A model generated the notes under the pieces. That model made no database searches. It saw only the letters and a list, made by a program, of their open reading frames with translations, and was not told the origin of the DNA. A DNA stretch of 64,000 nucleotides from Cyclobacteriaceae bacterium (GTDB taxonomy: Bacteria; Bacteroidota; Bacteroidia; Cytophagales; Cyclobacteriaceae). Shown one piece after another: positions 1 to 64,000 of this stretch; the stretch's first letter is position 1, and each line of letters opens with the position of its first letter. Both the position numbers and the translations under genes were made by a program. Location: NCBI GenBank assembly GCA_016787645.1, contig JAEUUF010000013.1, forward strand, positions 186,001 through 250,000, in the 5' to 3' direction.

Positions 1-173
1 TTATCGACGAAGAGATTATTTTAGAGTTGAAATCAGTTGAGGGCTTGCTCCCGGTGCACGAAGCCCAACTTATCAGCTACCTTAGGTTAGCCGATAAGCG
101 GCTCGGGTTTCTTATCAACTTCAATGTGCCCCTGCTCAAGAATGGATTCAGAAGATTTGTAAACAAATTCTAA
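1..173 (+). CDS. GxxExxY protein, C-terminal fragment (start lies before the window)
   Basis: An open frame enters the window (first full codon at 3) and ends at TAA 171-173. The translated tail has the motif series [13 protein letters not shown], then [10 protein letters not shown], then [10 protein letters not shown], ending in GFRRFVNKF. This is the characteristic C-terminal half of GxxExxY proteins, small proteins of unknown biochemical role that have been proposed to be nuclease-like. Only the last 56 residues are visible, so the GxxExxY motif itself is not in view. A dispersed inverted repeat follows directly downstream (197-302). The family call is from memory of the motif pattern; the function is unknown. 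Confidence 0.75.
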
Positions 174-196
174 CTCCTTGCCTTGCGGAGGGATGG

Positions 197-302
197 GGTG
201 ACCACCGCAAAGGCACAACGACGCCAGGGACGCAATGATTGAACACATTTTGATCTACTCCTCTTTGCGCATCCTTGCGGCTTAGCGTCTTTGCGGTGGT
301 TA
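197..302. repeat. Dispersed inverted repeat, ACCACCGCAAAGG type (copy A)
   Basis: The left arm (197-235) begins GTGACCACCGCAAAGGC. The right arm (264-302) is its approximate reverse complement and ends TCTTTGCGGTGGTTAC. About 28 bases of unrelated sequence lie between them. A second copy with the same arm sequence is at 54555-54639, and a diverged half copy is at 15238-15264. The element sits between the GxxExxY gene and the 3' end of the ABC ATPase gene, and the right arm could fold as a hairpin in either transcript. I see no gene in 174-334. Confidence 0.7.
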
Positions 303-334
303 CACACGCTCCCTACGAAGCCGTACAAGTGCTG

Positions 335-991
335 TTAACTACTGCCCAACACCCCATCCTTCATCTCCAGCTTCCGGTCGGCCAGGTTGGCGAACTCGTG
401 GTTGTGGGTGACGATAATGAAGGTCTGGTTGAGTTTTTTGCGGAGGTTGAAGAACAGCTGGTGGAGGTCGTGCGCGTTTTTGGAATCTAGGTTTCCGGAA
501 GGCTCATCTGCGAGGATAATATCGGGGGCATTCATGAGGGCGCGGGCGCATGCAGCACGCTGTTGTTCGCCGCCGGAAAGTTCGGAGGGTTTATGATCCA
601 TCCGATCGCGGAGACCAAGTTCATCGAGTAACGAAGTTGCCCGTTCGCGTACCTCATTATCTGCCTTGCCTGCCAGGTAGCCGGGGATCATGACATTTTC
701 CAGTGCTGAAAATTCCGGTAGCAGGTTGTGAAACTGGAACACAAAACCAATGTGCCGGTTGCGAAAGGCCGCCAGGGCGTTGGAAGTCTGATGGAACACG
801 TTGATGCCGTTGATCATGACAGTACCTCTATCCGGTACGTCCAGGGTTCCAAGCAGGTGAAGGAGCGTGCTCTTGCCCGCTCCGGACGCTCCGACGATGG
901 ACACGATCTCCCCTTTTGAAATGGACAGGTCTACTCCCTTCAGCACCTTGAGGGCACCGTACGATTTCTCCAATCCTTTAGCCTCCAGCAT
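335..991 (-). CDS. ABC transporter ATP-binding protein, LolD/MacB-like
   Basis: This is a cytoplasmic ATPase of the LolD/MacB/FtsE class, 218 residues, the usual length for the family. Visible motifs: Walker A GASGAGKST (residues 34-42), Q-loop glutamine at 86, signature LSGGEQQR (138-145), Walker B IILADE (158-163) and H-loop histidine at 196. Family members power extraction of lipoproteins from the inner membrane (LolCDE) or export by MacB-type systems. The partner permease is not in the window, so the substrate is not known; LolD is the most likely role. It is transcribed divergently from sucC with a 61-base gap. Confidence 0.88.
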   Translation of the reverse strand: MLEAKGLEKSYGALKVLKGVDLSISKGEIVSIVGASGAGKSTLLHLLGTLDVPDRGTVMINGINVFHQTSNALAAFRNRHIGFVFQFHNLLPEFSALENVMIPGYLAGKADNEVRERATSLLDELGLRDRMDHKPSELSGGEQQRAACARALMNAPDIILADEPSGNLDSKNAHDLHQLFFNLRKKLNQTFIIVTHNHEFANLADRKLEMKDGVLGSS

Positions 992-1052
992 GCTGCAATT
1001 TCTTGAAAAGAATGGCTAAAAAAAGTAGATTGCCCGTGAAACTTACCCTTTT

Positions 1053-2267
1053 ATGAACATTCACGAATACCAGGCCAAGGAGATATTGAAGAAGTACGGA
1101 GTAGCTGTGCAGGGCGGCATTGTCGCTGACACGCCAGACCGTGCCGTTGCCGCGGCCAAAGAGCTGGCCAGCGAGACAGGGACGAAGTGGTTCGTCGTCA
1201 AATCACAGATTCATGCCGGCGGGCGGGGTAAGGGCTCCATCAAGGAGACCGGCTCCAAAGGGGTTGTGCTGGCCAAGAGTGTCGATGAAGTATTCGACAA
1301 GTCCAAGGCCATCCTGGGCGGTACCCTGGTGACACACCAGACGGGCCCTACGGGTAAAAAGGTGAACAAAGTGCTGATTGCCGAGGATGTTTACTACCCC
1401 GGCGAGTCGCAGCCGAAGGAATACTATATGAGCATCCTGTTGGATCGCTCCAAGAGCAAGCCAGTTATTATGGCGTCTACGGAGGGCGGGATGAACATTG
1501 AAGATGTTGCCGCCGCCACACCCGAGAAGATTATCAAGGAGTGGGTGGATCCAGCCATTGGATTGCAGCCTTTTCAGGCCCGAAAAGTCGCGTTTGCACT
1601 GGGTTTGGAGGGGAACGCCTTCAAGGAAATGGTGAAATTCATTCACGCTCTTTATGGCGCCTACATTGCCATTGATGCCTCCATGTTTGAGATCAACCCT
1701 GTCCTGAAAACCTCCGACAACAAGATTCTCGCTGTGGATGGTAAGGTAAACCTCGACGACAATGCTTTGTTCCGTCACAAGGAACTGGCTGAACTGAGGG
1801 ACATTACGGAAGAGGATCCCCTGGAAGTGGAAGCCGGGAAGTCAGGCCTCAACTACGTGAAGCTGGATGGCAACGTTGGGTGCATGGTAAACGGGGCCGG
1901 TTTGGCCATGGCGACCATGGATATCATCAAGCTCTCCGGCGGTGAGCCTGCCAACTTCCTTGACGTGGGTGGAGGCGCCAATGCCGAAACTGTGGAGGCT
2001 GGCTTCCGGATCATCCTGAAAGACCCCAATGTGAAAGCTATTTTGATCAATATTTTCGGGGGGATTGTCCGTTGCGACCGTGTGGCCAGCGGGGTGGTAG
2101 AAGCCTACAAGAAGGTAGGCAACATCCCGGTGCCCATTATTGTGCGTTTGCAGGGCACCAATGCGGAAGAGGGGGCTAAGATTATCCAGCAGTCAGGCCT
2201 GAAGGTCTTTTCGGCGATTATGCTCAAGGAGGCCGCCGAAAAAATAGCCCAGGTTTTGGCCAAATAG
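1053..2267 (+). CDS. sucC: Succinyl-CoA ligase (ADP-forming), beta subunit
   Basis: This is the beta subunit of the TCA-cycle enzyme that converts succinyl-CoA, ADP (or GDP) and phosphate to succinate, CoA and ATP (or GTP). At 404 residues it is a little longer than the E. coli protein. The N-terminus [17 protein letters not shown] is characteristic and starts the ATP-grasp domain. The C-terminal domain carries the conserved [11 protein letters not shown] and [13 protein letters not shown] stretches that contact the active-site loops. The alpha subunit gene (sucD) is not adjacent, so the two genes are unlinked here. The ATG at 1053 gives the canonical N-terminus. Confidence 0.97.
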
Positions 2268-2322
2268 CCGGTTTCCTTCTTGGCTTTAATTTGATAAATT
2301 GCCACAAATAAGGCCTTTTTTG

Positions 2323-3216
2323 ATGAAGCGCTACCTCCTGATTTGCCTGTTTGCCCTGGCTGTTGCCCCTGAGCTGGTTTCAGCCCAGAGTTTCTACGCC
2401 ATGCGGCGGCAACGGTCGTTGATTTTTGTGGGGGGCGTTGGTACGGCCAGCTACTTGGGTGAGCTCGCAAACCCGGGCGATTATTTGGATGCAGAACCCA
2501 CCATCAACTTAGGATTACAGTATTACATCAACCGCCAGATCTCCATTCGAGCCGACGTTACCTGGTTCCAGCTTTCAGGCAGTGATGCAAAAGCTGACGA
2601 GGCCAGTCGCAAGAAGCGGAACCTCAATTTCTACTCAAACAACTTCGAAATGTCTGTGGTGGGGATGTATAACTTTTATCCCCATGGACGGACTTTCTAC
2701 CAGCGACCTGCCTTCAACTTCTACGGCTTCGCAGGTATTGGGCTAATGTATTTCAACCCCAAGACTGATTACCAGGGCAAGAGCTATTCGCTCCATGACC
2801 TCAAGACCGAACTTGTAAGCTACAGTACCCTGACCCCTGTTATTCCGGCTGGTCTTGGCGTACGCTTCAAGTTAGGACCTTTCATGAACCTGTCCTTCGA
2901 GGGTGGCTACCGGCTGACGTTTACGGATTACCTGGATGATGTAAGCACCATCCATAACGATGCCAGTAAGTTTTCTGACCCTATAGCCGCTGCACTTTCC
3001 GATCGTCGGGGTGAACTTAACCCGCCCGCCCCGCTCGCTGCAGACGGAACCCAACGTGGGAACCCAAAGGCAAACGATGCCTACATCCTTTACAATGTGA
3101 AGTTGGAATACTACCTCCCTGGAAACTTCTTCCAGAGCAACCGCGGACCCAAGACGATCAAGCAGAACCGCAAAGCGTTCTATCGCTACAACAAGCGCGG
3201 TGGGTTGAGGAAATAA
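2323..3216 (+). CDS. DUF6089-like outer membrane beta-barrel protein
   Basis: A 297-residue predicted outer-membrane protein. It starts with a clear signal peptide (about residues 1-22, ending LVSAQ); I chose the ATG at 2323 because the signal peptide begins there, although a TTG eight codons upstream keeps the frame. The body has alternating hydrophobic/aromatic segments typical of a small barrel, including GGVGTASYLGEL near the mature N-terminus, FAGIGLMYFNP, and GLGVRFKLGPFMNLSFEGGYR. This matches the DUF6089 family found in Bacteroidota. Its function is unknown. It is 55 bases downstream of sucC and may be cotranscribed with it. An 8-bp tandem repeat begins at its stop codon. Confidence 0.75.
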   Translation: MKRYLLICLFALAVAPELVSAQSFYAMRRQRSLIFVGGVGTASYLGELANPGDYLDAEPTINLGLQYYINRQISIRADVTWFQLSGSDAKADEASRKKRNLNFYSNNFEMSVVGMYNFYPHGRTFYQRPAFNFYGFAGIGLMYFNPKTDYQGKSYSLHDLKTELVSYSTLTPVIPAGLGVRFKLGPFMNLSFEGGYRLTFTDYLDDVSTIHNDASKFSDPIAAALSDRRGELNPPAPLAADGTQRGNPKANDAYILYNVKLEYYLPGNFFQSNRGPKTIKQNRKAFYRYNKRGGLRK

Positions 3217-3263
3217 TTCGGTAATTCGGTGATTCGGTGATTCGGTGATTTGATGATTCGGTG
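3216..3263. repeat. Tandem array of an 8-bp unit (ATTCGGTG), six copies
   Basis: Six consecutive 8-base units: ATTCGGTA, three copies of ATTCGGTG, ATTTGATG, and a final ATTCGGTG. The array starts on the last base of the DUF6089 stop codon and fills the gap between two convergent genes (the next gene ends at 3335). Read in reverse it gives a low-complexity NHxITE-type peptide, which is a spurious reading frame. Confidence 0.85.
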
Positions 3264-3334
3264 ATGAGAGATGCACCTGAATGTGCGCTTGTTGTTGTAA
3301 CTCACCAATTACCCCAGTAGAGTATGTTTGTTCA

Positions 3335-5257
3335 CTAATTCAGTTCGCTGAAGCGCTGGGTATCCAGGATTTCGTAGCGGGAATAGTTACTCTTATACTC
3401 GGGGACCAGTTCCTTCATTAATGCTACCATCTTCAACTCGTTGCGGTCATTGATGAGGTCATTAAAGAGCTCTATATAGCGGTTAATCTCTTCATAAGAG
3501 TACTCCTGGACCCTGGCAATAAGAATTTTCTTGTGATGCGTAGGGATGGTATTCTCCCGGTTGGTTAGGAGTTCCTCGTACAGTTTCTCGCCTTCCCGAA
3601 GTCCCGTAAAGTGAATCTCAATATCGCGTTCCGGCTCAAGCCCAGACAGCCAAATCATTTTTTTTGCCAAGTCAAGTATCTTCATTGACTTGCCCATGTC
3701 GAAGATGTAGATCTCCCCCCCTTGTCCCATCGTGCCCGCTTCCAGTACCAGTTGACATGCCTCCGGGATAGTCATGAAGAACCGGGTGATTTCCGGGTGC
3801 GTAACGGTAACCGGGCCTCCTGCCTCAATTTGCTTCTTGAAAAATGGAATGACTGATCCATTGGATCCCAGCACATTACCAAATCGAGTGGTCACAAACG
3901 ACGTACGATGTGGCTGGGCTCCCTTGTGGTTGTTCAACGATTGCACATAAATCTCGGCAATGCGCTTTGAACACCCCATAACATTGGTGGGGTTCACTGC
4001 CTTGTCGGTAGAGATCATCACAAACTTCTTCACGCCCATTTTGGCAGACAGATCCGCGAGGATCTTGGTACCCAGGATATTGCACGCCACTGCTTCCGAA
4101 GGATGGCTTTCCATCATCGGTACATGCTTGTAGGCCGCCGCGTGGTATACCACGTCAGGCTTTTGCTCCATGAAAATGGCTTCCATCCGCTCCTTGTTGG
4201 TGATGTCCGCGAGGCAGATCATCAACTTGATACCCGGTGCGGCCAGCACCAGTTCACGCTCCAACTCATAAAGTGCCGATTCCGCCTGGTCAATCGCGAT
4301 GATGGCTTCCGGGCGATGCTGAATAACCTGGTGGGCCAATTCACGGCCGATCGATCCTGCTGCTCCAGTGATACAGATTCGTTTTCCCTTCAAGTCGTGT
4401 TCAACATTTTCCCGGTTTAGCCTAATGGCCTCGCGGCCCAACAGATCTTCAATGTTAATCTCTTTGATCTGGTTAATGCTCAACTCACCCTTGGCCCATC
4501 TATCTATCGGGGGAATTAACCGTACCCGAACCCGATGCTGGATACAAAGTTCGACCAGTTCATTCCTCCGCTCTACTTCGATGTCTTTTGAGGCAATCAC
4601 CAATTCATCGAAGGACCGATCTTTCAGGAGTTGCTCGAGTTCCGCATTACCTGCACTGTAAATACGAACCCCATCGAGCACCTTCCCGATCTTGTTTGGG
4701 TCGTCTTCGAGGAATCCCATCACCCTCATTCGTTTTGAGGATTCCACGACGTGACGGGTGATCATCCCCGTCTGGCCTGCGCCCAAAATCAACACCCGTG
4801 AACGTTTGATCATTTGGTCCTCATAATAGGAGAAAATGTACTTAACGAGGAGACGGTAGTTGAACAGGAAAAGGAAAGAGGAAAGGAAGCTGATCATAAC
4901 CACCGAATACGGTACGGCATACGGCAGCTTATTGGAAGCATAGAAAAGATTCACGCCGACTACGAGTGACAGGTTGAGCACCACCATGAAAAAGATTCGG
5001 GCGCCATCCTGCAAACCTGTGTAGCGGATAATCCCCTTGTAACTGCCCGTTGCCAGGATGGCCACCAGGCCGCAAATGGCATACACAATGATGCCGCGTT
5101 GATACTCGTGCAAGACAAGATCGTTGAGTGCGAAGTTGAATCGCAACAAAAATCCGAGGAAAACCGAAAACGAAATAAAGGTCAGGTCAATGAAGATGAT
5201 GACCCAACGCGGTAATATCCGGAGGTTCCGGACCAGTTTGATCCACCAGCGAATCAC
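3335..5257 (-). CDS. CapD/PglF/WbpM-type nucleoside-diphosphate-sugar 4,6-dehydratase
   Basis: A membrane-bound polysaccharide-biosynthesis dehydratase, 640 residues. About four N-terminal membrane segments (residues 17-135) are followed by a CoA-binding-like Rossmann domain (GAGQTG, 159-164) and a catalytic SDR domain with GAAGSIG (298-304). In the active-site stretch STDKAVNPTNVMGCSKR (416-432) the usual SDR tyrosine is replaced by Met427 while Lys431 is kept; this substitution is known in the WbpM/PglF branch, which makes UDP-4-keto-6-deoxy-GlcNAc. The start is GTG at 5257, overlapping the stop of the upstream small gene by 4 bases (GTGA). It is the last gene of the polysaccharide locus. 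Confidence 0.9.
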   Translation of the reverse strand: MIRWWIKLVRNLRILPRWVIIFIDLTFISFSVFLGFLLRFNFALNDLVLHEYQRGIIVYAICGLVAILATGSYKGIIRYTGLQDGARIFFMVVLNLSLVVGVNLFYASNKLPYAVPYSVVMISFLSSFLFLFNYRLLVKYIFSYYEDQMIKRSRVLILGAGQTGMITRHVVESSKRMRVMGFLEDDPNKIGKVLDGVRIYSAGNAELEQLLKDRSFDELVIASKDIEVERRNELVELCIQHRVRVRLIPPIDRWAKGELSINQIKEINIEDLLGREAIRLNRENVEHDLKGKRICITGAAGSIGRELAHQVIQHRPEAIIAIDQAESALYELERELVLAAPGIKLMICLADITNKERMEAIFMEQKPDVVYHAAAYKHVPMMESHPSEAVACNILGTKILADLSAKMGVKKFVMISTDKAVNPTNVMGCSKRIAEIYVQSLNNHKGAQPHRTSFVTTRFGNVLGSNGSVIPFFKKQIEAGGPVTVTHPEITRFFMTIPEACQLVLEAGTMGQGGEIYIFDMGKSMKILDLAKKMIWLSGLEPERDIEIHFTGLREGEKLYEELLTNRENTIPTHHKKILIARVQEYSYEEINRYIELFNDLINDRNELKMVALMKELVPEYKSNYSRYEILDTQRFSELN

Positions 5258-5442
5258 TCTTTGCGGGATGATTTAAAACGTCCAATCAAGTGCCTGACTC
5301 CAAGCAAAGCGCCTCCTCCCAGGAGAAACTCAATGCCCATTATCGGCACATCCGGGTCGCCACCTGGATCGCCCGGTTGGGCCATAACGATTGCCGGCAT
5401 GAAGAACAGGGCGAGTATGAACAGGGTGTTTAGGATCCTCAT
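5254..5442 (-). CDS. 62-residue exosortase substrate-like protein (PID-CTERM-like sorting domain)
   Basis: A very small protein with three parts: a signal peptide (residues 1-22, ending VMAQ); a short acidic Pro/Gly segment, PGDPGGDPDVPI; and one hydrophobic helix (FLLGGGALLGV) followed by a basic tail RFKSSRKE. Motif, helix and basic tail in that order is the layout of PEP-CTERM-like exosortase signals, and the DPDVPI..G motif resembles the PID-CTERM domain of Bacteroidota. After signal-peptide removal almost nothing but the sorting signal remains (about 40 residues). It lies 5 bases after the giant T9SS gene and overlaps the dehydratase gene by 4 bases. ATG at 5442 is chosen because the signal peptide begins there. 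The link to the XrtF gene at 13440-13982 is inferred from context. Confidence 0.75.
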   Translation of the reverse strand: MRILNTLFILALFFMPAIVMAQPGDPGGDPDVPIMGIEFLLGGGALLGVRHLIGRFKSSRKE

Positions 5443-5447
5443 GACGA

Positions 5448-8400
5448 CTACCGGATTATGATCTTGTGTGTGACTGATTTGCTTCCTGAAGACAAGCGCA
5501 GCAGGTACATTCCCCGAGCCATGCTCCGCACATCTAACTCTCCGCTCCACTCGTCATCTCCCGGTAACATTTGAAGCTGGGCTATCACTCTGCCCTGCTG
5601 ATCCAGCAATTGTCCGTTGACCGGGTCGTTCCCAAGTGCATGCACGGTCAGCTTCTCTGATACCGGATTCGGGTACAGGCGGATCACGCGGCTTTCATCC
5701 TCAATGCCGGTAATCAAATCGGTTGCAAAAATGGTATTGGACCAGGCTTCGCATCCCTGGTGATCTACACGAACGGAGTAGTACCCTGGGTCAAATACCC
5801 TGATCGATTGTGCGGTTTCACCGGAAAGCAGCTCACCATCCTTGTACCATTGGTTATTATCGTAGGAAGACTTCAGTACCCCATAGAAGGGAGCATCGAT
5901 AACCGGCTCCTGGAAGTTAGTAACATTCACATCCACCTTCTTCCGGCCAGCAATGGTCGTCTCGCAACCATTGGCATTCACTGCCGAAACGTAGAAAGAT
6001 GTCGGTCCTGAGAATGATCTTGAAGGAAGACTATTTCCCTCATAAATACTCTCCGTGGAAGTCGGGGACTCAAACCACCGATAGGTAAGGCCCGGTTTAG
6101 GGTTAGTAATCGTCACAGAAGATTCAGAATCCTGGCAGAGGCTGGAGGTCCCACCTTCTAGGGTGAAGTTGAAAGTGGTAGAAGGATTAGAATCATCCAC
6201 CACTGCAGGTATTCCAACAGGCGCTGACGCACATCCTTCCGGGCTAAAGGCTTTAACATAAAAGGTCTTTGTGGTAGTCAAAGCACCGGTGCTGAAGGTC
6301 ATATTCCCGACCAGGGGAGAAACGCCATCCGAGTCATACCATTGGTAAGTTGATCCGGCGGGTGCTCCACTGACCGTGATCGTATGACCCTGGCCCTTGC
6401 AAACCTCAGCCTTTGCAAACTGGGCGGTCAGAGTTGGCGTAAACGTGTAAGTAGCGGCGGCCACCTGGATAGGCTCCCTCACGCAGCCAGGAACAGGAGA
6501 ATACCGAACGAAGTAGTTCATTGTCTTACCGATCGTAAATGGCACCTCTTCACTGCTGGCTGTAGTATCAACCGGTGAAGCCTGCGGATCGGCTGAGTCA
6601 TACCAGAAGAACTGACCATCACCCGTAGAGGATGTTGCTGTAAACTTCATGGTTTCATTCTTACAAACAATGGTTGCTGATTGTGCAATCTCCACTGTGG
6701 CTGTCGTATCCCCCACCGCAGTAACCACTTCTACTCGCTGTCCTTCGCAACCAGCGGCATTAACAGCTGCGACGTAAAATGATCTGGATGAGCTGACTTC
6801 AGGGGCATAATTGGCACCTATCGACAAAATGGTTGAGCTGACTGGAGAGTCGTACCAATGATAAGTCCCATCATTGGGCGCGCCGCTGGCTGTCAGGCTA
6901 AAGGTACCCGGCGCACACAACGCTGAAGGAGAACTGGCAGCGGCCTGATAAACAGGTGCCATCTCTACCTGTACCGGGCTTCCGACAGCCAACACCTGGC
7001 ATCCGGAATTTGCTCTTACCGAAATGGTGTTGGCTCCGGATTGAAGTTTATCCTGGTCGACAAAAATGGAGAGGTTGCTTCCGTTACCAGTAACCACATT
7101 AGGATAGTAGGTACCATTGACTTCCACACCATAGGCTATGTTTGGCTGGCTGGCTGCCAGCGTAATCATGGCATCTGATCCGCCGCATGCTACGGGTGCA
7201 GCGGAAACCGTTTTGGCCACATCGATGGCAGGCGCAGTGGCCGTGATGGTAAAGCGAGCACTGCTCTTTGAGGCCGTTATACTGTTATCCACTGAGAAAT
7301 TGTAAACCCCACCCGTCGCAGACAAGGGGATATCGCTTCCGGTGTAATTATCATGGAGCGTCCACGTCATGGACTTCATGGCACCCGTCGGGTTGATGGT
7401 CAGCGTATAGTTGACTACTGTCTCACCGCTATTGATCAGGTTGGTGGTCCGGATATTGAACGTCTGAGTGCAGTTGATAGAAGGTATAGCATTTACTGCC
7501 AGGGCCTTGGGTGTTGCCTCCACGGTTAGCGTTGAAATATCCTGCACCTCGGTAATGGTGGAACCGTTGTCGATGTTGTTATTGAATTTGAATGCATCAT
7601 ACATGTCATACAAACTCGTACTGCCTGAACGAAGTACAATGCGGGCATTGTCGGTGGTACCCGTTGTGCTCTTGGTCAGGTTGAACTCCAGGATATCTTC
7701 CATGGCCTGGTCGAGCCGGTAGAAAGAATACGTACCTGTGGCCTTTGCATTCTCATTGACTGTAAGCGGTGTGGCCGCTACCAATGTTTGAACCCAGAAG
7801 GATTGCCCGGGAGCAATCAGTTGAGGGGTAGCGCTATTGAGGTCAAGAAACTGGTGAACACCGGTCGCATTGTCTCTCACCACCGCGATGTTGGAAAAAC
7901 CTGTCCGTGCCGACCAGCCTGCCGCATTTGCCCAGTTGATTGCTGAAGGATACGGATTTCCAATCAGGCTGTAGTTGCCTGCCGCGGCCGCCACCGGAAG
8001 AGCAACACCCGCTGGCGAAGGATTGGTTCCTGTGAAATTGATAACCACCGTACCCACGGCACCTAAACCGGTATGACGGAAGAAGGCAGAATACCCGCGT
8101 CCGTTGGTAAAGGTTGCGGCACTGGCTAATCCTGAGGCCGGGAACGCCACGTAGGCCTGTGTGGCCTCATCATAATAGAACAGGGAAGGATTATTTGTGT
8201 TACATCCCGTGCAGGGAGGTGTGGATGATCCATCAGAAGGGTCAGTGAAAGTACCCGTTACCGGAATAGCCGCTTTGAGTTGTGCGACTGTTGCACCAAT
8301 TACGGGAGAGGCGATGTACCTGTAAATCCTGTTTTCACTTGACACATAACGTTGAACCGTAAAATTTCCTGAAACATTGCTGGTCGCAGCCGGAATTGTT

Positions 8401-11400
8401 CCGATCCGGCCATCTAGTGCAGGGTCATCGGCCGAAGATACCAGCACCAAAGTGCCACCCCCCGCGCCATCGGCATCCAATACGGCATTCGCCTCGCCAA
8501 AGCCAAGGGTGCCAACAATGCTCACTGTTCCTGCATTGCCATTGGTCACATCCGTGGCTACTCCCACGTTGTTAATGGTAAGGTTATTGAAGGTGATGCT
8601 CTGTGAACCGAGAATCTGTTGTTGAACCGTACCGGTGGTAATGAAAGACACCGTGCCGTTGTTGTGGTTAAAGGTGCCATTGTTGGTGAAGTCGCGCTCC
8701 ACGGTGATGGTACCGGGGGATGATGTCAGCGTACCGGTGATGGTTAGAAAAGGAAAATCGATTGTGCCCGCACCTGAAATGACCGAGGTGCCGCCAAATG
8801 TGGTGACCGCATTGGCTGTTCCATTGGACAAGGTACCGTTGACCACCAGGTTACCATTAATCGTGTAATTGGCATTCGGTGTAAACGTGCCGGTTCCCAC
8901 CGTGACGTTGGTAAAGGTTTTGGTACCGGTACCGGTCATGGTAACCCCGGTAAACGTTACCGTGGCTGTCGAAGTAAAGCTGCTTGCCGCGCTGCCATCC
9001 GTAAATGCGTTGTCGATGGTGATGTTGGTGCTAGCCACGACAGATTGGCCCGCGTTGATCGTCACTCCGTCGAAGATGATGCTTCCGCCGCCGGAAATGG
9101 TTGACGGCGCACCGTTGAACGTAACGGTGTGCGTGTTGTTGGGATCCGCCAGCGAACCGGTCGGGTTAACCGTGATATTGCCATTTACCTGGTGATTAAC
9201 CGTCGGCGAGAAAATCGCCCCGTTATTCACCACGATGTTATTGAACACTTTGCTGCCTGCACCGGTCATGCTGGTCGTACCGCCTGCAAAGGTGACCGTT
9301 GCAGTCGACGTGAAATTGCCTGTTCCGGTGAAGTTGCCCGTCATCGAAAAATCAGCGTTAGCATTAAGCACGCCCGGTGTACCTGTGTTGTTGATGTTGA
9401 GTGTGGTCATACTGAACACTGCCGTCGTGGTGAGCGTTGCTGCAGACAAGATCACCACAGGGCCAAATTGTGTTGTTCCGGAACCGGTCAAGGAAGGATT
9501 GGTCCCGCCAAACGTTGTGTTACCAGTGGATGCCGAATAGTTAAGTGTACCAGTATTGTTAAGTATTCCGTCGATGCGAGTCGCAATCGTTCCTGCTGTG
9601 CTCACTGTCCCGGTCACCGTGACGTTGTTGAATGTTTTTGTTCCTGTCCCGGTGATTGATGTGGTGCCGCCGAATTGCACTGTGCCGCCACCGTTATTAA
9701 GTACACTTGTTCCTGTGGATACATCAAAGTTACCATTGACTCTTACCGTTGACGCCGGGAATGTGACGGTACTGGCCGTCAGCAGATCAAAATTGTTAAA
9801 GGTTAAGGTTCCGCTATTGGTGATTACACCCGCTCCGCCACCGAAAGAAGCAGTGCCGCCCGTCGCGTTAAGCGTTGCTCCGCCACTTACATCCAGGTTA
9901 CCGTTAACTTGAAAATTCACCGAGGGTGAAAAAGAACCAGTCACAAAAAGGTTCATGAATACGGGCGTACTCGCACCGCCAGTGAGCGTTGAGGTTAAAC
10001 CTGAGACCGTGAAGTTCCCGCCTGCCGTTGTAGTAAATCCTGCGTTGGAAATGAAGTTGCCCACCAAATCAATGCTATTTGCCGCCGCGGCAAAAACCCC
10101 CGCGGTGGTTGTCAGGTTGCCATTGATGGTGATGTTGCTGGCCAGGTTTACTGTCTGACCTCCCTGGATAGTGAGGTTATTCAGTTCGGTGGTATTGACC
10201 GGGAGTTCCGGACCAGTGGTTACCGCGGCCGTGGTGTTATTGTACACAACATTATAGGTACCGGCCGCAGATGCCGCGTTGGTCAGGGTTCCCACACGAC
10301 GTTCAATCGTGCCTCCATCGGCCATCGTTATACCCGTTGCGGTAAGCGTTCCGCTATACAAATTCAGGTTGGTAATCTGCAGTGCACTTGTTGTCGTCAG
10401 CGTCCCAGTCTGATTAACGGTTAAAGTCAACAGGTCAGTTCCTGAAAAAGAAACCGCTCCTACCGGCAAGGTTCCTGTTCCCTGGAAAACAAGTTGGGCG
10501 GCAGGATCTACCACAATGTTGCCGGAGGCCTGCGTGAAATTTCCATTGATTGTCAGAGTCTGGCCATTCAAGTTCACATCACCCGCGGTCTGAGTGAGCC
10601 CTCCACCGATCGATAAATTTGACAACAGCTGAATACCTCCTGAAACAGAGACATTATTCACCTGGAAATTGATTGTACCTGATATCGTGCCGGCCGAACT
10701 GACGGTCTGCAGTCCAGCATTTCCTGCAAAAACAAGCAAACCGTTTCCAGCACCCGTCTCGTTAATGGTTCCCGCCGACTGGTCAAAGTTGCCCCGGATG
10801 GTAAAGGTGCCCGTGCCGCCGCCGGTGGAAGCAGTGATCAATCCTGCTGTCTGAATAAAATCGTTCATGGTGAACGTATAAGTACCCGACGACTTCAGCA
10901 GTGATCCCAATGCTGCAGACGAATTGTAAGCAAAGTTACCCGTTGTATTGACTACAACCGGTGATGCGGTAGTACAGAAGGCAATGCGCGAAGTGTTATC
11001 CACAGTAAAGTCACCGCCGATGGCAAGCGTGTAAGCCTGATTGGTCGCAAACCTGAGCTGCTGATCATTGGTCTCATCGATCAACAGGTCCCTCGTCACA
11101 TTCCTCAGGTTGCCGGCAAGCGATATCGTGGCACTCTGGCCTGCACAACTCCAGGTGAAAAACTCGTAGGTGGCCGTGTTGTTAAGTGCGGGTGCCGTAT
11201 TGGCGATGCCCGTTACCAAGCAGGTAGAGTTTGTTCCCCATGTAATGAGTGGTATTGCGCCACCATTCCGAGCGTGATTGTAGATACCATTCGAACTAAC
11301 CGACAAACTTCCGGTGACGGTCACCGTGCCTCCCAGGTTGGTGAAATCATCGCCTGCTCCATCATTAATTGTGAGCGTTTGTCCGGCACTGATGGTAAGG

Positions 11401-11687
11401 GTTCCAGCTGAAAGCGTTACCTGGTCCGCAGAAACTGACGCGGCTACGGTGGTATTATTCTGAATCAAGATGGCGCCTGAAGCCGAAGTGGGCGTAACGT
11501 TCTGATAGATGCCAGCGGCTGCATTTTCGCACTTCTGCCAAGCCCCGCTGTTGAACACTTCCCAGGTTGTTGCAGCCCCCCAGTTTCCAGTTTGATCCGT
11601 CCTGTAATCACCTGCTGTTTGCGCCCGGAGCGGGGCGGACAAAACGAGCATTACCAACACAACCAGGGGGTACCGCATTTTTCTCAT
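5448..11687 (-). CDS. Giant secreted repeat protein with beta-strand repeats, Ig-like domains and T9SS type A sorting domain
   Basis: About 2,079 residues. A signal peptide (ending LRAQ) is followed by a long Thr/Asn/Gly-rich region of short beta-strand repeats. At least eight diverged units of 50-70 residues, with the pattern VTFGGT..I.G.GTKTFNNVTV..G, are encoded between about 8580 and 9870. A non-repetitive region follows (about 7100-8340), then several Ig/PKD-like domains with paired cysteines and a W/YYD motif (about 5880-7000). The C-terminus has IRLYPNPVSEKL and ends in KIIIR, the T9SS type A sorting domain that directs export through the Por machinery. It is probably a surface adhesin or matrix protein. 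Start ATG 11687 or 11678; a TATTTTTG box at 11697-11704 leaves almost no leader. Confidence 0.9.
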   Translation of the reverse strand: MRKMRYPLVVLVMLVLSAPLRAQTAGDYRTDQTGNWGAATTWEVFNSGAWQKCENAAAGIYQNVTPTSASGAILIQNNTTVAASVSADQVTLSAGTLTISAGQTLTINDGAGDDFTNLGGTVTVTGSLSVSSNGIYNHARNGGAIPLITWGTNSTCLVTGIANTAPALNNTATYEFFTWSCAGQSATISLAGNLRNVTRDLLIDETNDQQLRFATNQAYTLAIGGDFTVDNTSRIAFCTTASPVVVNTTGNFAYNSSAALGSLLKSSGTYTFTMNDFIQTAGLITASTGGGTGTFTIRGNFDQSAGTINETGAGNGLLVFAGNAGLQTVSSAGTISGTINFQVNNVSVSGGIQLLSNLSIGGGLTQTAGDVNLNGQTLTINGNFTQASGNIVVDPAAQLVFQGTGTLPVGAVSFSGTDLLTLTVNQTGTLTTTSALQITNLNLYSGTLTATGITMADGGTIERRVGTLTNAASAAGTYNVVYNNTTAAVTTGPELPVNTTELNNLTIQGGQTVNLASNITINGNLTTTAGVFAAAANSIDLVGNFISNAGFTTTAGGNFTVSGLTSTLTGGASTPVFMNLFVTGSFSPSVNFQVNGNLDVSGGATLNATGGTASFGGGAGVITNSGTLTFNNFDLLTASTVTFPASTVRVNGNFDVSTGTSVLNNGGGTVQFGGTTSITGTGTKTFNNVTVTGTVSTAGTIATRIDGILNNTGTLNYSASTGNTTFGGTNPSLTGSGTTQFGPVVILSAATLTTTAVFSMTTLNINNTGTPGVLNANADFSMTGNFTGTGNFTSTATVTFAGGTTSMTGAGSKVFNNIVVNNGAIFSPTVNHQVNGNITVNPTGSLADPNNTHTVTFNGAPSTISGGGSIIFDGVTINAGQSVVASTNITIDNAFTDGSAASSFTSTATVTFTGVTMTGTGTKTFTNVTVGTGTFTPNANYTINGNLVVNGTLSNGTANAVTTFGGTSVISGAGTIDFPFLTITGTLTSSPGTITVERDFTNNGTFNHNNGTVSFITTGTVQQQILGSQSITFNNLTINNVGVATDVTNGNAGTVSIVGTLGFGEANAVLDADGAGGGTLVLVSSADDPALDGRIGTIPAATSNVSGNFTVQRYVSSENRIYRYIASPVIGATVAQLKAAIPVTGTFTDPSDGSSTPPCTGCNTNNPSLFYYDEATQAYVAFPASGLASAATFTNGRGYSAFFRHTGLGAVGTVVINFTGTNPSPAGVALPVAAAAGNYSLIGNPYPSAINWANAAGWSARTGFSNIAVVRDNATGVHQFLDLNSATPQLIAPGQSFWVQTLVAATPLTVNENAKATGTYSFYRLDQAMEDILEFNLTKSTTGTTDNARIVLRSGSTSLYDMYDAFKFNNNIDNGSTITEVQDISTLTVEATPKALAVNAIPSINCTQTFNIRTTNLINSGETVVNYTLTINPTGAMKSMTWTLHDNYTGSDIPLSATGGVYNFSVDNSITASKSSARFTITATAPAIDVAKTVSAAPVACGGSDAMITLAASQPNIAYGVEVNGTYYPNVVTGNGSNLSIFVDQDKLQSGANTISVRANSGCQVLAVGSPVQVEMAPVYQAAASSPSALCAPGTFSLTASGAPNDGTYHWYDSPVSSTILSIGANYAPEVSSSRSFYVAAVNAAGCEGQRVEVVTAVGDTTATVEIAQSATIVCKNETMKFTATSSTGDGQFFWYDSADPQASPVDTTASSEEVPFTIGKTMNYFVRYSPVPGCVREPIQVAAATYTFTPTLTAQFAKAEVCKGQGHTITVSGAPAGSTYQWYDSDGVSPLVGNMTFSTGALTTTKTFYVKAFSPEGCASAPVGIPAVVDDSNPSTTFNFTLEGGTSSLCQDSESSVTITNPKPGLTYRWFESPTSTESIYEGNSLPSRSFSGPTSFYVSAVNANGCETTIAGRKKVDVNVTNFQEPVIDAPFYGVLKSSYDNNQWYKDGELLSGETAQSIRVFDPGYYSVRVDHQGCEAWSNTIFATDLITGIEDESRVIRLYPNPVSEKLTVHALGNDPVNGQLLDQQGRVIAQLQMLPGDDEWSGELDVRSMARGMYLLRLSSGSKSVTHKIIIR

Positions 11688-11792
11688 AATAGGAGCCAAA
11701 AATAAGGATAAATCAGAGCAAAAACTCATGTTTTATCCCCTTTTGAGGGCACTTGTAACCTAAAAGAATTTCCGATTTCAAGCGGCTGGTTA

Positions 11793-12893
11793 TTAGGAGT
11801 TTAAGATCAAGTCAATCACCCTCGAAACTTGGGGTGGGTAACCGCTGGAAGACCCAGCTGGAAGGCAGAGTCCACGTGCAAAAAGTAATTCAGATGCCTG
11901 ACCTCCTACGATGGTTGATTTTTTGAATGCAGGTTGGGTGTGCATAGGCTTCCACAACCTCCTACCTTCCATTCCTTCCTGCCCAAGACGCTCCAAGACT
12001 AGGGCTGGGTCCATGCCATCCGGGAGCAAACAGGCCGCCAGCCAAGGCTGAAAGTCAACATTTGGGCTATTTCGTTGGAAGTTAAGGCCAAGGGACTCCC
12101 CCAATTGATGGTAGGAATGATAGAGGTCTCTCCTTCGCTCCAGCGCGGAAACAGAATTCTCTAACTGCACCAGGCCGTAGGCCGCCGTCAGTGGACTCAT
12201 CCTGTAGTTATATCCCACCACTTCATGAAGGTAGTATGGGACTTCCGAACGAGCATGGGAACTTAAGTACCGGGCATGGTTCACCCATTCATTACGGGAA
12301 GATACCAATGCTCCGCCACCAAATGCGGTGACCGATTTGTTGCTGTTAAAGGAAAAAACACCGAGATCACCCAGGGTACCCGTCCATCTTCCATTGTATT
12401 GTGAACCGAAAGATTCTGCCGCATCCTCGATAAGTGGAACGTTGAATTCTTTTGAAAGGGTTACCAACTCTTCCATTCTTGCTGGCATGCCGTAGTTATG
12501 AACTACTACAATGGCAGCTACGCGGTTGCCTTTCGACAATTCACCATTGATCGCTTCTTTGGTCAATGAAGGATCCATGTTCCACGTTTCAAGTTCGGAA
12601 TCGACCAGCACCAAGCGAGCTCCGAGATACGTGGCCGGACTGATGGTGGCTACATAGGCAAACGTCGGCGCGATGACCACATCGCCTGATTTAACGCCAG
12701 CAACCTGCAGCGCCAGGTGCATGGCCGCTGTACCCGATTGAACCGCCAGTGCATGTGAAGCCCCTGTCTTCCTGCTGAGCTGATTCTCAAACTCTTTCAC
12801 AATCTCCTCGTGATGACGCCCGGCAAAGGACTTCAGGATGCGCGCAAGGGCGTCAGCGTCGATTTCGTTGTAGGAAAGAGGGACGTTGATCAA
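11793..12893 (-). CDS. DegT/DnrJ/EryC1/StrS-family sugar aminotransferase (PglE-like candidate)
   Basis: A PLP-dependent enzyme that transfers an amino group to a keto nucleotide sugar. It has 366 residues, full length for the family. The cofactor contacts are visible: SGTAAMH (residues 53-59), EDAAESFGS (156-164), and the Schiff-base lysine Lys186 in FSFNSNKSVTAFGGG. In the operon it sits between the exosortase pair and the giant T9SS gene, close to a PglF-like dehydratase, a PglD-like acetyltransferase and PglC-like transferase genes. Formation of a UDP-4-amino-4,6-dideoxy-HexNAc is therefore a reasonable inference; the exact substrate cannot be read from sequence. Confidence 0.88.
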   Translation of the reverse strand: MINVPLSYNEIDADALARILKSFAGRHHEEIVKEFENQLSRKTGASHALAVQSGTAAMHLALQVAGVKSGDVVIAPTFAYVATISPATYLGARLVLVDSELETWNMDPSLTKEAINGELSKGNRVAAIVVVHNYGMPARMEELVTLSKEFNVPLIEDAAESFGSQYNGRWTGTLGDLGVFSFNSNKSVTAFGGGALVSSRNEWVNHARYLSSHARSEVPYYLHEVVGYNYRMSPLTAAYGLVQLENSVSALERRRDLYHSYHQLGESLGLNFQRNSPNVDFQPWLAACLLPDGMDPALVLERLGQEGMEGRRLWKPMHTQPAFKKSTIVGGQASELLFARGLCLPAGSSSGYPPQVSRVIDLILNS

Positions 12894-12926
12894 AGTCGAA
12901 AGTTGAGTCTAAAGTATAAAGTCGAA
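12890..12926. repeat. AAAGTC-rich short repeat
   Basis: Just upstream of the aminotransferase start codon the sequence repeats AAAGTCGAAAGTTGAG, TCTAAAGTATAAAG and TCGAAGG with a period of about 9-10 bases. The same words form the arms of the hairpin at 52368-52412, so this looks like a dispersed low-complexity family rather than a gene. Confidence 0.5.
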
Positions 12927-12938
12927 GGTATGAAGTGA

Positions 12939-13019
12939 GTTCCAGAGGTTCCAAAGGTTCCTAGGGTTCCAGGGGTTCCTGCAGTTTCAGGGGTTTATAG
13001 GGTCCAAGAGGTTCAGGGG
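12939..13019. repeat. Nine tandem 9-bp units (GTTCCAAAG type)
   Basis: Exactly nine 9-base units fill 81 bases. Examples are GTTCCAGAG, GTTCCAAAG, GTTCCTAGG, GTTCCAGGG and GTTCAGGGG. The array reaches into the stop codon of the XrtF-partner gene (stop at 13013-13015). The same unit recurs in three arrays around the four-helix-bundle gene at 53 kb. It lies between two genes of the polysaccharide operon and would be transcribed. Confidence 0.85.
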
Positions 13020-13450
13020 TTAGATTCGCGCCGGCGTTGGTAGTACATGCCGGCTATCAAGATAATCATTAGGAGGGGATTGACGATCATCCGGTGGAGC
13101 GGTTGAAAAACCGGGGATGATATTTCGGTCGGGCCTTCGGCCGACAGCTTGACGACGAGGTAGATCGGCAGCAACAGGAACAACTCACCCAGGAACACCC
13201 AAAGTGCGAGCCTTGTGAAACGCTTGTCATTGAAAATGGTTGACACCAACATAAGGCAGAGTAAATCATTGATTATCAGTCGGCTGGCTCGGTTCACGAT
13301 GAAGGAGGCGGTGGCTGACGGCGGTGACTGTCCCATCCAGCTAGCGAGAATTCCAAGGATGTCGACGCGCTGGAACATGTATACCAGGAAGAGGCCAATT
13401 AAAGCCGCAGCGATCACTGCATGGCGCCTGGTAAACGTATCAGTTGGCAT
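13013..13450 (-). CDS. XrtF-associated membrane protein (exosortase F system partner)
   Basis: A small integral membrane protein of about 145 residues with four predicted transmembrane segments: near AVIAAALIGLFLVYMF, LIINDLLCLMLVST, LALWVFLGELFLLLPIYLVV, and MIVNPLLMIILIAGMYY. Size, topology and position directly after an exosortase match the family always found beside XrtF in Bacteroidota (TIGR04127-like, recalled from memory). Its molecular role is unknown; it may assist the transpeptidase-like exosortase. Two ATG starts are possible (13471 and 13450), both overlapping the exosortase gene; the later one gives the shorter overlap (11 bases). The gene ends inside a 9-bp repeat array. Confidence 0.78.
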   Translation of the reverse strand: MPTDTFTRRHAVIAAALIGLFLVYMFQRVDILGILASWMGQSPPSATASFIVNRASRLIINDLLCLMLVSTIFNDKRFTRLALWVFLGELFLLLPIYLVVKLSAEGPTEISSPVFQPLHRMIVNPLLMIILIAGMYYQRRRESNP

Positions 13451-13982
13451 GGCGTGCGCTTGATGTACCATTCCATCGCGTCACCCAGAACCACCACAGG
13501 ACAAAAACGATCACATAGATCACCGCGGTGAAAAAGTACTTATGGAAGTAGTAGAACAACCTCGCGTTTACGGAGGACAGCCAAAACAGCCAGAGTATAC
13601 GACCTAGGTTAGCGACATGGATGACCAGGAATCCCGTGGGAACAAACCAGAGAATGCTCTGCCTTTGTCCGCCGAACGCCAGCACGAAGGACAGAAACAC
13701 AATCATCACATTTAATCCATTGCACCCTTCAAATACGTTGAGAACTTTCCTGGTTCCTTCGAAAATGAAAACAGTTGGTCCCATAGGGTTTGCTTCGAAA
13801 CTAACATCAGACCCAAACCCCCGCAGAATGGTCGTTACTTCCCTGCTCACTTCCGAGGTCATAGGATCCGGAAGGCTACCGAGCGACTCAATCCAAAGTC
13901 CATACAGGATGCTCAGCCCGAGGTAGCAACCCAGGAAGATTCCAAGGAAACGCAGTGCCGGTTTTACTTCAGCTACCGTCAT
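13440..13982 (-). CDS. xrtF: Exosortase, XrtF type
   Basis: A polytopic membrane transpeptidase-like protein of 180 residues, short compared with XrtA but normal for XrtF. The three exosortase catalytic residues are all visible: Cys87 in FEGCNGLNV, Arg128 in ANLGRILWLF and His147 in YYFHKYFF. Known exosortases cut C-terminal sorting signals of exported proteins in strains that make exopolysaccharide. The gene overlaps the PglD-like gene by 4 bases and is followed by the XrtF partner. The nearest candidate substrate is the 62-residue protein at 5254-5442. The enzyme call is strong; assigning it specifically to XrtF rests on the partner gene and host phylum. Confidence 0.85.
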   Translation of the reverse strand: MTVAEVKPALRFLGIFLGCYLGLSILYGLWIESLGSLPDPMTSEVSREVTTILRGFGSDVSFEANPMGPTVFIFEGTRKVLNVFEGCNGLNVMIVFLSFVLAFGGQRQSILWFVPTGFLVIHVANLGRILWLFWLSSVNARLFYYFHKYFFTAVIYVIVFVLWWFWVTRWNGTSSARHAN

Positions 13983-14623
13983 GCGGTTGGGGGTACATGC
14001 TGTGCCGGAACTCCGATCAGCCGGCTACCTGCAGGAAAAGACTTAGTGACCACAGCGCCGGCACCCACGACAGTATCAGCCTCGATTGTTACACCCTGCA
14101 ATACCCTCGCTCCTGCCCCGATAAAAGTCCTCTCACCAATGGTTACGTTGCCGGAGATGCTGCATTGTGGCATGATGGAAGAGAAATTTCCAAGCTTCAC
14201 ATCATGACCCAGGGTGGTTGCCAGATTGACTATGGCAAATTCTCCGATCACGATGCCCGTCGTGAGTATGACGCCCGCGGTTAGTATGCAACCTTTACCA
14301 AATACATTGTCGGGCGCTCCTCGCAACACGGATGGATGAATTACTACGGGAAAGTGGATTCGGTGATTTGTGATCGCCTTAACGCATTTACTACGGATCT
14401 GCGGGTTGGCGATAGCAATGACAAGTTCAAGAGGCTCTCCATATTGGTTGACTTCCTTCAGCCCTCCCAATACCGGAAGACCATCCACTAACACTCCAGG
14501 CTTCAATCCGTCATCAAAGAAACCGATGAGATTCCAGGATTCATCGTGCTGGGCGATTTCATGTATGAGCCAGGCGGTCTCCCTACCAAATCCGCCTGCA
14601 CCGTAAATGGCAATGTCTTTCAT
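13979..14623 (-). CDS. PglD/NeuD-like sugar O/N-acyltransferase
   Basis: A 214-residue acetyltransferase of the NeuD/PglD/VioB family. The N-terminal Rossmann-like domain has the motif IAIYGAGGFGRE (residues 4-15) and binds the nucleotide sugar. The C-terminal half is a left-handed beta-helix of hexapeptide repeats (about 105-205), with the likely catalytic base His140 in TLGHDVKLG. Such enzymes use acetyl-CoA to N-acetylate UDP-4-amino sugars. With the dehydratase and an aminotransferase in the same operon it would complete a UDP-diNAc-bacillosamine-type pathway (inference). Start ATG at 14623 overlaps the stop of the sugar transferase gene (ATGA). Confidence 0.85.
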   Translation of the reverse strand: MKDIAIYGAGGFGRETAWLIHEIAQHDESWNLIGFFDDGLKPGVLVDGLPVLGGLKEVNQYGEPLELVIAIANPQIRSKCVKAITNHRIHFPVVIHPSVLRGAPDNVFGKGCILTAGVILTTGIVIGEFAIVNLATTLGHDVKLGNFSSIMPQCSISGNVTIGERTFIGAGARVLQGVTIEADTVVGAGAVVTKSFPAGSRLIGVPAQHVPPTA

Positions 14624-15237
14624 TGGGGGTCAGGGGTCAGGGTCGAGGGGTCAGTACTGCCCTGGAACGGTTCCTCCTCGAGTGAAATATCCTTCTTGAA
14701 AGACAAAAGTAGCACAATGGTCTTAAAGATTATCCGAAGGTCCACCCGGAAGGACTGGTGGTCAACATACCAGTTGTCCAGCTCGAATTTCCTTTCCCAA
14801 GGGATACCATGACGGCCGTTGACCTGGGCCCAGCCGGTGATCCCGGGCTTGACCGTAAACCGCTTCCTCTGTTCGGCGGAAAAGAGAGGTTGATAGGTCA
14901 CAGGCAACGGCCTGGGGCCCACCAGCGACATCTCTCCTTTCAGGATATTCCACAATTGAGGAAGTTCATCAAGGCTGAGATAGCGGAGAAAGGATCCCAG
15001 GGTGAACTTTCGCTTATCCAAGGGCAGATGCTCATTGGCTTTCAAGGTCCTGAACTTGTAAAGCGTAAATGCTTTCTCATTCCGACCCAACCGCTCCTGA
15101 CGAAAGAACAAGGATCTCTCGCCGGTAAGGAGGTAGAGAAGTCCAACAAGGAGAAAGAGCCAGCTCAGCAACACCAGCAGAATCGCTGCCGCGAGGGTAT
15201 CCGCCAAACCCTTTATAAAAAGATAGGTTGAATTCAT
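14620..15237 (-). CDS. Initiating sugar-phosphate transferase, PglC/WcaJ-type
   Basis: A polyprenyl-phosphate phosphoglycosyl transferase of 205 residues. It moves a sugar-1-phosphate from a UDP sugar to undecaprenyl phosphate on the inner membrane. It has one N-terminal re-entrant/membrane helix (about residues 11-37), then FRQERLGRN, YKFRTL, the catalytic Asp90-Glu91 dyad in SLDELPQLWN, and SLVGPRP. The small PglC-like size and neighbouring PglD-like gene suggest an N-acetylated amino sugar as substrate. Its last 12 or so codons are encoded by a 7-bp tandem repeat (GGGGTCA), giving a low-complexity STDPSTLTPDPQ tail. Confidence 0.88.
   Translation of the reverse strand: MNSTYLFIKGLADTLAAAILLVLLSWLFLLVGLLYLLTGERSLFFRQERLGRNEKAFTLYKFRTLKANEHLPLDKRKFTLGSFLRYLSLDELPQLWNILKGEMSLVGPRPLPVTYQPLFSAEQRKRFTVKPGITGWAQVNGRHGIPWERKFELDNWYVDHQSFRVDLRIIFKTIVLLLSFKKDISLEEEPFQGSTDPSTLTPDPQ
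14626..14653. repeat. Four tandem 7-bp units (GGGGTCA) inside a coding region
   Basis: Units GGGGTCA, GGGGTCA, GGGTCGA and GGGGTCA lie in the 3' end of the sugar transferase gene, just before its ATGA junction with the acetyltransferase gene. Seven is not a multiple of three, so gain or loss of one unit would shift the frame. Confidence 0.8.
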
Positions 15238-15264
15238 CTCTGCGCCTCCGCGCCTCTGCGGTTT
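15238..15264. repeat. Half copy of the CCGCAAAGG-type dispersed repeat
   Basis: The sequence CTCTGCGCCTCCGCGCC followed by TCTGCGGT directly precedes the start codon of the sugar transferase gene and fills its leader. Similar words occur in the inverted repeats at 197-302 and 54555-54639. No ribosome-binding site beyond the GAGGCGC-like repeat words is apparent. Confidence 0.5.
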
Positions 15265-15279
15265 ATCAATTGCTTCATC

Positions 15280-15870
15280 CTACTTAAAGATATGAACTAT
15301 CGTCAGGGCAATGATTTTCACATCCGTCCAGAGCGACTGCTCCCGAATGTACTTGAGGTTCAACTCCAGTTTTTTCGGGAGAATCTCCTTCACATAGAAG
15401 TCAATGGGATCCTGCTTTCCTTCGAGCAGCTCGTTTTCATTCCGGAACTCCAGTGAGGCATAATCTGTGATCCCGGGCATAACCTGGATTACCTGGCGCT
15501 GTTCGCCCTGGTAAAGATCCACAAATCGCTTCAACTCTGGCCGTGGGCCCACCAGGCTCATCTCCCCTTTCAGCACGTTTATCAATTGGGGCAACTCATC
15601 CAATTTGAATCTTCGAAGGAAAAAACCAACGGAAGTAATGCGCGGATCACGTTGGCCGACCGTGATGGCTGTGGCACGATCCGCTCCGATATACATAGTG
15701 CGGAACTTGAACAACCGGAAGAGCTTCCCTCCCTTTCCCACTCTCTCCTGAAGGTAGAACACGGGCCCACGACCGTTCACTTTGATGGCCAGGGCAAAAA
15801 GCAAAAAAAATGGAGCCAGTATCACCAGCCCCACCGCGGAGACTACCAGGTCAAGAAGTCGCTTAGCCAT
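15280..15870 (-). CDS. Second initiating sugar-phosphate transferase
   Basis: A second phosphoglycosyl transferase, 196 residues, of the bacterial sugar transferase family. N-terminal membrane helix at about residues 6-30; [17 protein letters not shown]; catalytic Asp91-Glu92 in [18 protein letters not shown]. Its C-terminal half ([14 protein letters not shown].. and [13 protein letters not shown]) differs from the neighbouring PglC-like protein. This form is often seen next to DegT aminotransferases in Bacteroidota capsule loci. The start overlaps the end of the upstream aminotransferase gene by 8 bases. Two such transferases in one locus suggest either two different repeat units or alternative priming sugars. 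Confidence 0.87.
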
Positions 15871-17095
15871 TCCTCATCACCCCGTTGTATGCGTCAACGA
15901 CGGTCTTCACAATGTATTCAATTTTTTCCTGATCCAGTTCCGGATAAACTGGTAAAGAGATTTCACGGGAATAAGCGTCATAGGCTACCAGGTAATCGCT
16001 CATGCGGTAGCCTCGCTCGCGAAAAATGGTCAGTAAAGGCAGTGGCTGGAAGTGCACATTAACGGAGACACCCGTCAATGCTATCCCATCAATAATGGCA
16101 TCACGCTGGGCCTCCGAAATGTCTTTGATCCGCAAGGCATACACATGGCAGGAAGATGATTTTTCATCCGATTGGAATGGCGGGAGTTCAGCCCATGGCT
16201 GTTTGCCCAGCAACGCGTTGTACGTTTTGAAGACGCGCTCCCGTTCTGGCAAAATGAGGGACTTGTATTTGCGCAGTTGGGCCAGTCCGATTGCCGCGCA
16301 GATATCGGGCATGTTCATCTTGAAGCCCGGGTATACAATGTCGTACTTCCATCCGGCGCCTTGTGATTTCGCCAGGGCGTCTTTCGTCTGTCCGTTCAGC
16401 GACCAGAGTTTGAGTGTGCGATAGACCTCCTCGTGGTTGAAATCCCCCGCAGGAAGATTGATACACATCGCCCCGCCCTCCGCGGTGGTAATGTTCTTGA
16501 CCGCGTGAAATGAAAACACGGTGAAATCGGCCCAGTTACCCATGGGTTTCCCCCGATAATTCGCTCCAATCGAATGAGCGGAGTCAGCGAGGATGAGGAT
16601 TCGTCCAAGCTTGCGTTGCACATCAGTCACTGCGCTGAATTGCTTTCGAACTGCGGGTTCGTTCACAACTTCCAGGATCGCCGCATAGTCGCACGGCCAG
16701 CCGGCGATATCCACGGGGATGATGGCTTTGGTGTGAGGCGTGATTGCCTTCCTGACTTTCGACACGTCCATATTGAAATCCGGACCGCAATCAACCATTA
16801 CCGGCTTTGCTCCCAGGTGCATAACGGCAAGCGCCGTGGCCGCGTAGGTGTAAGCCGGAATGATCACCTCATCGCCTCGTGTAACCCCATACCAATGAAG
16901 GAGCAGCATCAGGCCGGAGGTGGCTGAGTTGCAGCAGGCAATTTGGTTTACTCCCGTCTGCTCAGCGATCATTTGTTCCAACTCCTTCACCCGGGGACCG
17001 GAGGTGATCCAGCCGGAGTCAAGTGCATTGAGAACTTCCTTGCGGATGTCTTCGTCGATGAAGGGGGGGGAGAAAGGGATGCTCATGATTTTCAT
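15863..17095 (-). CDS. DegT/DnrJ/EryC1/StrS-family aminotransferase
   Basis: A PLP-dependent sugar aminotransferase of 410 residues. CCNSATSGL (residues 54-62) binds the cofactor phosphate; LADSAHSIGA (169-178) holds the aspartate that contacts the pyridine nitrogen; Lys200 in FSFHAVKNITTAEGG forms the Schiff base. The ATG at 17095 shares one base with the TGA of the GNAT gene (TGATG), so translation is probably coupled. A run of eight G on the plus strand (17063-17070) encodes Ser-Pro-Pro at residues 9-11 and is a possible slippage site. It may act on a 4-keto or 3-keto nucleotide sugar; the substrate is not determined. Confidence 0.88.
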   Translation of the reverse strand: MKIMSIPFSPPFIDEDIRKEVLNALDSGWITSGPRVKELEQMIAEQTGVNQIACCNSATSGLMLLLHWYGVTRGDEVIIPAYTYAATALAVMHLGAKPVMVDCGPDFNMDVSKVRKAITPHTKAIIPVDIAGWPCDYAAILEVVNEPAVRKQFSAVTDVQRKLGRILILADSAHSIGANYRGKPMGNWADFTVFSFHAVKNITTAEGGAMCINLPAGDFNHEEVYRTLKLWSLNGQTKDALAKSQGAGWKYDIVYPGFKMNMPDICAAIGLAQLRKYKSLILPERERVFKTYNALLGKQPWAELPPFQSDEKSSSCHVYALRIKDISEAQRDAIIDGIALTGVSVNVHFQPLPLLTIFRERGYRMSDYLVAYDAYSREISLPVYPELDQEKIEYIVKTVVDAYNGVMRNG

Positions 17096-17742
17096 CAAAT
17101 CAATCGCTTAATCATAGAAACTGAATGTCCTCTGTTGTCATAAATCTCCCACCCATTTCTGATATATGATTTAATGGCTTGGGCGTTATCTGCTTTTACC
17201 GATAATTTCATTGCACGCAGTCCACTATCAATGGTGTATCGCTCAAATTCATCCAATAGAATGGTTGCCAGACCTTTACCCTGAAACATAGGTTCAATAG
17301 CAATGACAACGAGACCAGCGTGCGGCTCAACAGCCCCAGGCTTGTAATACTTCTTGGGTTTTCCACTTCCTAAGGCGTTCGTTAACCGCGTTGCTATATT
17401 CTTGAAAGCGAGCCCATATTTAGCTCTCATCTCCTTGTGAAACACTAGCCATGGTTGTTTCAGAATAGACTTTACCCCCTCATTGAAACTGTATTGAATC
17501 ATTTCACTGGCCGACCCACGCGGATGGATTCCGTCGTTCAACATTCCCCCGCAAAAACCTACCAGATTGCCCTGATCATCATCCAATTGAAAAATGAAAT
17601 TATGCTTTGTCAGCATAAACCATTCCATCATTTTACAAACATAGACATGTCCCATAGCTGTCGACAAGCTTCCGGGGAAAGCCCGTTGGTAGCATGCTGC
17701 AATGGCCTTCAAATCACTCAGCGTTGAGACCCGGATCTTCAT
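17095..17742 (-). CDS. GNAT-family N-acyltransferase
   Basis: A 215-residue GNAT protein. The C-terminal half has the acyl-CoA pyrophosphate loop in VIAIEPMFQGKGLATILL (Q-G-K-G-x-A) and the beta-strand/helix pattern LSVKADNAQAIKSYIRNGW typical of the fold. The N-terminus KIRVSTLSDLKAIAACYQRAFP is also typical. It lies between an aminotransferase and a glycosyltransferase gene and overlaps the latter's stop by 4 bases, so it probably acylates an amino group on a polysaccharide precursor. The acyl donor and acceptor are unknown. Confidence 0.8.
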   Translation of the reverse strand: MKIRVSTLSDLKAIAACYQRAFPGSLSTAMGHVYVCKMMEWFMLTKHNFIFQLDDDQGNLVGFCGGMLNDGIHPRGSASEMIQYSFNEGVKSILKQPWLVFHKEMRAKYGLAFKNIATRLTNALGSGKPKKYYKPGAVEPHAGLVVIAIEPMFQGKGLATILLDEFERYTIDSGLRAMKLSVKADNAQAIKSYIRNGWEIYDNRGHSVSMIKRLI

Positions 17743-18686
17743 ATCCGCACGATTTTACCCAACCCGGCCCAAAATCCCGAACCATAGGCAAGGTGTATGC
17801 AGAAAATAGACAGGGGGATATCTTTCTTCACTGACCACGATTTGTTGTTCACTATTGAAACATATAAAACAGATGAAAGATAGATTATCAATGGGATAAA
17901 CGTAAACCACGGAATAGGCAGCAAAATCAGGCACGCCAAGTACAGAACAAATACTGCCGGAACTAAATGTCGAAGTTTGATTTCCGTGTGAATTTTATGC
18001 AGTACCAGTGGCTTATACAGTCCATACTGAAAATACTGGCTGAATAATCCTCGCAGGTCTTTGCGAGGGAAATAGAAGAGTTTGATTTCCGGAGACTGGT
18101 ATATTTTTAGGCCTTTGCTCCGAGCCCGATAGTGAAACTCATCGTCCTGGTTTCTCCGCAATTGCTCATCAAACATCCCCGTAACCTGAAATATTTCTCG
18201 TTTCCAAGCGCCAAACGTCACTGAATCCGTGAGGCCTTCATAGGTTTCGTCATGCACCTTGCTTCCTCCTATTCCAAATGGATGGGAAACCGCAAAGGCA
18301 ATCGCCTCTTGCTGTGCCGTTCTATACTGGGTCCGTGTGGGGCCTCCGACAATGTCTGCGCCCGATTTCCTGAACGTTGCCAGAATGGCTTCAAAATAGT
18401 CCGGAGAATAGAGGGAATGAGCGTCTAGCCGCACAATGTACTTCCCTTTACAAAGAGGGATGGCTAAATTTAGCGCAAATGGAACATACTTTTTGGGATT
18501 GTGCAGTAGCGTAATGGCCGAATGACCTTCCCTCATTTTGTCAATCAATTCCACCGTGCCATCGGTTGAACCACCATCGATGAGTATTAACTCTTTGTCG
18601 GGAGGAGCGGAGGAGTTAAAGAAATCAATCAGTCCGGGGATATACTCCCGCTCATTGAGCACAGGACAGATGACACTAATTTCCAT
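17739..18686 (-). CDS. Glycosyltransferase family 2 (ExoA-like)
   Basis: A 315-residue GT-A glycosyltransferase. It opens with EISVICPVLNEREYIPGLI; the nucleotide-binding region contains LIDGGSTDGT and the DxD-like RLDAH; a later DDEFHYRARSKG stretch contains likely catalytic acidic residues. Two or three hydrophobic helices near the C-terminus (about residues 240-290) suggest membrane attachment, as in ExoA of succinoglycan synthesis. The ATG at 18686 is preferred to 18716 because the family N-terminus begins there; it overlaps the upstream gene by 11 bases. Confidence 0.86.
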   Translation of the reverse strand: MEISVICPVLNEREYIPGLIDFFNSSAPPDKELILIDGGSTDGTVELIDKMREGHSAITLLHNPKKYVPFALNLAIPLCKGKYIVRLDAHSLYSPDYFEAILATFRKSGADIVGGPTRTQYRTAQQEAIAFAVSHPFGIGGSKVHDETYEGLTDSVTFGAWKREIFQVTGMFDEQLRRNQDDEFHYRARSKGLKIYQSPEIKLFYFPRKDLRGLFSQYFQYGLYKPLVLHKIHTEIKLRHLVPAVFVLYLACLILLPIPWFTFIPLIIYLSSVLYVSIVNNKSWSVKKDIPLSIFCIHLAYGSGFWAGLGKIVRI

Positions 18687-20028
18687 AAAGTGACTTATCC
18701 AGTTTGGAAAGAACAATCTGCGGCTTCCCTGATGGCGTGGCTGGTATTGAACTCACTTCACAAAATTCAATTGGAAAATTCTCACCAAGGTGATGATCAA
18801 TTTTCTCCTTCACCTGCACCAGAACGGAAGGAGTAAAATCAATTCCGGGAATAAATTCAATCCGCATGGCGCTTATATTTTCCTGCACTACCCTGAATTG
18901 TCTTATTTCTGGGATGTGCTCAAAGATGGCTGTAAAGAAGTGAACGATCATACTTTTCCCGGAAGGTGTCATCACAATATCGGTGTCGCGACCGATAATC
19001 TGTTTGAGCAATGGGAACTGGAGATCCCGTTTTGGCGGGTATTCACTCCTCGGTAGCCGGATACCCAGGTCTCCCAAATAGAAACGTATCAGCGGCATTT
19101 CAAATGCATCCAGACTCGTCACGACGATATGTCCTATTTCGCCATCCCGCACAGGTTCACCGGAAGCCGTCAGAAACTCGAGGTACACATGTGGCGACAT
19201 AATATAATATGAGTCCAGGTCCTTTTGGGCTGCCATCATGAATCCCTCGGTGGTGCCATAGGTATCATAAACTTTCGCATGAAACACTTTCGCCAGTTCG
19301 GCCCTGTAATGAGGGAAAAGCTTATCACCCCAGCTGACCACTGAATCCAAATGGATATCCATCACCTGATTCTCGCAGGCCGTTTTGGCCACCACGTACA
19401 AGGATGAAGCGTACCCGCCCAATGTCCGATAACCCTTACCCCTTACCTTTTCCAGGTTGTTTCTTACCTCCCCGGGCGCCAAACCAAAAGCGGACCAATA
19501 CTTCACTCGCAGAAAGAAGTCCTTCAGAGACTTCTTCCATCCGCGGTTGAGCGTCATGCCGGTTTGGACCATCTTCATGCCCAATCGGTAGCCTGCCCAC
19601 TCCCAAAACAAGGTCTGAATGGCCATGACATTGGACTGTTCCCTTTTGCTCATATAAACAGCACCCTGAACACCGGATGAACCACTGCTCTTTTCGCAGA
19701 TGAGCTCATGAATCTTTTCAGGATGCCAGAGAAAATCTTTTGGATTGGAATTGATTTCGCTCTTCGTAACAATCGGCAGTGCCTTCAGGACTTTTTCAAT
19801 GTCACCTTCACCAGATTCTAACAAATTGTGGAATCCCCTGTAGCGGGCCACATTGTTTAAGGCATGCAAAATGACACGCCTGAGTTTCTGCCTTTGAAGT
19901 GCATTCAATTCTTCTTCCGTGAGGTGCTGAATAGCCCGCCACTCTCTAAGTGCCGCCACATAACGCGTGCCGAGCAACCAGTCACCAACAGGCAGAAGAA
20001 CGCGCTCCAGAAAGAGACTATACACCAT
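18676..20028 (-). CDS. CapK/phenylacetate-CoA ligase-like adenylate-forming protein
   Basis: A 450-residue member of the adenylate-forming superfamily, CapK branch, common in capsule loci. The ATP phosphate-binding loop is CEKSSGSSGVQGAV. A YGTTEGF motif contacts the adenine, and FYLGDLGIRL carries the ribose-binding Asp. Proteins of this type activate a carboxylic acid as an acyl-adenylate, often transferred to CoA. In polysaccharide loci the product may be an acyl group for sugar decoration; the GNAT gene two positions downstream could be the acceptor enzyme (inference). No experimental substrate is known to me for this branch. Confidence 0.82.
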   Translation of the reverse strand: MVYSLFLERVLLPVGDWLLGTRYVAALREWRAIQHLTEEELNALQRQKLRRVILHALNNVARYRGFHNLLESGEGDIEKVLKALPIVTKSEINSNPKDFLWHPEKIHELICEKSSGSSGVQGAVYMSKREQSNVMAIQTLFWEWAGYRLGMKMVQTGMTLNRGWKKSLKDFFLRVKYWSAFGLAPGEVRNNLEKVRGKGYRTLGGYASSLYVVAKTACENQVMDIHLDSVVSWGDKLFPHYRAELAKVFHAKVYDTYGTTEGFMMAAQKDLDSYYIMSPHVYLEFLTASGEPVRDGEIGHIVVTSLDAFEMPLIRFYLGDLGIRLPRSEYPPKRDLQFPLLKQIIGRDTDIVMTPSGKSMIVHFFTAIFEHIPEIRQFRVVQENISAMRIEFIPGIDFTPSVLVQVKEKIDHHLGENFPIEFCEVSSIPATPSGKPQIVLSKLDKSLYGN

Positions 20029-21052
20029 AGATAATTCCCTCTATCAGTGATTTCCACTTCGCCATCACTACTGCGCTGTCAAATCCCTCTGCTTTCTTCC
20101 TGGCATTGGCCGCCATCTCCCTGGCCTTTTCGGGGTGCTGAATCAATTCAATGATCCTCTTCACAAAGCCTGTTACATCACCTGGTTCCACTAAATAGCC
20201 GTCCACACCATCCTGGATCAAATATGGCATTCCACCCACATTGGTGCTTATTACAGGCAAGCCCAATGCCATGGCCTCAATAACGCTCACAGGCATATTG
20301 TCATAGTTGGTCGTATTTACAAAAAGATCATACCCGCTTGAAAGTCTGATCCACTCCTCTTTGCTTTGCTTCCCCGTGATTTGAATGCCAGATGACACAC
20401 CAAGCTGTTTGGCAAGTTCCATGACTCTAGTCTTTGTGTCATCCTTATCAGGACCAACCATTGCCAGGTTTGCTAATGGATGGTAATCCATGAGTTCTTT
20501 CAATATTCGAACCGCAAGTAATGGATTGTACGTCTTATGGAAAGATCTCACCCAAAGCAACCTTGGAAAGAACTCGACTCTGTTGGTAAATGGATAGTTC
20601 TTCAAATCAATCATATTTGGAAGATAAATTGATTCGTATCCAGCGGCCTTCAGCCCAGACTGGAGAAACTTGCTGACTGAGATGATAGCTTTAGAGTTCT
20701 TAAATAACTGCCTACATAACACTGGATTCCGATCAAATCTCATCATCAAATTTCCTCCGCGCATAATGGGTACATACGGAATGTTTCTCAACCTGGCAGC
20801 CCAACCACAACACCATGCAAAATAGAAGGCCTTTGAGCTAAACGTGTCAATTATAACGAGGGCCCCTTGGAAGGTCAATACACTTAAAAGCATATGAAAT
20901 AGTCTCAGAATCGGATTCCGCCTGTCGCTCACGAGAACGACTCTGTATCCAAGCTCACTTAAGTGCCTACCCAAGAACTCGACCCCAGTGGGTGTAAAAC
21001 CGTGGATTGACAATTTATTGCCGACATACAAAATATCAGGGTACCTAGTCAA
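20018..21052 (-). CDS. Glycosyltransferase family 4
   Basis: A 344-residue GT-B glycosyltransferase. The N-terminal domain starts DILYVGNKLSIHGFTPTGVEFL, which contains the acceptor-domain glycine-rich loop. The C-terminal donor domain has LLWVRSFHKTYNPLLAV and the EX7E-type site in MPVSVIEAMALGLPVISTNVGG. It retains the donor sugar configuration if it behaves as the family does. It overlaps the next gene (CapK-like) by 11 bases and the upstream glycosyltransferase gene by 4 bases. Donor and acceptor are not known. Confidence 0.85.
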   Translation of the reverse strand: MTRYPDILYVGNKLSIHGFTPTGVEFLGRHLSELGYRVVLVSDRRNPILRLFHMLLSVLTFQGALVIIDTFSSKAFYFAWCCGWAARLRNIPYVPIMRGGNLMMRFDRNPVLCRQLFKNSKAIISVSKFLQSGLKAAGYESIYLPNMIDLKNYPFTNRVEFFPRLLWVRSFHKTYNPLLAVRILKELMDYHPLANLAMVGPDKDDTKTRVMELAKQLGVSSGIQITGKQSKEEWIRLSSGYDLFVNTTNYDNMPVSVIEAMALGLPVISTNVGGMPYLIQDGVDGYLVEPGDVTGFVKRIIELIQHPEKAREMAANARKKAEGFDSAVVMAKWKSLIEGIIYGV

Positions 21053-22170
21053 GTTAGCTCCTTTTCAATTCGATCTCTATATCTCTCATATGTAAACAGA
21101 GGACCCAATTCAATTGCGTTGATCGATATCCTCTTCAATTGATTTGAGGAAACCACATCCATCAAAACACGAGCAATGGTTTCAGGAAGTGTATCATTCA
21201 ACAAGAATCCATTCTCACCATTTTGAATGTACTGGCCAATAGCTGAGACATTAGAAACAACCGGAATACAGCCAAAGGCAGCTGCTTCAGCTATCACTTT
21301 TGGGAATCCCTCATTATCCGTTGGCAACACAATCACATGAGATTGCAGATAAATCTCACGAACACCTTCCCTTGGCAACCTGCCCGTAAATATTACATTC
21401 CAAGGCAATCGGGTCGCAATTTGTTCCAACTTCTGCCGCTCGGGCCCATCACCAACAATTATAACCGAGGCAATGCGGCTGGAATGACTAAGAAGAAGCA
21501 ATGCTTGAAGCAATCGTAAAGCGCCTTTAGCAGGTAACAACGCTCCAACAAATGAGATCACTAGCTTCGAATCAAATGCCTTGTTTGATCCACTCCTATT
21601 ATACCGGCCGAGTTCACCAATACTAAAACAAGGATTCTCAAATCCATGAATGTGCAAAGGCTGAGTCGGCCAGCACCCATTGATCGTAACGAAGGATGTG
21701 CTCAATCTTTGGAGCAGAAATCGTTGGATGGAATATGAAAGTGGTGGAGATTTTTCAACCCAATTTCCTGCATACTTGTGCCAGTAACTTTTTTGTCGGT
21801 AGAAAAATGACAACAATAGCGCAATCAATGCTGGTAAGGATGGTGCGCGAGTATGGACAATATGGGCAAATTCAATTTGCCTTATTATCTCAGCCACTAA
21901 GGATGGAAGTTCTTTGAGAATTCGCAATTTTTGAAAAAATTTTCTCCCTCCCAAAACCGCTGGGAAAGTGATAAATCTGATCATGCCTGTTCTGTCGCAC
22001 CTTGCATCCTCGGGTATATTTGTGTCAAATTTAAATCCCAGCCAAATCACTTCAGAGAATAGACTGGCAACTTCCTCAATCTCCCGAAGGGTTGGCTCAA
22101 AAACATAGACGCGCTCGCCTTTCCTGTACATTGGAGTGGCTGAAATAATGACTAGTCGTCCCTTGGTCAT
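21049..22170 (-). CDS. Glycosyltransferase family 4
   Basis: A 373-residue GT-B glycosyltransferase. Donor-domain signatures: LVISFVGALLPAKGALRLLQAL, VIIVGDGPERQKLEQIA, and the acidic site NEGFPKVIAEAAAFGCIPVVS. The N-terminal domain is less typical and lacks an obvious glycine-rich loop. I chose the ATG at 22170, which overlaps the methyltransferase stop as ATGA, over an upstream in-frame start at 22197. Likely cytoplasmic face of the inner membrane. Sugar specificity unknown. Confidence 0.84.
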   Translation of the reverse strand: MTKGRLVIISATPMYRKGERVYVFEPTLREIEEVASLFSEVIWLGFKFDTNIPEDARCDRTGMIRFITFPAVLGGRKFFQKLRILKELPSLVAEIIRQIEFAHIVHTRAPSLPALIALLLSFFYRQKSYWHKYAGNWVEKSPPLSYSIQRFLLQRLSTSFVTINGCWPTQPLHIHGFENPCFSIGELGRYNRSGSNKAFDSKLVISFVGALLPAKGALRLLQALLLLSHSSRIASVIIVGDGPERQKLEQIATRLPWNVIFTGRLPREGVREIYLQSHVIVLPTDNEGFPKVIAEAAAFGCIPVVSNVSAIGQYIQNGENGFLLNDTLPETIARVLMDVVSSNQLKRISINAIELGPLFTYERYRDRIEKELT

Positions 22171-22874
22171 TGCAGAGTCTCTTTGGTCAAAAGCCAAACC
22201 AAATCAGAACCGAACCTCGACAAAATTCTATTCTTCAGTGTCAGCCTAGTGCATTTATACAAAAGATAATTCGGTAGTCTACCCATTCCCGGCAGCACTA
22301 TTGAATATCTAAATTCCTTCTCAATCATAAGACCAACTTCTGTCACAGACGATTTCATTTCCTTATATGAAATCCTGTTCAATTCGTACCTTCTTTTGCT
22401 CCTTGAGGAGACCAGAAATGTCAATCTTGTAACAATGTTTTCGGAATCAGAAAATTGGAGGATAATATGACCACCAGGTGCCAGAAGATCTGACATCATT
22501 TTAATTACAACTGGAATGCTTGGCACATGAGCTAAAATACCGACTCCAATAATCAAATCATACTTCCGAGTCGTTGTGAACTCCTCGAATGGCATGTGAT
22601 AAAAATTAGCTTTGTCATCGTGGTTACCAATTCGACTTTTAATCAAATTGAGCATGTTTATGGACACATCCACAAAATCCACCACGTTGCTCTCTAAGAA
22701 TGGAACCGACAGGCTTCCATCGCCACTTCCTACATCCAATATTCTTTTACCGCTCAGGCTACCGCAGAGCTCCTGAACGAGTTCTGATCTGATTTTCACA
22801 CCATAACTCTTATGAAGATAATTATCCGTCATATCAAAAAAACTCGAAACGGACTGATGCACTACATTACTCAT
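22167..22874 (-). CDS. SAM-dependent class I methyltransferase
   Basis: A 235-residue methyltransferase. Motif I is RILDVGSGDGSLSVPFL, with an acidic residue in VDFVDVSINML at the end of strand 2 and a motif-IV-like LIIGVGILAHV. The C-terminal part is basic and hydrophobic (YSIVLPGMGRLPNYLLYK). It sits between two glycosyltransferase genes, so O-methylation of a sugar in the repeat unit is the natural inference. Its ATG at 22874 follows the upstream gene by 21 bases. Confidence 0.83.
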   Translation of the reverse strand: MSNVVHQSVSSFFDMTDNYLHKSYGVKIRSELVQELCGSLSGKRILDVGSGDGSLSVPFLESNVVDFVDVSINMLNLIKSRIGNHDDKANFYHMPFEEFTTTRKYDLIIGVGILAHVPSIPVVIKMMSDLLAPGGHIILQFSDSENIVTRLTFLVSSRSKRRYELNRISYKEMKSSVTEVGLMIEKEFRYSIVLPGMGRLPNYLLYKCTRLTLKNRILSRFGSDLVWLLTKETLQ

Positions 22875-22895
22875 TTTGCAATTTCAGTCTTTCAG

Positions 22896-23972
22896 TCATT
22901 CAATAAGGCTTGCATAAATCTCAACAAGATTCTTCCAACTATGGCGGGATGCCCAAACTAGACTATTTTCGCTAAATTCTGAGTAACGCTTTAGAATTTC
23001 AGCGATGGCGTACTTCAATTCAATGGAACTATGGGGATCAATCAAAATTCCAGAAAAATCATTTTCTATAGCTTGTTCAATACCACATCCCAATGAACCA
23101 ATTGCTGGTACGCCAAAATTATTTCCTTCAAGGATAGAAATACCAAATCCCTCAACATCACCATTTGGTTGATTTTCACTAAGCATAATAACAATGTCAG
23201 CGTCCTGATACAGGCGTTCCAACACAAGATTCGATACAACGCCCCTTACATGAACATGCGCAGTTAAACCCAAAGATTCAACCAGTGGAAAAATGGTCTC
23301 AGGCTCCCGAATGGTGCCGGCAATGGTGTATTGAACATACGGATACTGTTTAATTATCTCAGGCAAAAGTTTTAGCACGTTGTGCTGACCCTTTCTTTTC
23401 GACACAGTGCCGACGGTCAATAACTTAAGTGAACCTGATGGGATGTACTTAGCTTCACACTTCCTGCGCTCATCAATTGCAATACCATTGGGAATGACAA
23501 CTACATCTTTCCCGGCAAGGAATGGCATGCTAACAGATTTTGAAAACGCCGAGACAGCAACCACATGTGTAAACCTCCTTAGCATGAAACCCAGCAACAC
23601 CCTCTGTACCTTGGATCCCATCAGCAGTTCATGACCATGAAGGACCCCAATCAACCGCTTTCCCAACAGCAGACCCACTGATGTTGCCATCAGGGACTTT
23701 CTGCCTGAGGCCATTATGACTCTTGGACCACGAACAATTCGTATGAATGTGCGCATCAGGAACTTGGCACGGCCCCATCTTGAATTTCTCGGTACATACT
23801 CAACCCGAAATAACATTGGTTTGTGATCCGGATATTCCTCCCTGTCCTCAGTAAGCACCTCAACTGCATAACCGGCCTCATTCAGGTACTTTGCCAAATG
23901 AAATGCATGTGTACCAATCCCGCCGGGACCCGGCGGAAATTCAGATGTGACCAGGAGAATGGATTTTTGCAT
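22896..23972 (-). CDS. Glycosyltransferase family 4
   Basis: A 358-residue GT-B enzyme with a well-conserved layout. N-terminal SEFPPGPGGIGTHAFHLAKYL holds the glycine-rich acceptor loop. VIPNGIAIDERR and LLTVGTVSKRKGQHNVLK belong to the donor domain, and DVEGFGISILEGNNFGVPAIGS is the EX7E site. It is most like the phosphatidylinositol-mannosyltransferase/PimB-type subgroup in pattern, but the donor cannot be assigned from sequence. The gap to the neighbouring glycosyltransferase gene is 20 bases. Confidence 0.86.
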   Translation of the reverse strand: MQKSILLVTSEFPPGPGGIGTHAFHLAKYLNEAGYAVEVLTEDREEYPDHKPMLFRVEYVPRNSRWGRAKFLMRTFIRIVRGPRVIMASGRKSLMATSVGLLLGKRLIGVLHGHELLMGSKVQRVLLGFMLRRFTHVVAVSAFSKSVSMPFLAGKDVVVIPNGIAIDERRKCEAKYIPSGSLKLLTVGTVSKRKGQHNVLKLLPEIIKQYPYVQYTIAGTIREPETIFPLVESLGLTAHVHVRGVVSNLVLERLYQDADIVIMLSENQPNGDVEGFGISILEGNNFGVPAIGSLGCGIEQAIENDFSGILIDPHSSIELKYAIAEILKRYSEFSENSLVWASRHSWKNLVEIYASLIE

Positions 23973-23992
23973 GAGATACTTCGCGAGTCTTT

Positions 23993-25396
23993 TTAGTTGA
24001 GGTGTGAACCTGGCCGATCATCCCTATTCAGGATTTCAGTTTGGTCAGCGGACTGTGCTTCCAAAACTTCAATTTTCGCACCCGCATTCAATTTCTCTGA
24101 CGCCAGTCTCCAGGACAGTGCCACCTGAATCAAGGCAATGGGAGAAAGCAGCAGTGCCAGCGGAAAGCTGAGAACCTTCAATACCTTGCTTTTCTTTAGC
24201 CAATAAGGCATCATGGAAAAGGGTACCCGCTTCAGCAGTTCGTATACGGCCATTTCATTTCCGAAATATTTCCGGTAGTAGTAAAGCACACTGGGTACCG
24301 GCTTTGGTGCAAACCACTTCGTGGGCCGGTAGGCATCCCAGCTACCCATTTGACGAAGGCCTCCTTCATTGACCTTGAGATGGATGCGCATGGCCAATGG
24401 GTTAGACACATTTTCAAATCCAAAGCTGTAGGCACGGAAACCAAATTCCGCATCGCCCATGCGTTGTTTTTCAAATTGCCTGTCAAACAATCCAATTTTT
24501 TCAAATACGCTCCTGCGGATCATCACATTTCCGGTATCCAGTTGATCAGACCATCTGAAGAAGGAATAATTATAAGGAACGGCATCCCCAACCTTTGACA
24601 ATGAAATTCCCGATGAAATGTCGACTTTGAAGAAATCAAGGCACTTCAGGTGCTGCCGGATCCAGTCAGGAGCTACCCGCGAATCGTCATCAAACAGCAA
24701 GAGGTACCGCGCCGATGACCGGGTAACTGCATCATTTCTTGCCTTCCAAAGCGCTTTCTCCAGTTGGTGAATCACCGTGACTTTCATTTTCCATCCCTCA
24801 TAAAACGCAGGTAGAAAATTCTCCGTTTGATCCACAACGACTACTTCAAAATTCCCATAGTCCTGGGCCTGGAGGTCCAGAAGCGCGTCCTTCAAATAGA
24901 CATAACGGTTAAGGGTTGGGATGATGACGGTCACCAGGGGACTTTCTGCCAGCAATGGCGACTCAAACCTGGTCAGCTCCTCGGTCAGCTTAAACTCGCG
25001 CTGCGGGATAAATCTGGGGACCTTCCTCGACTTCCAGAAAGCTGAAATCTCAAGGAAGGGGTTATGCAAAGTAAACAGTCGAATCACCAGGATGTACACT
25101 GACCACAATCCATGTACATACTTTCTCGCAAAGCGATAATTGTCCTTGCGGTCGGTTACCATTTTCAAATCATCGGGACCAAGAAAACGAGAACAGTGCA
25201 CTGGCAATTCCCCGTTAATGGCCTGGTAAGCAGCATCTTTCACGGCGGCCCCTTCAGAATGGTAACCCGAATCCAATTTGACTTGGTCGTATGCTTCCGG
25301 ACGTGACCGGACATCAACCCAATAGCGGCTACTTCCTTGCCCCGGCCAATTGTAGTACCACGTCGGGTAGATATATTTCTGAAATTCAAAAAGCAT
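23993..25396 (-). CDS. Glycosyltransferase family 2 with a long N-terminal extension
   Basis: A 467-residue protein. Residues from about 150 onward form a GT2 domain: LVTVIIPTLNRYVYLKDAL, VVVVDQTE, the DDD metal-binding site in YLLLFDDDSRVAPDW, and RMGDAEFGFRAYSFGFEN, which contains the catalytic acidic residue. A C-terminal hydrophobic helix (about 425-445) suggests membrane association. The first 130 residues (W/Y-rich start IYPTWYYNWPGQG, then HCSRFLGP) are not part of the GT2 fold and I do not recognise them. It is divergently transcribed from the methyltransferase gene at 25455. Confidence 0.83.
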   Translation of the reverse strand: MLFEFQKYIYPTWYYNWPGQGSSRYWVDVRSRPEAYDQVKLDSGYHSEGAAVKDAAYQAINGELPVHCSRFLGPDDLKMVTDRKDNYRFARKYVHGLWSVYILVIRLFTLHNPFLEISAFWKSRKVPRFIPQREFKLTEELTRFESPLLAESPLVTVIIPTLNRYVYLKDALLDLQAQDYGNFEVVVVDQTENFLPAFYEGWKMKVTVIHQLEKALWKARNDAVTRSSARYLLLFDDDSRVAPDWIRQHLKCLDFFKVDISSGISLSKVGDAVPYNYSFFRWSDQLDTGNVMIRRSVFEKIGLFDRQFEKQRMGDAEFGFRAYSFGFENVSNPLAMRIHLKVNEGGLRQMGSWDAYRPTKWFAPKPVPSVLYYYRKYFGNEMAVYELLKRVPFSMMPYWLKKSKVLKVLSFPLALLLSPIALIQVALSWRLASEKLNAGAKIEVLEAQSADQTEILNRDDRPGSHLN

Positions 25397-25419
25397 ACGT
25401 CTCAGGCAAATAATTGAAT

Positions 25420-25427
25420 TAAATTTG
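25420..25427 (+). promoter_or_regulatory. Candidate Bacteroidota -7 box (TAAATTTG) for the inverted methyltransferase-Wzy pair
   Basis: TAAATTTG matches the TAnnTTTG consensus exactly, 27 bases before the ATG at 25455, in the 58-base gap between divergent genes. I see no good TTG at the expected -33 distance, so this is only a candidate. Confidence 0.35.
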
Positions 25428-25454
25428 AATAAAAAATCGTTCTGCCTCGAGTCT

Positions 25455-26174
25455 ATGACCCTCTATGAATTCTTCCGCTGGATATCTTATCCCATCATGC
25501 CTGCGATCTATATCCAAGTTAGAAATGAAATCAAAAGATCTATGTCTGCAGGTCAATCGATCCTGGACGTCGGTGGCCGCAAATCCCCTTACACCATCGG
25601 CATTCCGGTTTCGGTTACCATCATGGAAAAGCCGAAGGAAGATGACATTCAGATGAAACTGAACCTGGGGCTGTCCGATTCGACGATTGTGTCTGTTCAA
25701 AAAAAGCGGTCCAATATCAAGGAAATCATTTTGGCCGACGTTATCCATTCCAGCCTCGCCGGTGAATTGTATGATGGGGCACTCGCCATTGAAGTCATTG
25801 AACATGTGGAAGAAGATGAATTATTCGTCAAGAAGATTGCAGGGCTTGTAAAGCCCGGCGGATGGGTTTTGTTCACCACGCCGAATGGAGACTACATCAA
25901 AAATGAGCCTCCGAGTTTCAATCCGGATCACAAGCGTCATTATACAAAGTTGCAGCTTAAACAATTGCTGGACAGGCACTTTTCTTCCGTGAGGGTAGAC
26001 TATGCTGTAAAAACAGGAAGGTTCAGAAGAATGGGAATTAAATCCATCACCCTTTCAAAGCCCTTGCGGGCAATAATGAGCAGTATTTCAAATATCATCA
26101 ATCGCTGGGAGTCACATGGTGTTTCGAACCAGGCCACCGGTACGGCGCACCTCATTGCTTTGGCCAGGAAATAG
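25455..26174 (+). CDS. SAM-dependent class I methyltransferase
   Basis: A 239-residue methyltransferase on the plus strand, opposite to the surrounding operon. Motif I is weak but present as SILDVGGRKSPY; ALAIEVIEHVEEDELFVKKI and LVKPGGWVLFTTPNGDY are typical of the Methyltransf_11 group. The ATG at 25455 is chosen; a TTG ten codons upstream is in frame. It is 12 bases before the Wzy candidate and the two form a two-gene unit. A role in modifying a glycan or lipid intermediate is inferred from context only. Confidence 0.8.
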   Translation: MTLYEFFRWISYPIMPAIYIQVRNEIKRSMSAGQSILDVGGRKSPYTIGIPVSVTIMEKPKEDDIQMKLNLGLSDSTIVSVQKKRSNIKEIILADVIHSSLAGELYDGALAIEVIEHVEEDELFVKKIAGLVKPGGWVLFTTPNGDYIKNEPPSFNPDHKRHYTKLQLKQLLDRHFSSVRVDYAVKTGRFRRMGIKSITLSKPLRAIMSSISNIINRWESHGVSNQATGTAHLIALARK

Positions 26175-26186
26175 AATCCATTCTGC

Positions 26187-27587
26187 GTGCAAACCGATTA
26201 CTCCAAACTAACATTACTTTCACTTAGCGTCTTTCACGCCCTATTGAGTATCGCCCTGGTCTCTTTCGAGCCGTTCGCCACGCTTTTGGGCATTCTCCCC
26301 ACACCAATCATCCTTTTGCTGGTTATCCTTAACCGAAACCAGAACAACGAGGCCGCACTGGGAAGCGCTTATATCATCGGGCTGGAGGTTATCTGGCGAA
26401 TTACCGGGGGCTTTGTTACTTATGAATTTGCCAAATACAGTGTGGCCCTGATCCTGCTTACCGGGAAACTGGTCGATAGACGAATTATTTACGTCGAAAA
26501 ACGAATCCTTATTTACGTACTCTCCTTTTTTCCGGCATTCTACGTCGGGCTGACTTTGCTGCCTCCATCCGAACAATTCCGTCAGTTGTCCTCGATCATT
26601 TCCGGGCCCATTTGCCTTGTGATGGCCGTAATTTACTTCAGTCATCGCAGGATTTCTTATGCAACATTGATCAAGATTCTCCAGGTTATTGGGTTTGCTA
26701 TCATCACCCTTACACTTTTGCTATTCCTAAAAACTCCAAATCTGGAATCCATCGAGTTCCGCTCGCAATCCAACTTTCAGACCTCCGGGGGATTTGGACC
26801 AAACCAGGTTTCTTCGATTCTGGGATTTGGCATGGTCATAATGGTAATACTCCTTTGGCAAAAGAGACGATTAACAGGTTTCCTTTATACAGACATCGCC
26901 CTCCTTATACTAATTGCATACAGAAACTTGCTCACGTTTTCGAGAGGTGGGATGATTGGAGCGATAGCAGGCATCATCTTGTTCATTGTCTTCATTACTA
27001 TTACCCGAAAGATCTCAAAAGCCGGCCTTGTCAGATTGGCCACCTTTATCATTATTGGAACCATTTCATTTAACTTCATCTGGGATCGTCTCACCAATAT
27101 TACAGAGGGCCAAATTGTTTATCGCTTCACGGGCCGCGACACCTTAGGAAGAGTCTCTCAAAATATTACGTCAGGCCGAATCTTTGTAGCTAGTGATGAG
27201 CTTGTCACTTTTAAGGACAATATACTATCTGGTGTCGGACTGAGTTATTCAAAGTTTCTCAGAGTTGAACGCCAATCAATTTTGACAAACACGCACAATG
27301 AAATCACACGGACCATGGCAGAACAAGGATTGATTGGAATAATAGGTTTTTTATCAATCTTTTGGATTGCCTCCAAAAACTATAGGCACCGAAGTCCCTT
27401 CAACAAAGCCATTTTCTGGTGCCTTATTGGACTATTCCTAGTTACGATCTCCCATAGTGCCATGCGTTTATCTATGCCCAGCTTCATTTTTGGTCTGGCT
27501 TTGGTCCATGCTGCCCCTTCCGCGAAATCCTTGACAAGAGGTGAACAATTCGCGCATTCTACGAGATTATGGCCAAATAATTTGTAG
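26187..27587 (+). CDS. O-antigen ligase/Wzy-type polymerase, integral membrane
   Basis: A 466-residue protein with about 11-12 predicted membrane segments and one large periplasmic loop (roughly residues 310-375). This is the layout of Wzy polymerases and WaaL/O-antigen ligases. Conserved-looking elements: GGFGPNQVSSILGFG, LLTFSRGGMIGAIAGI (the R-G-G of the O-antigen ligase domain), and HNEITRTMAEQGLIG. It would join repeat units at the periplasmic face. The start is GTG at 26187. It converges on the FkbM gene, with their 3' ends overlapping by 29 bases. It is the only polymerase candidate in the locus. Confidence 0.85.
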   Translation: MQTDYSKLTLLSLSVFHALLSIALVSFEPFATLLGILPTPIILLLVILNRNQNNEAALGSAYIIGLEVIWRITGGFVTYEFAKYSVALILLTGKLVDRRIIYVEKRILIYVLSFFPAFYVGLTLLPPSEQFRQLSSIISGPICLVMAVIYFSHRRISYATLIKILQVIGFAIITLTLLLFLKTPNLESIEFRSQSNFQTSGGFGPNQVSSILGFGMVIMVILLWQKRRLTGFLYTDIALLILIAYRNLLTFSRGGMIGAIAGIILFIVFITITRKISKAGLVRLATFIIIGTISFNFIWDRLTNITEGQIVYRFTGRDTLGRVSQNITSGRIFVASDELVTFKDNILSGVGLSYSKFLRVERQSILTNTHNEITRTMAEQGLIGIIGFLSIFWIASKNYRHRSPFNKAIFWCLIGLFLVTISHSAMRLSMPSFIFGLALVHAAPSAKSLTRGEQFAHSTRLWPNNL

Positions 27588-28320
27588 TCAGATAGATTTC
27601 CCATTTTGGTTGATACTTGATTTCTCTAAAACCCGACTGAGTCACCCTTCCAATTTTGTATTGCGGTAGCATTAGATAAAAATCCCTTAGGAATACCCTT
27701 TTACGAATATTTGACATTCCTCCAAATTCAAATTGTATATACCGAATGGCCTTTTTAGTCAACATACTGTTGGAGCCCTTTAACACGTCTAATTCAAAAC
27801 CTTCCACATCAATTTTTAACAAATCAATAGAATGAATTCCACGGTCCCGGCAGTATCCATCCAGCGTCATTATGCTCACTCGCTCGGTCAATACCTCGCC
27901 ATCTGCAGGAACCAATGTTGACTTCACACTTCCCTTTAGGTCTGAATATAAAGTCAGAAACCCACTATCCGCCCCAAAAGCCAAATTATTCAAAACTACA
28001 TCAGTATCACTCAACTTATTCAGCTGCTCAAAAGCACTTGATGAAGGTTCGAAACAATGAATTTTTGCCTTTGGGAAAACACTTCTTACCAACCGGGCAT
28101 ACTGTCCTACATTTGCCCCCACGTCAAACACAACCATCTCCTGGGTCTTTTGCTCCGATCTAATCCTTAGCAAAATATCTCTCTCTCCAGAATACCACAC
28201 ACTGTTTGCTCCTCCATAATTCATAAGTCGTAGGACCACATAATGAATTCGCTCCAAAACGCCCTGAAGTATCGAAGTTCCAAAAAATGAAATGACCAAG
28301 TGCTTAATTTTCTTGTTCAT
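27559..28320 (-). CDS. FkbM-family methyltransferase (1 of 3)
   Basis: A 253-residue FkbM methyltransferase. SAM-binding motif VVFDVGANVGQYARLV, then IHCFEPSSSAFEQL, and the family-specific IDLLKIDVEGFELDVLKGS. FkbM proteins O-methylate sugars or polyketides. The ATG at 28320 is chosen (overlaps the upstream gene by 17 bases) over an in-frame start at 28440 that would add an unrelated 40-residue extension. First of three FkbM genes within 3.5 kb. Confidence 0.86.
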   Translation of the reverse strand: MNKKIKHLVISFFGTSILQGVLERIHYVVLRLMNYGGANSVWYSGERDILLRIRSEQKTQEMVVFDVGANVGQYARLVRSVFPKAKIHCFEPSSSAFEQLNKLSDTDVVLNNLAFGADSGFLTLYSDLKGSVKSTLVPADGEVLTERVSIMTLDGYCRDRGIHSIDLLKIDVEGFELDVLKGSNSMLTKKAIRYIQFEFGGMSNIRKRVFLRDFYLMLPQYKIGRVTQSGFREIKYQPKWEIYLTTNYLAIIS

Positions 28321-29371
28321 GCATTCCGAAAGAATATTTCTCAATAAACGTTTTAAAAAAACCTGCAAAAGAAAGATGTTCCAACCATAACTTTCTCGCT
28401 TTCTGCTGCTGCTCAACGAAATCATCCGGGTGGATCTCATTGTGGAAATCGAGTAAAATCTGTGGTAGACATCTTAGATCCTTGATTGGCACATAGACCA
28501 TTATCTCCTTCCATGGAATTATATCATCCCAAGGCAATATACTGTCCGTATCAATAAAAACAGGGATTCTCCCCATGGCGAGCGTTTCATACAATCGAAC
28601 AGAAAAATTGCCCCCTCCTCTCACACAAAGTGTGTAGTCCGTGCCTTGGATATTATCAAAGAACTCCAGGGTTGTCTGTTCTGCTTCCTTGCGGTCGCGC
28701 GCGCCTGCCCGGTATTTGTATCTTCTGATAAATCGGGTTTCAACTCCCGGCTCCCCCTCCAGCAAGTCCAGCGCCTTGTTGCGTAACCAGGCGGCAGACA
28801 AAATGGCCTGAGGTTCATCTACTCTTAGTTTTGTATAGAAGGCCGTATTCCTACCTGCAATCCGGGCGATGTCCACGGCATACTTCATCCATGTACCTCC
28901 TGCCTGACCGCAAAACCCTACCGTCGGTTTCTCAATCTTTTTTCGTGGGAAAATGGACGTCCGGCTATAAATACGCTCCAGGGGGTCCATGAAAAAAGGA
29001 GGCATCGCCCACTGACCGGGCAGCCTCCGCGACTGATATCCGCTGGCCCGGAAGATTTCTCCTTCACGGTAAAGCACTGGCACGCCAAAATCACTGTTCA
29101 CCCACGAAACAAGTCTGCATGAGGAGGCCTTCCGGATGAAGTCCATTGCCAGTGCCACTTTTCCATTCTTGAGGTAGAAGTTCCAGCTCATGGGCAGCAC
29201 GGCGAGCGCGGCCCTCCTGGGATCGTCTGTAAAAATCACTGACTTTGTCCAGGCTCCATAGCTTTTTGACCGCTCTTCAGGCGAAAGGTCATTGAAGAAA
29301 GCTTTTAAGAAATCGAAGAGCTCATTCCTGTATTGGACCGAGTAATGAGAAGAATCTGTGTAAACGAGCAC
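28304..29371 (-). CDS. Exostosin-family (GT47-like) glycosyltransferase
   Basis: A 355-residue protein with an exostosin domain. Typical parts are TVGFCGQAGGTWMKYAVDIARI in the middle and, near the C-terminus, TDYTLCVRGGGNFSVRLYETLAMGRIPVFIDTDS followed by LPWDDIIPW. The ExRLYE/IPV pattern corresponds to the UDP-sugar-binding region of the family. Exostosin-type transferases are best known from eukaryotic heparan sulfate and plant cell-wall synthesis, but also occur in bacterial polysaccharide loci. Donor sugar unknown. Located between two FkbM genes. Confidence 0.8.
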   Translation of the reverse strand: MLVYTDSSHYSVQYRNELFDFLKAFFNDLSPEERSKSYGAWTKSVIFTDDPRRAALAVLPMSWNFYLKNGKVALAMDFIRKASSCRLVSWVNSDFGVPVLYREGEIFRASGYQSRRLPGQWAMPPFFMDPLERIYSRTSIFPRKKIEKPTVGFCGQAGGTWMKYAVDIARIAGRNTAFYTKLRVDEPQAILSAAWLRNKALDLLEGEPGVETRFIRRYKYRAGARDRKEAEQTTLEFFDNIQGTDYTLCVRGGGNFSVRLYETLAMGRIPVFIDTDSILPWDDIIPWKEIMVYVPIKDLRCLPQILLDFHNEIHPDDFVEQQQKARKLWLEHLSFAGFFKTFIEKYSFGMHEQEN

Positions 29372-29393
29372 TGTCGCTACGCCGTTTTAACAA

Positions 29394-30188
29394 CTACCAT
29401 CCGCATTCGTTGCCGAATCTGTCCTTAATCCTGTTCCGGAAATCACCTGACAAAAAAATCAAATTGGTCAGGATGGATTGCCTCAGTTTGGATTCATGAA
29501 ATCCATAGAAATTGAAAGCGAAATAGTTTCTCTGGTGAAGGTACGCAGCTATCTCAAAAAACAACGGCTGCCGTTCATAAGACTCAATCAGGTTGACTTC
29601 CAGCAAGATCGCCCTGACGTGTTGCTTTGCCAGCAACGCTTCGGCACCCTTCAACGCTTCGAGCTCATACCCTTCAATATCCAGCTTAAGAATGTCTATC
29701 CGGTCCAGGTTGTTTTCTGCCGCGAGCGAATCCAAGGATATCGTTCTGATGGTCCTTGTCTCCAGCTTTGTCTTCGCCAGGTGTGAAGCATGATAGGCAT
29801 TCGGATGGAGGAACGAGGAGGTACCGGTATTGGCATTCACATTGAACTCCATTGTTCCTGGCGCAGCCGAAATGCCGACATTGAGGGGAAGCACGGCTGT
29901 ATCCGCCTTGTAGGCTTCCTTTAGCTTCTGAAACACCTTGTCGCTTGGTTCTATAGAAATAATTTTTGCTTTCGGAAAGCTCTTCCGGAACTGGTGGGTC
30001 ACAAATCCAATGTTGGCGCCTCCATCAACAATTACTTCCGGCTCAATTTGGGCGGCATCAAAAACAAATCGCAGGTCTTCAAATTCATCCTTAAACACTT
30101 TCCTACTGTAGTACTGCAATTTACCAGTAACCTTGCGCCACAATTTCCTTCGAAAAACAAATCTGCTGAAGAAGCTCTTATAATACAT
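29394..30188 (-). CDS. FkbM-family methyltransferase (2 of 3)
   Basis: About 264 residues. SAM site EVIVDGGANIGFVTHQFRKSF; KIISIEPSDKVFQKL; DRIDILKLDIEGYELEALKGAE is the family motif. Start uncertain: ATG 30188 gives a natural N-terminus (MYYKSFFSRF) and leaves a 28-base gap to the upstream gene, while in-frame starts further up would overlap that gene. Likely O-methylates a sugar residue of the polysaccharide. It is clearly diverged from its two FkbM neighbours, so this is not a recent tandem duplication. Confidence 0.84.
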   Translation of the reverse strand: MYYKSFFSRFVFRRKLWRKVTGKLQYYSRKVFKDEFEDLRFVFDAAQIEPEVIVDGGANIGFVTHQFRKSFPKAKIISIEPSDKVFQKLKEAYKADTAVLPLNVGISAAPGTMEFNVNANTGTSSFLHPNAYHASHLAKTKLETRTIRTISLDSLAAENNLDRIDILKLDIEGYELEALKGAEALLAKQHVRAILLEVNLIESYERQPLFFEIAAYLHQRNYFAFNFYGFHESKLRQSILTNLIFLSGDFRNRIKDRFGNECGW

Positions 30189-30216
30189 GCATGGCTTGGT
30201 TAAATGGTCGGCTGCC

Positions 30217-31023
30217 CTACAATCCGGCCAGGTTAAATGACTTAAGAAAGGAACCATCGTTGCTTTCCGATGGCAGCAATAACACATGACACCTGCCGCG
30301 GTCTTTCAATACATCCATGCTTGTAATGCGCTCACCCGTTCTCAAGTAAAACATATGATAATCATACTGCCCGATATACTGAAGGATGTCGCCGGCATTT
30401 TCAAACATTTTCCTGGATCCCAGTTCGTGAAGTTCAACAAACAACACCGGGCGAATATTCTTCAGGATCCTTGCCATTCCCCTGATCGCAATCCCCTCTG
30501 CACCTTCGATGTCCATCTTAATGAAGTCAGGTTTCAATTGAAACTGGTCAACATAGTCATCCAGTGAGAATGTTGATTTGTACATCGCATTGGTATGACC
30601 CAAACGCCCTTGTGTAATGGAGGAACCACCCGAACTCCCATCCCAATAAAAGGGTATCACATAGCCTGACCGGTCGGCTATCAAGGAATTGATGACCGTT
30701 ACCCTTCCTTGAAAGTTGTTTAGTGCAAGATTGAACTTAATGACATTCACAGCATCCTCCGACGCCTCGAATGCATGAATTTGCGTCGCAGCGTTTTGGT
30801 CCGCCACCAGCAACGAAATAATTCCCTGGTTGGCACCTACGTCAAAAACACACTTTTTTTCCCGAGCCAGCTGAAGGAGGATGGAATAGTCCCGCTCTGC
30901 CTTCATGTTCCTGAGATTGTAGTGTACCCTTAACCGATGACCCAGCAAGGACAGATGAAATGAATTTCTGAAACCAAACAGGGTGATCAGGTATTTCTTG
31001 ACGGTTGAGAGCGTACTCCTCAT
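30217..31023 (-). CDS. FkbM-family methyltransferase (3 of 3)
   Basis: A 268-residue FkbM methyltransferase. CVFDVGANQGIISLLVAD is the SAM-binding motif, IHAFEASEDAVNVIK follows, and KPDFIKMDIEGAEGIAIRGM is the FkbM motif. An A8 tract (T8 on the plus strand at about 30854-30861) lies next to the SAM motif. Third in a row of methyltransferases separated only by the exostosin gene, which suggests a heavily methylated repeat unit (inference). Confidence 0.86.
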   Translation of the reverse strand: MRSTLSTVKKYLITLFGFRNSFHLSLLGHRLRVHYNLRNMKAERDYSILLQLAREKKCVFDVGANQGIISLLVADQNAATQIHAFEASEDAVNVIKFNLALNNFQGRVTVINSLIADRSGYVIPFYWDGSSGGSSITQGRLGHTNAMYKSTFSLDDYVDQFQLKPDFIKMDIEGAEGIAIRGMARILKNIRPVLFVELHELGSRKMFENAGDILQYIGQYDYHMFYLRTGERITSMDVLKDRGRCHVLLLPSESNDGSFLKSFNLAGL

Positions 31024-31073
31024 GCGGTGGCAATTATGATATGCATACTGACATTCTGGTAAAGATATTCATT

Positions 31074-32186
31074 TCAGGATTCCATATCGAAGAAGGTTGC
31101 GAACTCGGCAATGTGCTTGCTCACGGAGAACGGTGCGAGGCACTCCACCACTTCGGTCGGATCATTTCCGTAGTCCTTTTTTTCAGAAATCAAGACCAGC
31201 TTTTCTTTCAGGGCCATGACATCACCGACCGGCACTTCAGTCATGACTTTCGCCAATTCAGATCGGGTGTACCGTTTCAAATTTGAGTCAAAACAAACCA
31301 CCCGTAGATTGCAGGCTAGCGCCTCCAGCATGGTATTGCTGACTCCGCTCACGAGATGAGTATGCACATAGACGTTACTTGAGAAGTAGTGAGAGAGTAT
31401 TTCCGCATGGGCCATCCGCCCCCGGAATATCACCTGGTCATGGAGCCCCAAATAATGGCTGAGGTGACGAAGGCCGGACAGCCCCTCCCCGTCACCAATG
31501 ATGGTCAACGTGAAGTCAACCCCTTCTCTTTTCAAATAGAAACAGGATAACAGCAGTAATTCTAGTCCTTTGATGAAATGAAGTCTCCCCACCGTTATCA
31601 ATCTGAGCCTGTCAGTCGGCGCATTATGATTGAATTTGAATTTCGAGGTGTCCAGGCCCTGGTAAATGACTTTCTCGTGGCTGAACGATACTCCATATCC
31701 GTGAGCTATTTCCTGCAATTCCTCAGACAAGAAGTGAACACCCGTCAAATACTTCGCGGCCTGCCTGTAATGTTCAAGGACCACCGGCTGTTGCCGGGGA
31801 ACCACGGTAATGTCAGTTCCGCGAACGCTGGTGTAAAGTTTCTTATTGGTTTTGTGCATCACAGCCGCAAAATCGCGCGTCATCCCAATAAAAGGAAAAT
31901 AGACTCTCGGAGCCCTGCAGTTTCTAATGAGGTACAAACGATAGGCTTGCCTGACATTCCAGGCCTTCAGCAAAAAAAGTAAATAGGGTAAACGAACAAT
32001 GAACCCGATGGAGGTATACGCAGGAGACCGCCGTATCATCAATTTTTCCGTTGAAAGAACATCTGTCTCCGAGAAGCTGATGACTTCAATTGCCGCGTTT
32101 TTTGAAAGTCCTGAAAAAAGCTGTTCCAGGAAAACCTCCGAGAACTGGCCATAGCGGTTAACAAAACAACTTAGTTCAACCTTCAT
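31074..32186 (-). CDS. Glycosyltransferase family 4
   Basis: A 370-residue GT-B transferase. Donor-domain features: RLRLITVGRLHFIKGLELLLLS, LTIIGDGEGLSGLRHL, and the acidic site HLVSGVSNTMLEALACNLRVVCFDS. VRGTDITVVPR in the N-terminal half is often seen in this subgroup. Its ATG overlaps the stop of the upstream asparagine-synthase-like gene by 4 bases. Substrate unknown. Confidence 0.85.
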   Translation of the reverse strand: MKVELSCFVNRYGQFSEVFLEQLFSGLSKNAAIEVISFSETDVLSTEKLMIRRSPAYTSIGFIVRLPYLLFLLKAWNVRQAYRLYLIRNCRAPRVYFPFIGMTRDFAAVMHKTNKKLYTSVRGTDITVVPRQQPVVLEHYRQAAKYLTGVHFLSEELQEIAHGYGVSFSHEKVIYQGLDTSKFKFNHNAPTDRLRLITVGRLHFIKGLELLLLSCFYLKREGVDFTLTIIGDGEGLSGLRHLSHYLGLHDQVIFRGRMAHAEILSHYFSSNVYVHTHLVSGVSNTMLEALACNLRVVCFDSNLKRYTRSELAKVMTEVPVGDVMALKEKLVLISEKKDYGNDPTEVVECLAPFSVSKHIAEFATFFDMES

Positions 32187-33622
32187 CTTATCACTGGGCT
32201 ATTAACGGCATTGACCTCGTGATTGTCCGGAGTCTTCAAATAACGAAACATGGCAGCCAGGGTCACCAGCATGGACACCGGATGGGAATAGTGCCTTGAA
32301 TCCACGGCAATGAATTTATGGAAAAACCCATCGATCACCGGTTTTCCTATGAACGATTGCAACTGGGGGCAATCCAGGAACTGCTCCAGTTTCTTCTCGT
32401 TCCCGTTTCCCAGGAATTGCAATTGCCAATTCATGGCAATCTTTTCAACCCGGCCACTGGCGCGGTCAAATTCCGAAACCATCTTGTTGACCACCCTCCT
32501 CGGCCAATCGGTAAGCGAGTGATACCGGTGATGATTGTAGAGACTATACGGTGCAAATCGTTGCCACGGGACCCGTGCCAGGGCAGGCGTCTTCCGCTTA
32601 ATGTATTCAATTTGAATTCTCCTGTCCGCGAGGTACTCCTCAGGTACGGTACAAATAAATTTGCAAAGCTCTTCATGAAAATAGGGCAGTGCCATGGGTT
32701 TGACGGAAGAAAACAACTGCAGGTTTACCGCTGTCCACCGGGGGGCCCATTGGCTGGATTTAAATGCCCTTAGTTTGGCCGATGGATGACCTATTGAAAT
32801 GTCTTTCAAAAGAACGCTGATCCGCGAGGTCAAATATTCTTCAAAATTTCCGTGCAAGCCCCATGACTGCCACAGCGACTTCGCCAATTCAAGACCTCCC
32901 TTTTTGACAATCTTTGACTTCAGCAATAGTACCAATTGCTCATCGGTGATCTCGCCTTGCTGATGCAACCCGTCAAAAAGCACATCACCCCAATGACCCA
33001 ATAGAAAAATATCGCCAAGAGCGGCCGCTTCATCGATTACGGCCAAAGGCCGGGCGTGGGTAAACTCGCAATAGCATTGGTTGATGGCAGCCATCCGTTC
33101 CATTTTGCCCCATAAATAGGATGGCGGAATGACAAACTTCTTGAAGTCAAAACTCCCCGCCTCAGCGACTTGCTTTGCAAATTCAGTTTCCTGAACAACC
33201 CCGTTCTCAAACTCATAGGAATAGCAATGAACGTCTGATCGCCCCAGGAGCGCGGAGGCCAGTGTCCGGCTGTCCAGCCCGCCCGAAAGCGGCAAAATCA
33301 CTTTTCTGGAACCAACCTGGATATTGATCAATCTTTCAAGAATGTCCGCGAATTCGTCGACTGACTGGTTGAACGAAATGTCCCTGGGCTGATAATGCCA
33401 CGAGAACCAGGGAGTTGAACTCAATACTGTTCGATCGCTGGAAAGTTCATAGGCATGTCCCGGAAGGCAAACTTTCTGCTCCTTGTAAAAAGTATCCTCA
33501 CCGAGGAAAAAGCCAATGGCTGCCCACACGCAAATATTCTCATAATCCCAGTTAAGGTTGTGGCCGCTTTTGCTTCGGTAGAATTCTTGGCGAAGGGGTA
33601 TGATATCGGTCTTCAGTATCAC
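32183..33622 (-). CDS. Asparagine-synthase-like protein lacking the glutaminase N-terminus
   Basis: A 479-residue protein. The synthetase domain is recognisable by the PP-loop LPLSGGLDSRTLASALL and by GHWGDVLFDG, a changed form of the usual GDGGDELFGGY. The N-terminal 110 residues resemble the later part of the Ntn-amidotransferase domain (AAIGFFLGEDTFY.., LPGHAYEL), but the protein does not begin with Met-Cys, so there is no nucleophile for glutamine hydrolysis. It may use free ammonia or another amine, or ligate in a different way, as AsnB-like proteins in natural-product pathways do. The two full-length relatives at 37.5 and 45 kb have Cys2. Confidence 0.8.
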   Translation of the reverse strand: MILKTDIIPLRQEFYRSKSGHNLNWDYENICVWAAIGFFLGEDTFYKEQKVCLPGHAYELSSDRTVLSSTPWFSWHYQPRDISFNQSVDEFADILERLINIQVGSRKVILPLSGGLDSRTLASALLGRSDVHCYSYEFENGVVQETEFAKQVAEAGSFDFKKFVIPPSYLWGKMERMAAINQCYCEFTHARPLAVIDEAAALGDIFLLGHWGDVLFDGLHQQGEITDEQLVLLLKSKIVKKGGLELAKSLWQSWGLHGNFEEYLTSRISVLLKDISIGHPSAKLRAFKSSQWAPRWTAVNLQLFSSVKPMALPYFHEELCKFICTVPEEYLADRRIQIEYIKRKTPALARVPWQRFAPYSLYNHHRYHSLTDWPRRVVNKMVSEFDRASGRVEKIAMNWQLQFLGNGNEKKLEQFLDCPQLQSFIGKPVIDGFFHKFIAVDSRHYSHPVSMLVTLAAMFRYLKTPDNHEVNAVNSPVIR

Positions 33623-33624
33623 TT

Positions 33625-34853
33625 CTACCCGTTAAGTACCTCTTCAATTTGTTGCAGCGGCTTCAGGATAAACAGCTCTTTCACCCAACGCTGGGCTTCG
33701 CTACCCATTTTTTCCAACTCCTGCTTATGGGTTGAATAGTAGATCAACTTTTCCGAAATCTCCTGGGGGTCCTTTGAGTTAATCAAAGGATAAAGCCAGG
33801 GATAAGCATCCTTGTAGAGCTCATCATCCCGGAAGTGAATGACAGGTTTACCCAATACCATGTTTTCGATAATGGTCCCGAAAGTGAGGTAACTACGACC
33901 AAATTCCCCGCTCCCAATATCAATCTGCGAAATCAAATACATCACATCCTTGCGATACATTTGAGGGAGCCATGTAACGTTCTCTTCAATCTGGAGTTCC
34001 TTTATGAGTTCCTTGGAAAACTGAACATCAGGGCCGAATTCAAGCATGATCAGATGAGCTTTCACTCCTCCTTTGCTTTTCTTTATAAATTCACCAAATC
34101 CACGAATCAAAACATCATTTTCCTTTGGCGCGAACTTACTCTCACGATTGACCCAAATTTGTCGGCCATGGTAAAGGACAAGCAGGTCATTGCTCCTGCG
34201 CAACTCATCTACCGCATCCCTCCAATGAACGGAAGGACTTGTGTTTACTGCGAAAACTTTCTCATACTCAGGATAGTAAATGAATGGCATCGGAACATGG
34301 CGAAACTCTCCTTCTAACCCAATTTTATGGAGCATTCCTTCAAATTCAGGGTTGGAAACATCCAGAAAAACATTCTTAGCTGTTTTAATCGCCTGGTGCA
34401 AGTACTTTGATGAAGTTCCGTTGTTCAAATCGCTGAAACTAAATCCAGAATTCTTTCTAGTGAACAACCTGATTTTTTCCCAAACCGAAAATTGGTGCGG
34501 TAAAAAAACATATTTACTTATGTCCGTTCCATATGGAAAATAGATATCAATCGGGATTGAGCAGAAGTTAATAACAGAGGCTTCATCACCTTGAGCAATA
34601 ATTTTATCAAAAGAAGAAAACAATTCTCTTATCCCCTTAACATCAATATTGGCCGGTCTGAATCCTCTATCCAACCAATCAATCTCATGACAATAGTCCA
34701 AATAAGCTAAATCAAAAGTATCAGCCTTCACATGAAAGTAATGAGGAAAGGGCCGATAAAACAGGTGTGCATCATACCCCCTTGACCTCAGCCACTTCAT
34801 TATGGCTGAAAAACTGTTGTTCAAATTCCCAACCAAAGCTACTCTCTTCACAC
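33625..34853 (-). CDS. Glycosyltransferase, GT4-like (divergent)
   Basis: About 410 residues. The N-terminus KRVALVGNLNNSFSAIMKWLRSRGYDAHLFYR is typical of a GT-B acceptor domain. The donor domain includes DLLVLYHGRQIWVN, NVTWLPQMYRKDVMYLISQIDIG, and ENMVLGKPVIHFRDDELY, a weak version of the EX7E region. I prefer GTG 34853, preceded by AGAGGG at good spacing, because the Rossmann strand starts there; ATG 34887 would add 11 residues and overlap the flippase gene by 26 bases. Family assignment is less certain than for the other GT4 genes. Confidence 0.72.
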
Positions 34854-34861
34854 TTACCCTC

Positions 34862-36355
34862 TTATAACTTGATACGGTAAACAGCATTAAAAATCAACGC
34901 ATATTTTTTGTCCAGAGACGAGAGTTTAATGCTAAGTCTCTTTAAGAAAGGAACATACAGGATTCGGGAAATACCATAAAGCACAAGCAAATAGGATACT
35001 GAAAAGACACCGAGCTGCCACAGCGGTTGCAGAGTTCCGAAACCAAAGACGAGAATCAATGCGATGCATGCAACAATTGTCAAAACATTTTGAATAAGAA
35101 CCTCCTTCAGGCAATCAAACCACTCCTTTATTGAACTGCCCATGCTTTTAAGAATAGTGTAGATTTCTACAGGTAAGAACGCAAATTTTAGCATGACTAT
35201 TCCAATTGACAAACCTATAATACCAAATTGACTACCTCCATAAGAAACCAACAGGTGAAGCGGTGTGTAAGCCAGAACAATATAGAATGCAACGTGTGGC
35301 TTGCCTATTGTATTCAATACTGCACCTGAAGAACTGGCCAGTGTTCGAACGATGGCAAACAAGGACAAGATTTGAAAAGGTAATATTGCAGCCCCCCACT
35401 TTGCCCCGTACATCAATTCAATAATTGGACCTGCGGCTATGGCAAGAATGACCTGAATGGGAACCGAGACAAAAGCCAACACCTGAAGAAAGCTGTAATA
35501 CTTGGCTCGCAATAGAACAAAATTGCTCGCAAATTTGGGCAACGTGGCACTGAGAATATTATTCGTAACACCCAGTACGGTATTAGGATATAGCTGGGCC
35601 ATCTGAAAGGCCATATTGTAAATTCCTAGCTGCTCAAGGCCAAGCACACCGGCTAGGATTACCTTGTCGCCCTCAGAAGCAACCCTTGCCAACAACATCG
35701 TTCCCACCATATTCTTTGAAAACGAGAAAATCTCACCCCATCGGCCAATATAGAGATGCCAACCTGGATTAAAATTAGCATACTTGAAAAATAGAAGGCA
35801 TTGAACAAAAGAAAAAAGCAAGGTTGGAATGACCAGACTGTACACTCCAAAGCCGGCATATGCACAAATTATCTTCCCTACAGGGATAAATATCAGGAAC
35901 GGATTTTGAATCTGGACAAGGGTCCTGAATTCAAGTCTCCTTGAAAGCATCGTCTTGGGTACACTTTGAACTTGCGAGGCAAAAAAGTATCCACCAACAA
36001 ACCAACCCAGGTCCACAATTCTGGCGTCATGCTGGTAGCCAGCCCAATACGGCAGGCATACCAGGAATCCAACTAGAATAATGACTGAAAGTAAGAAGTT
36101 GAGCCAGAAGGAGGCCTTGAATATTTCATCCTCATTCTCCTTTTGATAGGCCAATAAAAAATCGGAAATACCAGCAGTTCCAATGACTCCAATTAAAGCA
36201 ATCAGCACCTCGGTAATGGCAACCAGTCCAAAATCATAAGGATTCAGTATCCTCGCGAGAACTATCATGGACGCCATGCCCAAGATACGCGAGAGTATAT
36301 TCCTTGATAAATAGCTTAGAAATCCCTTGGAAGCCTTTCCTGTTACGCTATTCAA
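34862..36355 (-). CDS. Wzx/WzxC-type oligosaccharide flippase
   Basis: A 497-residue MOP-superfamily protein with about 12-14 hydrophobic segments. The N-terminus (LSRNILSRILGMASMIVLARILNPYDFGLVAITEV) is characteristic of WzxC-like lipopolysaccharide biosynthesis proteins. It is expected to flip undecaprenyl-diphosphate-linked repeat units from the cytoplasmic to the periplasmic leaflet, where the polymerase candidate at 26187-27587 could act. It is the only flippase in the locus, which argues for a Wzx/Wzy-dependent pathway rather than an ABC exporter. Confidence 0.9.
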   Translation of the reverse strand: MNSVTGKASKGFLSYLSRNILSRILGMASMIVLARILNPYDFGLVAITEVLIALIGVIGTAGISDFLLAYQKENEDEIFKASFWLNFLLSVIILVGFLVCLPYWAGYQHDARIVDLGWFVGGYFFASQVQSVPKTMLSRRLEFRTLVQIQNPFLIFIPVGKIICAYAGFGVYSLVIPTLLFSFVQCLLFFKYANFNPGWHLYIGRWGEIFSFSKNMVGTMLLARVASEGDKVILAGVLGLEQLGIYNMAFQMAQLYPNTVLGVTNNILSATLPKFASNFVLLRAKYYSFLQVLAFVSVPIQVILAIAAGPIIELMYGAKWGAAILPFQILSLFAIVRTLASSSGAVLNTIGKPHVAFYIVLAYTPLHLLVSYGGSQFGIIGLSIGIVMLKFAFLPVEIYTILKSMGSSIKEWFDCLKEVLIQNVLTIVACIALILVFGFGTLQPLWQLGVFSVSYLLVLYGISRILYVPFLKRLSIKLSSLDKKYALIFNAVYRIKL

Positions 36356-36395
36356 AGTATATCAGCATATCGGTTGCACCCTGTACCTGCTTCGG

Positions 36396-37538
36396 TCAGG
36401 TATTTGAATTCAAAATTTCATGATAGAACTTCTCATGCTCCTGAACTTCCCTCTCAATCGTAAAGGAGTTCAATACATGTTCTCTCAGGAGGCGACCAAC
36501 ATTCAGTCTTGAGTGTCTATCCATAGACAAAAGCCCCGTCAATTTATCTGCCAATTCACTACTATTTCCTGATCCAAAGAGGTACTGATCAAAATTCTTT
36601 AATTGCTCCCTTATACCAACAACATCCGATGCGAGGACTGGAACGCCAGAAGACATTGCCTCAAGGAGCGAAACACCAAACGCTTCTTGTCGTCCCACAT
36701 TAAGTGTCGGGAGGACAAAAATGTCAGCCAGAGATAAGAAAGGCCGCACATCCTTCTGTTTACCTACAAAATGTACCCTGCCCGACCATTGCTGATCCCT
36801 TACAAATTCTTTCAGCTGATTGCCATAATCATTCATGTTATCCCCAACAACAATCAAATGAAGTTTCGGTCTTTTATGCTGAAGCAAGCCAAATGCTGTC
36901 AATAAAACTTCAATTCCTTTGACCGGAACGAGGTTGGCAACCGTAACGACTACTTCCGATTCAACCGGAATGTCAAGGTCCATCATCAATTGGCGGTCCC
37001 TATCCCGAAATGAAAATTCGTTGACATTTACACCTCTGTATATTACCCGCACATTCCTGTAGCCTTCAAAATAAAGTTTTGGCATCTGGGAATTTATAGT
37101 AATAATCCCATTGGCCAGCCTAGACCGAAGCCACCATGCATTCTTTGAGGAACCTCCCCAACTCATATTCTTTTTGGTGTAAACCCATTTGCATCCCGCC
37201 AGAATAGCAGCCAACGGTTCACTGTAGTCTGGCGCGTAATGGAAAGAATGAATAATATCAGGTCGCATTTTTCTGAGCTGCCTCGAAATATGCCAAATCT
37301 TTGCAAGTCCCCTCAATCGATTGGTCATACTTGCAGTTGAGTCTGTTATATAAACCGGAATACCGCTTTCCTTGACTACTCTGAAGAAATCTCCCCGGTC
37401 ATGTTGACAGCATATCATGGGTTCAAATAGGATCTGGTCAAGACGAGTTGCAATATTTAGCAAGGCTTTGCCACTGCCTGCCGTATCAAAATTGGGAATT
37501 GTAAACAACACCCTTATTCTGACATCTTTGACTTCCAT
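36396..37538 (-). CDS. Glycosyltransferase family 4
   Basis: About 380 residues. IRVLFTIPNFDTAGSGKALLNIA is a clear GT-B N-terminus with the glycine-rich loop; SEVVVTVANLVPVKGIEVLLTA and LHLIVVGDNMNDYGNQ belong to the donor domain; RQEAFGVSLLEAMSSGVPVLASDV is the EX7E site. The ATG at 37538 is chosen; it overlaps the upstream asparagine synthase gene by 25 bases. A longer in-frame start at 37571 would overlap it further. Confidence 0.86.
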   Translation of the reverse strand: MEVKDVRIRVLFTIPNFDTAGSGKALLNIATRLDQILFEPMICCQHDRGDFFRVVKESGIPVYITDSTASMTNRLRGLAKIWHISRQLRKMRPDIIHSFHYAPDYSEPLAAILAGCKWVYTKKNMSWGGSSKNAWWLRSRLANGIITINSQMPKLYFEGYRNVRVIYRGVNVNEFSFRDRDRQLMMDLDIPVESEVVVTVANLVPVKGIEVLLTAFGLLQHKRPKLHLIVVGDNMNDYGNQLKEFVRDQQWSGRVHFVGKQKDVRPFLSLADIFVLPTLNVGRQEAFGVSLLEAMSSGVPVLASDVVGIREQLKNFDQYLFGSGNSSELADKLTGLLSMDRHSRLNVGRLLREHVLNSFTIEREVQEHEKFYHEILNSNT

Positions 37539-39367
37539 CGAAATAAAGAGTAGAGAGTGAACAATGGCCACTTGTTGTCCTGACCAGACTGATGTTGATC
37601 AAAAAGATCCACCAACTTTGTAGAGTTGATTCCAAAAGTAGCATGCATGTTTTTGTCCAATAAAACATCCGCAAAGGGTCCCTTTAGTTTTTGCCGCATC
37701 CAATCGCCAAGTGGTACTGTAAAGCCTCGTTTCACGTTGTTGACGGGGCTGCCCGGTAAATGGCGGGTTAGTGTTCTTTTTAAGAGATATTTTTTCTCAT
37801 CTGCCTTGTACGAAACTAGAGGATCAATAGACAAGGCTGTTTCAATAAAGGATTTTTTTAAAAAAGGAACTCTGACCTCCAAAGAGTTCTCCATACTCGC
37901 CGCATCTACCTTACGCAGTGTCTTTTGCATCATCCCGTAAAATTCAGATTTTCTTATCTCCATCAGGAGCTTCACCGGATCAGTGCTGTTACCGTACGTA
38001 TATACGTTGTATTCATCCGGTGTTCTAACTGAAGCCAGGTCGGGAAAAATACCATTGAGCTTAGCCGTTCGAAATCTACTGTGCAAACTTCTGTGCCCTG
38101 AAGAAAGTGAGGACAACAAGACTCCACTGTTTATTTTGCCGGATTTTACAACCTTTCTTTCAATACCGTAAATCAGGTACCTCATGATCTTCGGAAAAGA
38201 CATGACACCGGCATTCTTGGCAATAGATGCGAATCGTTCGTAGCCCCAAAACAATTCATCTCCACCATCTCCTGACAGGGCTACTGTCACCTTTTCCCGA
38301 GCCAACTTGGAAACGAGATAGGTAGGTAGAATTGAAAAATCACCGAATGGCTCCTTTAGTGACCCCATTGCAGCATCCAGGTAATAGGCAGCTTCCCCGC
38401 TATCCATCCGACTGACCACATGCTTGACTCCTGCGAGTGCCGCGTATACTGCTGCATCTTCTGACTCATCATGCATCTCACTGTCGCTACCTATGGTAAA
38501 AGCATTGATTGGAACCACAGAATCCTTTTGAGCGTAATAACACACCAGCGGAGAATCAATTCCACCAGAAAGAAAGGCGCCTACCGGAACATCAGAGAGC
38601 ATCTCCTCATTGACAGAACGCCCAAGCTGCTCGTCAATGGATGCCAGTGCCCCCTGGACACTTGATATCTCAAACCGTGGATTGGCAGGGAATTGCCAGT
38701 AATTTCTTTTCGTCAATGCACCGGTCTTATCAATATCCACTATTTCTCCCGGTCTTACCTGATGAGTGTTGTGAAATATTCCGAATGGGTCCGGAACATA
38801 GTGTTGTTCCAAGTACAGTTTCAATACACCCGGCTGAATGGATTGGGAGTGAAAGACCGGGTGCTTGCACACTTGATCGTATTGACTTGCGAAAACCACA
38901 TACTGGTCATTTAGTCCGTAGTGGAGCGGCTTTATGCCGGCAAAATCTCTTATCAATGACAATCTGCTTTCAAGATTATCAAAAATACCTATGGCAAACA
39001 TGCCATCCAGTTTTTCAATGGTACGTTGAATACCCCATTCATCTAGCGCGTAACATACCGTTATCGCGTCATTATTGCTTTCAATCCTACTTCCTGAAAC
39101 AAGGACTGATCGAATCTGCAGGTGATTATAGATTTCACCATTCAATACGATCGTATACCTGCCCGATGGAGAATGCATGGGTTGCATTCCCTTGTCTGAC
39201 AAGTCCAAAATGGCCAAACGATTAAACCCAAATTGTATACTTGTTCCGTTGCAGAAATGCCCTGAGCCATCTGGTCCCCGATTGGTGGATAGGTGCAACA
39301 GGTCAAGAAATCTTTCTTTATCCAGAAGACGACCTCTAATTGAAAATTCGCCTAGTATACCACACAT
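37514..39367 (-). CDS. Asparagine synthase (glutamine-hydrolysing)-like amidotransferase (1 of 2)
   Basis: A 617-residue two-domain protein. The N-terminal Ntn glutaminase domain starts MCGILGEFSIRG with the nucleophile Cys2 and has TNRGPDGSG and RLAILDLSDKG. The synthetase domain has the PP-loop AFLSGGIDSPLVCYYA and LSGDGGDELFWGYERF. The ATG at 39367 is chosen because it places Cys at position 2; the frame is open further upstream. In polysaccharide loci such proteins amidate uronic acids or attach amino acids. The partner sugar is not known. It lies 4 bases after the methyltransferase gene. Confidence 0.9.
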   Translation of the reverse strand: MCGILGEFSIRGRLLDKERFLDLLHLSTNRGPDGSGHFCNGTSIQFGFNRLAILDLSDKGMQPMHSPSGRYTIVLNGEIYNHLQIRSVLVSGSRIESNNDAITVCYALDEWGIQRTIEKLDGMFAIGIFDNLESRLSLIRDFAGIKPLHYGLNDQYVVFASQYDQVCKHPVFHSQSIQPGVLKLYLEQHYVPDPFGIFHNTHQVRPGEIVDIDKTGALTKRNYWQFPANPRFEISSVQGALASIDEQLGRSVNEEMLSDVPVGAFLSGGIDSPLVCYYAQKDSVVPINAFTIGSDSEMHDESEDAAVYAALAGVKHVVSRMDSGEAAYYLDAAMGSLKEPFGDFSILPTYLVSKLAREKVTVALSGDGGDELFWGYERFASIAKNAGVMSFPKIMRYLIYGIERKVVKSGKINSGVLLSSLSSGHRSLHSRFRTAKLNGIFPDLASVRTPDEYNVYTYGNSTDPVKLLMEIRKSEFYGMMQKTLRKVDAASMENSLEVRVPFLKKSFIETALSIDPLVSYKADEKKYLLKRTLTRHLPGSPVNNVKRGFTVPLGDWMRQKLKGPFADVLLDKNMHATFGINSTKLVDLFDQHQSGQDNKWPLFTLYSLFRWKSKMSE

Positions 39368-39371
39368 AATG

Positions 39372-40187
39372 TCAACTTGACTTGCTTGCCAGTGTATCAA
39401 TAATGGCTTGAAATCCATAAAACCTCTTCGGCAGGGATGCCTCAACCATCACCTTTCCCGGAAATAGATTTATCCCTCCTTCATGTGTCATGAACCGAAT
39501 GTCAAACCCGGCCTGGGTAAGATATTTCCGCATGGTTCTCTCTGAGAGCATGATTTTCAATTCCTTACCCGTGAACAGGTTGATGAATGTTCTTTTGCTC
39601 CGCCGATAAAATGTTTTAATCCATCCCTTATCTCCGCCAACCAGTCCGCGGTCAATCAGGAGGTGCAAATACCACCCGAAGGTATCGACACTGAGATACA
39701 GTTTTCCGCCGGGTTTCAGCACACGATGGAATTCCTTGAAAATATCAACCGGGTGCGCGTCACAGAGCATGAGCACACTGTAACAGGTTATGGCTTCAAA
39801 TGTCGCATTATTGAATGGTAACTTGTCGATGCTTGCCCGGGTGACGGTGCCATTGGTAATCCCTTGAGAAGTCAGTAATAACCTGGTAAACGCAAGGCAA
39901 TCATCATTGATATCAACCGCATCTATATGACCATTCTCCAAAGCAAGCGCCGCGGCCCATTGCCCGGTACCACACCCGGCATCCAGAACCCGGTCCAGGC
40001 CAGTAAATCCCATTCCCCTAAGCCTGTTCCGGTAAAAATCCGGGCTCCTTTTCCCTGACATCTCGTCCCTGATGGTTTCATGAATGAACACCGGAAACGA
40101 TTCCCGACGATCTACGGGTAACTTCCAGCCGGCGAGGTTCGCCTCGGCAAATACATTCAGCCCGCCTTCACTCATAAAAATGTTCAT
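39372..40187 (-). CDS. SAM-dependent class I methyltransferase
   Basis: About 271 residues. Motif I RVLDAGCGTGQWAAALALE, acidic IDAVDINDDCLAF, motif AITCYSVLMLCDAHPVDIFKEF and VLKPGGKLYLSVDTFGWY are those of a UbiE/Methyltransf_11-type enzyme. ATG 40187 overlaps the upstream deacetylase-like gene by 20 bases; a second ATG at 40175 also fits. Probably methylates a glycan precursor, inferred from context. Confidence 0.82.
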   Translation of the reverse strand: MNIFMSEGGLNVFAEANLAGWKLPVDRRESFPVFIHETIRDEMSGKRSPDFYRNRLRGMGFTGLDRVLDAGCGTGQWAAALALENGHIDAVDINDDCLAFTRLLLTSQGITNGTVTRASIDKLPFNNATFEAITCYSVLMLCDAHPVDIFKEFHRVLKPGGKLYLSVDTFGWYLHLLIDRGLVGGDKGWIKTFYRRSKRTFINLFTGKELKIMLSERTMRKYLTQAGFDIRFMTHEGGINLFPGKVMVEASLPKRFYGFQAIIDTLASKSS

Positions 40188-40887
40188 CAAAATACGTGTC
40201 CGGGTGAATCAGGGAGTGTAGAACCTGATGTCCATCCCTTGCATGCTCAGCCAGGCTCCTCCTGTCGTTCACAACGAGCTGGCCTTTGTTGTAGCACTTC
40301 CAGCGTGTCCATTCTGAGTCAGAAACGTAAAAGCATTCCTGGAAAAGGTTAAACGCCGGCTGGTGATCATAAGCTTCGTATTGCAGCCCAAAATCAGCTG
40401 CTTTTCTATCCTTCCAGAAATCGAGGTTGTTCAACCCGGTCATCCCGCCGTGACTCGCCACTCCCATTATTTTTAAACGGAACATCCGGTTGATAATTTC
40501 TATGTCTCGCAGCAAACAATCGGCCGCCGGTTCATTCCAAATGGCAGCTTGGTCCACAACTTCCGAGTGATAACCGAGCTCATGTCCCGATTCTACGGCA
40601 AACTTGATGATCTTGTAATGTTCAAAAGAAAACGGGTTGTATTCGGGGGCGTGAAGCCGGACGAAGAAAGTGGCCTTTATGTTCAATTCATTAAATATCA
40701 GGATTAGCCTCCGGGCCTTCTTCACTGACAGATCAATGTCTACCCGGTTCACCAGGACTTTGGTCCTTCCGTCCGTCTTTTTATAGTCAATGTATTCACA
40801 GCATGGAATAACCCGGTAGCCTTCCTTCAGAACAGAGGCAAACTGGTCGCGGATGTAGTCAAAGCTAAATTGTTTGGGCTCGCTCAT
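40168..40887 (-). CDS. Polysaccharide deacetylase-like protein (NodB fold, divergent)
   Basis: A 239-residue protein. NRVDIDLSVKKARRLILIFNELNIKATFFVRL resembles the first half of a NodB/CE4 domain, and ESGHELGYHSEVVD corresponds to the second metal-binding region with its histidine. The usual TFDDG motif is replaced by VDID, so the metal site is altered. Such proteins sometimes occur beside WbpG/HisHF homologues in O-antigen loci and may act on N-acetyl groups or on amidated sugars. Activity is not assured. It has no signal peptide, so it would act in the cytoplasm. Confidence 0.68.
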   Translation of the reverse strand: MSEPKQFSFDYIRDQFASVLKEGYRVIPCCEYIDYKKTDGRTKVLVNRVDIDLSVKKARRLILIFNELNIKATFFVRLHAPEYNPFSFEHYKIIKFAVESGHELGYHSEVVDQAAIWNEPAADCLLRDIEIINRMFRLKIMGVASHGGMTGLNNLDFWKDRKAADFGLQYEAYDHQPAFNLFQECFYVSDSEWTRWKCYNKGQLVVNDRRSLAEHARDGHQVLHSLIHPDTYFDEHFYE

Positions 40888-40888
40888 A

Positions 40889-41650
40889 TCAATTCAATAT
40901 ATCTCTCAATTGATTCCTGTCTGGGAAATTAACCAGCACCCCCATCCCCTTTTTCTGATACACCACCATACTCCCCACAGCAACCGCAGACACCCCGGCC
41001 CGTCTTACCACTTCAGAAATATGACTAAGCGACCCTGCACCGCCGTTCGCAATCACAGGCACATTTACTGCTTCAACAATATCCTTCATGAGTTCGACAT
41101 CATAACCCGACCACGTTCCATCTAGGTTCATTGAAGTCACCAGCAACTCTCCAGCACCGCATTTTTCCAATTCCTGAGCCCACCGCGCTGGTTCCTTGCC
41201 CGTCTTTCGGCTGCCATCGTGAGAATAGACCTGGTACTTCCCAAAAACGTTCTTTTTCACATCCAGAGATCCGATAACACTTTGATTTCCTGAATACGAA
41301 GCCACCCGTGCAATCAAGTCGGGGTTGTCAAAAGCCGCAGAGTTTATTACTACTTTCTCAATACCGATGGACAAAATTCGATTAGCAGTTTCCGCATTGC
41401 GGATGCCTCCGCCATAGGAAAGTGGCATAAAACATTCATCCGCTATTTGGTGCAGAATCTTGAAATTGGGTTCGCGCTTTTCGACCGCAGCACGGATGTC
41501 CAGGAAGCAGAGTTCATCCACTTCAAGTTCATTGAAGATGCGGACAGTATTGATGGGGTCTCCGATATACTCAAACTTGTCAAACCGGACGGTCTTGACC
41601 AAAGCTTCATCAATGAGCTGAAGGCAGGGAATGACGCGCGTTCGAAGCAT
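40889..41650 (-). CDS. HisF-like ammonia-channel synthase subunit of a sugar amidation system (WbuZ-like)
   Basis: A 253-residue TIM-barrel protein closely like HisF. Phosphate-binding features LSYGGGIRNAETANRIL and VIANGGAGS are present. The residue at the HisF catalytic position 11 is Gln (VIPCLQL) rather than Asp, while the second catalytic residue, Asp130, is kept (GSLDVKK). Together with the adjacent HisH-like glutaminase and the WbpG-like amidotransferase this matches the O-antigen amidation set that delivers ammonia to an N-acetyl sugar, not histidine biosynthesis. No other his genes are nearby. Confidence 0.88.
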   Translation of the reverse strand: MLRTRVIPCLQLIDEALVKTVRFDKFEYIGDPINTVRIFNELEVDELCFLDIRAAVEKREPNFKILHQIADECFMPLSYGGGIRNAETANRILSIGIEKVVINSAAFDNPDLIARVASYSGNQSVIGSLDVKKNVFGKYQVYSHDGSRKTGKEPARWAQELEKCGAGELLVTSMNLDGTWSGYDVELMKDIVEAVNVPVIANGGAGSLSHISEVVRRAGVSAVAVGSMVVYQKKGMGVLVNFPDRNQLRDILN

Positions 41651-42256
41651 TTAGAGTTTGGCAAAATTTTGAAGCAGTTTCATTCCGTATTTGTGGCTCT
41701 TCTCCGGATGAAATTGCACGCCAAATATATTTTCCCGATTGCAGCCGGAATCAAATTCAATACCAAACGAAGTCTTGAGTATGGATTCAGAGGGATTGGT
41801 GCACGTAACATAGTACGAGTGAACAAAGTAAAACCGCGGTTCTTCTCCCAGGTCAGCTGTCAACGCACTTGTCCTGGGCAGTTGTACGGTGTTCCAACCC
41901 ATGTGAGGAACCTTCAACCCGGGGCTATTCGGAAATTTCAAAGCCTTTCCCTTCAGCCAGCCGAGTCCAGGTTCACTTGCCTCCTCGCTGCCCTCCATTA
42001 ACAACTGCATTCCAAGGCAAATGCCTAAAATCGGTGCCTTTTCTTTCAGCGCTTTTTGATCCAGCACACTCCTCAGATTCCGTTCGTCAATCTTCTTCAT
42101 GGCCGTTCCAAAGGCGCCAACACCCGGCAAGAGAATCTTGGGTGCCCGCAGGATTTCATTGGGATCGGAGGTGATCATTGAGTCAATCCCCAGGAATCGG
42201 AACATGTTTGTAATGGACCCCAGATTCCCCATGCCATAGTCGATAATGGCAATCAC
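41651..42256 (-). CDS. HisH-like glutamine amidotransferase subunit of a sugar amidation system
   Basis: A 201-residue class I glutamine amidotransferase. The catalytic triad is complete: Cys80 in LGICLGMQLL, His183 and Glu185 in VQFHPEKSH. PGVGAFGTAM forms the oxyanion region. It hydrolyses glutamine and would pass ammonia through the HisF-like barrel encoded directly downstream (adjacent, no gap). Its ATG overlaps the stop of the WbpG-like gene by 4 bases, so the three genes form a tight unit. Confidence 0.9.
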   Translation of the reverse strand: MIAIIDYGMGNLGSITNMFRFLGIDSMITSDPNEILRAPKILLPGVGAFGTAMKKIDERNLRSVLDQKALKEKAPILGICLGMQLLMEGSEEASEPGLGWLKGKALKFPNSPGLKVPHMGWNTVQLPRTSALTADLGEEPRFYFVHSYYVTCTNPSESILKTSFGIEFDSGCNRENIFGVQFHPEKSHKYGMKLLQNFAKL

Positions 42257-43419
42257 CTGCTGTCCTTTACCGGAATTGGAAAGCAGTATTTCAGATAGAA
42301 ACTCATCGGTACCAGGTTGGATTTCGCAAGCAGGTAAAACAATGGCCGCAACCTTTCAAATCTCCTTTTATAGGTGGGATAGTCTGTCCAGTACTTCTTG
42401 GGCATACTCATGACTTCTTGAAATTCTTCTTCGCTGAACCCCATTCTCTTCTTAACATAATCGACTAACTCTTTTTCGAGAAAGGGTGGCGTATTATATT
42501 CTTTCAGCGCATCCTCCCTTGTCATCTTTCCGCTTCTCACTGAGGCTGAAAGCGTATTGTTGCGATAGTCTATGTTGAACTTTTTTGGAAAGTAGTAACT
42601 GTGGTTGAAGGCCGTCATCCGGTTTTCAAGATGATGACCGCCATAGTACTCCCATCCAAATTCCGATTCAAGAAATGCGCGAGCCTCTTCCTTGGAGTAG
42701 CGCATATACCAAAACGGTCTGATCTTCCTAATTCTCTTCACCGCCACCCATTTCATGAATGCCCAAAATGTCATATTGGGATAAGTGGCCATCTTCATTT
42801 TACCGAATCTCTTGTGGATGGAGGAAATGTACTTTCCGTCAAAATAGTTCTTCCCAAGCGGCGTTATTCCTTCGGCAATAAATGAATGACCCTCAAATAC
42901 ATATTTAACACCATACTTATCGGCTGCGCGGTAAAGGACCTCCGCCAGGGCAAGATCCGTGGATGCATCAATCTCCGGGACGCTGGCCAGCAAGAATGAC
43001 CGGTAGATATCATCCATTTCCTTGTTGTTCACCACGTAGGTAAACAAGTCCACCTTAAGCTTGGTAAGTACCTTCCTGATGTTCTCAGTTGCAGTGCTCG
43101 TATTGTAAGTATTGTCATAGTGAACGGCCAGCGGTCGGAGTCCCTTTTGAATGGCCCAATAGATCATGTAGGAAGAATCAGTTCCCCCGCTAACCCCGAC
43201 AACACAATCGTAAGACTTACCCCGACCATCCTTTTTTACTTGATCTACGATTCGCTGCAACTCAATTTCCCCCTGAGGCAATCCGGTTTGGTATTCAAAA
43301 ATGAGCTTCTCAACCATCCGACAGTAATTGCAAATGCCCTGCTCATCGAATGAAATGGAGGGAACAGTTTCATCATAAGTACACCTTGCACAAACCTTCC
43401 CGGAAAATGGCGGTTTCAT
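42253..43419 (-). CDS. N-acetyl sugar amidotransferase (WbpG/WbuX-like)
   Basis: A 388-residue PP-loop ATPase. Two CxxC-type pairs, CARCTYDE and CNYCRMVEK, near the N-terminus probably bind zinc. The ATP loop is VVGVSGGTDSSYMIYWA. The family converts an N-acetyl group of a sugar such as ManNAc3NAcA to an acetamidino group with ammonia from HisHF. The ATG at 43419 is chosen so that the CxxC region starts near residue 10; the frame is open further upstream. Missing from the window are the WbpABDEI enzymes that make the classical acceptor sugar, so the acceptor here may differ or be made elsewhere. Confidence 0.88.
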   Translation of the reverse strand: MKPPFSGKVCARCTYDETVPSISFDEQGICNYCRMVEKLIFEYQTGLPQGEIELQRIVDQVKKDGRGKSYDCVVGVSGGTDSSYMIYWAIQKGLRPLAVHYDNTYNTSTATENIRKVLTKLKVDLFTYVVNNKEMDDIYRSFLLASVPEIDASTDLALAEVLYRAADKYGVKYVFEGHSFIAEGITPLGKNYFDGKYISSIHKRFGKMKMATYPNMTFWAFMKWVAVKRIRKIRPFWYMRYSKEEARAFLESEFGWEYYGGHHLENRMTAFNHSYYFPKKFNIDYRNNTLSASVRSGKMTREDALKEYNTPPFLEKELVDYVKKRMGFSEEEFQEVMSMPKKYWTDYPTYKRRFERLRPLFYLLAKSNLVPMSFYLKYCFPIPVKDSR

Positions 43420-43420
43420 G

Positions 43421-44389
43421 TTATTTCTTCTTAAAGCGGCCAGAATAGCACGCCTCTTCCTCATGAAAATAGGCAACATCCATATCCTCGGTTCTAACCA
43501 GATTCATCACTTCCTCTTTTGAGAATCTCTTGGCGTTGCTAGGAGCATACCAGTCGTAATTGGTACTCTTGGAAAGGTCAAAGCCCCAATCAGGGTTCCA
43601 GTAGCACTTGAGGAAATTCCAATAAATGAACCGCTGAATATCATAGGTTCCGGCCTTGATATTCAATAGGGGTATTTCAGGTATATCAATGGATATCTTC
43701 AGGTCTGACAATCGTTTACCCAACTCAGTTAGCTGAGAAGAAAACTCCCACATTTGTTCATCACTGATATGATGGGTTTGTGTTCTGAAGTAATCGTCAA
43801 TTAATTCTCGCGGAAGGGCCTTCTTCCGATAAAAATAACAAGCAAATTCTCCATTGTTTGCCGTGATCTGGCTCAAATGTCTGAAGGTTCTTTCAGGACT
43901 TTCGGTGTGCATAATCACCTGGTCGCAAACCGTGAAGTCAACAGTGCCCGGGGCTATTTTTGTGTCGGCGATATCTGCCTTCAGGAAATAAAGATTGGCT
44001 ATATCCCTAAACTTCTCGGACGCAATTTCGACTGCGTCCGAAAGGTCGATCGCAATAACAATTGCATCCGGAGCCAGTTCCGCAAACCAGGCAGCTTTGT
44101 ATCCAAGTCCACATCCGGTGTCAATGATCAATCGTTTTGTCCTAAGATATGTCGCCAATTCCGCTTCATCTGAGAACCCATAGAGCTTTGGGAACCACTC
44201 AAATTGAAAATCATAAAGTTTCTCAACCCCCTCAATGCGATTCACGATTTTCCACTTATCACTAAATGTTTCCTTTGTTTGGACCTGGTTTTTTGGATGA
44301 TCCAGATCGTCAAACAGAAGATTTATCCTATTTTCATTCACGCTGATGGGCACTGAAAAGAAGGATTGCAGAATATCAGTGGAGATCAT
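43421..44389 (-). CDS. SAM-dependent class I methyltransferase
   Basis: A 322-residue protein. SAM-binding motif RLIIDTGCGLGYKAAWFAEL, then AIVIAIDLSDAVEIA, and VDFTVCDQVIMHTESPERTFRHL. The N-terminal 80 residues (NENRINLLFDDLD..) and C-terminal DWYAPSNAKRFSKEEVM region are typical of a methyltransferase subgroup found beside WbpG-like genes. It ends one base before the WbpG-like start codon region. The methyl acceptor is unknown. Confidence 0.8.
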   Translation of the reverse strand: MISTDILQSFFSVPISVNENRINLLFDDLDHPKNQVQTKETFSDKWKIVNRIEGVEKLYDFQFEWFPKLYGFSDEAELATYLRTKRLIIDTGCGLGYKAAWFAELAPDAIVIAIDLSDAVEIASEKFRDIANLYFLKADIADTKIAPGTVDFTVCDQVIMHTESPERTFRHLSQITANNGEFACYFYRKKALPRELIDDYFRTQTHHISDEQMWEFSSQLTELGKRLSDLKISIDIPEIPLLNIKAGTYDIQRFIYWNFLKCYWNPDWGFDLSKSTNYDWYAPSNAKRFSKEEVMNLVRTEDMDVAYFHEEEACYSGRFKKK

Positions 44390-44396
44390 TAGGAGA

Positions 44397-44960
44397 TTAA
44401 TTCAATATGCTGTCCTTTGAATACACTAGCTCAATTCCACCGTTCTCTTTCTCCTGAACCTTGCCAATCACCTTTGCCGGATTGCCCCCAACAATCAGGT
44501 TATCACCCACGCTGACATTGACAAAACTGTTAGCAGCCACCACAACCCGGTTCCCGATCTTCACTCCACTGGCCACAATGCTCTGAGGACCTATAATACA
44601 GCCGTTGCCAATCGCCACGGACGCGAACTCGTACTTTTCCTTTCCCATCGTTAACGCCCATTTTATGGTATTATGAGTATAGATATGAACCCCCGCCGAG
44701 ATTGAACAAAATGATCCGATCACCAGGCCTCCGGTGCCATCCAGGATTGTGTTAGGACCAATCCAAGTTTGCTCGCCTACGGATACTTCTCCAAACACAA
44801 TACTTGAATCATAGATGCTTGTCCCCTTTCCAAACCCAAGGTATTTTGCTTTCTCCCATCGGTCTGTAACCATTTCACCAACAGGCAGAACACGCTTAAA
44901 TTTATTAGCGATGTAGTGTCTTTTGGTCCTGAAGAACCTCTTGAGAACACCTATAATCAT
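44397..44960 (-). CDS. Hexapeptide-repeat acyltransferase (WbbJ-like)
   Basis: A 187-residue left-handed beta-helix acetyltransferase. Hexapeptide repeats run from about residue 55 to 165 (for example SVGEQTWIGPNTIL, VAIGNGCIIGPQSIVASGVKIGN). The likely catalytic histidine is in GVHIYTHNTIKW, and the family C-terminal motif VGGNPAKVIGK is present. Members O-acetylate sugars during lipopolysaccharide or capsule synthesis. It overlaps the asparagine-synthase-like gene by 4 bases. Confidence 0.87.
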   Translation of the reverse strand: MIIGVLKRFFRTKRHYIANKFKRVLPVGEMVTDRWEKAKYLGFGKGTSIYDSSIVFGEVSVGEQTWIGPNTILDGTGGLVIGSFCSISAGVHIYTHNTIKWALTMGKEKYEFASVAIGNGCIIGPQSIVASGVKIGNRVVVAANSFVNVSVGDNLIVGGNPAKVIGKVQEKENGGIELVYSKDSILN

Positions 44961-46849
44961 ATAACCTTTTCATTATTCAAAAAAATCCTGCACCACCATT
45001 CAAAATTCATGAATGACCAGATGAGCAGCCTGTGATTAATGTGGTGATTCACGTGCTCATCCACAATCCGCTTCATGTAATCCCGGTTGATGAATTCACT
45101 GCTGACTGTTTTATTGTCCAACAATAGTTCCCTGACAAAGGCGGCATTCTCACCCCGGTACCAGCTCTCATCGGGAGCGGAAAAACCCTGTTTTTTGCGA
45201 TTGACTATTTTTTCAGGAACGAAGTCCATCATGGCCTTTCTGAGCACATTTTTGCCGTCACTGAACTCTTCATAAACCTTGAACTTATCCCGAAACTCGT
45301 TTTCATCAATCCTCTTCCGGTTTTCAAGGTTGCCCAGCTTGTGTCGCACTGGAATTCTTTGCGCAAAATCAACAAGGTCATTATCCAAAAACGGAAACCG
45401 CTCTTCCAGTCCATTAGCCATGGACAGCTTGTCGCCCACCAGGAGCAGACCGGGTAAGAAGGTTTTGATTTCAAAATACATCGAATTGTTGATGTGGTCC
45501 TCCGGTAAGTTGTATTTTAACCGGTCATTAAAGGTAAAGACCTTCTCAAAAATATTTCGGGGTTCCTGAGCATCAACATTCCTGGCAACCGGATCAGTGA
45601 ACAGGCTTCCGCGGTCTGCATCCGGAACAAGCCGCTGCCAAAAATCATAGTACTGATTGAAAAAGTCCTTCTGGCTGATGGACTTGAAAATTCGGTAGTA
45701 ACGCCAGGGGTAACCTCCAAACAATTCATCACCTCCTGTACCCTGCAGGCAGACCTTTACAAATTTGGAGGCTAGCCTGGATATGTAATAATTCGGGTAG
45801 GACATACCCACACGCAAATCCTCCAAATGGCTCACCACGCGGGGCAATGACCAGCTCAGGTCTCCTGCGTTTATCACCTGTTCGTAATGTTCTGTCCTGA
45901 AATAATTGGCCATGAGTTCTGCGTCCCTTCGCTCGTCATAGTTGGCCTCAACGCCGGTCACTGAGCTTAAATCAAATCCACAGGTGAAAGTTGTCAGTCG
46001 CTTTACGTGTGTGGAGGCGATCGCTGTGATCGACCCAGAATCCATTCCTCCTGAGAGATATGAGCCCACGGGAACATCAGAAATCATTTGCCTCGACACC
46101 GCTCTTCGAAACAGTCTTTGCGTTTCTTCCTTGGCATCCTCAAACGTCATTGTATCATCCTGGCCGGTAAAATCATAGTCCCACCAGGAGTTGTGTTTCA
46201 CGAAAGTTGAAGTGGAATCGATCCTCACTGTATTGGCCGGTGGCAGCATCATGACTCCATCAAAGAGGGTCCGGTAGCTGAAGAGGTTTTGAAAAGTGAA
46301 GTATTCATTTAGCGCACCGAAGTTCAATTGAACGTTGAATCCGGGGTGTTCCTTGATGGCTTTGATTTCAGAAGCAAATACCACCGAAGAACCATTAAAC
46401 CAATAGTACAACGGCTTCACCCCAAACCGGTCACGGCTGAGGTACAAACACCTGTCCGCCCTGCTCCATGCCCCTATGGCAAACATCCCGTTTAATCGTT
46501 CAAAGAAGGAAGGACCAAAGGCAGAAAGGCCTTCGACGATTACTTCCGTGTCGCTGTCGGAAATGAACTGGTGGCCCTTGACTTGCAGCTCTTTTCTTAA
46601 ATCAAGAAAGTTGTACACACAACCATTGAAAACAATGATCCAATTGCCGTCCTTAGACACCATGGGTTGCGCCCCCTTGTCGGACGTGTCCAGAATAGCC
46701 AGACGCTTATGAGCGAGCGAAATATGCTCATCCTGAAAAAATCCATCGCCATCAGGACCTCTGTGTCCGATGCTGTCAGCCATCTTCTTTAGATGATGAG
46801 CAGCCAAAGGCTGTCCGTTCAAGCTATATACCCCAACAATTCCGCACAT
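44957..46849 (-). CDS. Asparagine synthase (glutamine-hydrolysing)-like amidotransferase (2 of 2)
   Basis: A 630-residue two-domain protein. It begins MCGIVGVYSLNG with Cys2 as the glutaminase nucleophile, followed by IGHRGPDGDG and KRLAILDTSDKG. The synthetase domain has SYLSGGMDSGSITAIAS and LQGTGGDELFGGYPWRY. It is clearly diverged from the copy at 37.5 kb, so it probably serves a different amidation step. The order epimerase, aminotransferase, asparagine synthase, acyltransferase suggests an amidated amino-sugar acid. No UDP-sugar 6-dehydrogenase gene is in the window, so any uronic acid precursor must come from elsewhere. Confidence 0.9.
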   Translation of the reverse strand: MCGIVGVYSLNGQPLAAHHLKKMADSIGHRGPDGDGFFQDEHISLAHKRLAILDTSDKGAQPMVSKDGNWIIVFNGCVYNFLDLRKELQVKGHQFISDSDTEVIVEGLSAFGPSFFERLNGMFAIGAWSRADRCLYLSRDRFGVKPLYYWFNGSSVVFASEIKAIKEHPGFNVQLNFGALNEYFTFQNLFSYRTLFDGVMMLPPANTVRIDSTSTFVKHNSWWDYDFTGQDDTMTFEDAKEETQRLFRRAVSRQMISDVPVGSYLSGGMDSGSITAIASTHVKRLTTFTCGFDLSSVTGVEANYDERRDAELMANYFRTEHYEQVINAGDLSWSLPRVVSHLEDLRVGMSYPNYYISRLASKFVKVCLQGTGGDELFGGYPWRYYRIFKSISQKDFFNQYYDFWQRLVPDADRGSLFTDPVARNVDAQEPRNIFEKVFTFNDRLKYNLPEDHINNSMYFEIKTFLPGLLLVGDKLSMANGLEERFPFLDNDLVDFAQRIPVRHKLGNLENRKRIDENEFRDKFKVYEEFSDGKNVLRKAMMDFVPEKIVNRKKQGFSAPDESWYRGENAAFVRELLLDNKTVSSEFINRDYMKRIVDEHVNHHINHRLLIWSFMNFEWWCRIFLNNEKVI

Positions 46850-46854
46850 GAACC

Positions 46855-47994
46855 CTAGATGCTCTTCAAGGCGTTGACCACGTATTGGTAATCCTCTTTT
46901 GTCATTCTGTTATGGAGTGGAATCGCCATGGAGAAATCATTGCAGGCCTTTGCCCCTGGAAAATCATCTTCTTTGATACCGTACTTTTCTCTGTAATATT
47001 TTAGCATATGGACGGCATGGGTACCCGGCCGCGTTGAAATTCCTCTTTCCTGTAACTTTTCCATGATGCTGTTTCTGGGAAAAGGAGAGGTTGATTCATT
47101 CACAAATGTTACATAGGATTGCCAGCCGTGGTGGTCACCTGGTGTACACTTTGGCGTCCTCAACCATGGGATATCAGCGAGTTGCTCATGATAGTACGCT
47201 GCCCATTGATTCCGTTCATCAATAAAGCGATCAAGCTTCTTTAATTGCACAACACCGACCGCACCCTGTATGTCAGTCATGCGGTAATTAAAACCCATTA
47301 AATTGAAATCGGGAAGAATATAAGGCTGAGGACCGTGATGCCTTTGCTCCTCAGAAATAGAAGCGCCGTGGTTGCGCAGCATCGACATGAGCTCGAATAA
47401 CCCTTCATGATTGGTGGTGATCATCCCTCCTTCTCCCGTTGTAATGGATTTCCTGGGGTGAAATGAAAAGCATCCAATATCACCCAGAGATCCTGCGGGT
47501 TTTCCTTTGTAGCCCGCTCCTGAAGCGCAAGCAGCATCTTCTATTATCGGAATGCCCGGCGCAATTCTCTTGATGGCATCCACATCCGCACACAAGCCAA
47601 ACAGGTGCACCGGAATGATGGCCTTGGTCCTGTTGGTAATTCTGCGTTCAAGATCATGAACGTCCAAATTAAAGGTCTTTGGATCTACGTCTGCAAACAC
47701 CACTGTCCCACCGCAGTACAGTACCGCATTGGCCGTTGAGACCCAGGTGAATGCGGGTACAATTACTTCATCACCAGGTTGGATTCCCACCGCAACCAGG
47801 GCTAAATGAAGTGCTGTTGTCGCGCTAGTCACCGCGATGGCATGCTTTACCTTGTGACGCTCCGCAAACAGTTCTTCAAATTCTCTCACTTTGGGCCCTG
47901 AAGTAAGCCAGCCGGTCATCAACGGCTCCTTCACCGCTTCCCACTCTTCTACCCCTGTAACGGGAAGTGAGATTTGAATATTCCTCTTCTCCAT
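46855..47994 (-). CDS. DegT/DnrJ/EryC1/StrS-family sugar aminotransferase
   Basis: A 379-residue PLP enzyme. TSATTALHLAL (residues 56-66), PIIEDAACASGAGY (149-162), and Lys182 in CFSFHPRKSITTGEGGM mark the active site. N-terminal SLPVTGVEEWEAVKEPLMTGWLTSGPKV is typical of ArnB/PseC/WbpE-like enzymes. ATG 47994 is chosen because it starts the family N-terminus, one base after the upstream stop; an in-frame start at 48036 would overlap the epimerase gene. Substrate not assigned. Confidence 0.88.
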   Translation of the reverse strand: MEKRNIQISLPVTGVEEWEAVKEPLMTGWLTSGPKVREFEELFAERHKVKHAIAVTSATTALHLALVAVGIQPGDEVIVPAFTWVSTANAVLYCGGTVVFADVDPKTFNLDVHDLERRITNRTKAIIPVHLFGLCADVDAIKRIAPGIPIIEDAACASGAGYKGKPAGSLGDIGCFSFHPRKSITTGEGGMITTNHEGLFELMSMLRNHGASISEEQRHHGPQPYILPDFNLMGFNYRMTDIQGAVGVVQLKKLDRFIDERNQWAAYYHEQLADIPWLRTPKCTPGDHHGWQSYVTFVNESTSPFPRNSIMEKLQERGISTRPGTHAVHMLKYYREKYGIKEDDFPGAKACNDFSMAIPLHNRMTKEDYQYVVNALKSI

Positions 47995-47995
47995 T

Positions 47996-48985
47996 CTACT
48001 TTTTGTCGACCCCGGTTGCCAGCCTCCAGTCAACAAGTCTCTGCAATCCTTCTCTCAACGAATAAGAATACGTAAAGCCGATTTCTTCCTTAGCCTTTCT
48101 GGCTGAGCCGATTCGGTTCTGCACCAGTTGCCTGGCATCATCAGCCGCATAAGGTTTATACTCAACCTTAAGGCCTGATTTCTTCAATGCCAGGATTGTT
48201 TCGCAGAGCGTTTTTATAGTAGTCTGGACCTCTGTACCCACATTATAGTATGCCAAGACCTGATCAGATTTCAGTGCACAAAGGTTTGCTTTGGCAACAT
48301 CCTCTACGTAAATGAAGTCGTACGCCTGACTTCCGTCGCCATTGATCACCGGTGTCTCATTGGCAGCAATTTTGTTGAGCATGATCGGGACCACTCCGCT
48401 ATATGCGGCATGCTGGTCCTGTCCCGGTCCATATACATTCATGTACCTGAGTCCAACGACCGGAAGTCCGTATCGGTCATTGAACGCGGTGCACATGGCC
48501 TCACCGGCGATTTTGGTGGCCCCATAAAAATTCCTGTTATTGAAGGGGTGCTCTTCAGTCATTGGCAATTCAACCGCATCGCCATATACGGATGCGGAGG
48601 ATGAGTAAACAAGCTTCTTGACTTTGTGTTTCACACACGCCTCCAGCACATTGAAAGTGCCCGCAATGTTTACATCAAACGCAGTACGTGGAAAGTCTTT
48701 GCAATGAAGGAGCCACATCGCTGCTAAATGAAAAACATAATCAATTCCTTCCAGCGCTTTATCCAGAACATCAGATTCCCTCACATCCCCGCCATAAGGG
48801 AAAATGGTACAACGAGGATCATTAAGGACATCAGACAGATTTTCAAGTTTACCCCTGGCAAAATTGTCATAGATAACCACTTCCTTTAGGGGTTCCTTCA
48901 ATAGCTCTTTTACAACAAAAGAGCCGATAAATCCAGCTCCACCTATTACGGCAATGCGAGCCCCCTTTAAGTCGTTTGATTTCAT
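47996..48985 (-). CDS. NAD-dependent epimerase/dehydratase (extended SDR)
   Basis: A 329-residue extended SDR. NAD-binding GGAGFIG, catalytic Ser/Tyr/Lys in YSSSASVYGDA and NFYGATKIAGEA, and the substrate-side RYMNVYGPGQ are all present. The closest type is UDP-glucose 4-epimerase/WbpP-like. The ATG at 48985 is used; a GTG two codons upstream is also in frame. Cofactor NAD is inferred from the fold. It lies 38 bases after the tyrosine kinase gene and starts the sugar-nucleotide part of the operon. Confidence 0.87.
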   Translation of the reverse strand: MKSNDLKGARIAVIGGAGFIGSFVVKELLKEPLKEVVIYDNFARGKLENLSDVLNDPRCTIFPYGGDVRESDVLDKALEGIDYVFHLAAMWLLHCKDFPRTAFDVNIAGTFNVLEACVKHKVKKLVYSSSASVYGDAVELPMTEEHPFNNRNFYGATKIAGEAMCTAFNDRYGLPVVGLRYMNVYGPGQDQHAAYSGVVPIMLNKIAANETPVINGDGSQAYDFIYVEDVAKANLCALKSDQVLAYYNVGTEVQTTIKTLCETILALKKSGLKVEYKPYAADDARQLVQNRIGSARKAKEEIGFTYSYSLREGLQRLVDWRLATGVDKK

Positions 48986-49023
48986 ATTCACCCAGAGAAT
49001 TTCCAGATTACTGCAACAAAATG

Positions 49024-51408
49024 TCAGCCTTCATCATAATATCCGTTGCCGGACTTCTTTCTCCTGCCGTAGCCGTATCCATAGGAATATCCATAATGAT
49101 AGGCATAACCCTGACCGTAGCCGTAGCCTAATCCCGACTTATAGATATCATTCAAAAGAATACTCATGTTCTTCAACTTGCCAGATTGATAATACTCGTG
49201 GATACTCCTTACAAATTCTTTCGGTGAGTAATTCTGCCGCAAAACAAACACAGTGTGATTTACAAACTTGGAAATGACAAATGCATCAGTTACCAATGCC
49301 AGAGGAGGAGTGTCAATGATCACGAAATCAAACTGTTCTAATCCGTGCTTAACAAATAATTCAAATCTATCCGTCAGCAACAATTCAGACGGGTTGGGTG
49401 GAACAGGGCCTCCACTGACCAGGTAAAGGTTCTCAATATCAGTATCCTGCACAACATCCTTGAATTCAGAAATACCGGAAAGAAAGGTGCTTAATCCGGT
49501 CTCGTTTTTCCTCTTGAAATCCTCATATATTTTCGGCCTACGCATATCAGCACCCACAATGAGGGTTCTCTTTCCGGATAGAGCAAAAACAGTAGCCAGG
49601 TTAATGGTAGTGAAAGTCTTCCCTTCCCCACTGATAGAACTACTCACCATAAATACCTGCTTTGTCACATTTCCGGTGAAGTAGTTAAGATTTGAACGCA
49701 GAGCACGAAAGGACTCCGCGACGCCTGACTTGGGGCGCTCTTTCACCGTCAAGTTATTTCCAGTTTCATTGTGACCGATACCACCCACAAAAGGAATCGA
49801 GGACATCTTCTCAATATCCTCCTTTGACTGAACTTTGTTGTTCATTATTTCAAAAAGGATAAAAACAATGAAAGGGAGGATTAGACCAATCGTAGTTGCT
49901 GTTGTATAATTCTGGGTGGGTTTCGGCGATATGGCTCCACCCTGCATAGGTGGATTGACCGGAATCACATCTGACGTGTTAGATGCCTTTGAAATGCCTG
50001 CCTCTGATAATTTTTGCATCAAAAAAACGTAGAGATTTTCAAGCAATGAGTAATTGCGCTGAACTGAAATCAACTGACGCTCGGAGGCCGGAAGAAGCGA
50101 AAGCTGCCTGTCAGTTTCCTTTAATTGCTTAGCCAGAAAATCCATCTTTATCTTGTCAGTAGATTTTAAGGTCATCACTGACTCAATAACATTTCGCTTG
50201 ATCTCTTTGATACGTTCCATTTTGCTCATAACAAGCGGGTTCCTACCTCGCTCAGGGTCAACGTACAGTTTGATTTCTAATTGGAGATCTATCATTTTGG
50301 ATAACAACGTTCCAAGCACTGGATCTGATAAACCGATAGAAGAAGGCAAAATCACTTGATCAAGGTTTCCCTCATTCTCATTAAGATATTCCTCGAGATA
50401 TTGATAGTAATTTTGCCGAATTAACAATTCAGTTTTTTGTATTTCAAATGCCTCAGCTTTGGTGAATAGTCGCTGAGCCTCAGTGCTCATATCTTTGATT
50501 CGGCTGCTGTTGCCAAACCTTTCCAACTGGAATTCCACGGTCCGTAAGGAATCCTTGATGTTTATTAATTGTGTTCTGATGAATTCTATTGTTCGGTCCG
50601 CCGTTTCATTTTTCTTATCGAGATCCAACTGCCGATAGGAGGCAACAAGGCCATTCAAAAAGTCAATCTCTTTTTCAGGATTTGTTCCATTGATGCTAAG
50701 GTTAATCACACCAGATCCTTCCTCTGCCCAACTGACATTAAGCCTACCAATGTATGACCCTGCCACATCGCGAACATTCCTCATGACCAACAAGAATGGC
50801 ACACCGATATAAGCATTCAGGTTCCTTTCCGGGATTCTCCTAATGCAAAGCATTGCCTTCCCGAATTCAATTGAGTCACCTAACTGAAAAATCTGATCCT
50901 TTTCACCACTCATCCCATCTGAATACCCACTTAAAGTGTACTTATTCTCGTCTAACAAGGTAAAAACAAACTGTCCGGTGCTCGTGTTTCTCGAATCGCA
51001 CCATTCAGCCGTAACAGGAATGTAACTGTATGCTTCCGTAGTCATGAAATACCCTTCGCGGTAAAACGAGACATTGAAATTCAAATCCCTAATGACTTTC
51101 TCAATAAGCGGGTATGACCTGATAATATAAGGTTCATTCAGGTAGTTCCTGTAAGGATCAATAAGAGCGTTTTTGTACAATAATTCAGCCCCCCCCGTTT
51201 CCTGAGTTTCCCTGAGAACAATTGAAGCTGAAACCGGGTAAATACGCTGACTATACCGCGTCTGGTAAAACGCAATAGTCAATGCAACACCAAGAGACAA
51301 CACTATAACATACCAGAAGCGGATGGCCCTGGCAATAACCCTCTTGAAGTCCAAAGTGAAACCCTGGGGCTGATGCTTTTCTTCTCCATCAAAGAATGTC
51401 TCGCTCAC
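49024..51408 (-). CDS. wzc: Wzc-type polysaccharide copolymerase with tyrosine autokinase domain
   Basis: A 794-residue inner-membrane protein that controls chain length and export. The Wzz-like part has a transmembrane segment near residues 30-50 and a second near 505-525 after a long coiled-coil periplasmic region. The cytoplasmic BY-kinase domain has Walker A SSSISGEGKTFTTINLA, Walker A' GADMRRPK, and Walker B FDFVIIDTPP. The last 40 residues carry a cluster of eleven tyrosines in a Gly/Tyr-rich tail, the site of autophosphorylation in the family. A run of eight G (C8 on the plus strand, 51189-51196) lies near codon 70. It directly follows wza. Confidence 0.93.
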   Translation of the reverse strand: MSETFFDGEEKHQPQGFTLDFKRVIARAIRFWYVIVLSLGVALTIAFYQTRYSQRIYPVSASIVLRETQETGGAELLYKNALIDPYRNYLNEPYIIRSYPLIEKVIRDLNFNVSFYREGYFMTTEAYSYIPVTAEWCDSRNTSTGQFVFTLLDENKYTLSGYSDGMSGEKDQIFQLGDSIEFGKAMLCIRRIPERNLNAYIGVPFLLVMRNVRDVAGSYIGRLNVSWAEEGSGVINLSINGTNPEKEIDFLNGLVASYRQLDLDKKNETADRTIEFIRTQLINIKDSLRTVEFQLERFGNSSRIKDMSTEAQRLFTKAEAFEIQKTELLIRQNYYQYLEEYLNENEGNLDQVILPSSIGLSDPVLGTLLSKMIDLQLEIKLYVDPERGRNPLVMSKMERIKEIKRNVIESVMTLKSTDKIKMDFLAKQLKETDRQLSLLPASERQLISVQRNYSLLENLYVFLMQKLSEAGISKASNTSDVIPVNPPMQGGAISPKPTQNYTTATTIGLILPFIVFILFEIMNNKVQSKEDIEKMSSIPFVGGIGHNETGNNLTVKERPKSGVAESFRALRSNLNYFTGNVTKQVFMVSSSISGEGKTFTTINLATVFALSGKRTLIVGADMRRPKIYEDFKRKNETGLSTFLSGISEFKDVVQDTDIENLYLVSGGPVPPNPSELLLTDRFELFVKHGLEQFDFVIIDTPPLALVTDAFVISKFVNHTVFVLRQNYSPKEFVRSIHEYYQSGKLKNMSILLNDIYKSGLGYGYGQGYAYHYGYSYGYGYGRRKKSGNGYYDEG

Positions 51409-52209
51409 TTATTTTGTTATTACTATGATATTGACCGTTAAGAGAAGCAGAGTCAGGGTGGAAACAACTAATGCCAGGTTCTGCCCGAAATATTTTCTGA
51501 AAGGACGTTGCTTAAGAGAGGGTACGATAAGCACATCATTTTGATAAACATAATAATTGGGTGAATTGATAAAATCCTCACTTAGAAGATTCAGGTACTG
51601 AACATCGGTCTTCCCATCGTGCTGCCGAATCAGCTTAACGTTTGCCCGGTCGGCCAAATCAGTCATACCACCCGCCAATCCAAGTGCCTCCAGGATTGTA
51701 ACGCGATTGTTGCCAATAGTTACTGTTCCCTCTCTTGTGACCTCACCCAATATGGTAAACCGGAAATTTATCAACCTGACTTTGACTACTGGCTGATCCA
51801 AATACTGCTTTGCAATACGCTGCAAAGTGTCCTGAACAGCAAACACAGTCATGCCGGCTACCTTTACTTTGCCTAAAAAGGGAAACGGAATCTCACCTTG
51901 ATGATCCACCAATTCTCCAATAAGCAATGCATTTCCCTGGGTAAGGTTGATGTTTTGGTTTTGCAGCGCCTGATTCTGGCTTAAGAAGTCAAAATCTTTA
52001 GGAGTCAAACTTTCGAACTTCACAGATATGATATCTTCAGGCTGAATCTTGTACTCAAAGTTGACAGGCTGATAAGAACGTACAACTGTGTCAATCGGGA
52101 GACCTTTCTTATTCACATCATCCTTTTGTAGCATAACAAACTTCTTGTTGGTGACACATGAAGCCCCTGACATCACAATCATCAAGAAGACAACAAGCCT
52201 AAATAACAT
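51409..52209 (-). CDS. wza: Wza-like polysaccharide export lipoprotein
   Basis: A 266-residue outer-membrane export protein. The N-terminal lipoprotein signal ends in the lipobox MSGASC (Cys at about residue 17). The polysaccharide export domain begins [16 protein letters not shown], and the SLBB-type region includes [27 protein letters not shown]-terminal hydrophobic helix ([20 protein letters not shown]) is usual in Bacteroidota members. With Wzc directly downstream it forms the secretion complex. A candidate TACTTTTG box lies 68 bases upstream (52277-52284). Confidence 0.92.
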
Positions 52210-52276
52210 CGGTTGGGGGTAGAAAAGGGGTAAAAATAGGAAAAAATGTTCGGAGTTGGGAGTCTAGATTCAACCT

Positions 52277-52284
52277 CAAAAGTA
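52277..52284 (-). promoter_or_regulatory. Candidate -7 promoter box upstream of wza
   Basis: On the minus strand this reads TACTTTTG, an exact match to TAnnTTTG, placed 68 bases before the wza ATG and downstream (in the direction of transcription) of the hairpin at 52368-52412. No clear TTG is seen at -33. If real, wza and the genes after it could be transcribed separately from the regulatory genes. Confidence 0.35.
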
Positions 52285-52367
52285 CCTCATGCTTTACGGA
52301 AGAAGCCAGAACTCTACCACTTTCCACAGCTCCGCCTCCTCAGTCCCATGTGAGTTTAAAATTGAAG

Positions 52368-52412
52368 AGTCTAAAGTCTAAGGTTGGTCAGCTCAACCTT
52401 CAACTTTAGACT
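52368..52412 (-). promoter_or_regulatory. Long hairpin in the wHTH-wza gap, possible attenuator
   Basis: Two arms of 19 bases pair with only two adjacent mismatches: AGTCTAAAGT-CT-AAGGTTG (52368-52386) against its reverse complement at 52394-52412, with a 7-base loop. In the transcript the hairpin follows the stop of the wHTH gene by 15 bases and precedes wza by about 160 bases. It has no long U-run directly after it, so it is not a standard intrinsic terminator. It is built from the dispersed AAAGTC repeat words also found at 12890-12926. Confidence 0.5.
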
Positions 52413-52426
52413 TTAAACCTTCGACC

Positions 52427-52981
52427 TTAGACCAACCCCTCTTCCCTCCAAAGCCATAGGGCCTTGTCGGGATTGAGCTGAGCGCGGTTGCGGTCAAACT
52501 CAGCGTGGGACAAGACCAGCGACCGAACCCTGCGGTTGATCAGCTTTTCTACTTTGTCCACACATTGTTTAAAGTAATCCTGGTCGATTTCGCCGACGAT
52601 GACCAGGTCAATGATCCCGCTGTCGCGCCCTTCGGCGTAGTCGCCGGTAATGAACGCCATCTCCAGCTTGCCCAACCGCCGGAGCACTTTGTGGATGACG
52701 TCCTCCAATATCTTGTCGATACCCAAATACTTGTGCACCAGGCTCTTCAACTCATTATATAAAGGGTGACGGGTATTGGCCTTGTAGTAGATCGACCGCC
52801 CTTTTTCCTCGGAAATGAGGTACCCCGCTTCGGAAAGGTTGTTGAGCTCTGTCCGAATGGAATTGGTCGACTCCCCGAATTCCTTCGCCATTTCCCGCAA
52901 ATAGGCCGACGCGCTGGAGTTCGAGAAGAACTTCAGCAGCATCTTAATGCGGGTTTTGGAGGTGATTAGGGTGTCGAGCAA
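52427..52981 (-). CDS. Winged-helix protein with nucleotidyltransferase-like C-terminal domain
   Basis: A 184-residue protein. The first 75 residues form a wHTH domain (SKTRIKMLLKFF.., SAYLREMAKEFGESTNSIRTELNNLSEAGYLISEE). The rest (KLEMAFITGDYAEGRDSGIIDLVIVGEIDQDYF) resembles a minimal nucleotidyltransferase fold with a G-D-Y/E-G-R pattern and an acidic LVIVGE strand. Such proteins often lie just before wza in Bacteroidota exopolysaccharide loci and are probable transcription regulators. Whether the second domain is active is unclear, since the classic GSxxxGxxxxxSDxD motif is degenerate. Confidence 0.78.
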   Translation of the reverse strand: MLDTLITSKTRIKMLLKFFSNSSASAYLREMAKEFGESTNSIRTELNNLSEAGYLISEEKGRSIYYKANTRHPLYNELKSLVHKYLGIDKILEDVIHKVLRRLGKLEMAFITGDYAEGRDSGIIDLVIVGEIDQDYFKQCVDKVEKLINRRVRSLVLSHAEFDRNRAQLNPDKALWLWREEGLV

Positions 52982-53021
52982 GTGATTCGGTATGTATATG
53001 AGTTTCTGGGGGCCACTTTAA

Positions 53022-53110
53022 GTTCCTTAGGTTCAAAGGGTTCCAAAGGCTCCGGGGGTTCCAAAGGTTCCGGAGGTTCCAGGGGTTCCAGGGTTCCAAA
53101 GGTTCAGAAG
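53022..53110. repeat. Ten tandem 9-bp units (GTTCCAAAG type), forward orientation
   Basis: Ten units, nine of them 9 bases and one 8 bases, including GTTCCTTAG, GTTCAAAGG, three GTTCCAAAG, GTTCCGGAG and GTTCCAGGG. It lies in the 396-base gap 52982-53377 between the wHTH and four-helix-bundle genes. The rest of the gap (53111-53316) is AT-rich with no ORF that I can support. Confidence 0.88.
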
Positions 53111-53316
53111 TCTTGGGTTGGTGGGTTTTTGTGAGGTTTCTGGGGTTTAGGTCAATAAATATAAGCTGAAAAATGAGGATAGAGTAAAAAAACTACTCTA
53201 ATTAATACTTGAAGGCCTTTTCAGGTGACCAAGGCTGCGCTTCACACTTCAACTGTTATATGAAGGTAAAGGCAAGTGCCTTATTTACAGGCATTTGGCA
53301 TCAACAGGATCCAGAT

Positions 53317-53360
53317 GTTCCATAGGTTCCAGGGTTCCAAAGGTTACAGAAGTTCCGGAG
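53317..53360. repeat. Five tandem 9-bp units (GTTCCAAAG type), forward orientation
   Basis: Units GTTCCATAG, GTTCCAGG, GTTCCAAAG, GTTACAGAA and GTTCCGGAG, ending 17 bases from the stop codon of the four-helix-bundle gene. The array is in the same orientation as 53022-53110 and opposite to 53876-53947. Confidence 0.82.
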
Positions 53361-53377
53361 GTAGAGGGTTGGAGCGG

Positions 53378-53776
53378 TTAGTCTCTGTTACGAAACTTGC
53401 TTCCTTTCATCTCCGATTCTTTGAGGTAGTTGATTAGCCTCTTGATGAGATAACTGATTTGATTTAGTTCAGCCATGATTCGTTCATACTCCGCTCCCGA
53501 AGTGTAATTTCTGTCGAACATGCGGTACCACTGGGATCTGGCTTCGCCCGCGGAAGCCTTGGATATAAATAGAAATTGAATGAATTCCTTGTTGCCATCG
53601 CGCTCAAAGCCCTCCGCAATATTATCCATGATGGAGCCCATTGACTTGTTTATCTGATCCTTCAAAGAGAAGTCATAGCGCACCGGTTCCCGCTGGGTAA
53701 CCAGGAATATCTCATGCGCCAACCGTCGTGCCAATTGCCAGGACCTAATATCCTCAAATCGTTCTATTGCAGCCAT
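53378..53776 (-). CDS. Four-helix-bundle protein (23S rRNA intervening-sequence protein family)
   Basis: A 132-residue, almost all-helical protein. The start ERFEDIRSWQLARRLAHEIFLVT and the central SLKDQINKSMGSIMDNIAEGFERDGNKEFIQFLFISKASAGEARSQ are the family hallmark (TIGR02436-like). These proteins are encoded in 23S rRNA insertions in some bacteria and widely elsewhere; they are related to the Avd protein of diversity-generating retroelements. No reverse transcriptase or rRNA is in this window. The gene is bracketed by oppositely oriented 9-bp repeat arrays. Role in the locus unknown; it may be a passenger. Confidence 0.87.
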   Translation of the reverse strand: MAAIERFEDIRSWQLARRLAHEIFLVTQREPVRYDFSLKDQINKSMGSIMDNIAEGFERDGNKEFIQFLFISKASAGEARSQWYRMFDRNYTSGAEYERIMAELNQISYLIKRLINYLKESEMKGSKFRNRD

Positions 53777-53875
53777 ACTTAACTTGTGATGTCAATAACA
53801 AGCTAAGCTCACGATCCCAATAGATGCCTGGATCAGACCACCGGAAAACCTGACGACTTTCACCCCACCCCAAAA

Positions 53876-53947
53876 CCCTGTAACCTCAGAAACTCTGGGA
53901 ACTTTTGAAACCGCTGGAACCCCTGGAACTTTTGGAACCTCAGGAAC
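53876..53947. repeat. Eight tandem 9-bp units (GTTCCAAAG type), reverse orientation
   Basis: Exactly eight 9-base units on the plus strand read CCCTGTAAC, CTCAGAAAC, TCTGGGAAC, TTTTGAAAC, CGCTGGAAC, CCCTGGAAC, TTTTGGAAC and CTCAGGAAC. They are the reverse complement of the GTTCC-type unit. The array fills the gap upstream of the four-helix-bundle gene and stops 8 bases before the UpxY stop codon. Confidence 0.87.
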
Positions 53948-53954
53948 TTAGCCC

Positions 53955-54458
53955 TCAGACCTTCCTTACAACCAATGGCTTTACTTCGACCCGCATAGCG
54001 CGTCCCAACGCCTGGAGCACCACAATAAACTTCCCACTCCCCTTGCCCTCCACCTGGCCAATTAGACCCTTTAGGGGGCCGTCCATTACCTCGACTTGTT
54101 CACCCACCTCGATGGAATCGGCCGGCAGGTCTTCAATAAGGAGACCTGTCTCAATAAACCGTACGATGGTCTCGTACTCTTTTGGTTGTAACTCGGCGGG
54201 CTTGTCGTTATAACGGATAGCCCAGGCCACCCCGGGCACCTGGAGAACTTCCTCGGCGCGGTGATAGGGAATCTTCACAAAGATGTATGAGTTGAACAGC
54301 GGCACCTCCACCTTCTTCTTGCGGTCGCTCCATTGGCGGAAGACCTTCTGCATGGGAAGGAAGACATCGAAACCGCGACGTACCAAGACATCACGGACTT
54401 TTTTTTCGTGCCTGCTCTTCGTGTAGAATACCAGCCAGGGAATCTTGGGGGTGCTCAT
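53955..54458 (-). CDS. UpxY-family transcription antiterminator (NusG-like)
   Basis: A 167-residue NusG paralogue. The NGN domain spans PWLVFYTKSRHEKKVRDVLVRRGFDVFLPM to about residue 100 (with PLFNSYIFVKI). The KOW domain is GEQVEVMDGPLKGLIGQVEG near residues 118-140. In Bacteroides, UpxY proteins at the start of capsule operons let RNA polymerase read through the long operon. Here it is the first gene of about 51 kb of minus-strand polysaccharide genes, which fits that role. An A8 run lies near codon 18. Confidence 0.9.
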   Translation of the reverse strand: MSTPKIPWLVFYTKSRHEKKVRDVLVRRGFDVFLPMQKVFRQWSDRKKKVEVPLFNSYIFVKIPYHRAEEVLQVPGVAWAIRYNDKPAELQPKEYETIVRFIETGLLIEDLPADSIEVGEQVEVMDGPLKGLIGQVEGKGSGKFIVVLQALGRAMRVEVKPLVVRKV

Positions 54459-54554
54459 GGGATGTTCGAGCGAAAATTAGGCAAAAGGAGTCGAAGGTCT
54501 ACTGTCCAGATTTGCAGTCTATTGATAGCAGAGCTAAACCTTCGAGCAAGCGGA

Positions 54555-54639
54555 GGTGACCACCGCAAAGGCGCAACGACGCCAAGTGCCGCAAAGTCCT
54601 TGGCGCATCTTTGCGACTCCGCGCCTCGGCGGTGTTTAC
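54555..54639. repeat. Dispersed inverted repeat, ACCACCGCAAAGG type (copy B)
   Basis: The left arm (54555-54596) reads GTGACCACCGCAAAGGCGCA and onward; the right arm (54599-54639) is an approximate reverse complement ending GGCGGTGTTTAC. The arms nearly touch, so it could fold as one long imperfect hairpin. It lies in the divergent gap between UpxY and the penicillin-acylase gene. Copy A is at 197-302. Confidence 0.75.
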
Positions 54640-54664
54640 AGTCACTACATCAGAAGGAACAAGC

Positions 54665-54672
54665 TATCTTTG
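54665..54672 (+). promoter_or_regulatory. Candidate -7 promoter box for the penicillin-acylase gene
   Basis: TATCTTTG matches TAnnTTTG exactly, 43 bases before the ATG at 54716, giving a predicted leader of about 37 bases. No convincing TTG at -33. Confidence 0.4.
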
Positions 54673-54715
54673 ACACCGTCGCTCCGCAAACTATATTCGA
54701 ACCACAATCTCCGCC

Positions 54716-57148
54716 ATGAAATACCTCAAAATCTCAATCCCACTCCTTCTCACCCTCGCCTTGGTCTACGTCCTCAACCGGTCGTGGAACTTCGGCGCTC
54801 CTATCCCACCGCTGGGCAAATTTCTCGATCCCTTCCACGGCTTCTGGCAGAATGCGGAAACGGGGAAGGTGAAAGACGGGGAACTGAACCTTGCCGGACT
54901 GAAAGACAAAGTCACCGTGGTGTACGACAGCGCGCGGATTCCGCACATCTTCGCGCAGAACGATGAGGACCTCTATTTTGCCCAAGGCTACATCACCGCC
55001 ATCGACCGGCTGTGGCAGATGGAATTCCAGACGCACGCCGCGGCCGGAAGGGTGTCGGAGATCCTGGGGAATGTGGCGCTCGATTATGACCGCCGGCAGC
55101 GCAGGCTCGGTATGGTGTATGGTGCACAAAATGGACTCGAGTCGATGTCGAAAGATCCCATCAGCAAAATGACCGTCGATGCCTATACGGCCGGGATTAA
55201 CGCTTATATCGCTACACTGTCTTACGAAGATCTCCCGTTCGAATACAAACTGTTGGACTACTCACCCGAGAACTGGTCGAACCTGAAGTGCGCGCTGCTG
55301 CTCAAGAGCATGGCACAGACGCTCAACATGTCGGACAAAGACATGGAGATCACCAATGCGCTGAAACTCTATGGCAAAGATGTCATCGATATCCTCTACC
55401 CCGACCAGGAACCAGTGAGCGATCCCATCGTGGAAAGACCTGGCCAATGGAAATTCAAGTCGCCACTCTCGGACAGTATACCGCTCGCTGTACCCACCGA
55501 ACTCATCGCTGCCCGACCTTACGAGAAACCTTCACCGGATGTAGGCAGCAACAACTGGGCAGTGAGCGGAAGCAAGACGGCATCAGGTGCTCCCATCCTT
55601 TGCAGCGACCCTCACCTCAACTTATCCTTGCCATCGATCTGGTACGCCATTCACCTCAATGCTCCGGGCATCAATACGATGGGTGTTTCACTTCCAGGCT
55701 CGCCTGCCGTGATCATCGGCTTCAATGACTCCATCGCCTGGGCCATGACCAACGCCCAGCGCGACCTGGTGGATTGGTATCAAATTCAGTTCAAGGACGC
55801 CGGGAAGAACGAGTACATGAGTGACGGCGCCTGGAAGCCTTCGCGTAAAGTGATCGAAACATTCAACGTGAAAGGTGGCAAACCGTTTGTCGACACCGTC
55901 ACTTACACGCACCACGGTCCCGTGCTCTACGATGAAAGCTTCCACGGCGAAAACGAGCGTGCTCACTATGCCTTCCGCTGGATCGCCCATGATCCCTCGG
56001 AGGAAGTGATCACCTTCTACAAGCTCAACCGCGCGAAGAACCACGCTGGGTACATAGAAGCGCTGGACTACTACTCCAGCCCGGCCCAGAACATTGTCTT
56101 CGCCTCGGCGGCCGGCGATGTGGCCATGCGCATCCAAGGCAAGTATCCTGTACGTCGCAAAAACGAAGGGCGTTTTGTTCTCGATGGCAGCAAGACTTCC
56201 ACGGAGTGGCAAGCGTACATTCCCAACGAGCAGAACGTAATGGACAAGAATCCGGCACGTGGCTTCGTAAGCTCCGCCAACCAGTACCCGGTCGATTTCA
56301 CCTATCCTTATTATGTGACCGCCAGTTCATGGGAAGCGTACCGCAACCGCCGCATCAACCAGGTATTGGCAGCCTCCTCGAATGTCACCATGCAGGATAT
56401 GATCAAGCTGCAGCACGACAACTTCAACCAGCGTGGCGCAGACGCGTTGCCCATCTTCCTTCCACACCTGGATCCTTCCACCTTCAATGAAAAGGAAAAG
56501 GAAGCCTACGAACACCTGAAAAAGTGGGACTTCTACAACAATCCCGAATCAGAAGACGCGCCGTACTTCGCCGCCTGGTGGCAGCAACTGATGCCGATGG
56601 TCTGGGATGAAATGGACAGCGCCCATGTCGCCATGCAGTATCCCACTGGCTTCAACACCATTCAACTCATCAAGACGCAGCCCAATTTTTCATTCTTCGA
56701 CCTTGTTGCTACACCGGAGAAAGAAACGGCTACCGACATCCTGAGAAAATCGTTCAGCGCCTCCGTCAAGTTCATCGAAGATTGGAAGACCCGGAAAAAC
56801 GAAAGTCTCACCTGGGGTAACTACAAGGACAGTTATATCGGGCACCTGCTGCGGCAGAAGGCGTTGAACATTCCCGTCCGCAGCAGCGGTGGCGGCTCGG
56901 CGGTAGTCAACGCGCATACGCAAACTCACGGACCGTCCTGGAGAATGGTAGTGAGCCTGGAGAAGTCGGGCGTGAAAGCCATCGGCGTGTATCCCGGCGG
57001 CCAAAGCGGTAACCCGGGCAGTCCTTATTATGCCAACATGGTAGAGCCCTGGGCACACGCAAAGTACTACACCTTGAGGCTCGCGACGAGTCCTGAACAG
57101 CTCACTGGTTACCAGTCCTCCACCACCCAATTAACTCCCTCGAAATGA
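54716..57148 (+). CDS. Penicillin acylase family protein (Ntn hydrolase)
   Basis: An 810-residue precursor-type hydrolase. An N-terminal hydrophobic segment (residues 4-20) targets it to the cell envelope. The A-chain region carries VVYDSARIPHIFAQNDEDLYFAQGY. The autocatalytic cleavage site and nucleophile are at Ser278 in VGSNNWAVSGSKTASG, and downstream SDPHLNLSLPSIWYAIHL is the usual B-chain motif. Family members cleave amide bonds in beta-lactams, acyl-homoserine lactones or acyl amino acids; the substrate cannot be told from sequence. Quorum-signal or lipopeptide turnover are possible roles. Confidence 0.93.
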   Translation: MKYLKISIPLLLTLALVYVLNRSWNFGAPIPPLGKFLDPFHGFWQNAETGKVKDGELNLAGLKDKVTVVYDSARIPHIFAQNDEDLYFAQGYITAIDRLWQMEFQTHAAAGRVSEILGNVALDYDRRQRRLGMVYGAQNGLESMSKDPISKMTVDAYTAGINAYIATLSYEDLPFEYKLLDYSPENWSNLKCALLLKSMAQTLNMSDKDMEITNALKLYGKDVIDILYPDQEPVSDPIVERPGQWKFKSPLSDSIPLAVPTELIAARPYEKPSPDVGSNNWAVSGSKTASGAPILCSDPHLNLSLPSIWYAIHLNAPGINTMGVSLPGSPAVIIGFNDSIAWAMTNAQRDLVDWYQIQFKDAGKNEYMSDGAWKPSRKVIETFNVKGGKPFVDTVTYTHHGPVLYDESFHGENERAHYAFRWIAHDPSEEVITFYKLNRAKNHAGYIEALDYYSSPAQNIVFASAAGDVAMRIQGKYPVRRKNEGRFVLDGSKTSTEWQAYIPNEQNVMDKNPARGFVSSANQYPVDFTYPYYVTASSWEAYRNRRINQVLAASSNVTMQDMIKLQHDNFNQRGADALPIFLPHLDPSTFNEKEKEAYEHLKKWDFYNNPESEDAPYFAAWWQQLMPMVWDEMDSAHVAMQYPTGFNTIQLIKTQPNFSFFDLVATPEKETATDILRKSFSASVKFIEDWKTRKNESLTWGNYKDSYIGHLLRQKALNIPVRSSGGGSAVVNAHTQTHGPSWRMVVSLEKSGVKAIGVYPGGQSGNPGSPYYANMVEPWAHAKYYTLRLATSPEQLTGYQSSTTQLTPSK

Positions 57149-57486
57149 ACTTCCTGAAACAACTCGTTGCCACTGCGCTGCTGTGCCTGGCGCTGCAATA
57201 TTTCTTTCCCTGGTGGACCCTCGTGATCGGCGCCTTTGCCGCCAGCTATTGGGCGGGGAACAAAGCGTTCATGGCCTTCCTGGCGGGATTCCTCGGCGTG
57301 GCGCTGTTATGGTTGGTTGCCGCCCTGGTGATTGACCTGCAGACGCAATCCATCCTCACGGATAAAGTCGCACAACTGTTCCCGACGAAGACGCCGGCAC
57401 TATTGTTATTATTGACTGCGATAGTTGGCGGTTTGCCGGCGGGATTTGCGGGGATGACGGGGGCAATCGCCTCACCCCGCCACTGA
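57145..57486 (+). CDS. Small integral membrane protein of unknown function
   Basis: A 113-residue protein with about four hydrophobic segments (LVATALLCLALQYFFPWW, VIGAFAASYWAG, FMAFLAGFLGVALLWLVAALVI, LLLLLTAIVGGLPAGFAGM). I do not recognise a named family. Its ATG overlaps the stop of the penicillin-acylase gene (ATGA), so the two are translationally coupled and may function together. Confidence 0.75.
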   Translation: MNFLKQLVATALLCLALQYFFPWWTLVIGAFAASYWAGNKAFMAFLAGFLGVALLWLVAALVIDLQTQSILTDKVAQLFPTKTPALLLLLTAIVGGLPAGFAGMTGAIASPRH

Positions 57487-57523
57487 GGCGGGCAGGCTCG
57501 ACCTCGCTAACGCTCGGCCATTG

Positions 57524-57844
57524 TTATTGCGATATCCCGACCCTAGTCGGGAGCCGGGACAGGGCGAGGTCGTCCCAGTTCGGATTCAACGCATTAATCA
57601 GTTTCTCTTTCCTCCACCTGGGACCCGCTTTTAACTGCTTCTCCCGGGCAATGGCATCAACAATGGAATCGAATTCCTCGATGTAAACCAGGCGGTCTAC
57701 ATTGTAGCGGGCACTGAAGCTCGTGGTATAGAACTTGGTCTTGTGCTTCCTCATTCGGCCTTCGAGGTCGGATGTAACCCCCACATACAGCACCGTCCGC
57801 CGACTGTTGCTCATGATATAAACATAACCCCTCTTCTTTCCCAT
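57524..57844 (-). CDS. GIY-YIG nuclease family protein
   Basis: A 106-residue single-domain GIY-YIG protein of the UPF0213/YhbQ-like type. The motif appears as GYVYIMSN...RTVLYVGVTSDLEGRMRKHK, with RYNVDRLVYIEEFDSIVDAIAREKQLKAGPRWRKEKLINALNPNW following; the R-H-K and E residues of the active site are present. The last residues (SRLPTRVGISQ) are encoded by a palindromic repeat into which the frame runs. The ATG at 57844 is chosen as the family start. These small nucleases are frequent in Bacteroidota and are often next to dispersed repeats, as here. Confidence 0.86.
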   Translation of the reverse strand: MGKKRGYVYIMSNSRRTVLYVGVTSDLEGRMRKHKTKFYTTSFSARYNVDRLVYIEEFDSIVDAIAREKQLKAGPRWRKEKLINALNPNWDDLALSRLPTRVGISQ

Positions 57845-57933
57845 GCCCGAACCTACTCGGATGCATCCTGCTTCGGTACCGGCAAGTTCAATTAGTCCCG
57901 CTTTCAATACACCCCACCCCCATCAAAGCAAGA

Positions 57934-58267
57934 GTCATTGCGAGGCCCGCTTCGGGCCGAAGCAATCCCGTCCCACCACCAGTAGAGTAATAAAGAGTCC
58001 CCCTTTGATCGAAGACGGGATTGCTTCGCCTCACCCGTCGCGCTGAACGGCCGGAGCTTTGTAGGAAATGATTTGGTGTTGAGTGGGATTGCTTTGGCCT
58101 CACCCGTCGCGCTGAACGGCCGGAGCTTTGTAGGAAATGATTTGGTGTTAAGCGGGATTGCTTCGCCTCACCCGTCGCGCTGAACGGCCGAAGCTTTGTA
58201 GGAAATGATTTGGTGTTGAGCGGGATTGCTTCGCCTCACCCCTTGAGGGGGTGAGGCTCGCAATGAC
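57934..58267. mobile_element. 334-bp composite palindromic element with inverted ends GTCATTGCGAG, possible MITE-like or REP-like element
   Basis: The left end begins GTCATTGCGAGGC and contains a hairpin (GGCCCG/CGGGCC, 57944-57958) followed by GAAGCAATCCCG. The right end is the inverse: GGGATTGCTTCG through CTCGCAATGAC (58222-58267). Each end is itself a small palindromic unit of a type widely dispersed in bacterial genomes. Between them is a three-copy tandem repeat (58017-58221). There is no ORF with a recognisable function. The gap 57845-58285 holds nothing else that I can support. Confidence 0.55.
58017..58221. repeat. Three tandem copies of a 68-69-bp repeat
   Basis: Copies at 58017-58084, 58085-58153 and 58154-58221 are nearly identical. 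Each begins GGGATTGCTT, contains CACCCGTCGCGCTGAACGG and ends TTGGTGTT with a few more bases. A fourth, truncated copy starts at 58222. Copy differences include TTCGCC against TTTGGCC and CCGGAG against CCGAAG. There are no unique spacers, so this is not CRISPR. Confidence 0.88.
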
Positions 58268-58285
58268 AAAGCCCGGAGGGCTTTG

Positions 58286-58359
58286 TCGGGGTGGCCAGAT
58301 TCGAACTGACGATCTCCTGCTCCCAAAGCAGGCGCGATACCGGGCTACGCTACACCCCG
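58286..58359 (-). tRNA. tRNA-Pro (TGG anticodon)
   Basis: On the minus strand the sequence folds as a cloverleaf: acceptor CGGGGTG with CACCCCG, anticodon stem CCTGC/GCAGG with loop TTTGGGA (anticodon TGG), and T-loop TTCGAAT. With the discriminator base A it is 74 nt. No CCA is encoded. Last in a three-tRNA cluster; a 7-bp stem hairpin AAAGCCC/GGGCTTT (58268-58284) follows directly. Confidence 0.95.
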
Positions 58360-58395
58360 TGCTTCGGCACCGACGAAAGGTCGGTACCTGGCAAG

Positions 58396-58469
58396 TGATC
58401 CGGCCGAGAGTCGAACTCGGAACCGTCAGCTTAGAAGGCTGATGCTCTATCCAGTTGAGCTACCGGACC
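58396..58469 (-). tRNA. tRNA-Arg (TCT anticodon)
   Basis: Minus strand: acceptor GGTCCGG pairs with CCGGATC (one G-U pair), D-arm GCTC..GAGC, anticodon stem TCAGC/GCTGA with loop CTTCTAA (anticodon TCT), and T-loop TTCGACT. Length 74 with discriminator A; no encoded CCA. Between tRNA-Ser and tRNA-Pro, same strand. Confidence 0.95.
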
Positions 58470-58600
58470 AATAACTCAATCCACCAGATCAATCATCGAT
58501 CACTGCTGTGGCGGACGTGCCCGCCATGATGCCATGATCGCTGCAAAAAACAATGCCCAACCAGGTCCTGAATCTTGCACGAAACCTGGACGGGCCGATG

Positions 58601-58689
58601 CGGAGAAGGGGGGATTCGAACCCCCGGTACGGTTTAACCCGTACGACAGTTTAGCAAACTGTTGGTTTCAGCCACTCACCCACTTCTCC
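58601..58689 (-). tRNA. tRNA-Ser (GCT anticodon)
   Basis: Minus strand: acceptor GGAGAAG/CTTCTCC, anticodon stem ACAGT/ACTGT around loop TTGCTAA (anticodon GCT), a long variable arm (TACGGGTTAAACCGTA) typical of class II tRNA, and T-loop TTCGAAT. Length 89 with discriminator G, as expected for serine. First gene of the tRNA cluster. Confidence 0.95.
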
Positions 58690-58698
58690 GAAGAGGCG

Positions 58699-58706
58699 CA
58701 AATATA
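58699..58706 (-). promoter_or_regulatory. Candidate -7 promoter box for the tRNA cluster
   Basis: On the minus strand TATATTTG matches TAnnTTTG exactly and lies 10 bases before the first base of tRNA-Ser, the expected position for a tRNA promoter. The -33 TTG is not obvious. Confidence 0.5.
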
Positions 58707-58804
58707 ACTGACGGGGAATACATTTCTAGGGCTGAATTCCCGAAGGATGGCATTTTTGCCCTGATTTGAAAGAAAACTTCAGGCTGCCCGTCCAAGCACC
58801 CATG

Positions 58805-60589
58805 TCACTCATGCATGAGTCGCTCCCGGTATTCAGAGAAGATCCGGGACTTGGATACAAAACCTAAATATTTCTCACCCTCCAGTACCGGCATGTTCCA
58901 GGCGCCGCTCTTATCAAACTTTTCCATCACTTCATTCATGTCTTCATCCAGTGAACACACTACCGTAGGCTTTCTCATCAGTTGTGCCGTGGTGAGCGTG
59001 TCATATAATTCCGTCTTGAACATGATTTCCCGGATATCTTCCAGCATAATGACGCCGGTCAATGCCCCCCCTTTGTCCACGACCGGGAATATATTCCGTT
59101 TTGACCTTGAGACCGCTTCCACTAATTGCCGAAGGGTCGCCTGATGGGAGACCGTCATAAAATCTTTCTCAATAAAATAACGAAGACGGAGCCCGGAGAG
59201 AACATTGATATCCTTAGTCACTGTTCTGAACTGGCTGGTGAGCGAAAATTTTTCCTCGTCGAGCGACTTGGGCTGGAGATACTTCGAGACCGCCGTGCTC
59301 AGGGCCGATACAATCATCAGCGGAATGATCAAGTCATAACCACCGGAAATCTCCGCGATCAGGAAGACGCCGGTAAGCGGTGAATGAAAAATCCCGGTCA
59401 ACACACCCGCCATGGCGACGAGGCAGAATTGCTCGGTGGGCAAGTCAATCCATCCGGCCAAATCAAATAAATAGGAGAAGGCGTATCCCAGGCAGGCTCC
59501 GACCAGGAGTGCTGGAGCAAAATTTCCGCCGTTACCTCCTGCATTGATGGTCAGAGAAACCGCGATGACCTTGATAAATGCCACCGCCAGAATCGCCCAT
59601 CCCAGCAGCTGCCGGGAATCCTGTAACCAGGGCATCACCGGGCTCCCGGTGAAAAGCGCCTCGGGCCGATCGTTGGCCAACGCAGATATGGAAGGATAGC
59701 CTTCCCCAAAAAGCGGCGGTGCCAGCAGTATCAACAAACCCAGCAATGCACTTCCCGCCAGCCATTTCACTCCATCCGGAAAACGTCGCGCCGTGAAGTA
59801 CCGCTCCGCCCGCACCGACGCCCGTATATAATAGACCGACAACAAGCCACACATCACACCCAGGATCAGGAAATAAGGAAGGATGTGGTAATCGAACGGT
59901 TTGTTGTGCCGGAAAGAGAAAAGGATACCATCCGAAAGAATAATCTGCGAACAGAGTGCACCGGTCGCCCCGGCAATCAACAACGGTATGAAGGCCGAAA
60001 TGCTGACATCCACTAGGAGCACTTCCAGCGCAAAGAGCACGCCGGCAATCGGCGCGTTGAATACCGTGGCGATGCCGCTGGCTGCCCCGCAAGCGAGCAA
60101 GAGTGTACGATCCTTGTAGCTGACGGGAAAGAACGATGCCAGTGTGGACCCTACCGCGGCCCCGGTTTGAACGATCGGCGACTCGAGACCGGCAGATCCT
60201 CCAAATCCAATGGTGAGCGCGCTGGTCGTAGCGTGGGTAAACGTTTCTTTGGCTGGCAACACCGATGACTTCTTGGCGATGGCTAACAGCACATGGGAAG
60301 TTCCCTTCTGAAGGGGTACGCGCAACACAAAACGAACCAGCAAGTAGGTAAGCAGGATACCCAAACCCGGTGATACCAGGTACACCCAGGAATAGTTTGC
60401 GCCCATGCCCTGAATACGGGTGTGTAAAAAGTGAACACACACTTTCATGGTTACAGCGGTAAGCCCGGTCCAAACGCCGACCACCACGGCACCCACCATG
60501 AGAAACTGTTTGTCAGAAAGTTTTCGAAACAGCCACGCCGGAATGAATTGGATACGTCGTTTTAATTTTCTCAGCGCGCGGAAGAACAT
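58805..60589 (-). CDS. ClC-family chloride channel/transporter with C-terminal CBS pair
   Basis: A 594-residue membrane protein with the ClC fold (residues about 25-450). Selectivity motifs are visible: GFGGSAGLESP with the gating glutamate, and GGNGGNFAPALLVGA (the GxFxP motif). Two CBS domains follow, KDFMTVSHQATLRQLVEAV..VVDKGGALTGVIMLEDI and AQLMRKPTVVCSLDEDMNEVM..EKYLGFVSKSRIF; they probably bind adenine nucleotides and regulate gating. ATG 60589 is chosen, 8 bases after the GH15 stop. Last gene of the trehalose operon, which suggests a part in osmotic or salt response. Confidence 0.92.
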   Translation of the reverse strand: MFFRALRKLKRRIQFIPAWLFRKLSDKQFLMVGAVVVGVWTGLTAVTMKVCVHFLHTRIQGMGANYSWVYLVSPGLGILLTYLLVRFVLRVPLQKGTSHVLLAIAKKSSVLPAKETFTHATTSALTIGFGGSAGLESPIVQTGAAVGSTLASFFPVSYKDRTLLLACGAASGIATVFNAPIAGVLFALEVLLVDVSISAFIPLLIAGATGALCSQIILSDGILFSFRHNKPFDYHILPYFLILGVMCGLLSVYYIRASVRAERYFTARRFPDGVKWLAGSALLGLLILLAPPLFGEGYPSISALANDRPEALFTGSPVMPWLQDSRQLLGWAILAVAFIKVIAVSLTINAGGNGGNFAPALLVGACLGYAFSYLFDLAGWIDLPTEQFCLVAMAGVLTGIFHSPLTGVFLIAEISGGYDLIIPLMIVSALSTAVSKYLQPKSLDEEKFSLTSQFRTVTKDINVLSGLRLRYFIEKDFMTVSHQATLRQLVEAVSRSKRNIFPVVDKGGALTGVIMLEDIREIMFKTELYDTLTTAQLMRKPTVVCSLDEDMNEVMEKFDKSGAWNMPVLEGEKYLGFVSKSRIFSEYRERLMHE

Positions 60590-60597
60590 AGCATCTT

Positions 60598-62379
60598 CTA
60601 GAAACTCATGTAACTGGGGGTGTCGGTCTTCTTGGCGATCCGGAAAACGGAATTGATCAAACCCACATGGCTGTAGGTTTGCGGATAGTTTCCCCATTGC
60701 GAGCCATCAATGCCAACATCCTCAGAAAAGATACCCAGGCGATTGGAAAACGAGAGTATGGTTTCCAGGGTTCGATTGGCATCCTCGAGCCGCCCGACGC
60801 AGGCCAGGGCATCGACATACCAAAAGGCGCACACCAGGAAGGTAGCCCCGGGTTTTCCAAAATCATCCTGATGAACGTACCGGTAAAACAATCCCTGGTC
60901 GGTCTTCAGCAATTTTTCCAGTTCAGACAAATGATGGGCTGCCTTCTCTGATTTTGGATCGAGGTAACTCATCGTGATCATCTTCAATGTACTGGCATCG
61001 AGGTGCTCACTTCCAATGGCCTGCGTATATACACCCCGGGCGTTGTCAAAGCATCGCTCGATCTGGTGGGCAGCCTGCCGGCTGAGTTGACCGGCCTTGT
61101 CCATCAAGCGATGGTCGCCCATACTTCGCGCCAGCTTAAGCGCTGCCTGGCATCCGGCCCAATGAAAAAGCAACGTGTAGGTATGGACCTGTTTTACGTT
61201 TCTGAATTCCCACAGGCCCGCGTCTGGTTCGTTCAAAGTCTTCTCGATCCAATTGAGCAGCCGTTCGACCAGATCAACATGAGCAGCCCTCTTAATGAAA
61301 GTAAGTCGCTGGTCTATGAACAAGGGCAACAGTCCCACCAGCACCTGGCCATAGACATCGTTTTGGATTTGCTCAAACGCCTTATTACCCACGCGGACGG
61401 GCTGATTGCCCAGGTAGCCGGTGAGCGGCAAATGAATCTCATCGGGCGGCGCATGTCCGGTGATCGAGTACAGCGGACTGATCCGTTCTTTGTTACGCAC
61501 GAGGATGTTTTCGATGTATTCAAAATATTTCTCCAACTCATCAAAGTGGCCCATCTCGTTGAAGGCCTTCAACGTATAATACGAATCCCGGAACCAGCAA
61601 TACCGGTAATCCCAGGTTCGCTGGCTCCCGTTGTATTCGGGCAGGCTGGTGGTACCTGACGCGATGATTCCGCCGGTATCTTCATACTGGTGTAATTTCA
61701 GAACGAGCGCCGAGCGAATCAGTTGGGCTTGATAGATATCCGGAACGTAAGTGTTCTTGATCCATCCCTGCCAATAGCGCACCGTCTTGTTGATAAAGTC
61801 CTCCGCAGTTGATTTGAGTGGAGCTTCGAGCGGCTCCCCATACGTCAACACGAGGTAATGATTCCTGTTCAGTACAAAAGCCTGCTGTTCGTCGATAAAC
61901 GTCAACGAGATGTCGGTCGTCAGCCGCATGGGCATGCTGTAGCCGGTAAACACCATGTGATTGCTGGCGACCACTTTTTCAGGTTTCCATTCGCCATATT
62001 GACCCCTGGGGTCGCAAATCACCTTGATGATCGGGTTGCCCTGCAGCAGTTCGATTTTGCGTACGAGCATCAAGGGACGGAACGTGCGCTCATATTGGTA
62101 AAATCGGGGCGCACAATCGATGATGCGGAATTTGCCATCTGCGCATTCAAATTCCGTGCACAATACATTCGTGTTGGTGATGTAGTACTGTCGCGTTTCA
62201 TATTTTCCTTCAGGGATAATGGAAAATTCACCCCCCAACTTTTCGTCAAGCAAGGATCCGAACACGAAGGACGAATCGAATCTTGGCCAGCAAAGCCACT
62301 TGACCCGTGCGTGATCATCAATAAGCCCCAGGTAGGAACAATTTCCAATGATGCCTAAGTCATATCTGTGCTTGTGCAT
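60598..62379 (-). CDS. Glycoside hydrolase family 15 protein (glucoamylase/trehalase-like)
   Basis: A 593-residue cytoplasmic protein (no signal peptide). The N-terminal beta domain has IGNCSYLGLIDDHARVKWLCWPRFDSSFVFGSLLD. The (alpha/alpha)6 barrel carries RTWDYRYCWFRDSYYTLKAF, a family hallmark, and EDVGIDGSQWGNYPQTYSHVGLINS near the end, where the second catalytic acid is expected. Family members cleave terminal glucose from alpha-glucans, and some are trehalases. Its ATG overlaps the OtsAB gene by 20 bases, so a role in trehalose or glucan turnover is likely. Confidence 0.9.
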   Translation of the reverse strand: MHKHRYDLGIIGNCSYLGLIDDHARVKWLCWPRFDSSFVFGSLLDEKLGGEFSIIPEGKYETRQYYITNTNVLCTEFECADGKFRIIDCAPRFYQYERTFRPLMLVRKIELLQGNPIIKVICDPRGQYGEWKPEKVVASNHMVFTGYSMPMRLTTDISLTFIDEQQAFVLNRNHYLVLTYGEPLEAPLKSTAEDFINKTVRYWQGWIKNTYVPDIYQAQLIRSALVLKLHQYEDTGGIIASGTTSLPEYNGSQRTWDYRYCWFRDSYYTLKAFNEMGHFDELEKYFEYIENILVRNKERISPLYSITGHAPPDEIHLPLTGYLGNQPVRVGNKAFEQIQNDVYGQVLVGLLPLFIDQRLTFIKRAAHVDLVERLLNWIEKTLNEPDAGLWEFRNVKQVHTYTLLFHWAGCQAALKLARSMGDHRLMDKAGQLSRQAAHQIERCFDNARGVYTQAIGSEHLDASTLKMITMSYLDPKSEKAAHHLSELEKLLKTDQGLFYRYVHQDDFGKPGATFLVCAFWYVDALACVGRLEDANRTLETILSFSNRLGIFSEDVGIDGSQWGNYPQTYSHVGLINSVFRIAKKTDTPSYMSF

Positions 62380-64000
62380 GGACTTGGGTGGTTAGTTCCT
62401 GTAGAAACATGAAGGCTGAAACAGATTCGGGCAGGCGATACTTGGCGCAAGAAAAACCGGGGCCGACTTTGACGGTAATGGCTCGATCCCGGATCGATTC
62501 AAACATGTCCTCGTCGGTGACATCATCGCCGATGGCAAGAACAAAGTCCGCCCTTTGCAAATCGAGGAATTCGGCGGCCGCAGCTCCTTTATTGATATCC
62601 GCCTGCCTCACCTCAATCACTTTGTTTCCATCCACGATAGACAAGGTTGAATTCCGGATTAGGTGCTGCAGGCAGTCCACGAGCTCGCGCGACTTGTTGA
62701 AGCCTGTCTCCGGCTCGACGCTACGATAGTGCCAGGCCAGGGCAAACTCCTTTTCTTCCACAAAAGAACCGGGACAACGTTTGGTGAATAATTCGAGTGT
62801 CGACCTGACGGAAGGATGAATCGGTCGCGACAAACGCTTCCTTCTTACCATGCCCGCCTCGCCGGGCCGTATGCAGGCGCCATGCTCCGCGATGATGCTC
62901 AGGTTAATTCCGTCGAACCACTTCGCGAGTGTTTCATAATCGCGGCCACTGATGATCACCACGTGGTTTTGTTCGCATTCGCCAAGCGCACGAAACCAAC
63001 TAAGGAGTTCGGGTGGAGGCAGGGCCGCCTCTGGCCTATCGTTGAAGGATACCAGGGTTCCGTCATAATCCATCAGCAACAGCCTTCGCTTGGCCTTGAA
63101 AAAAGCCTCTTGCCATTGGACAGTGATTCTATTATCAATCACCTGTTGTGTTCGCTCCGCCTGTAGTGCCTTACTGCTGTTCAAGGCATCGATAAACGAC
63201 CTGACCCAGAAAGCAACATCATACTCCCTGATCCGATCCTGCAGTAGTTGCATTCGTCGCTTCTGCTCCTCGAGGGGCATTTCCATCGCCTCGGCAATAC
63301 TGGCAGCCATCGCCGTCTTGTCGGTGGGATTGACCAACAGGGCCTCCACCATTTCATGCGCCGAACCGGCGAGCTCGCTGAGAATCAATACACCGTCCTG
63401 GCTTTTGCGGCTGGCGACAAATTCTTTGGCAACGAGGTTCATGCCATCCCGCAAAGGCGTGATCAGGGCGACATCGGCCACCTGGTACAGGGCCATGAGC
63501 TCATCGAAGGAAAGGGTATTGTACCGATAGAGTATCGGCTGCCATTGAAGCGTGCTGTATTTCCCATTGATCTGGCCCACCTGTTCCTCAATCATCTTTT
63601 TCCGCTCGTTGTACTTGGAGACGATTTGGCGGGACGGAATCACCACAAGAATGAAGACGATCTTCTGCTGCCATTCAGGGTGTTGCTCCAAAAATCGTTC
63701 AAAACCGAAGAGCCGGTGTGTAATGCCCTTGGTATAATCCAATCGATCTACCGAGAAGATAATTTTATGATTGGAAAATTTCTTCCGGATGGCCTCCCGT
63801 TCAACACGGATAGCTTTGGTCTCCCTGGCCTGGTGAAACTTTTCATAGTCGATGCTGATAGGAAAAACGCCCGCCTGCACTAGCCGCGAGGATACCTGGA
63901 CAGTTCGAAAACTGTGAGCGATTCCCAAAACTTTTTGCACAGCATCCAGGAAATATTGCACGTACTCATCTGTATGAAAGCCCACCACGTCGGCGCCCAG
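62360..64000 (-). CDS. otsBA: Fused trehalose-6-phosphate synthase/phosphatase (OtsA-OtsB), N-terminus beyond the window
   Basis: The frame is open to the window edge, so the protein's start is not visible; about 546 residues are present. The OtsA (GT20) part shows VGFHTDEYVQYFL, IIFSVDRLDYTKGI and DGMNLVAKEFVASR. The C-terminal OtsB phosphatase (HAD fold) shows LLMDYDGTLVSF (nucleophile Asp in DxDGT), VIISGRD, and GDDVTDEDMF. The fusion makes trehalose from UDP-glucose and glucose-6-phosphate in two steps. It is upstream of GH15 and ClC genes in one operon. Confidence 0.94.
   Translation of the reverse strand: MGADVVGFHTDEYVQYFLDAVQKVLGIAHSFRTVQVSSRLVQAGVFPISIDYEKFHQARETKAIRVEREAIRKKFSNHKIIFSVDRLDYTKGITHRLFGFERFLEQHPEWQQKIVFILVVIPSRQIVSKYNERKKMIEEQVGQINGKYSTLQWQPILYRYNTLSFDELMALYQVADVALITPLRDGMNLVAKEFVASRKSQDGVLILSELAGSAHEMVEALLVNPTDKTAMAASIAEAMEMPLEEQKRRMQLLQDRIREYDVAFWVRSFIDALNSSKALQAERTQQVIDNRITVQWQEAFFKAKRRLLLMDYDGTLVSFNDRPEAALPPPELLSWFRALGECEQNHVVIISGRDYETLAKWFDGINLSIIAEHGACIRPGEAGMVRRKRLSRPIHPSVRSTLELFTKRCPGSFVEEKEFALAWHYRSVEPETGFNKSRELVDCLQHLIRNSTLSIVDGNKVIEVRQADINKGAAAAEFLDLQRADFVLAIGDDVTDEDMFESIRDRAITVKVGPGFSCAKYRLPESVSAFMFLQELTTQVHAQAQI

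Follow-up and report, generated by a model that had tools for sequence, protein, structure and literature searches.

Short tail-only proteins of Bacteroidota, their exosortases and a possible partnership with type IX secretion cargo

The gene at positions 5254–5442 (reverse strand) of the window, i.e., the whole stretch of 64,000 nucleotides analysed here, encodes a 62-residue tail-only protein, P0001. It is a member of a family of short tail-only proteins that is spread across the phylum and is related to PID-CTERM (NCBIfam NF046080). The link between this family and an exosortase is strongly supported and holds for nearly all of the carriers that were searched. The wider partner of P0001, which was missed by the sequence-only reading, is a cargo of the type IX secretion system (T9SS). 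The T9SS pairing is common, not universal, and most of the small genes examined lie directly behind the gene of a large T9SS protein. By analogy with known systems, we propose with about even confidence that P0001 would be a dedicated substrate of the exosortase XrtF and a trans-acting partner of the upstream T9SS cargo.

Architecture of P0001 and its family

P0001 (MRILNTLFILALFFMPAIVMAQPGDPGGDPDVPIMGIEFLLGGGALLGVRHLIGRFKSSRKE; translation of window:5254-5442:-) was delimited by translation and family alignments, and all of its parts are on the reverse strand. From the sequence, residues 1–21 (5380–5442) are a predicted signal peptide with a predicted cut before Q22. The alignment of 15 relatives places a mature linker rich in Pro, Gly, and Asp, QPGDPGGDPDV, at residues 22–32 (5347–5379). 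The linker leads into the motif PIMGIE (residues 33–38; 5329–5346), a PI-x-G-x-E variant of the PID motif, and the sequence and alignments show a Gly-rich hydrophobic stretch and a basic tail in residues 39–62 (5257–5328). Q22 is present in at least 90% of the 15 relatives and occupies the same place in most of the homologues read; the Q-rule reported for Bacteroidetes agrees with the cut before this residue (PMC5837995). The predicted signal-peptidase site is separated from the PI motif by 11 residues in P0001 and by 7–19 residues in the relatives measured. If an exosortase cut near the motif, about a dozen residues would remain; both cut sites are predictions.

A Pfam scan of P0001 gave no domain, and its only match in NCBIfam was PID_CTERM (13.4 bits, cut-off 26). 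No barrel family matched the 62-residue protein in NCBIfam or Pfam, and P0001 is thus not a FadL-type barrel of the PorP/SprF kind by this measure. Translation, Pfam and NCBIfam together confirm the earlier description of the protein as a signal peptide, motif, hydrophobic stretch and basic tail with no cargo domain. The mature part of about 40 residues given in the same description agrees with the 41 residues left by the predicted cut, but this length includes the helix and tail, and the stretch before the motif has only the 11 residues mentioned above. P0001 shares with PID-CTERM the three parts of the tail, namely a Pro motif with an acidic residue (E38), a Gly-rich hydrophobic helix, and a basic end. 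It differs from PID-CTERM in falling below the cut-off and in having the acidic residue further along (PI-x-G-x-E versus PID).

With P0001 as the query, matches were found in 32 of 58 genomes (E ≤ 0.05), a count that includes its own genome and is drawn mostly from the same genus; the G019 row is a signal peptide alone and no family member, and the matches in G047 and G052 are weak. Nine positions (P23, P26, P33, I34, G36, E38, L40, G44, and G48) are invariant in 15 aligned homologues, the consensus of which is AQPG...VPI[T/S]GIE-L. A chance ORF is ruled out by this conservation. Searches at E ≤ 0.01 found the family in 89 of the 291 order genomes with a profile from the 15 relatives and in 106 of the 395 phylum genomes with a broader profile; profiles A1 and A3 were built in part from genomes that were subsequently searched. 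The homologues read in the fetched loci consist of a signal peptide, a short linker, the motif, a hydrophobic stretch, and a basic tail. Because they share this layout and P0001 scores below the PID_CTERM cut-off, the tail-only build is usual in the family and P0001 is a divergent form. The tail-only scripts considered ORFs of at most 180, 200, or 220 codons only; therefore, a tail on a long protein would escape them. Open frames listed in the order search were mostly shorter than 200 codons, with five of 150 among the matches listed measuring 200–273 codons (stop to stop), and the largest among the matches listed in the phylum search was 182 codons.

Outside the PI-x-G-x-E group, the motif in the family alignment is mostly PIDGG or near it. 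P0001 aligns over its full length with PIDGG members, and PID_CTERM of NCBIfam matches 31 of the 35 members of a diverse small-protein alignment (E ≤ 0.1). Profile A1, which was made from PI-x-G-x-E proteins of Cyclobacteriaceae, finds a PIDGG protein from another family (L055, 6.0e-12). A second substrate was looked for in the genome of P0001: the PID_CTERM search gave three further matches, all under the cut-off (10.4–15.2 bits), and the profile A1 search gave one match only. The term PID-CTERM was not found in the literature searched, and the NCBI curators of NF046080 may know part of what is described here. Linkers with a cysteine pair (CPKPPC, CPGGPPC) were seen in L022, L024, L025, L027, L030, and L047.

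Exosortase co-occurrence, gene order and motif

The exosortase of the locus, XrtF (13440–13982, reverse strand), has C87, R128, and H147 and scores 109.1 bits against TIGR04128 (cut-off 90); against the related XrtX model, the same ORF scores 121.5 bits, which is under the cut-off of 170. An exosortase F system-associated membrane protein is encoded at 13013–13471 on the same strand (TIGR04127, 39.5 bits, cut-off 35). Genomes were searched for exosortases with the model TIGR04178. In the order (291 genomes, 118 with an exosortase), 85 genomes had both the exosortase and the small protein, four had the small protein only, 33 had the exosortase only, and 169 had neither, so that 85 of the 89 carriers have an exosortase. 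The corresponding numbers for the phylum (395 genomes) were 91, 15, 52, and 237. Of the phylum carriers, 91 of 106 thus had an exosortase at E ≤ 0.01; tightening the small-protein limit to E ≤ 1e-3 left 88 of 89 and dropped three rows with an exosortase and 14 without. Many homologues without an exosortase, which the sequence-only reading had named as evidence against itself, were looked for and did not turn up. Such carriers numbered four of 89 in the order (G123, G147, G231, and G236) and 15 of 106 in the phylum, where the small-protein E-values were 3.8e-4 to 9.7e-3, or one of 89 at the stricter limit (G444). Conversely, exosortase genomes without a small-protein match amounted to 33 of 118 in the order and 52 of 143 in the phylum.

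Among the 58 relatives, G004, G010, G029, and G034 have a small-protein match and no XrtF match, and G012, G013, G021, and G022 have an XrtF match and no small-protein match. The G034 contig starts within the giant gene, and the G012 and G013 contigs stop within it; therefore, the missing gene in these three genomes may lie off the contig.

Since shared ancestry inflates counts of co-occurrence, gene order weighs more. In at least 29 places in at least 28 genomes, the small gene and an exosortase match share a strand, with the small gene 230–544 bp upstream; at least 43 of the 89 carriers of the order have an exosortase match within 12 kb of the small gene.

The motif provides a further indication. 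In an alignment of 46 exosortases, the Cys and Arg are present in all 46 sequences and the His in 44. The 25 rows whose locus has a PI-x-G-x-E protein form one group in the tree of these 46 exosortases (support 100/100). G283 and G140 are also Cyclobacteriaceae, and their exosortases are placed elsewhere in the tree and their small proteins have PIDGG. When the tree was extended by two rows, G140 and G013 (the small gene of the latter being off its contig), the group was again supported at 100/100, with the G013 row inside. A single clade of the 28 Cyclobacteriaceae exosortase rows was rejected (p-AU 0.0037); this 28-row group includes L064–L066 and L068, which were assigned by the analyst, and it was named after the first tree had been seen. 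Because PI-x-G-x-E goes with one exosortase clade while G140 and G283 of the same family combine other exosortases with PIDGG, the motif follows the enzyme and not the species. This split is what substrate-enzyme matching predicts, and it is hard to reconcile with species descent alone. The co-occurrence, the gene order, and the motif that follows the enzyme clade all support the earlier suggestion of an exosortase-type signal with XrtF as the likely enzyme.

Neighbours of the small gene and competing explanations

The small gene is located in a cassette within a polysaccharide locus. Its TGA overlaps, as GTGA, with the GTG start of a gene (3335–5257, reverse strand) for a 640-residue protein of the nucleotide-sugar 4,6-dehydratase type with a hydrophobic N-terminal part (Pfam Polysacc_synt_2, 3e-118). 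Further genes on the reverse strand encode a LegC-like aminotransferase (11793–12893; 366 aa; TIGR04181, 301 bits, below the cut-off of 420), a sugar acetyltransferase of the NeuD/PglD type (13979–14623; TIGR03570, 196 bits, cut-off 160.8), and a sugar-phosphate transferase of the EPS type (14620–15237; TIGR03025, 215 bits, below the cut-off of 295.55). All 20 Cyclobacteriaceae loci that were selected for having XrtF and the small gene on one contig contain the acetyltransferase, XrtF, the associated protein, the aminotransferase, the giant gene, the small gene, and the dehydratase. This order is kept in 19 of them, and the aminotransferase gene has moved in L073. The sugar genes of the cassette suggest an amino sugar, which could supply an amine for XrtF. 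Two ORFs at the distal end of this polysaccharide locus (49024–52209) look by eye like polysaccharide export proteins of the Wzc and Wza types.

The giant ORF directly upstream of P0001 (5448–11729, reverse strand) encodes a secreted protein of 2,093 residues with CHU_C-associated Ig-like domains and a T9SS type A sorting domain (Pfam Ig_7 and Por_Secre_tail). The sorting domain scores 40.9 and 41.6 bits against TIGR04183 (cut-off 23), and P0001 starts 5 bp past the TAG of this ORF. A ribosomal frameshift fusion of cargo and tail was set aside by reasoning, since the small protein carries a signal peptide of its own.

We compared the C-termini of upstream proteins with TIGR04183 in three sets of loci, which overlap at a few loci; a match was defined by E ≤ 0.01 instead of the curated cut-off. 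The first set held 70 distinct small genes, 65 of which had an upstream same-strand ORF of more than 150 aa within 500 bp; 62 of these 65 matched, three did not, and the other five small genes had no qualifying upstream ORF. In the second set (30 of the best loci of the phylum search, minus five repeats and L133, which lacks an upstream ORF), 22 of 24 matched. The third set, with 40 matches out of 42, consisted of 36 upstream C-termini from multi-copy genomes and those of six flavobacterial loci that were picked because a T9SS neighbour had been seen; it omits pairs of the first set and two small genes for which no upstream ORF was found. Apart from the six flavobacterial loci, the loci were chosen for the small gene, or for the small gene and the exosortase, and not for T9SS. 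There are 23 TIGR04183 matches in the genome of P0001, 22 of them over the cut-off, and one is the neighbour of P0001; the six multi-copy genomes have from 49 to at least 150. From this base rate and the genome size, we estimate that chance alone would place a T9SS cargo upstream in no more than a few per cent of cases. Nine cargoes were scanned with Pfam (E ≤ 0.001): six gave matches, with the sorting domain in all six, and the remaining three, all from G283, gave none. Some of the six also have Ig-like, lamin-tail, fn3, FlgD-type Ig, or MG2 domains.

In the 20 Flavobacteriaceae-like regions, the neighbours of which were named by eye, only six of 21 small genes lie behind a T9SS cargo; the upstream gene of the L185-edge copy is outside the view. 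Twelve of the 21 adjoin riboflavin-synthase-like and pdxA-like genes and have no T9SS neighbour upstream. These loci are L180–L184, L188, L189, L191, L192, and L194–L196, and five of the twelve are also beside a methylmalonyl-CoA-epimerase-like gene. An upstream T9SS cargo was likewise absent at L133, L156 (second copy), L167, and L200, in G140, and from several exosortase-adjacent copies. Because of the exceptions in the Flavobacteriaceae-like loci, G140, and the exosortase-adjacent copies, the T9SS pairing is only common, whereas the exosortase link is near universal.

These neighbourhoods bear on the idea that P0001 serves generally as an anchor or acceptor at the surface, with XrtF attaching the locus polysaccharide or a lipid to it and the T9SS neighbour being incidental. 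The dehydratase, acetyltransferase, and aminotransferase genes around the cassette are in line with this idea, as are the solo copies without T9SS neighbours. However, T9SS cargo is encoded upstream of the small gene in different orders and classes, and single genomes contain many separate pairs of this kind, whereas the dehydratase neighbour was found in Cyclobacteriaceae loci only; the 20 loci fetched outside this family gave one weak dehydratase match (25%). We regard the anchor or acceptor role as a minor but real possibility. The link to a glycan dehydratase drawn in the sequence-only reading holds for the GTGA overlap, but such a neighbour was seen in Cyclobacteriaceae loci only, while the T9SS cargo recurs widely.

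Pairs of cargo and small gene often share a 4-bp stop/start overlap. Together with the tiny mature part, this operonic pairing would also suit a holding or quality factor that docks the T9SS cargo at the inner membrane until XrtF cleavage releases it and that has no lasting surface role. G283, in which one exosortase was found, is informative here. It has 11 small genes, each behind a different large ORF (L105 and L140–L148; in L143, the two genes are 341 bp apart and the C-terminus is unclear). Its linkers and motifs are conserved and its cargo C-terminal domains (CTDs) are widely different, which does not suggest cargo-specific docking and makes a holding factor unlikely. Across the six multi-copy genomes, small-protein identity and cargo-CTD identity were not consistently correlated (Spearman coefficients of 0.76 in G446, 0.67 in G376, 0.76 in G047, 0.48 in G506, 0.29 in G283, and −0.27 in G602); therefore, no CTD-specific recognition is indicated, and CTD-specific pairing is not claimed. 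Tandem cargo-small-cargo-small arrays with identical or nearly identical small proteins were observed in L152, L166, and L159, and a second small copy of G356 is split between two frames at 7550–7800 of L159.

In five of the six multi-copy genomes, the exception being G047, copies resemble one another more closely in the linker than in the signal peptide. In G283, the identities between copies are 25% for signal peptides, 70% for linkers, and 76% for the motif plus helix, and from these values the peptide itself seems to be constrained. The mature peptides of this genome are nearly identical, with QGAPPAT or a close variant in the 11 copies, as might be expected if a released oligopeptide (about 7–20 residues, Pro/Gly-rich, and probably with pyroglutamate) served for signalling or as a sacrificial exosortase regulator. 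Such a free peptide would leave the pairing with T9SS cargo without a reason, and we consider it very improbable. An uncleaved small membrane subunit that stabilises the exosortase can hardly be expected, for although the small gene is directly upstream of exosortase genes in at least 28 genomes, up to 11 copies per exosortase found occur on several contigs, and XrtF loci already have a separate associated membrane protein.

A possible trans-acting role of P0001

The proposal that P0001 is an XrtF substrate and a trans-acting partner of the upstream cargo draws on the analogy with three systems. The first is PEP-CTERM/exosortase together with archaeosortase A, the substrates of which are reported to be cleaved and lipidated (PMC7157517). 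P0001 and its locus share with them the N-terminal signal peptide, the C-terminal motif-helix-basic tail, and a Cys-Arg-His exosortase. In contrast to PEP-CTERM proteins, P0001 has no cargo domain, the tail being almost the whole protein, and its likely cargo is encoded by a separate upstream gene with another export signal. The second is the attachment of type A T9SS cargo to A-LPS in Porphyromonas gingivalis, which is described as proceeding through a linking sugar (PMC7468200, PMC9143113). In that system, type A cargo is likewise joined to a glycolipid at the surface, and the XrtF cassette has sugar genes. However, XrtF is a membrane exosortase and not PorU, the T9SS sortase, and the likely substrate of XrtF is not the cargo itself. 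The third is type B CTD cargo, which is reported to use a cognate, often linked PorP/SprF partner (PMC12618676; PMC9143113). The likeness, in how it works only, is that a T9SS cargo is genetically linked to a dedicated secretion or anchoring partner; the differences are that the CTD here is of type A and that the partner is a short single-helix exosortase-type substrate with no barrel.

In the proposed mechanism, P0001 would be exported by Sec, and signal peptidase would expose Q22, which could become pyroglutamate. The hydrophobic stretch would keep the protein in the inner membrane, where XrtF may cut near PI-x-G-x-E via an enzyme thioester and transfer the C-terminus thus formed to a lipid or lipid-linked sugar that bears an amine. 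In Cyclobacteriaceae, the acceptor is perhaps an amino sugar made by the same cassette. The short peptide conjugate would then anchor or deliver the co-encoded T9SS cargo at the outer membrane. More generally, and somewhat short of even confidence, exosortases F, X, and Y of Bacteroidota may process cargo-less peptides rather than proteins with cargo. These peptides would then act in trans in the anchoring or delivery of type IX cargo, and a single exosortase would serve many cargo-peptide pairs.

If this is true, two secretion routes are joined at one operon. A 2025 paper describes the targets of XrtF as still unknown (PMC12188702). The P0001 family offers a specific candidate substrate with a defined motif, and it indicates T9SS cargo as what the exosortase system serves. 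Both the identity of the XrtF substrate and the way in which type A cargo is anchored outside the A-LPS model thereby become testable. A link between exosortase and T9SS was not found in the literature searched. According to one report, a Flavobacterium johnsoniae xrtF deletion mutant forms much less biofilm and no zorbs, as do porV, porU, and sprA deletion mutants, and mutants outside T9SS, e.g., in Fjoh_0334, share this phenotype (PMC10936215). The xrtF phenotype is compatible with the T9SS-partner model, but its occurrence in mutants outside T9SS counts against the model, as does the description of pyroglutamate as no generic sorting signal (PMC5837995). In the same F. johnsoniae report, the deletion phenotype listed for Fjoh_0651, a small hypothetical gene, is that of xrtF, and the complementing fragment was 434 bp with the promoter included (PMC10936215). 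Fjoh_0651 could be the tail-only protein of F. johnsoniae.
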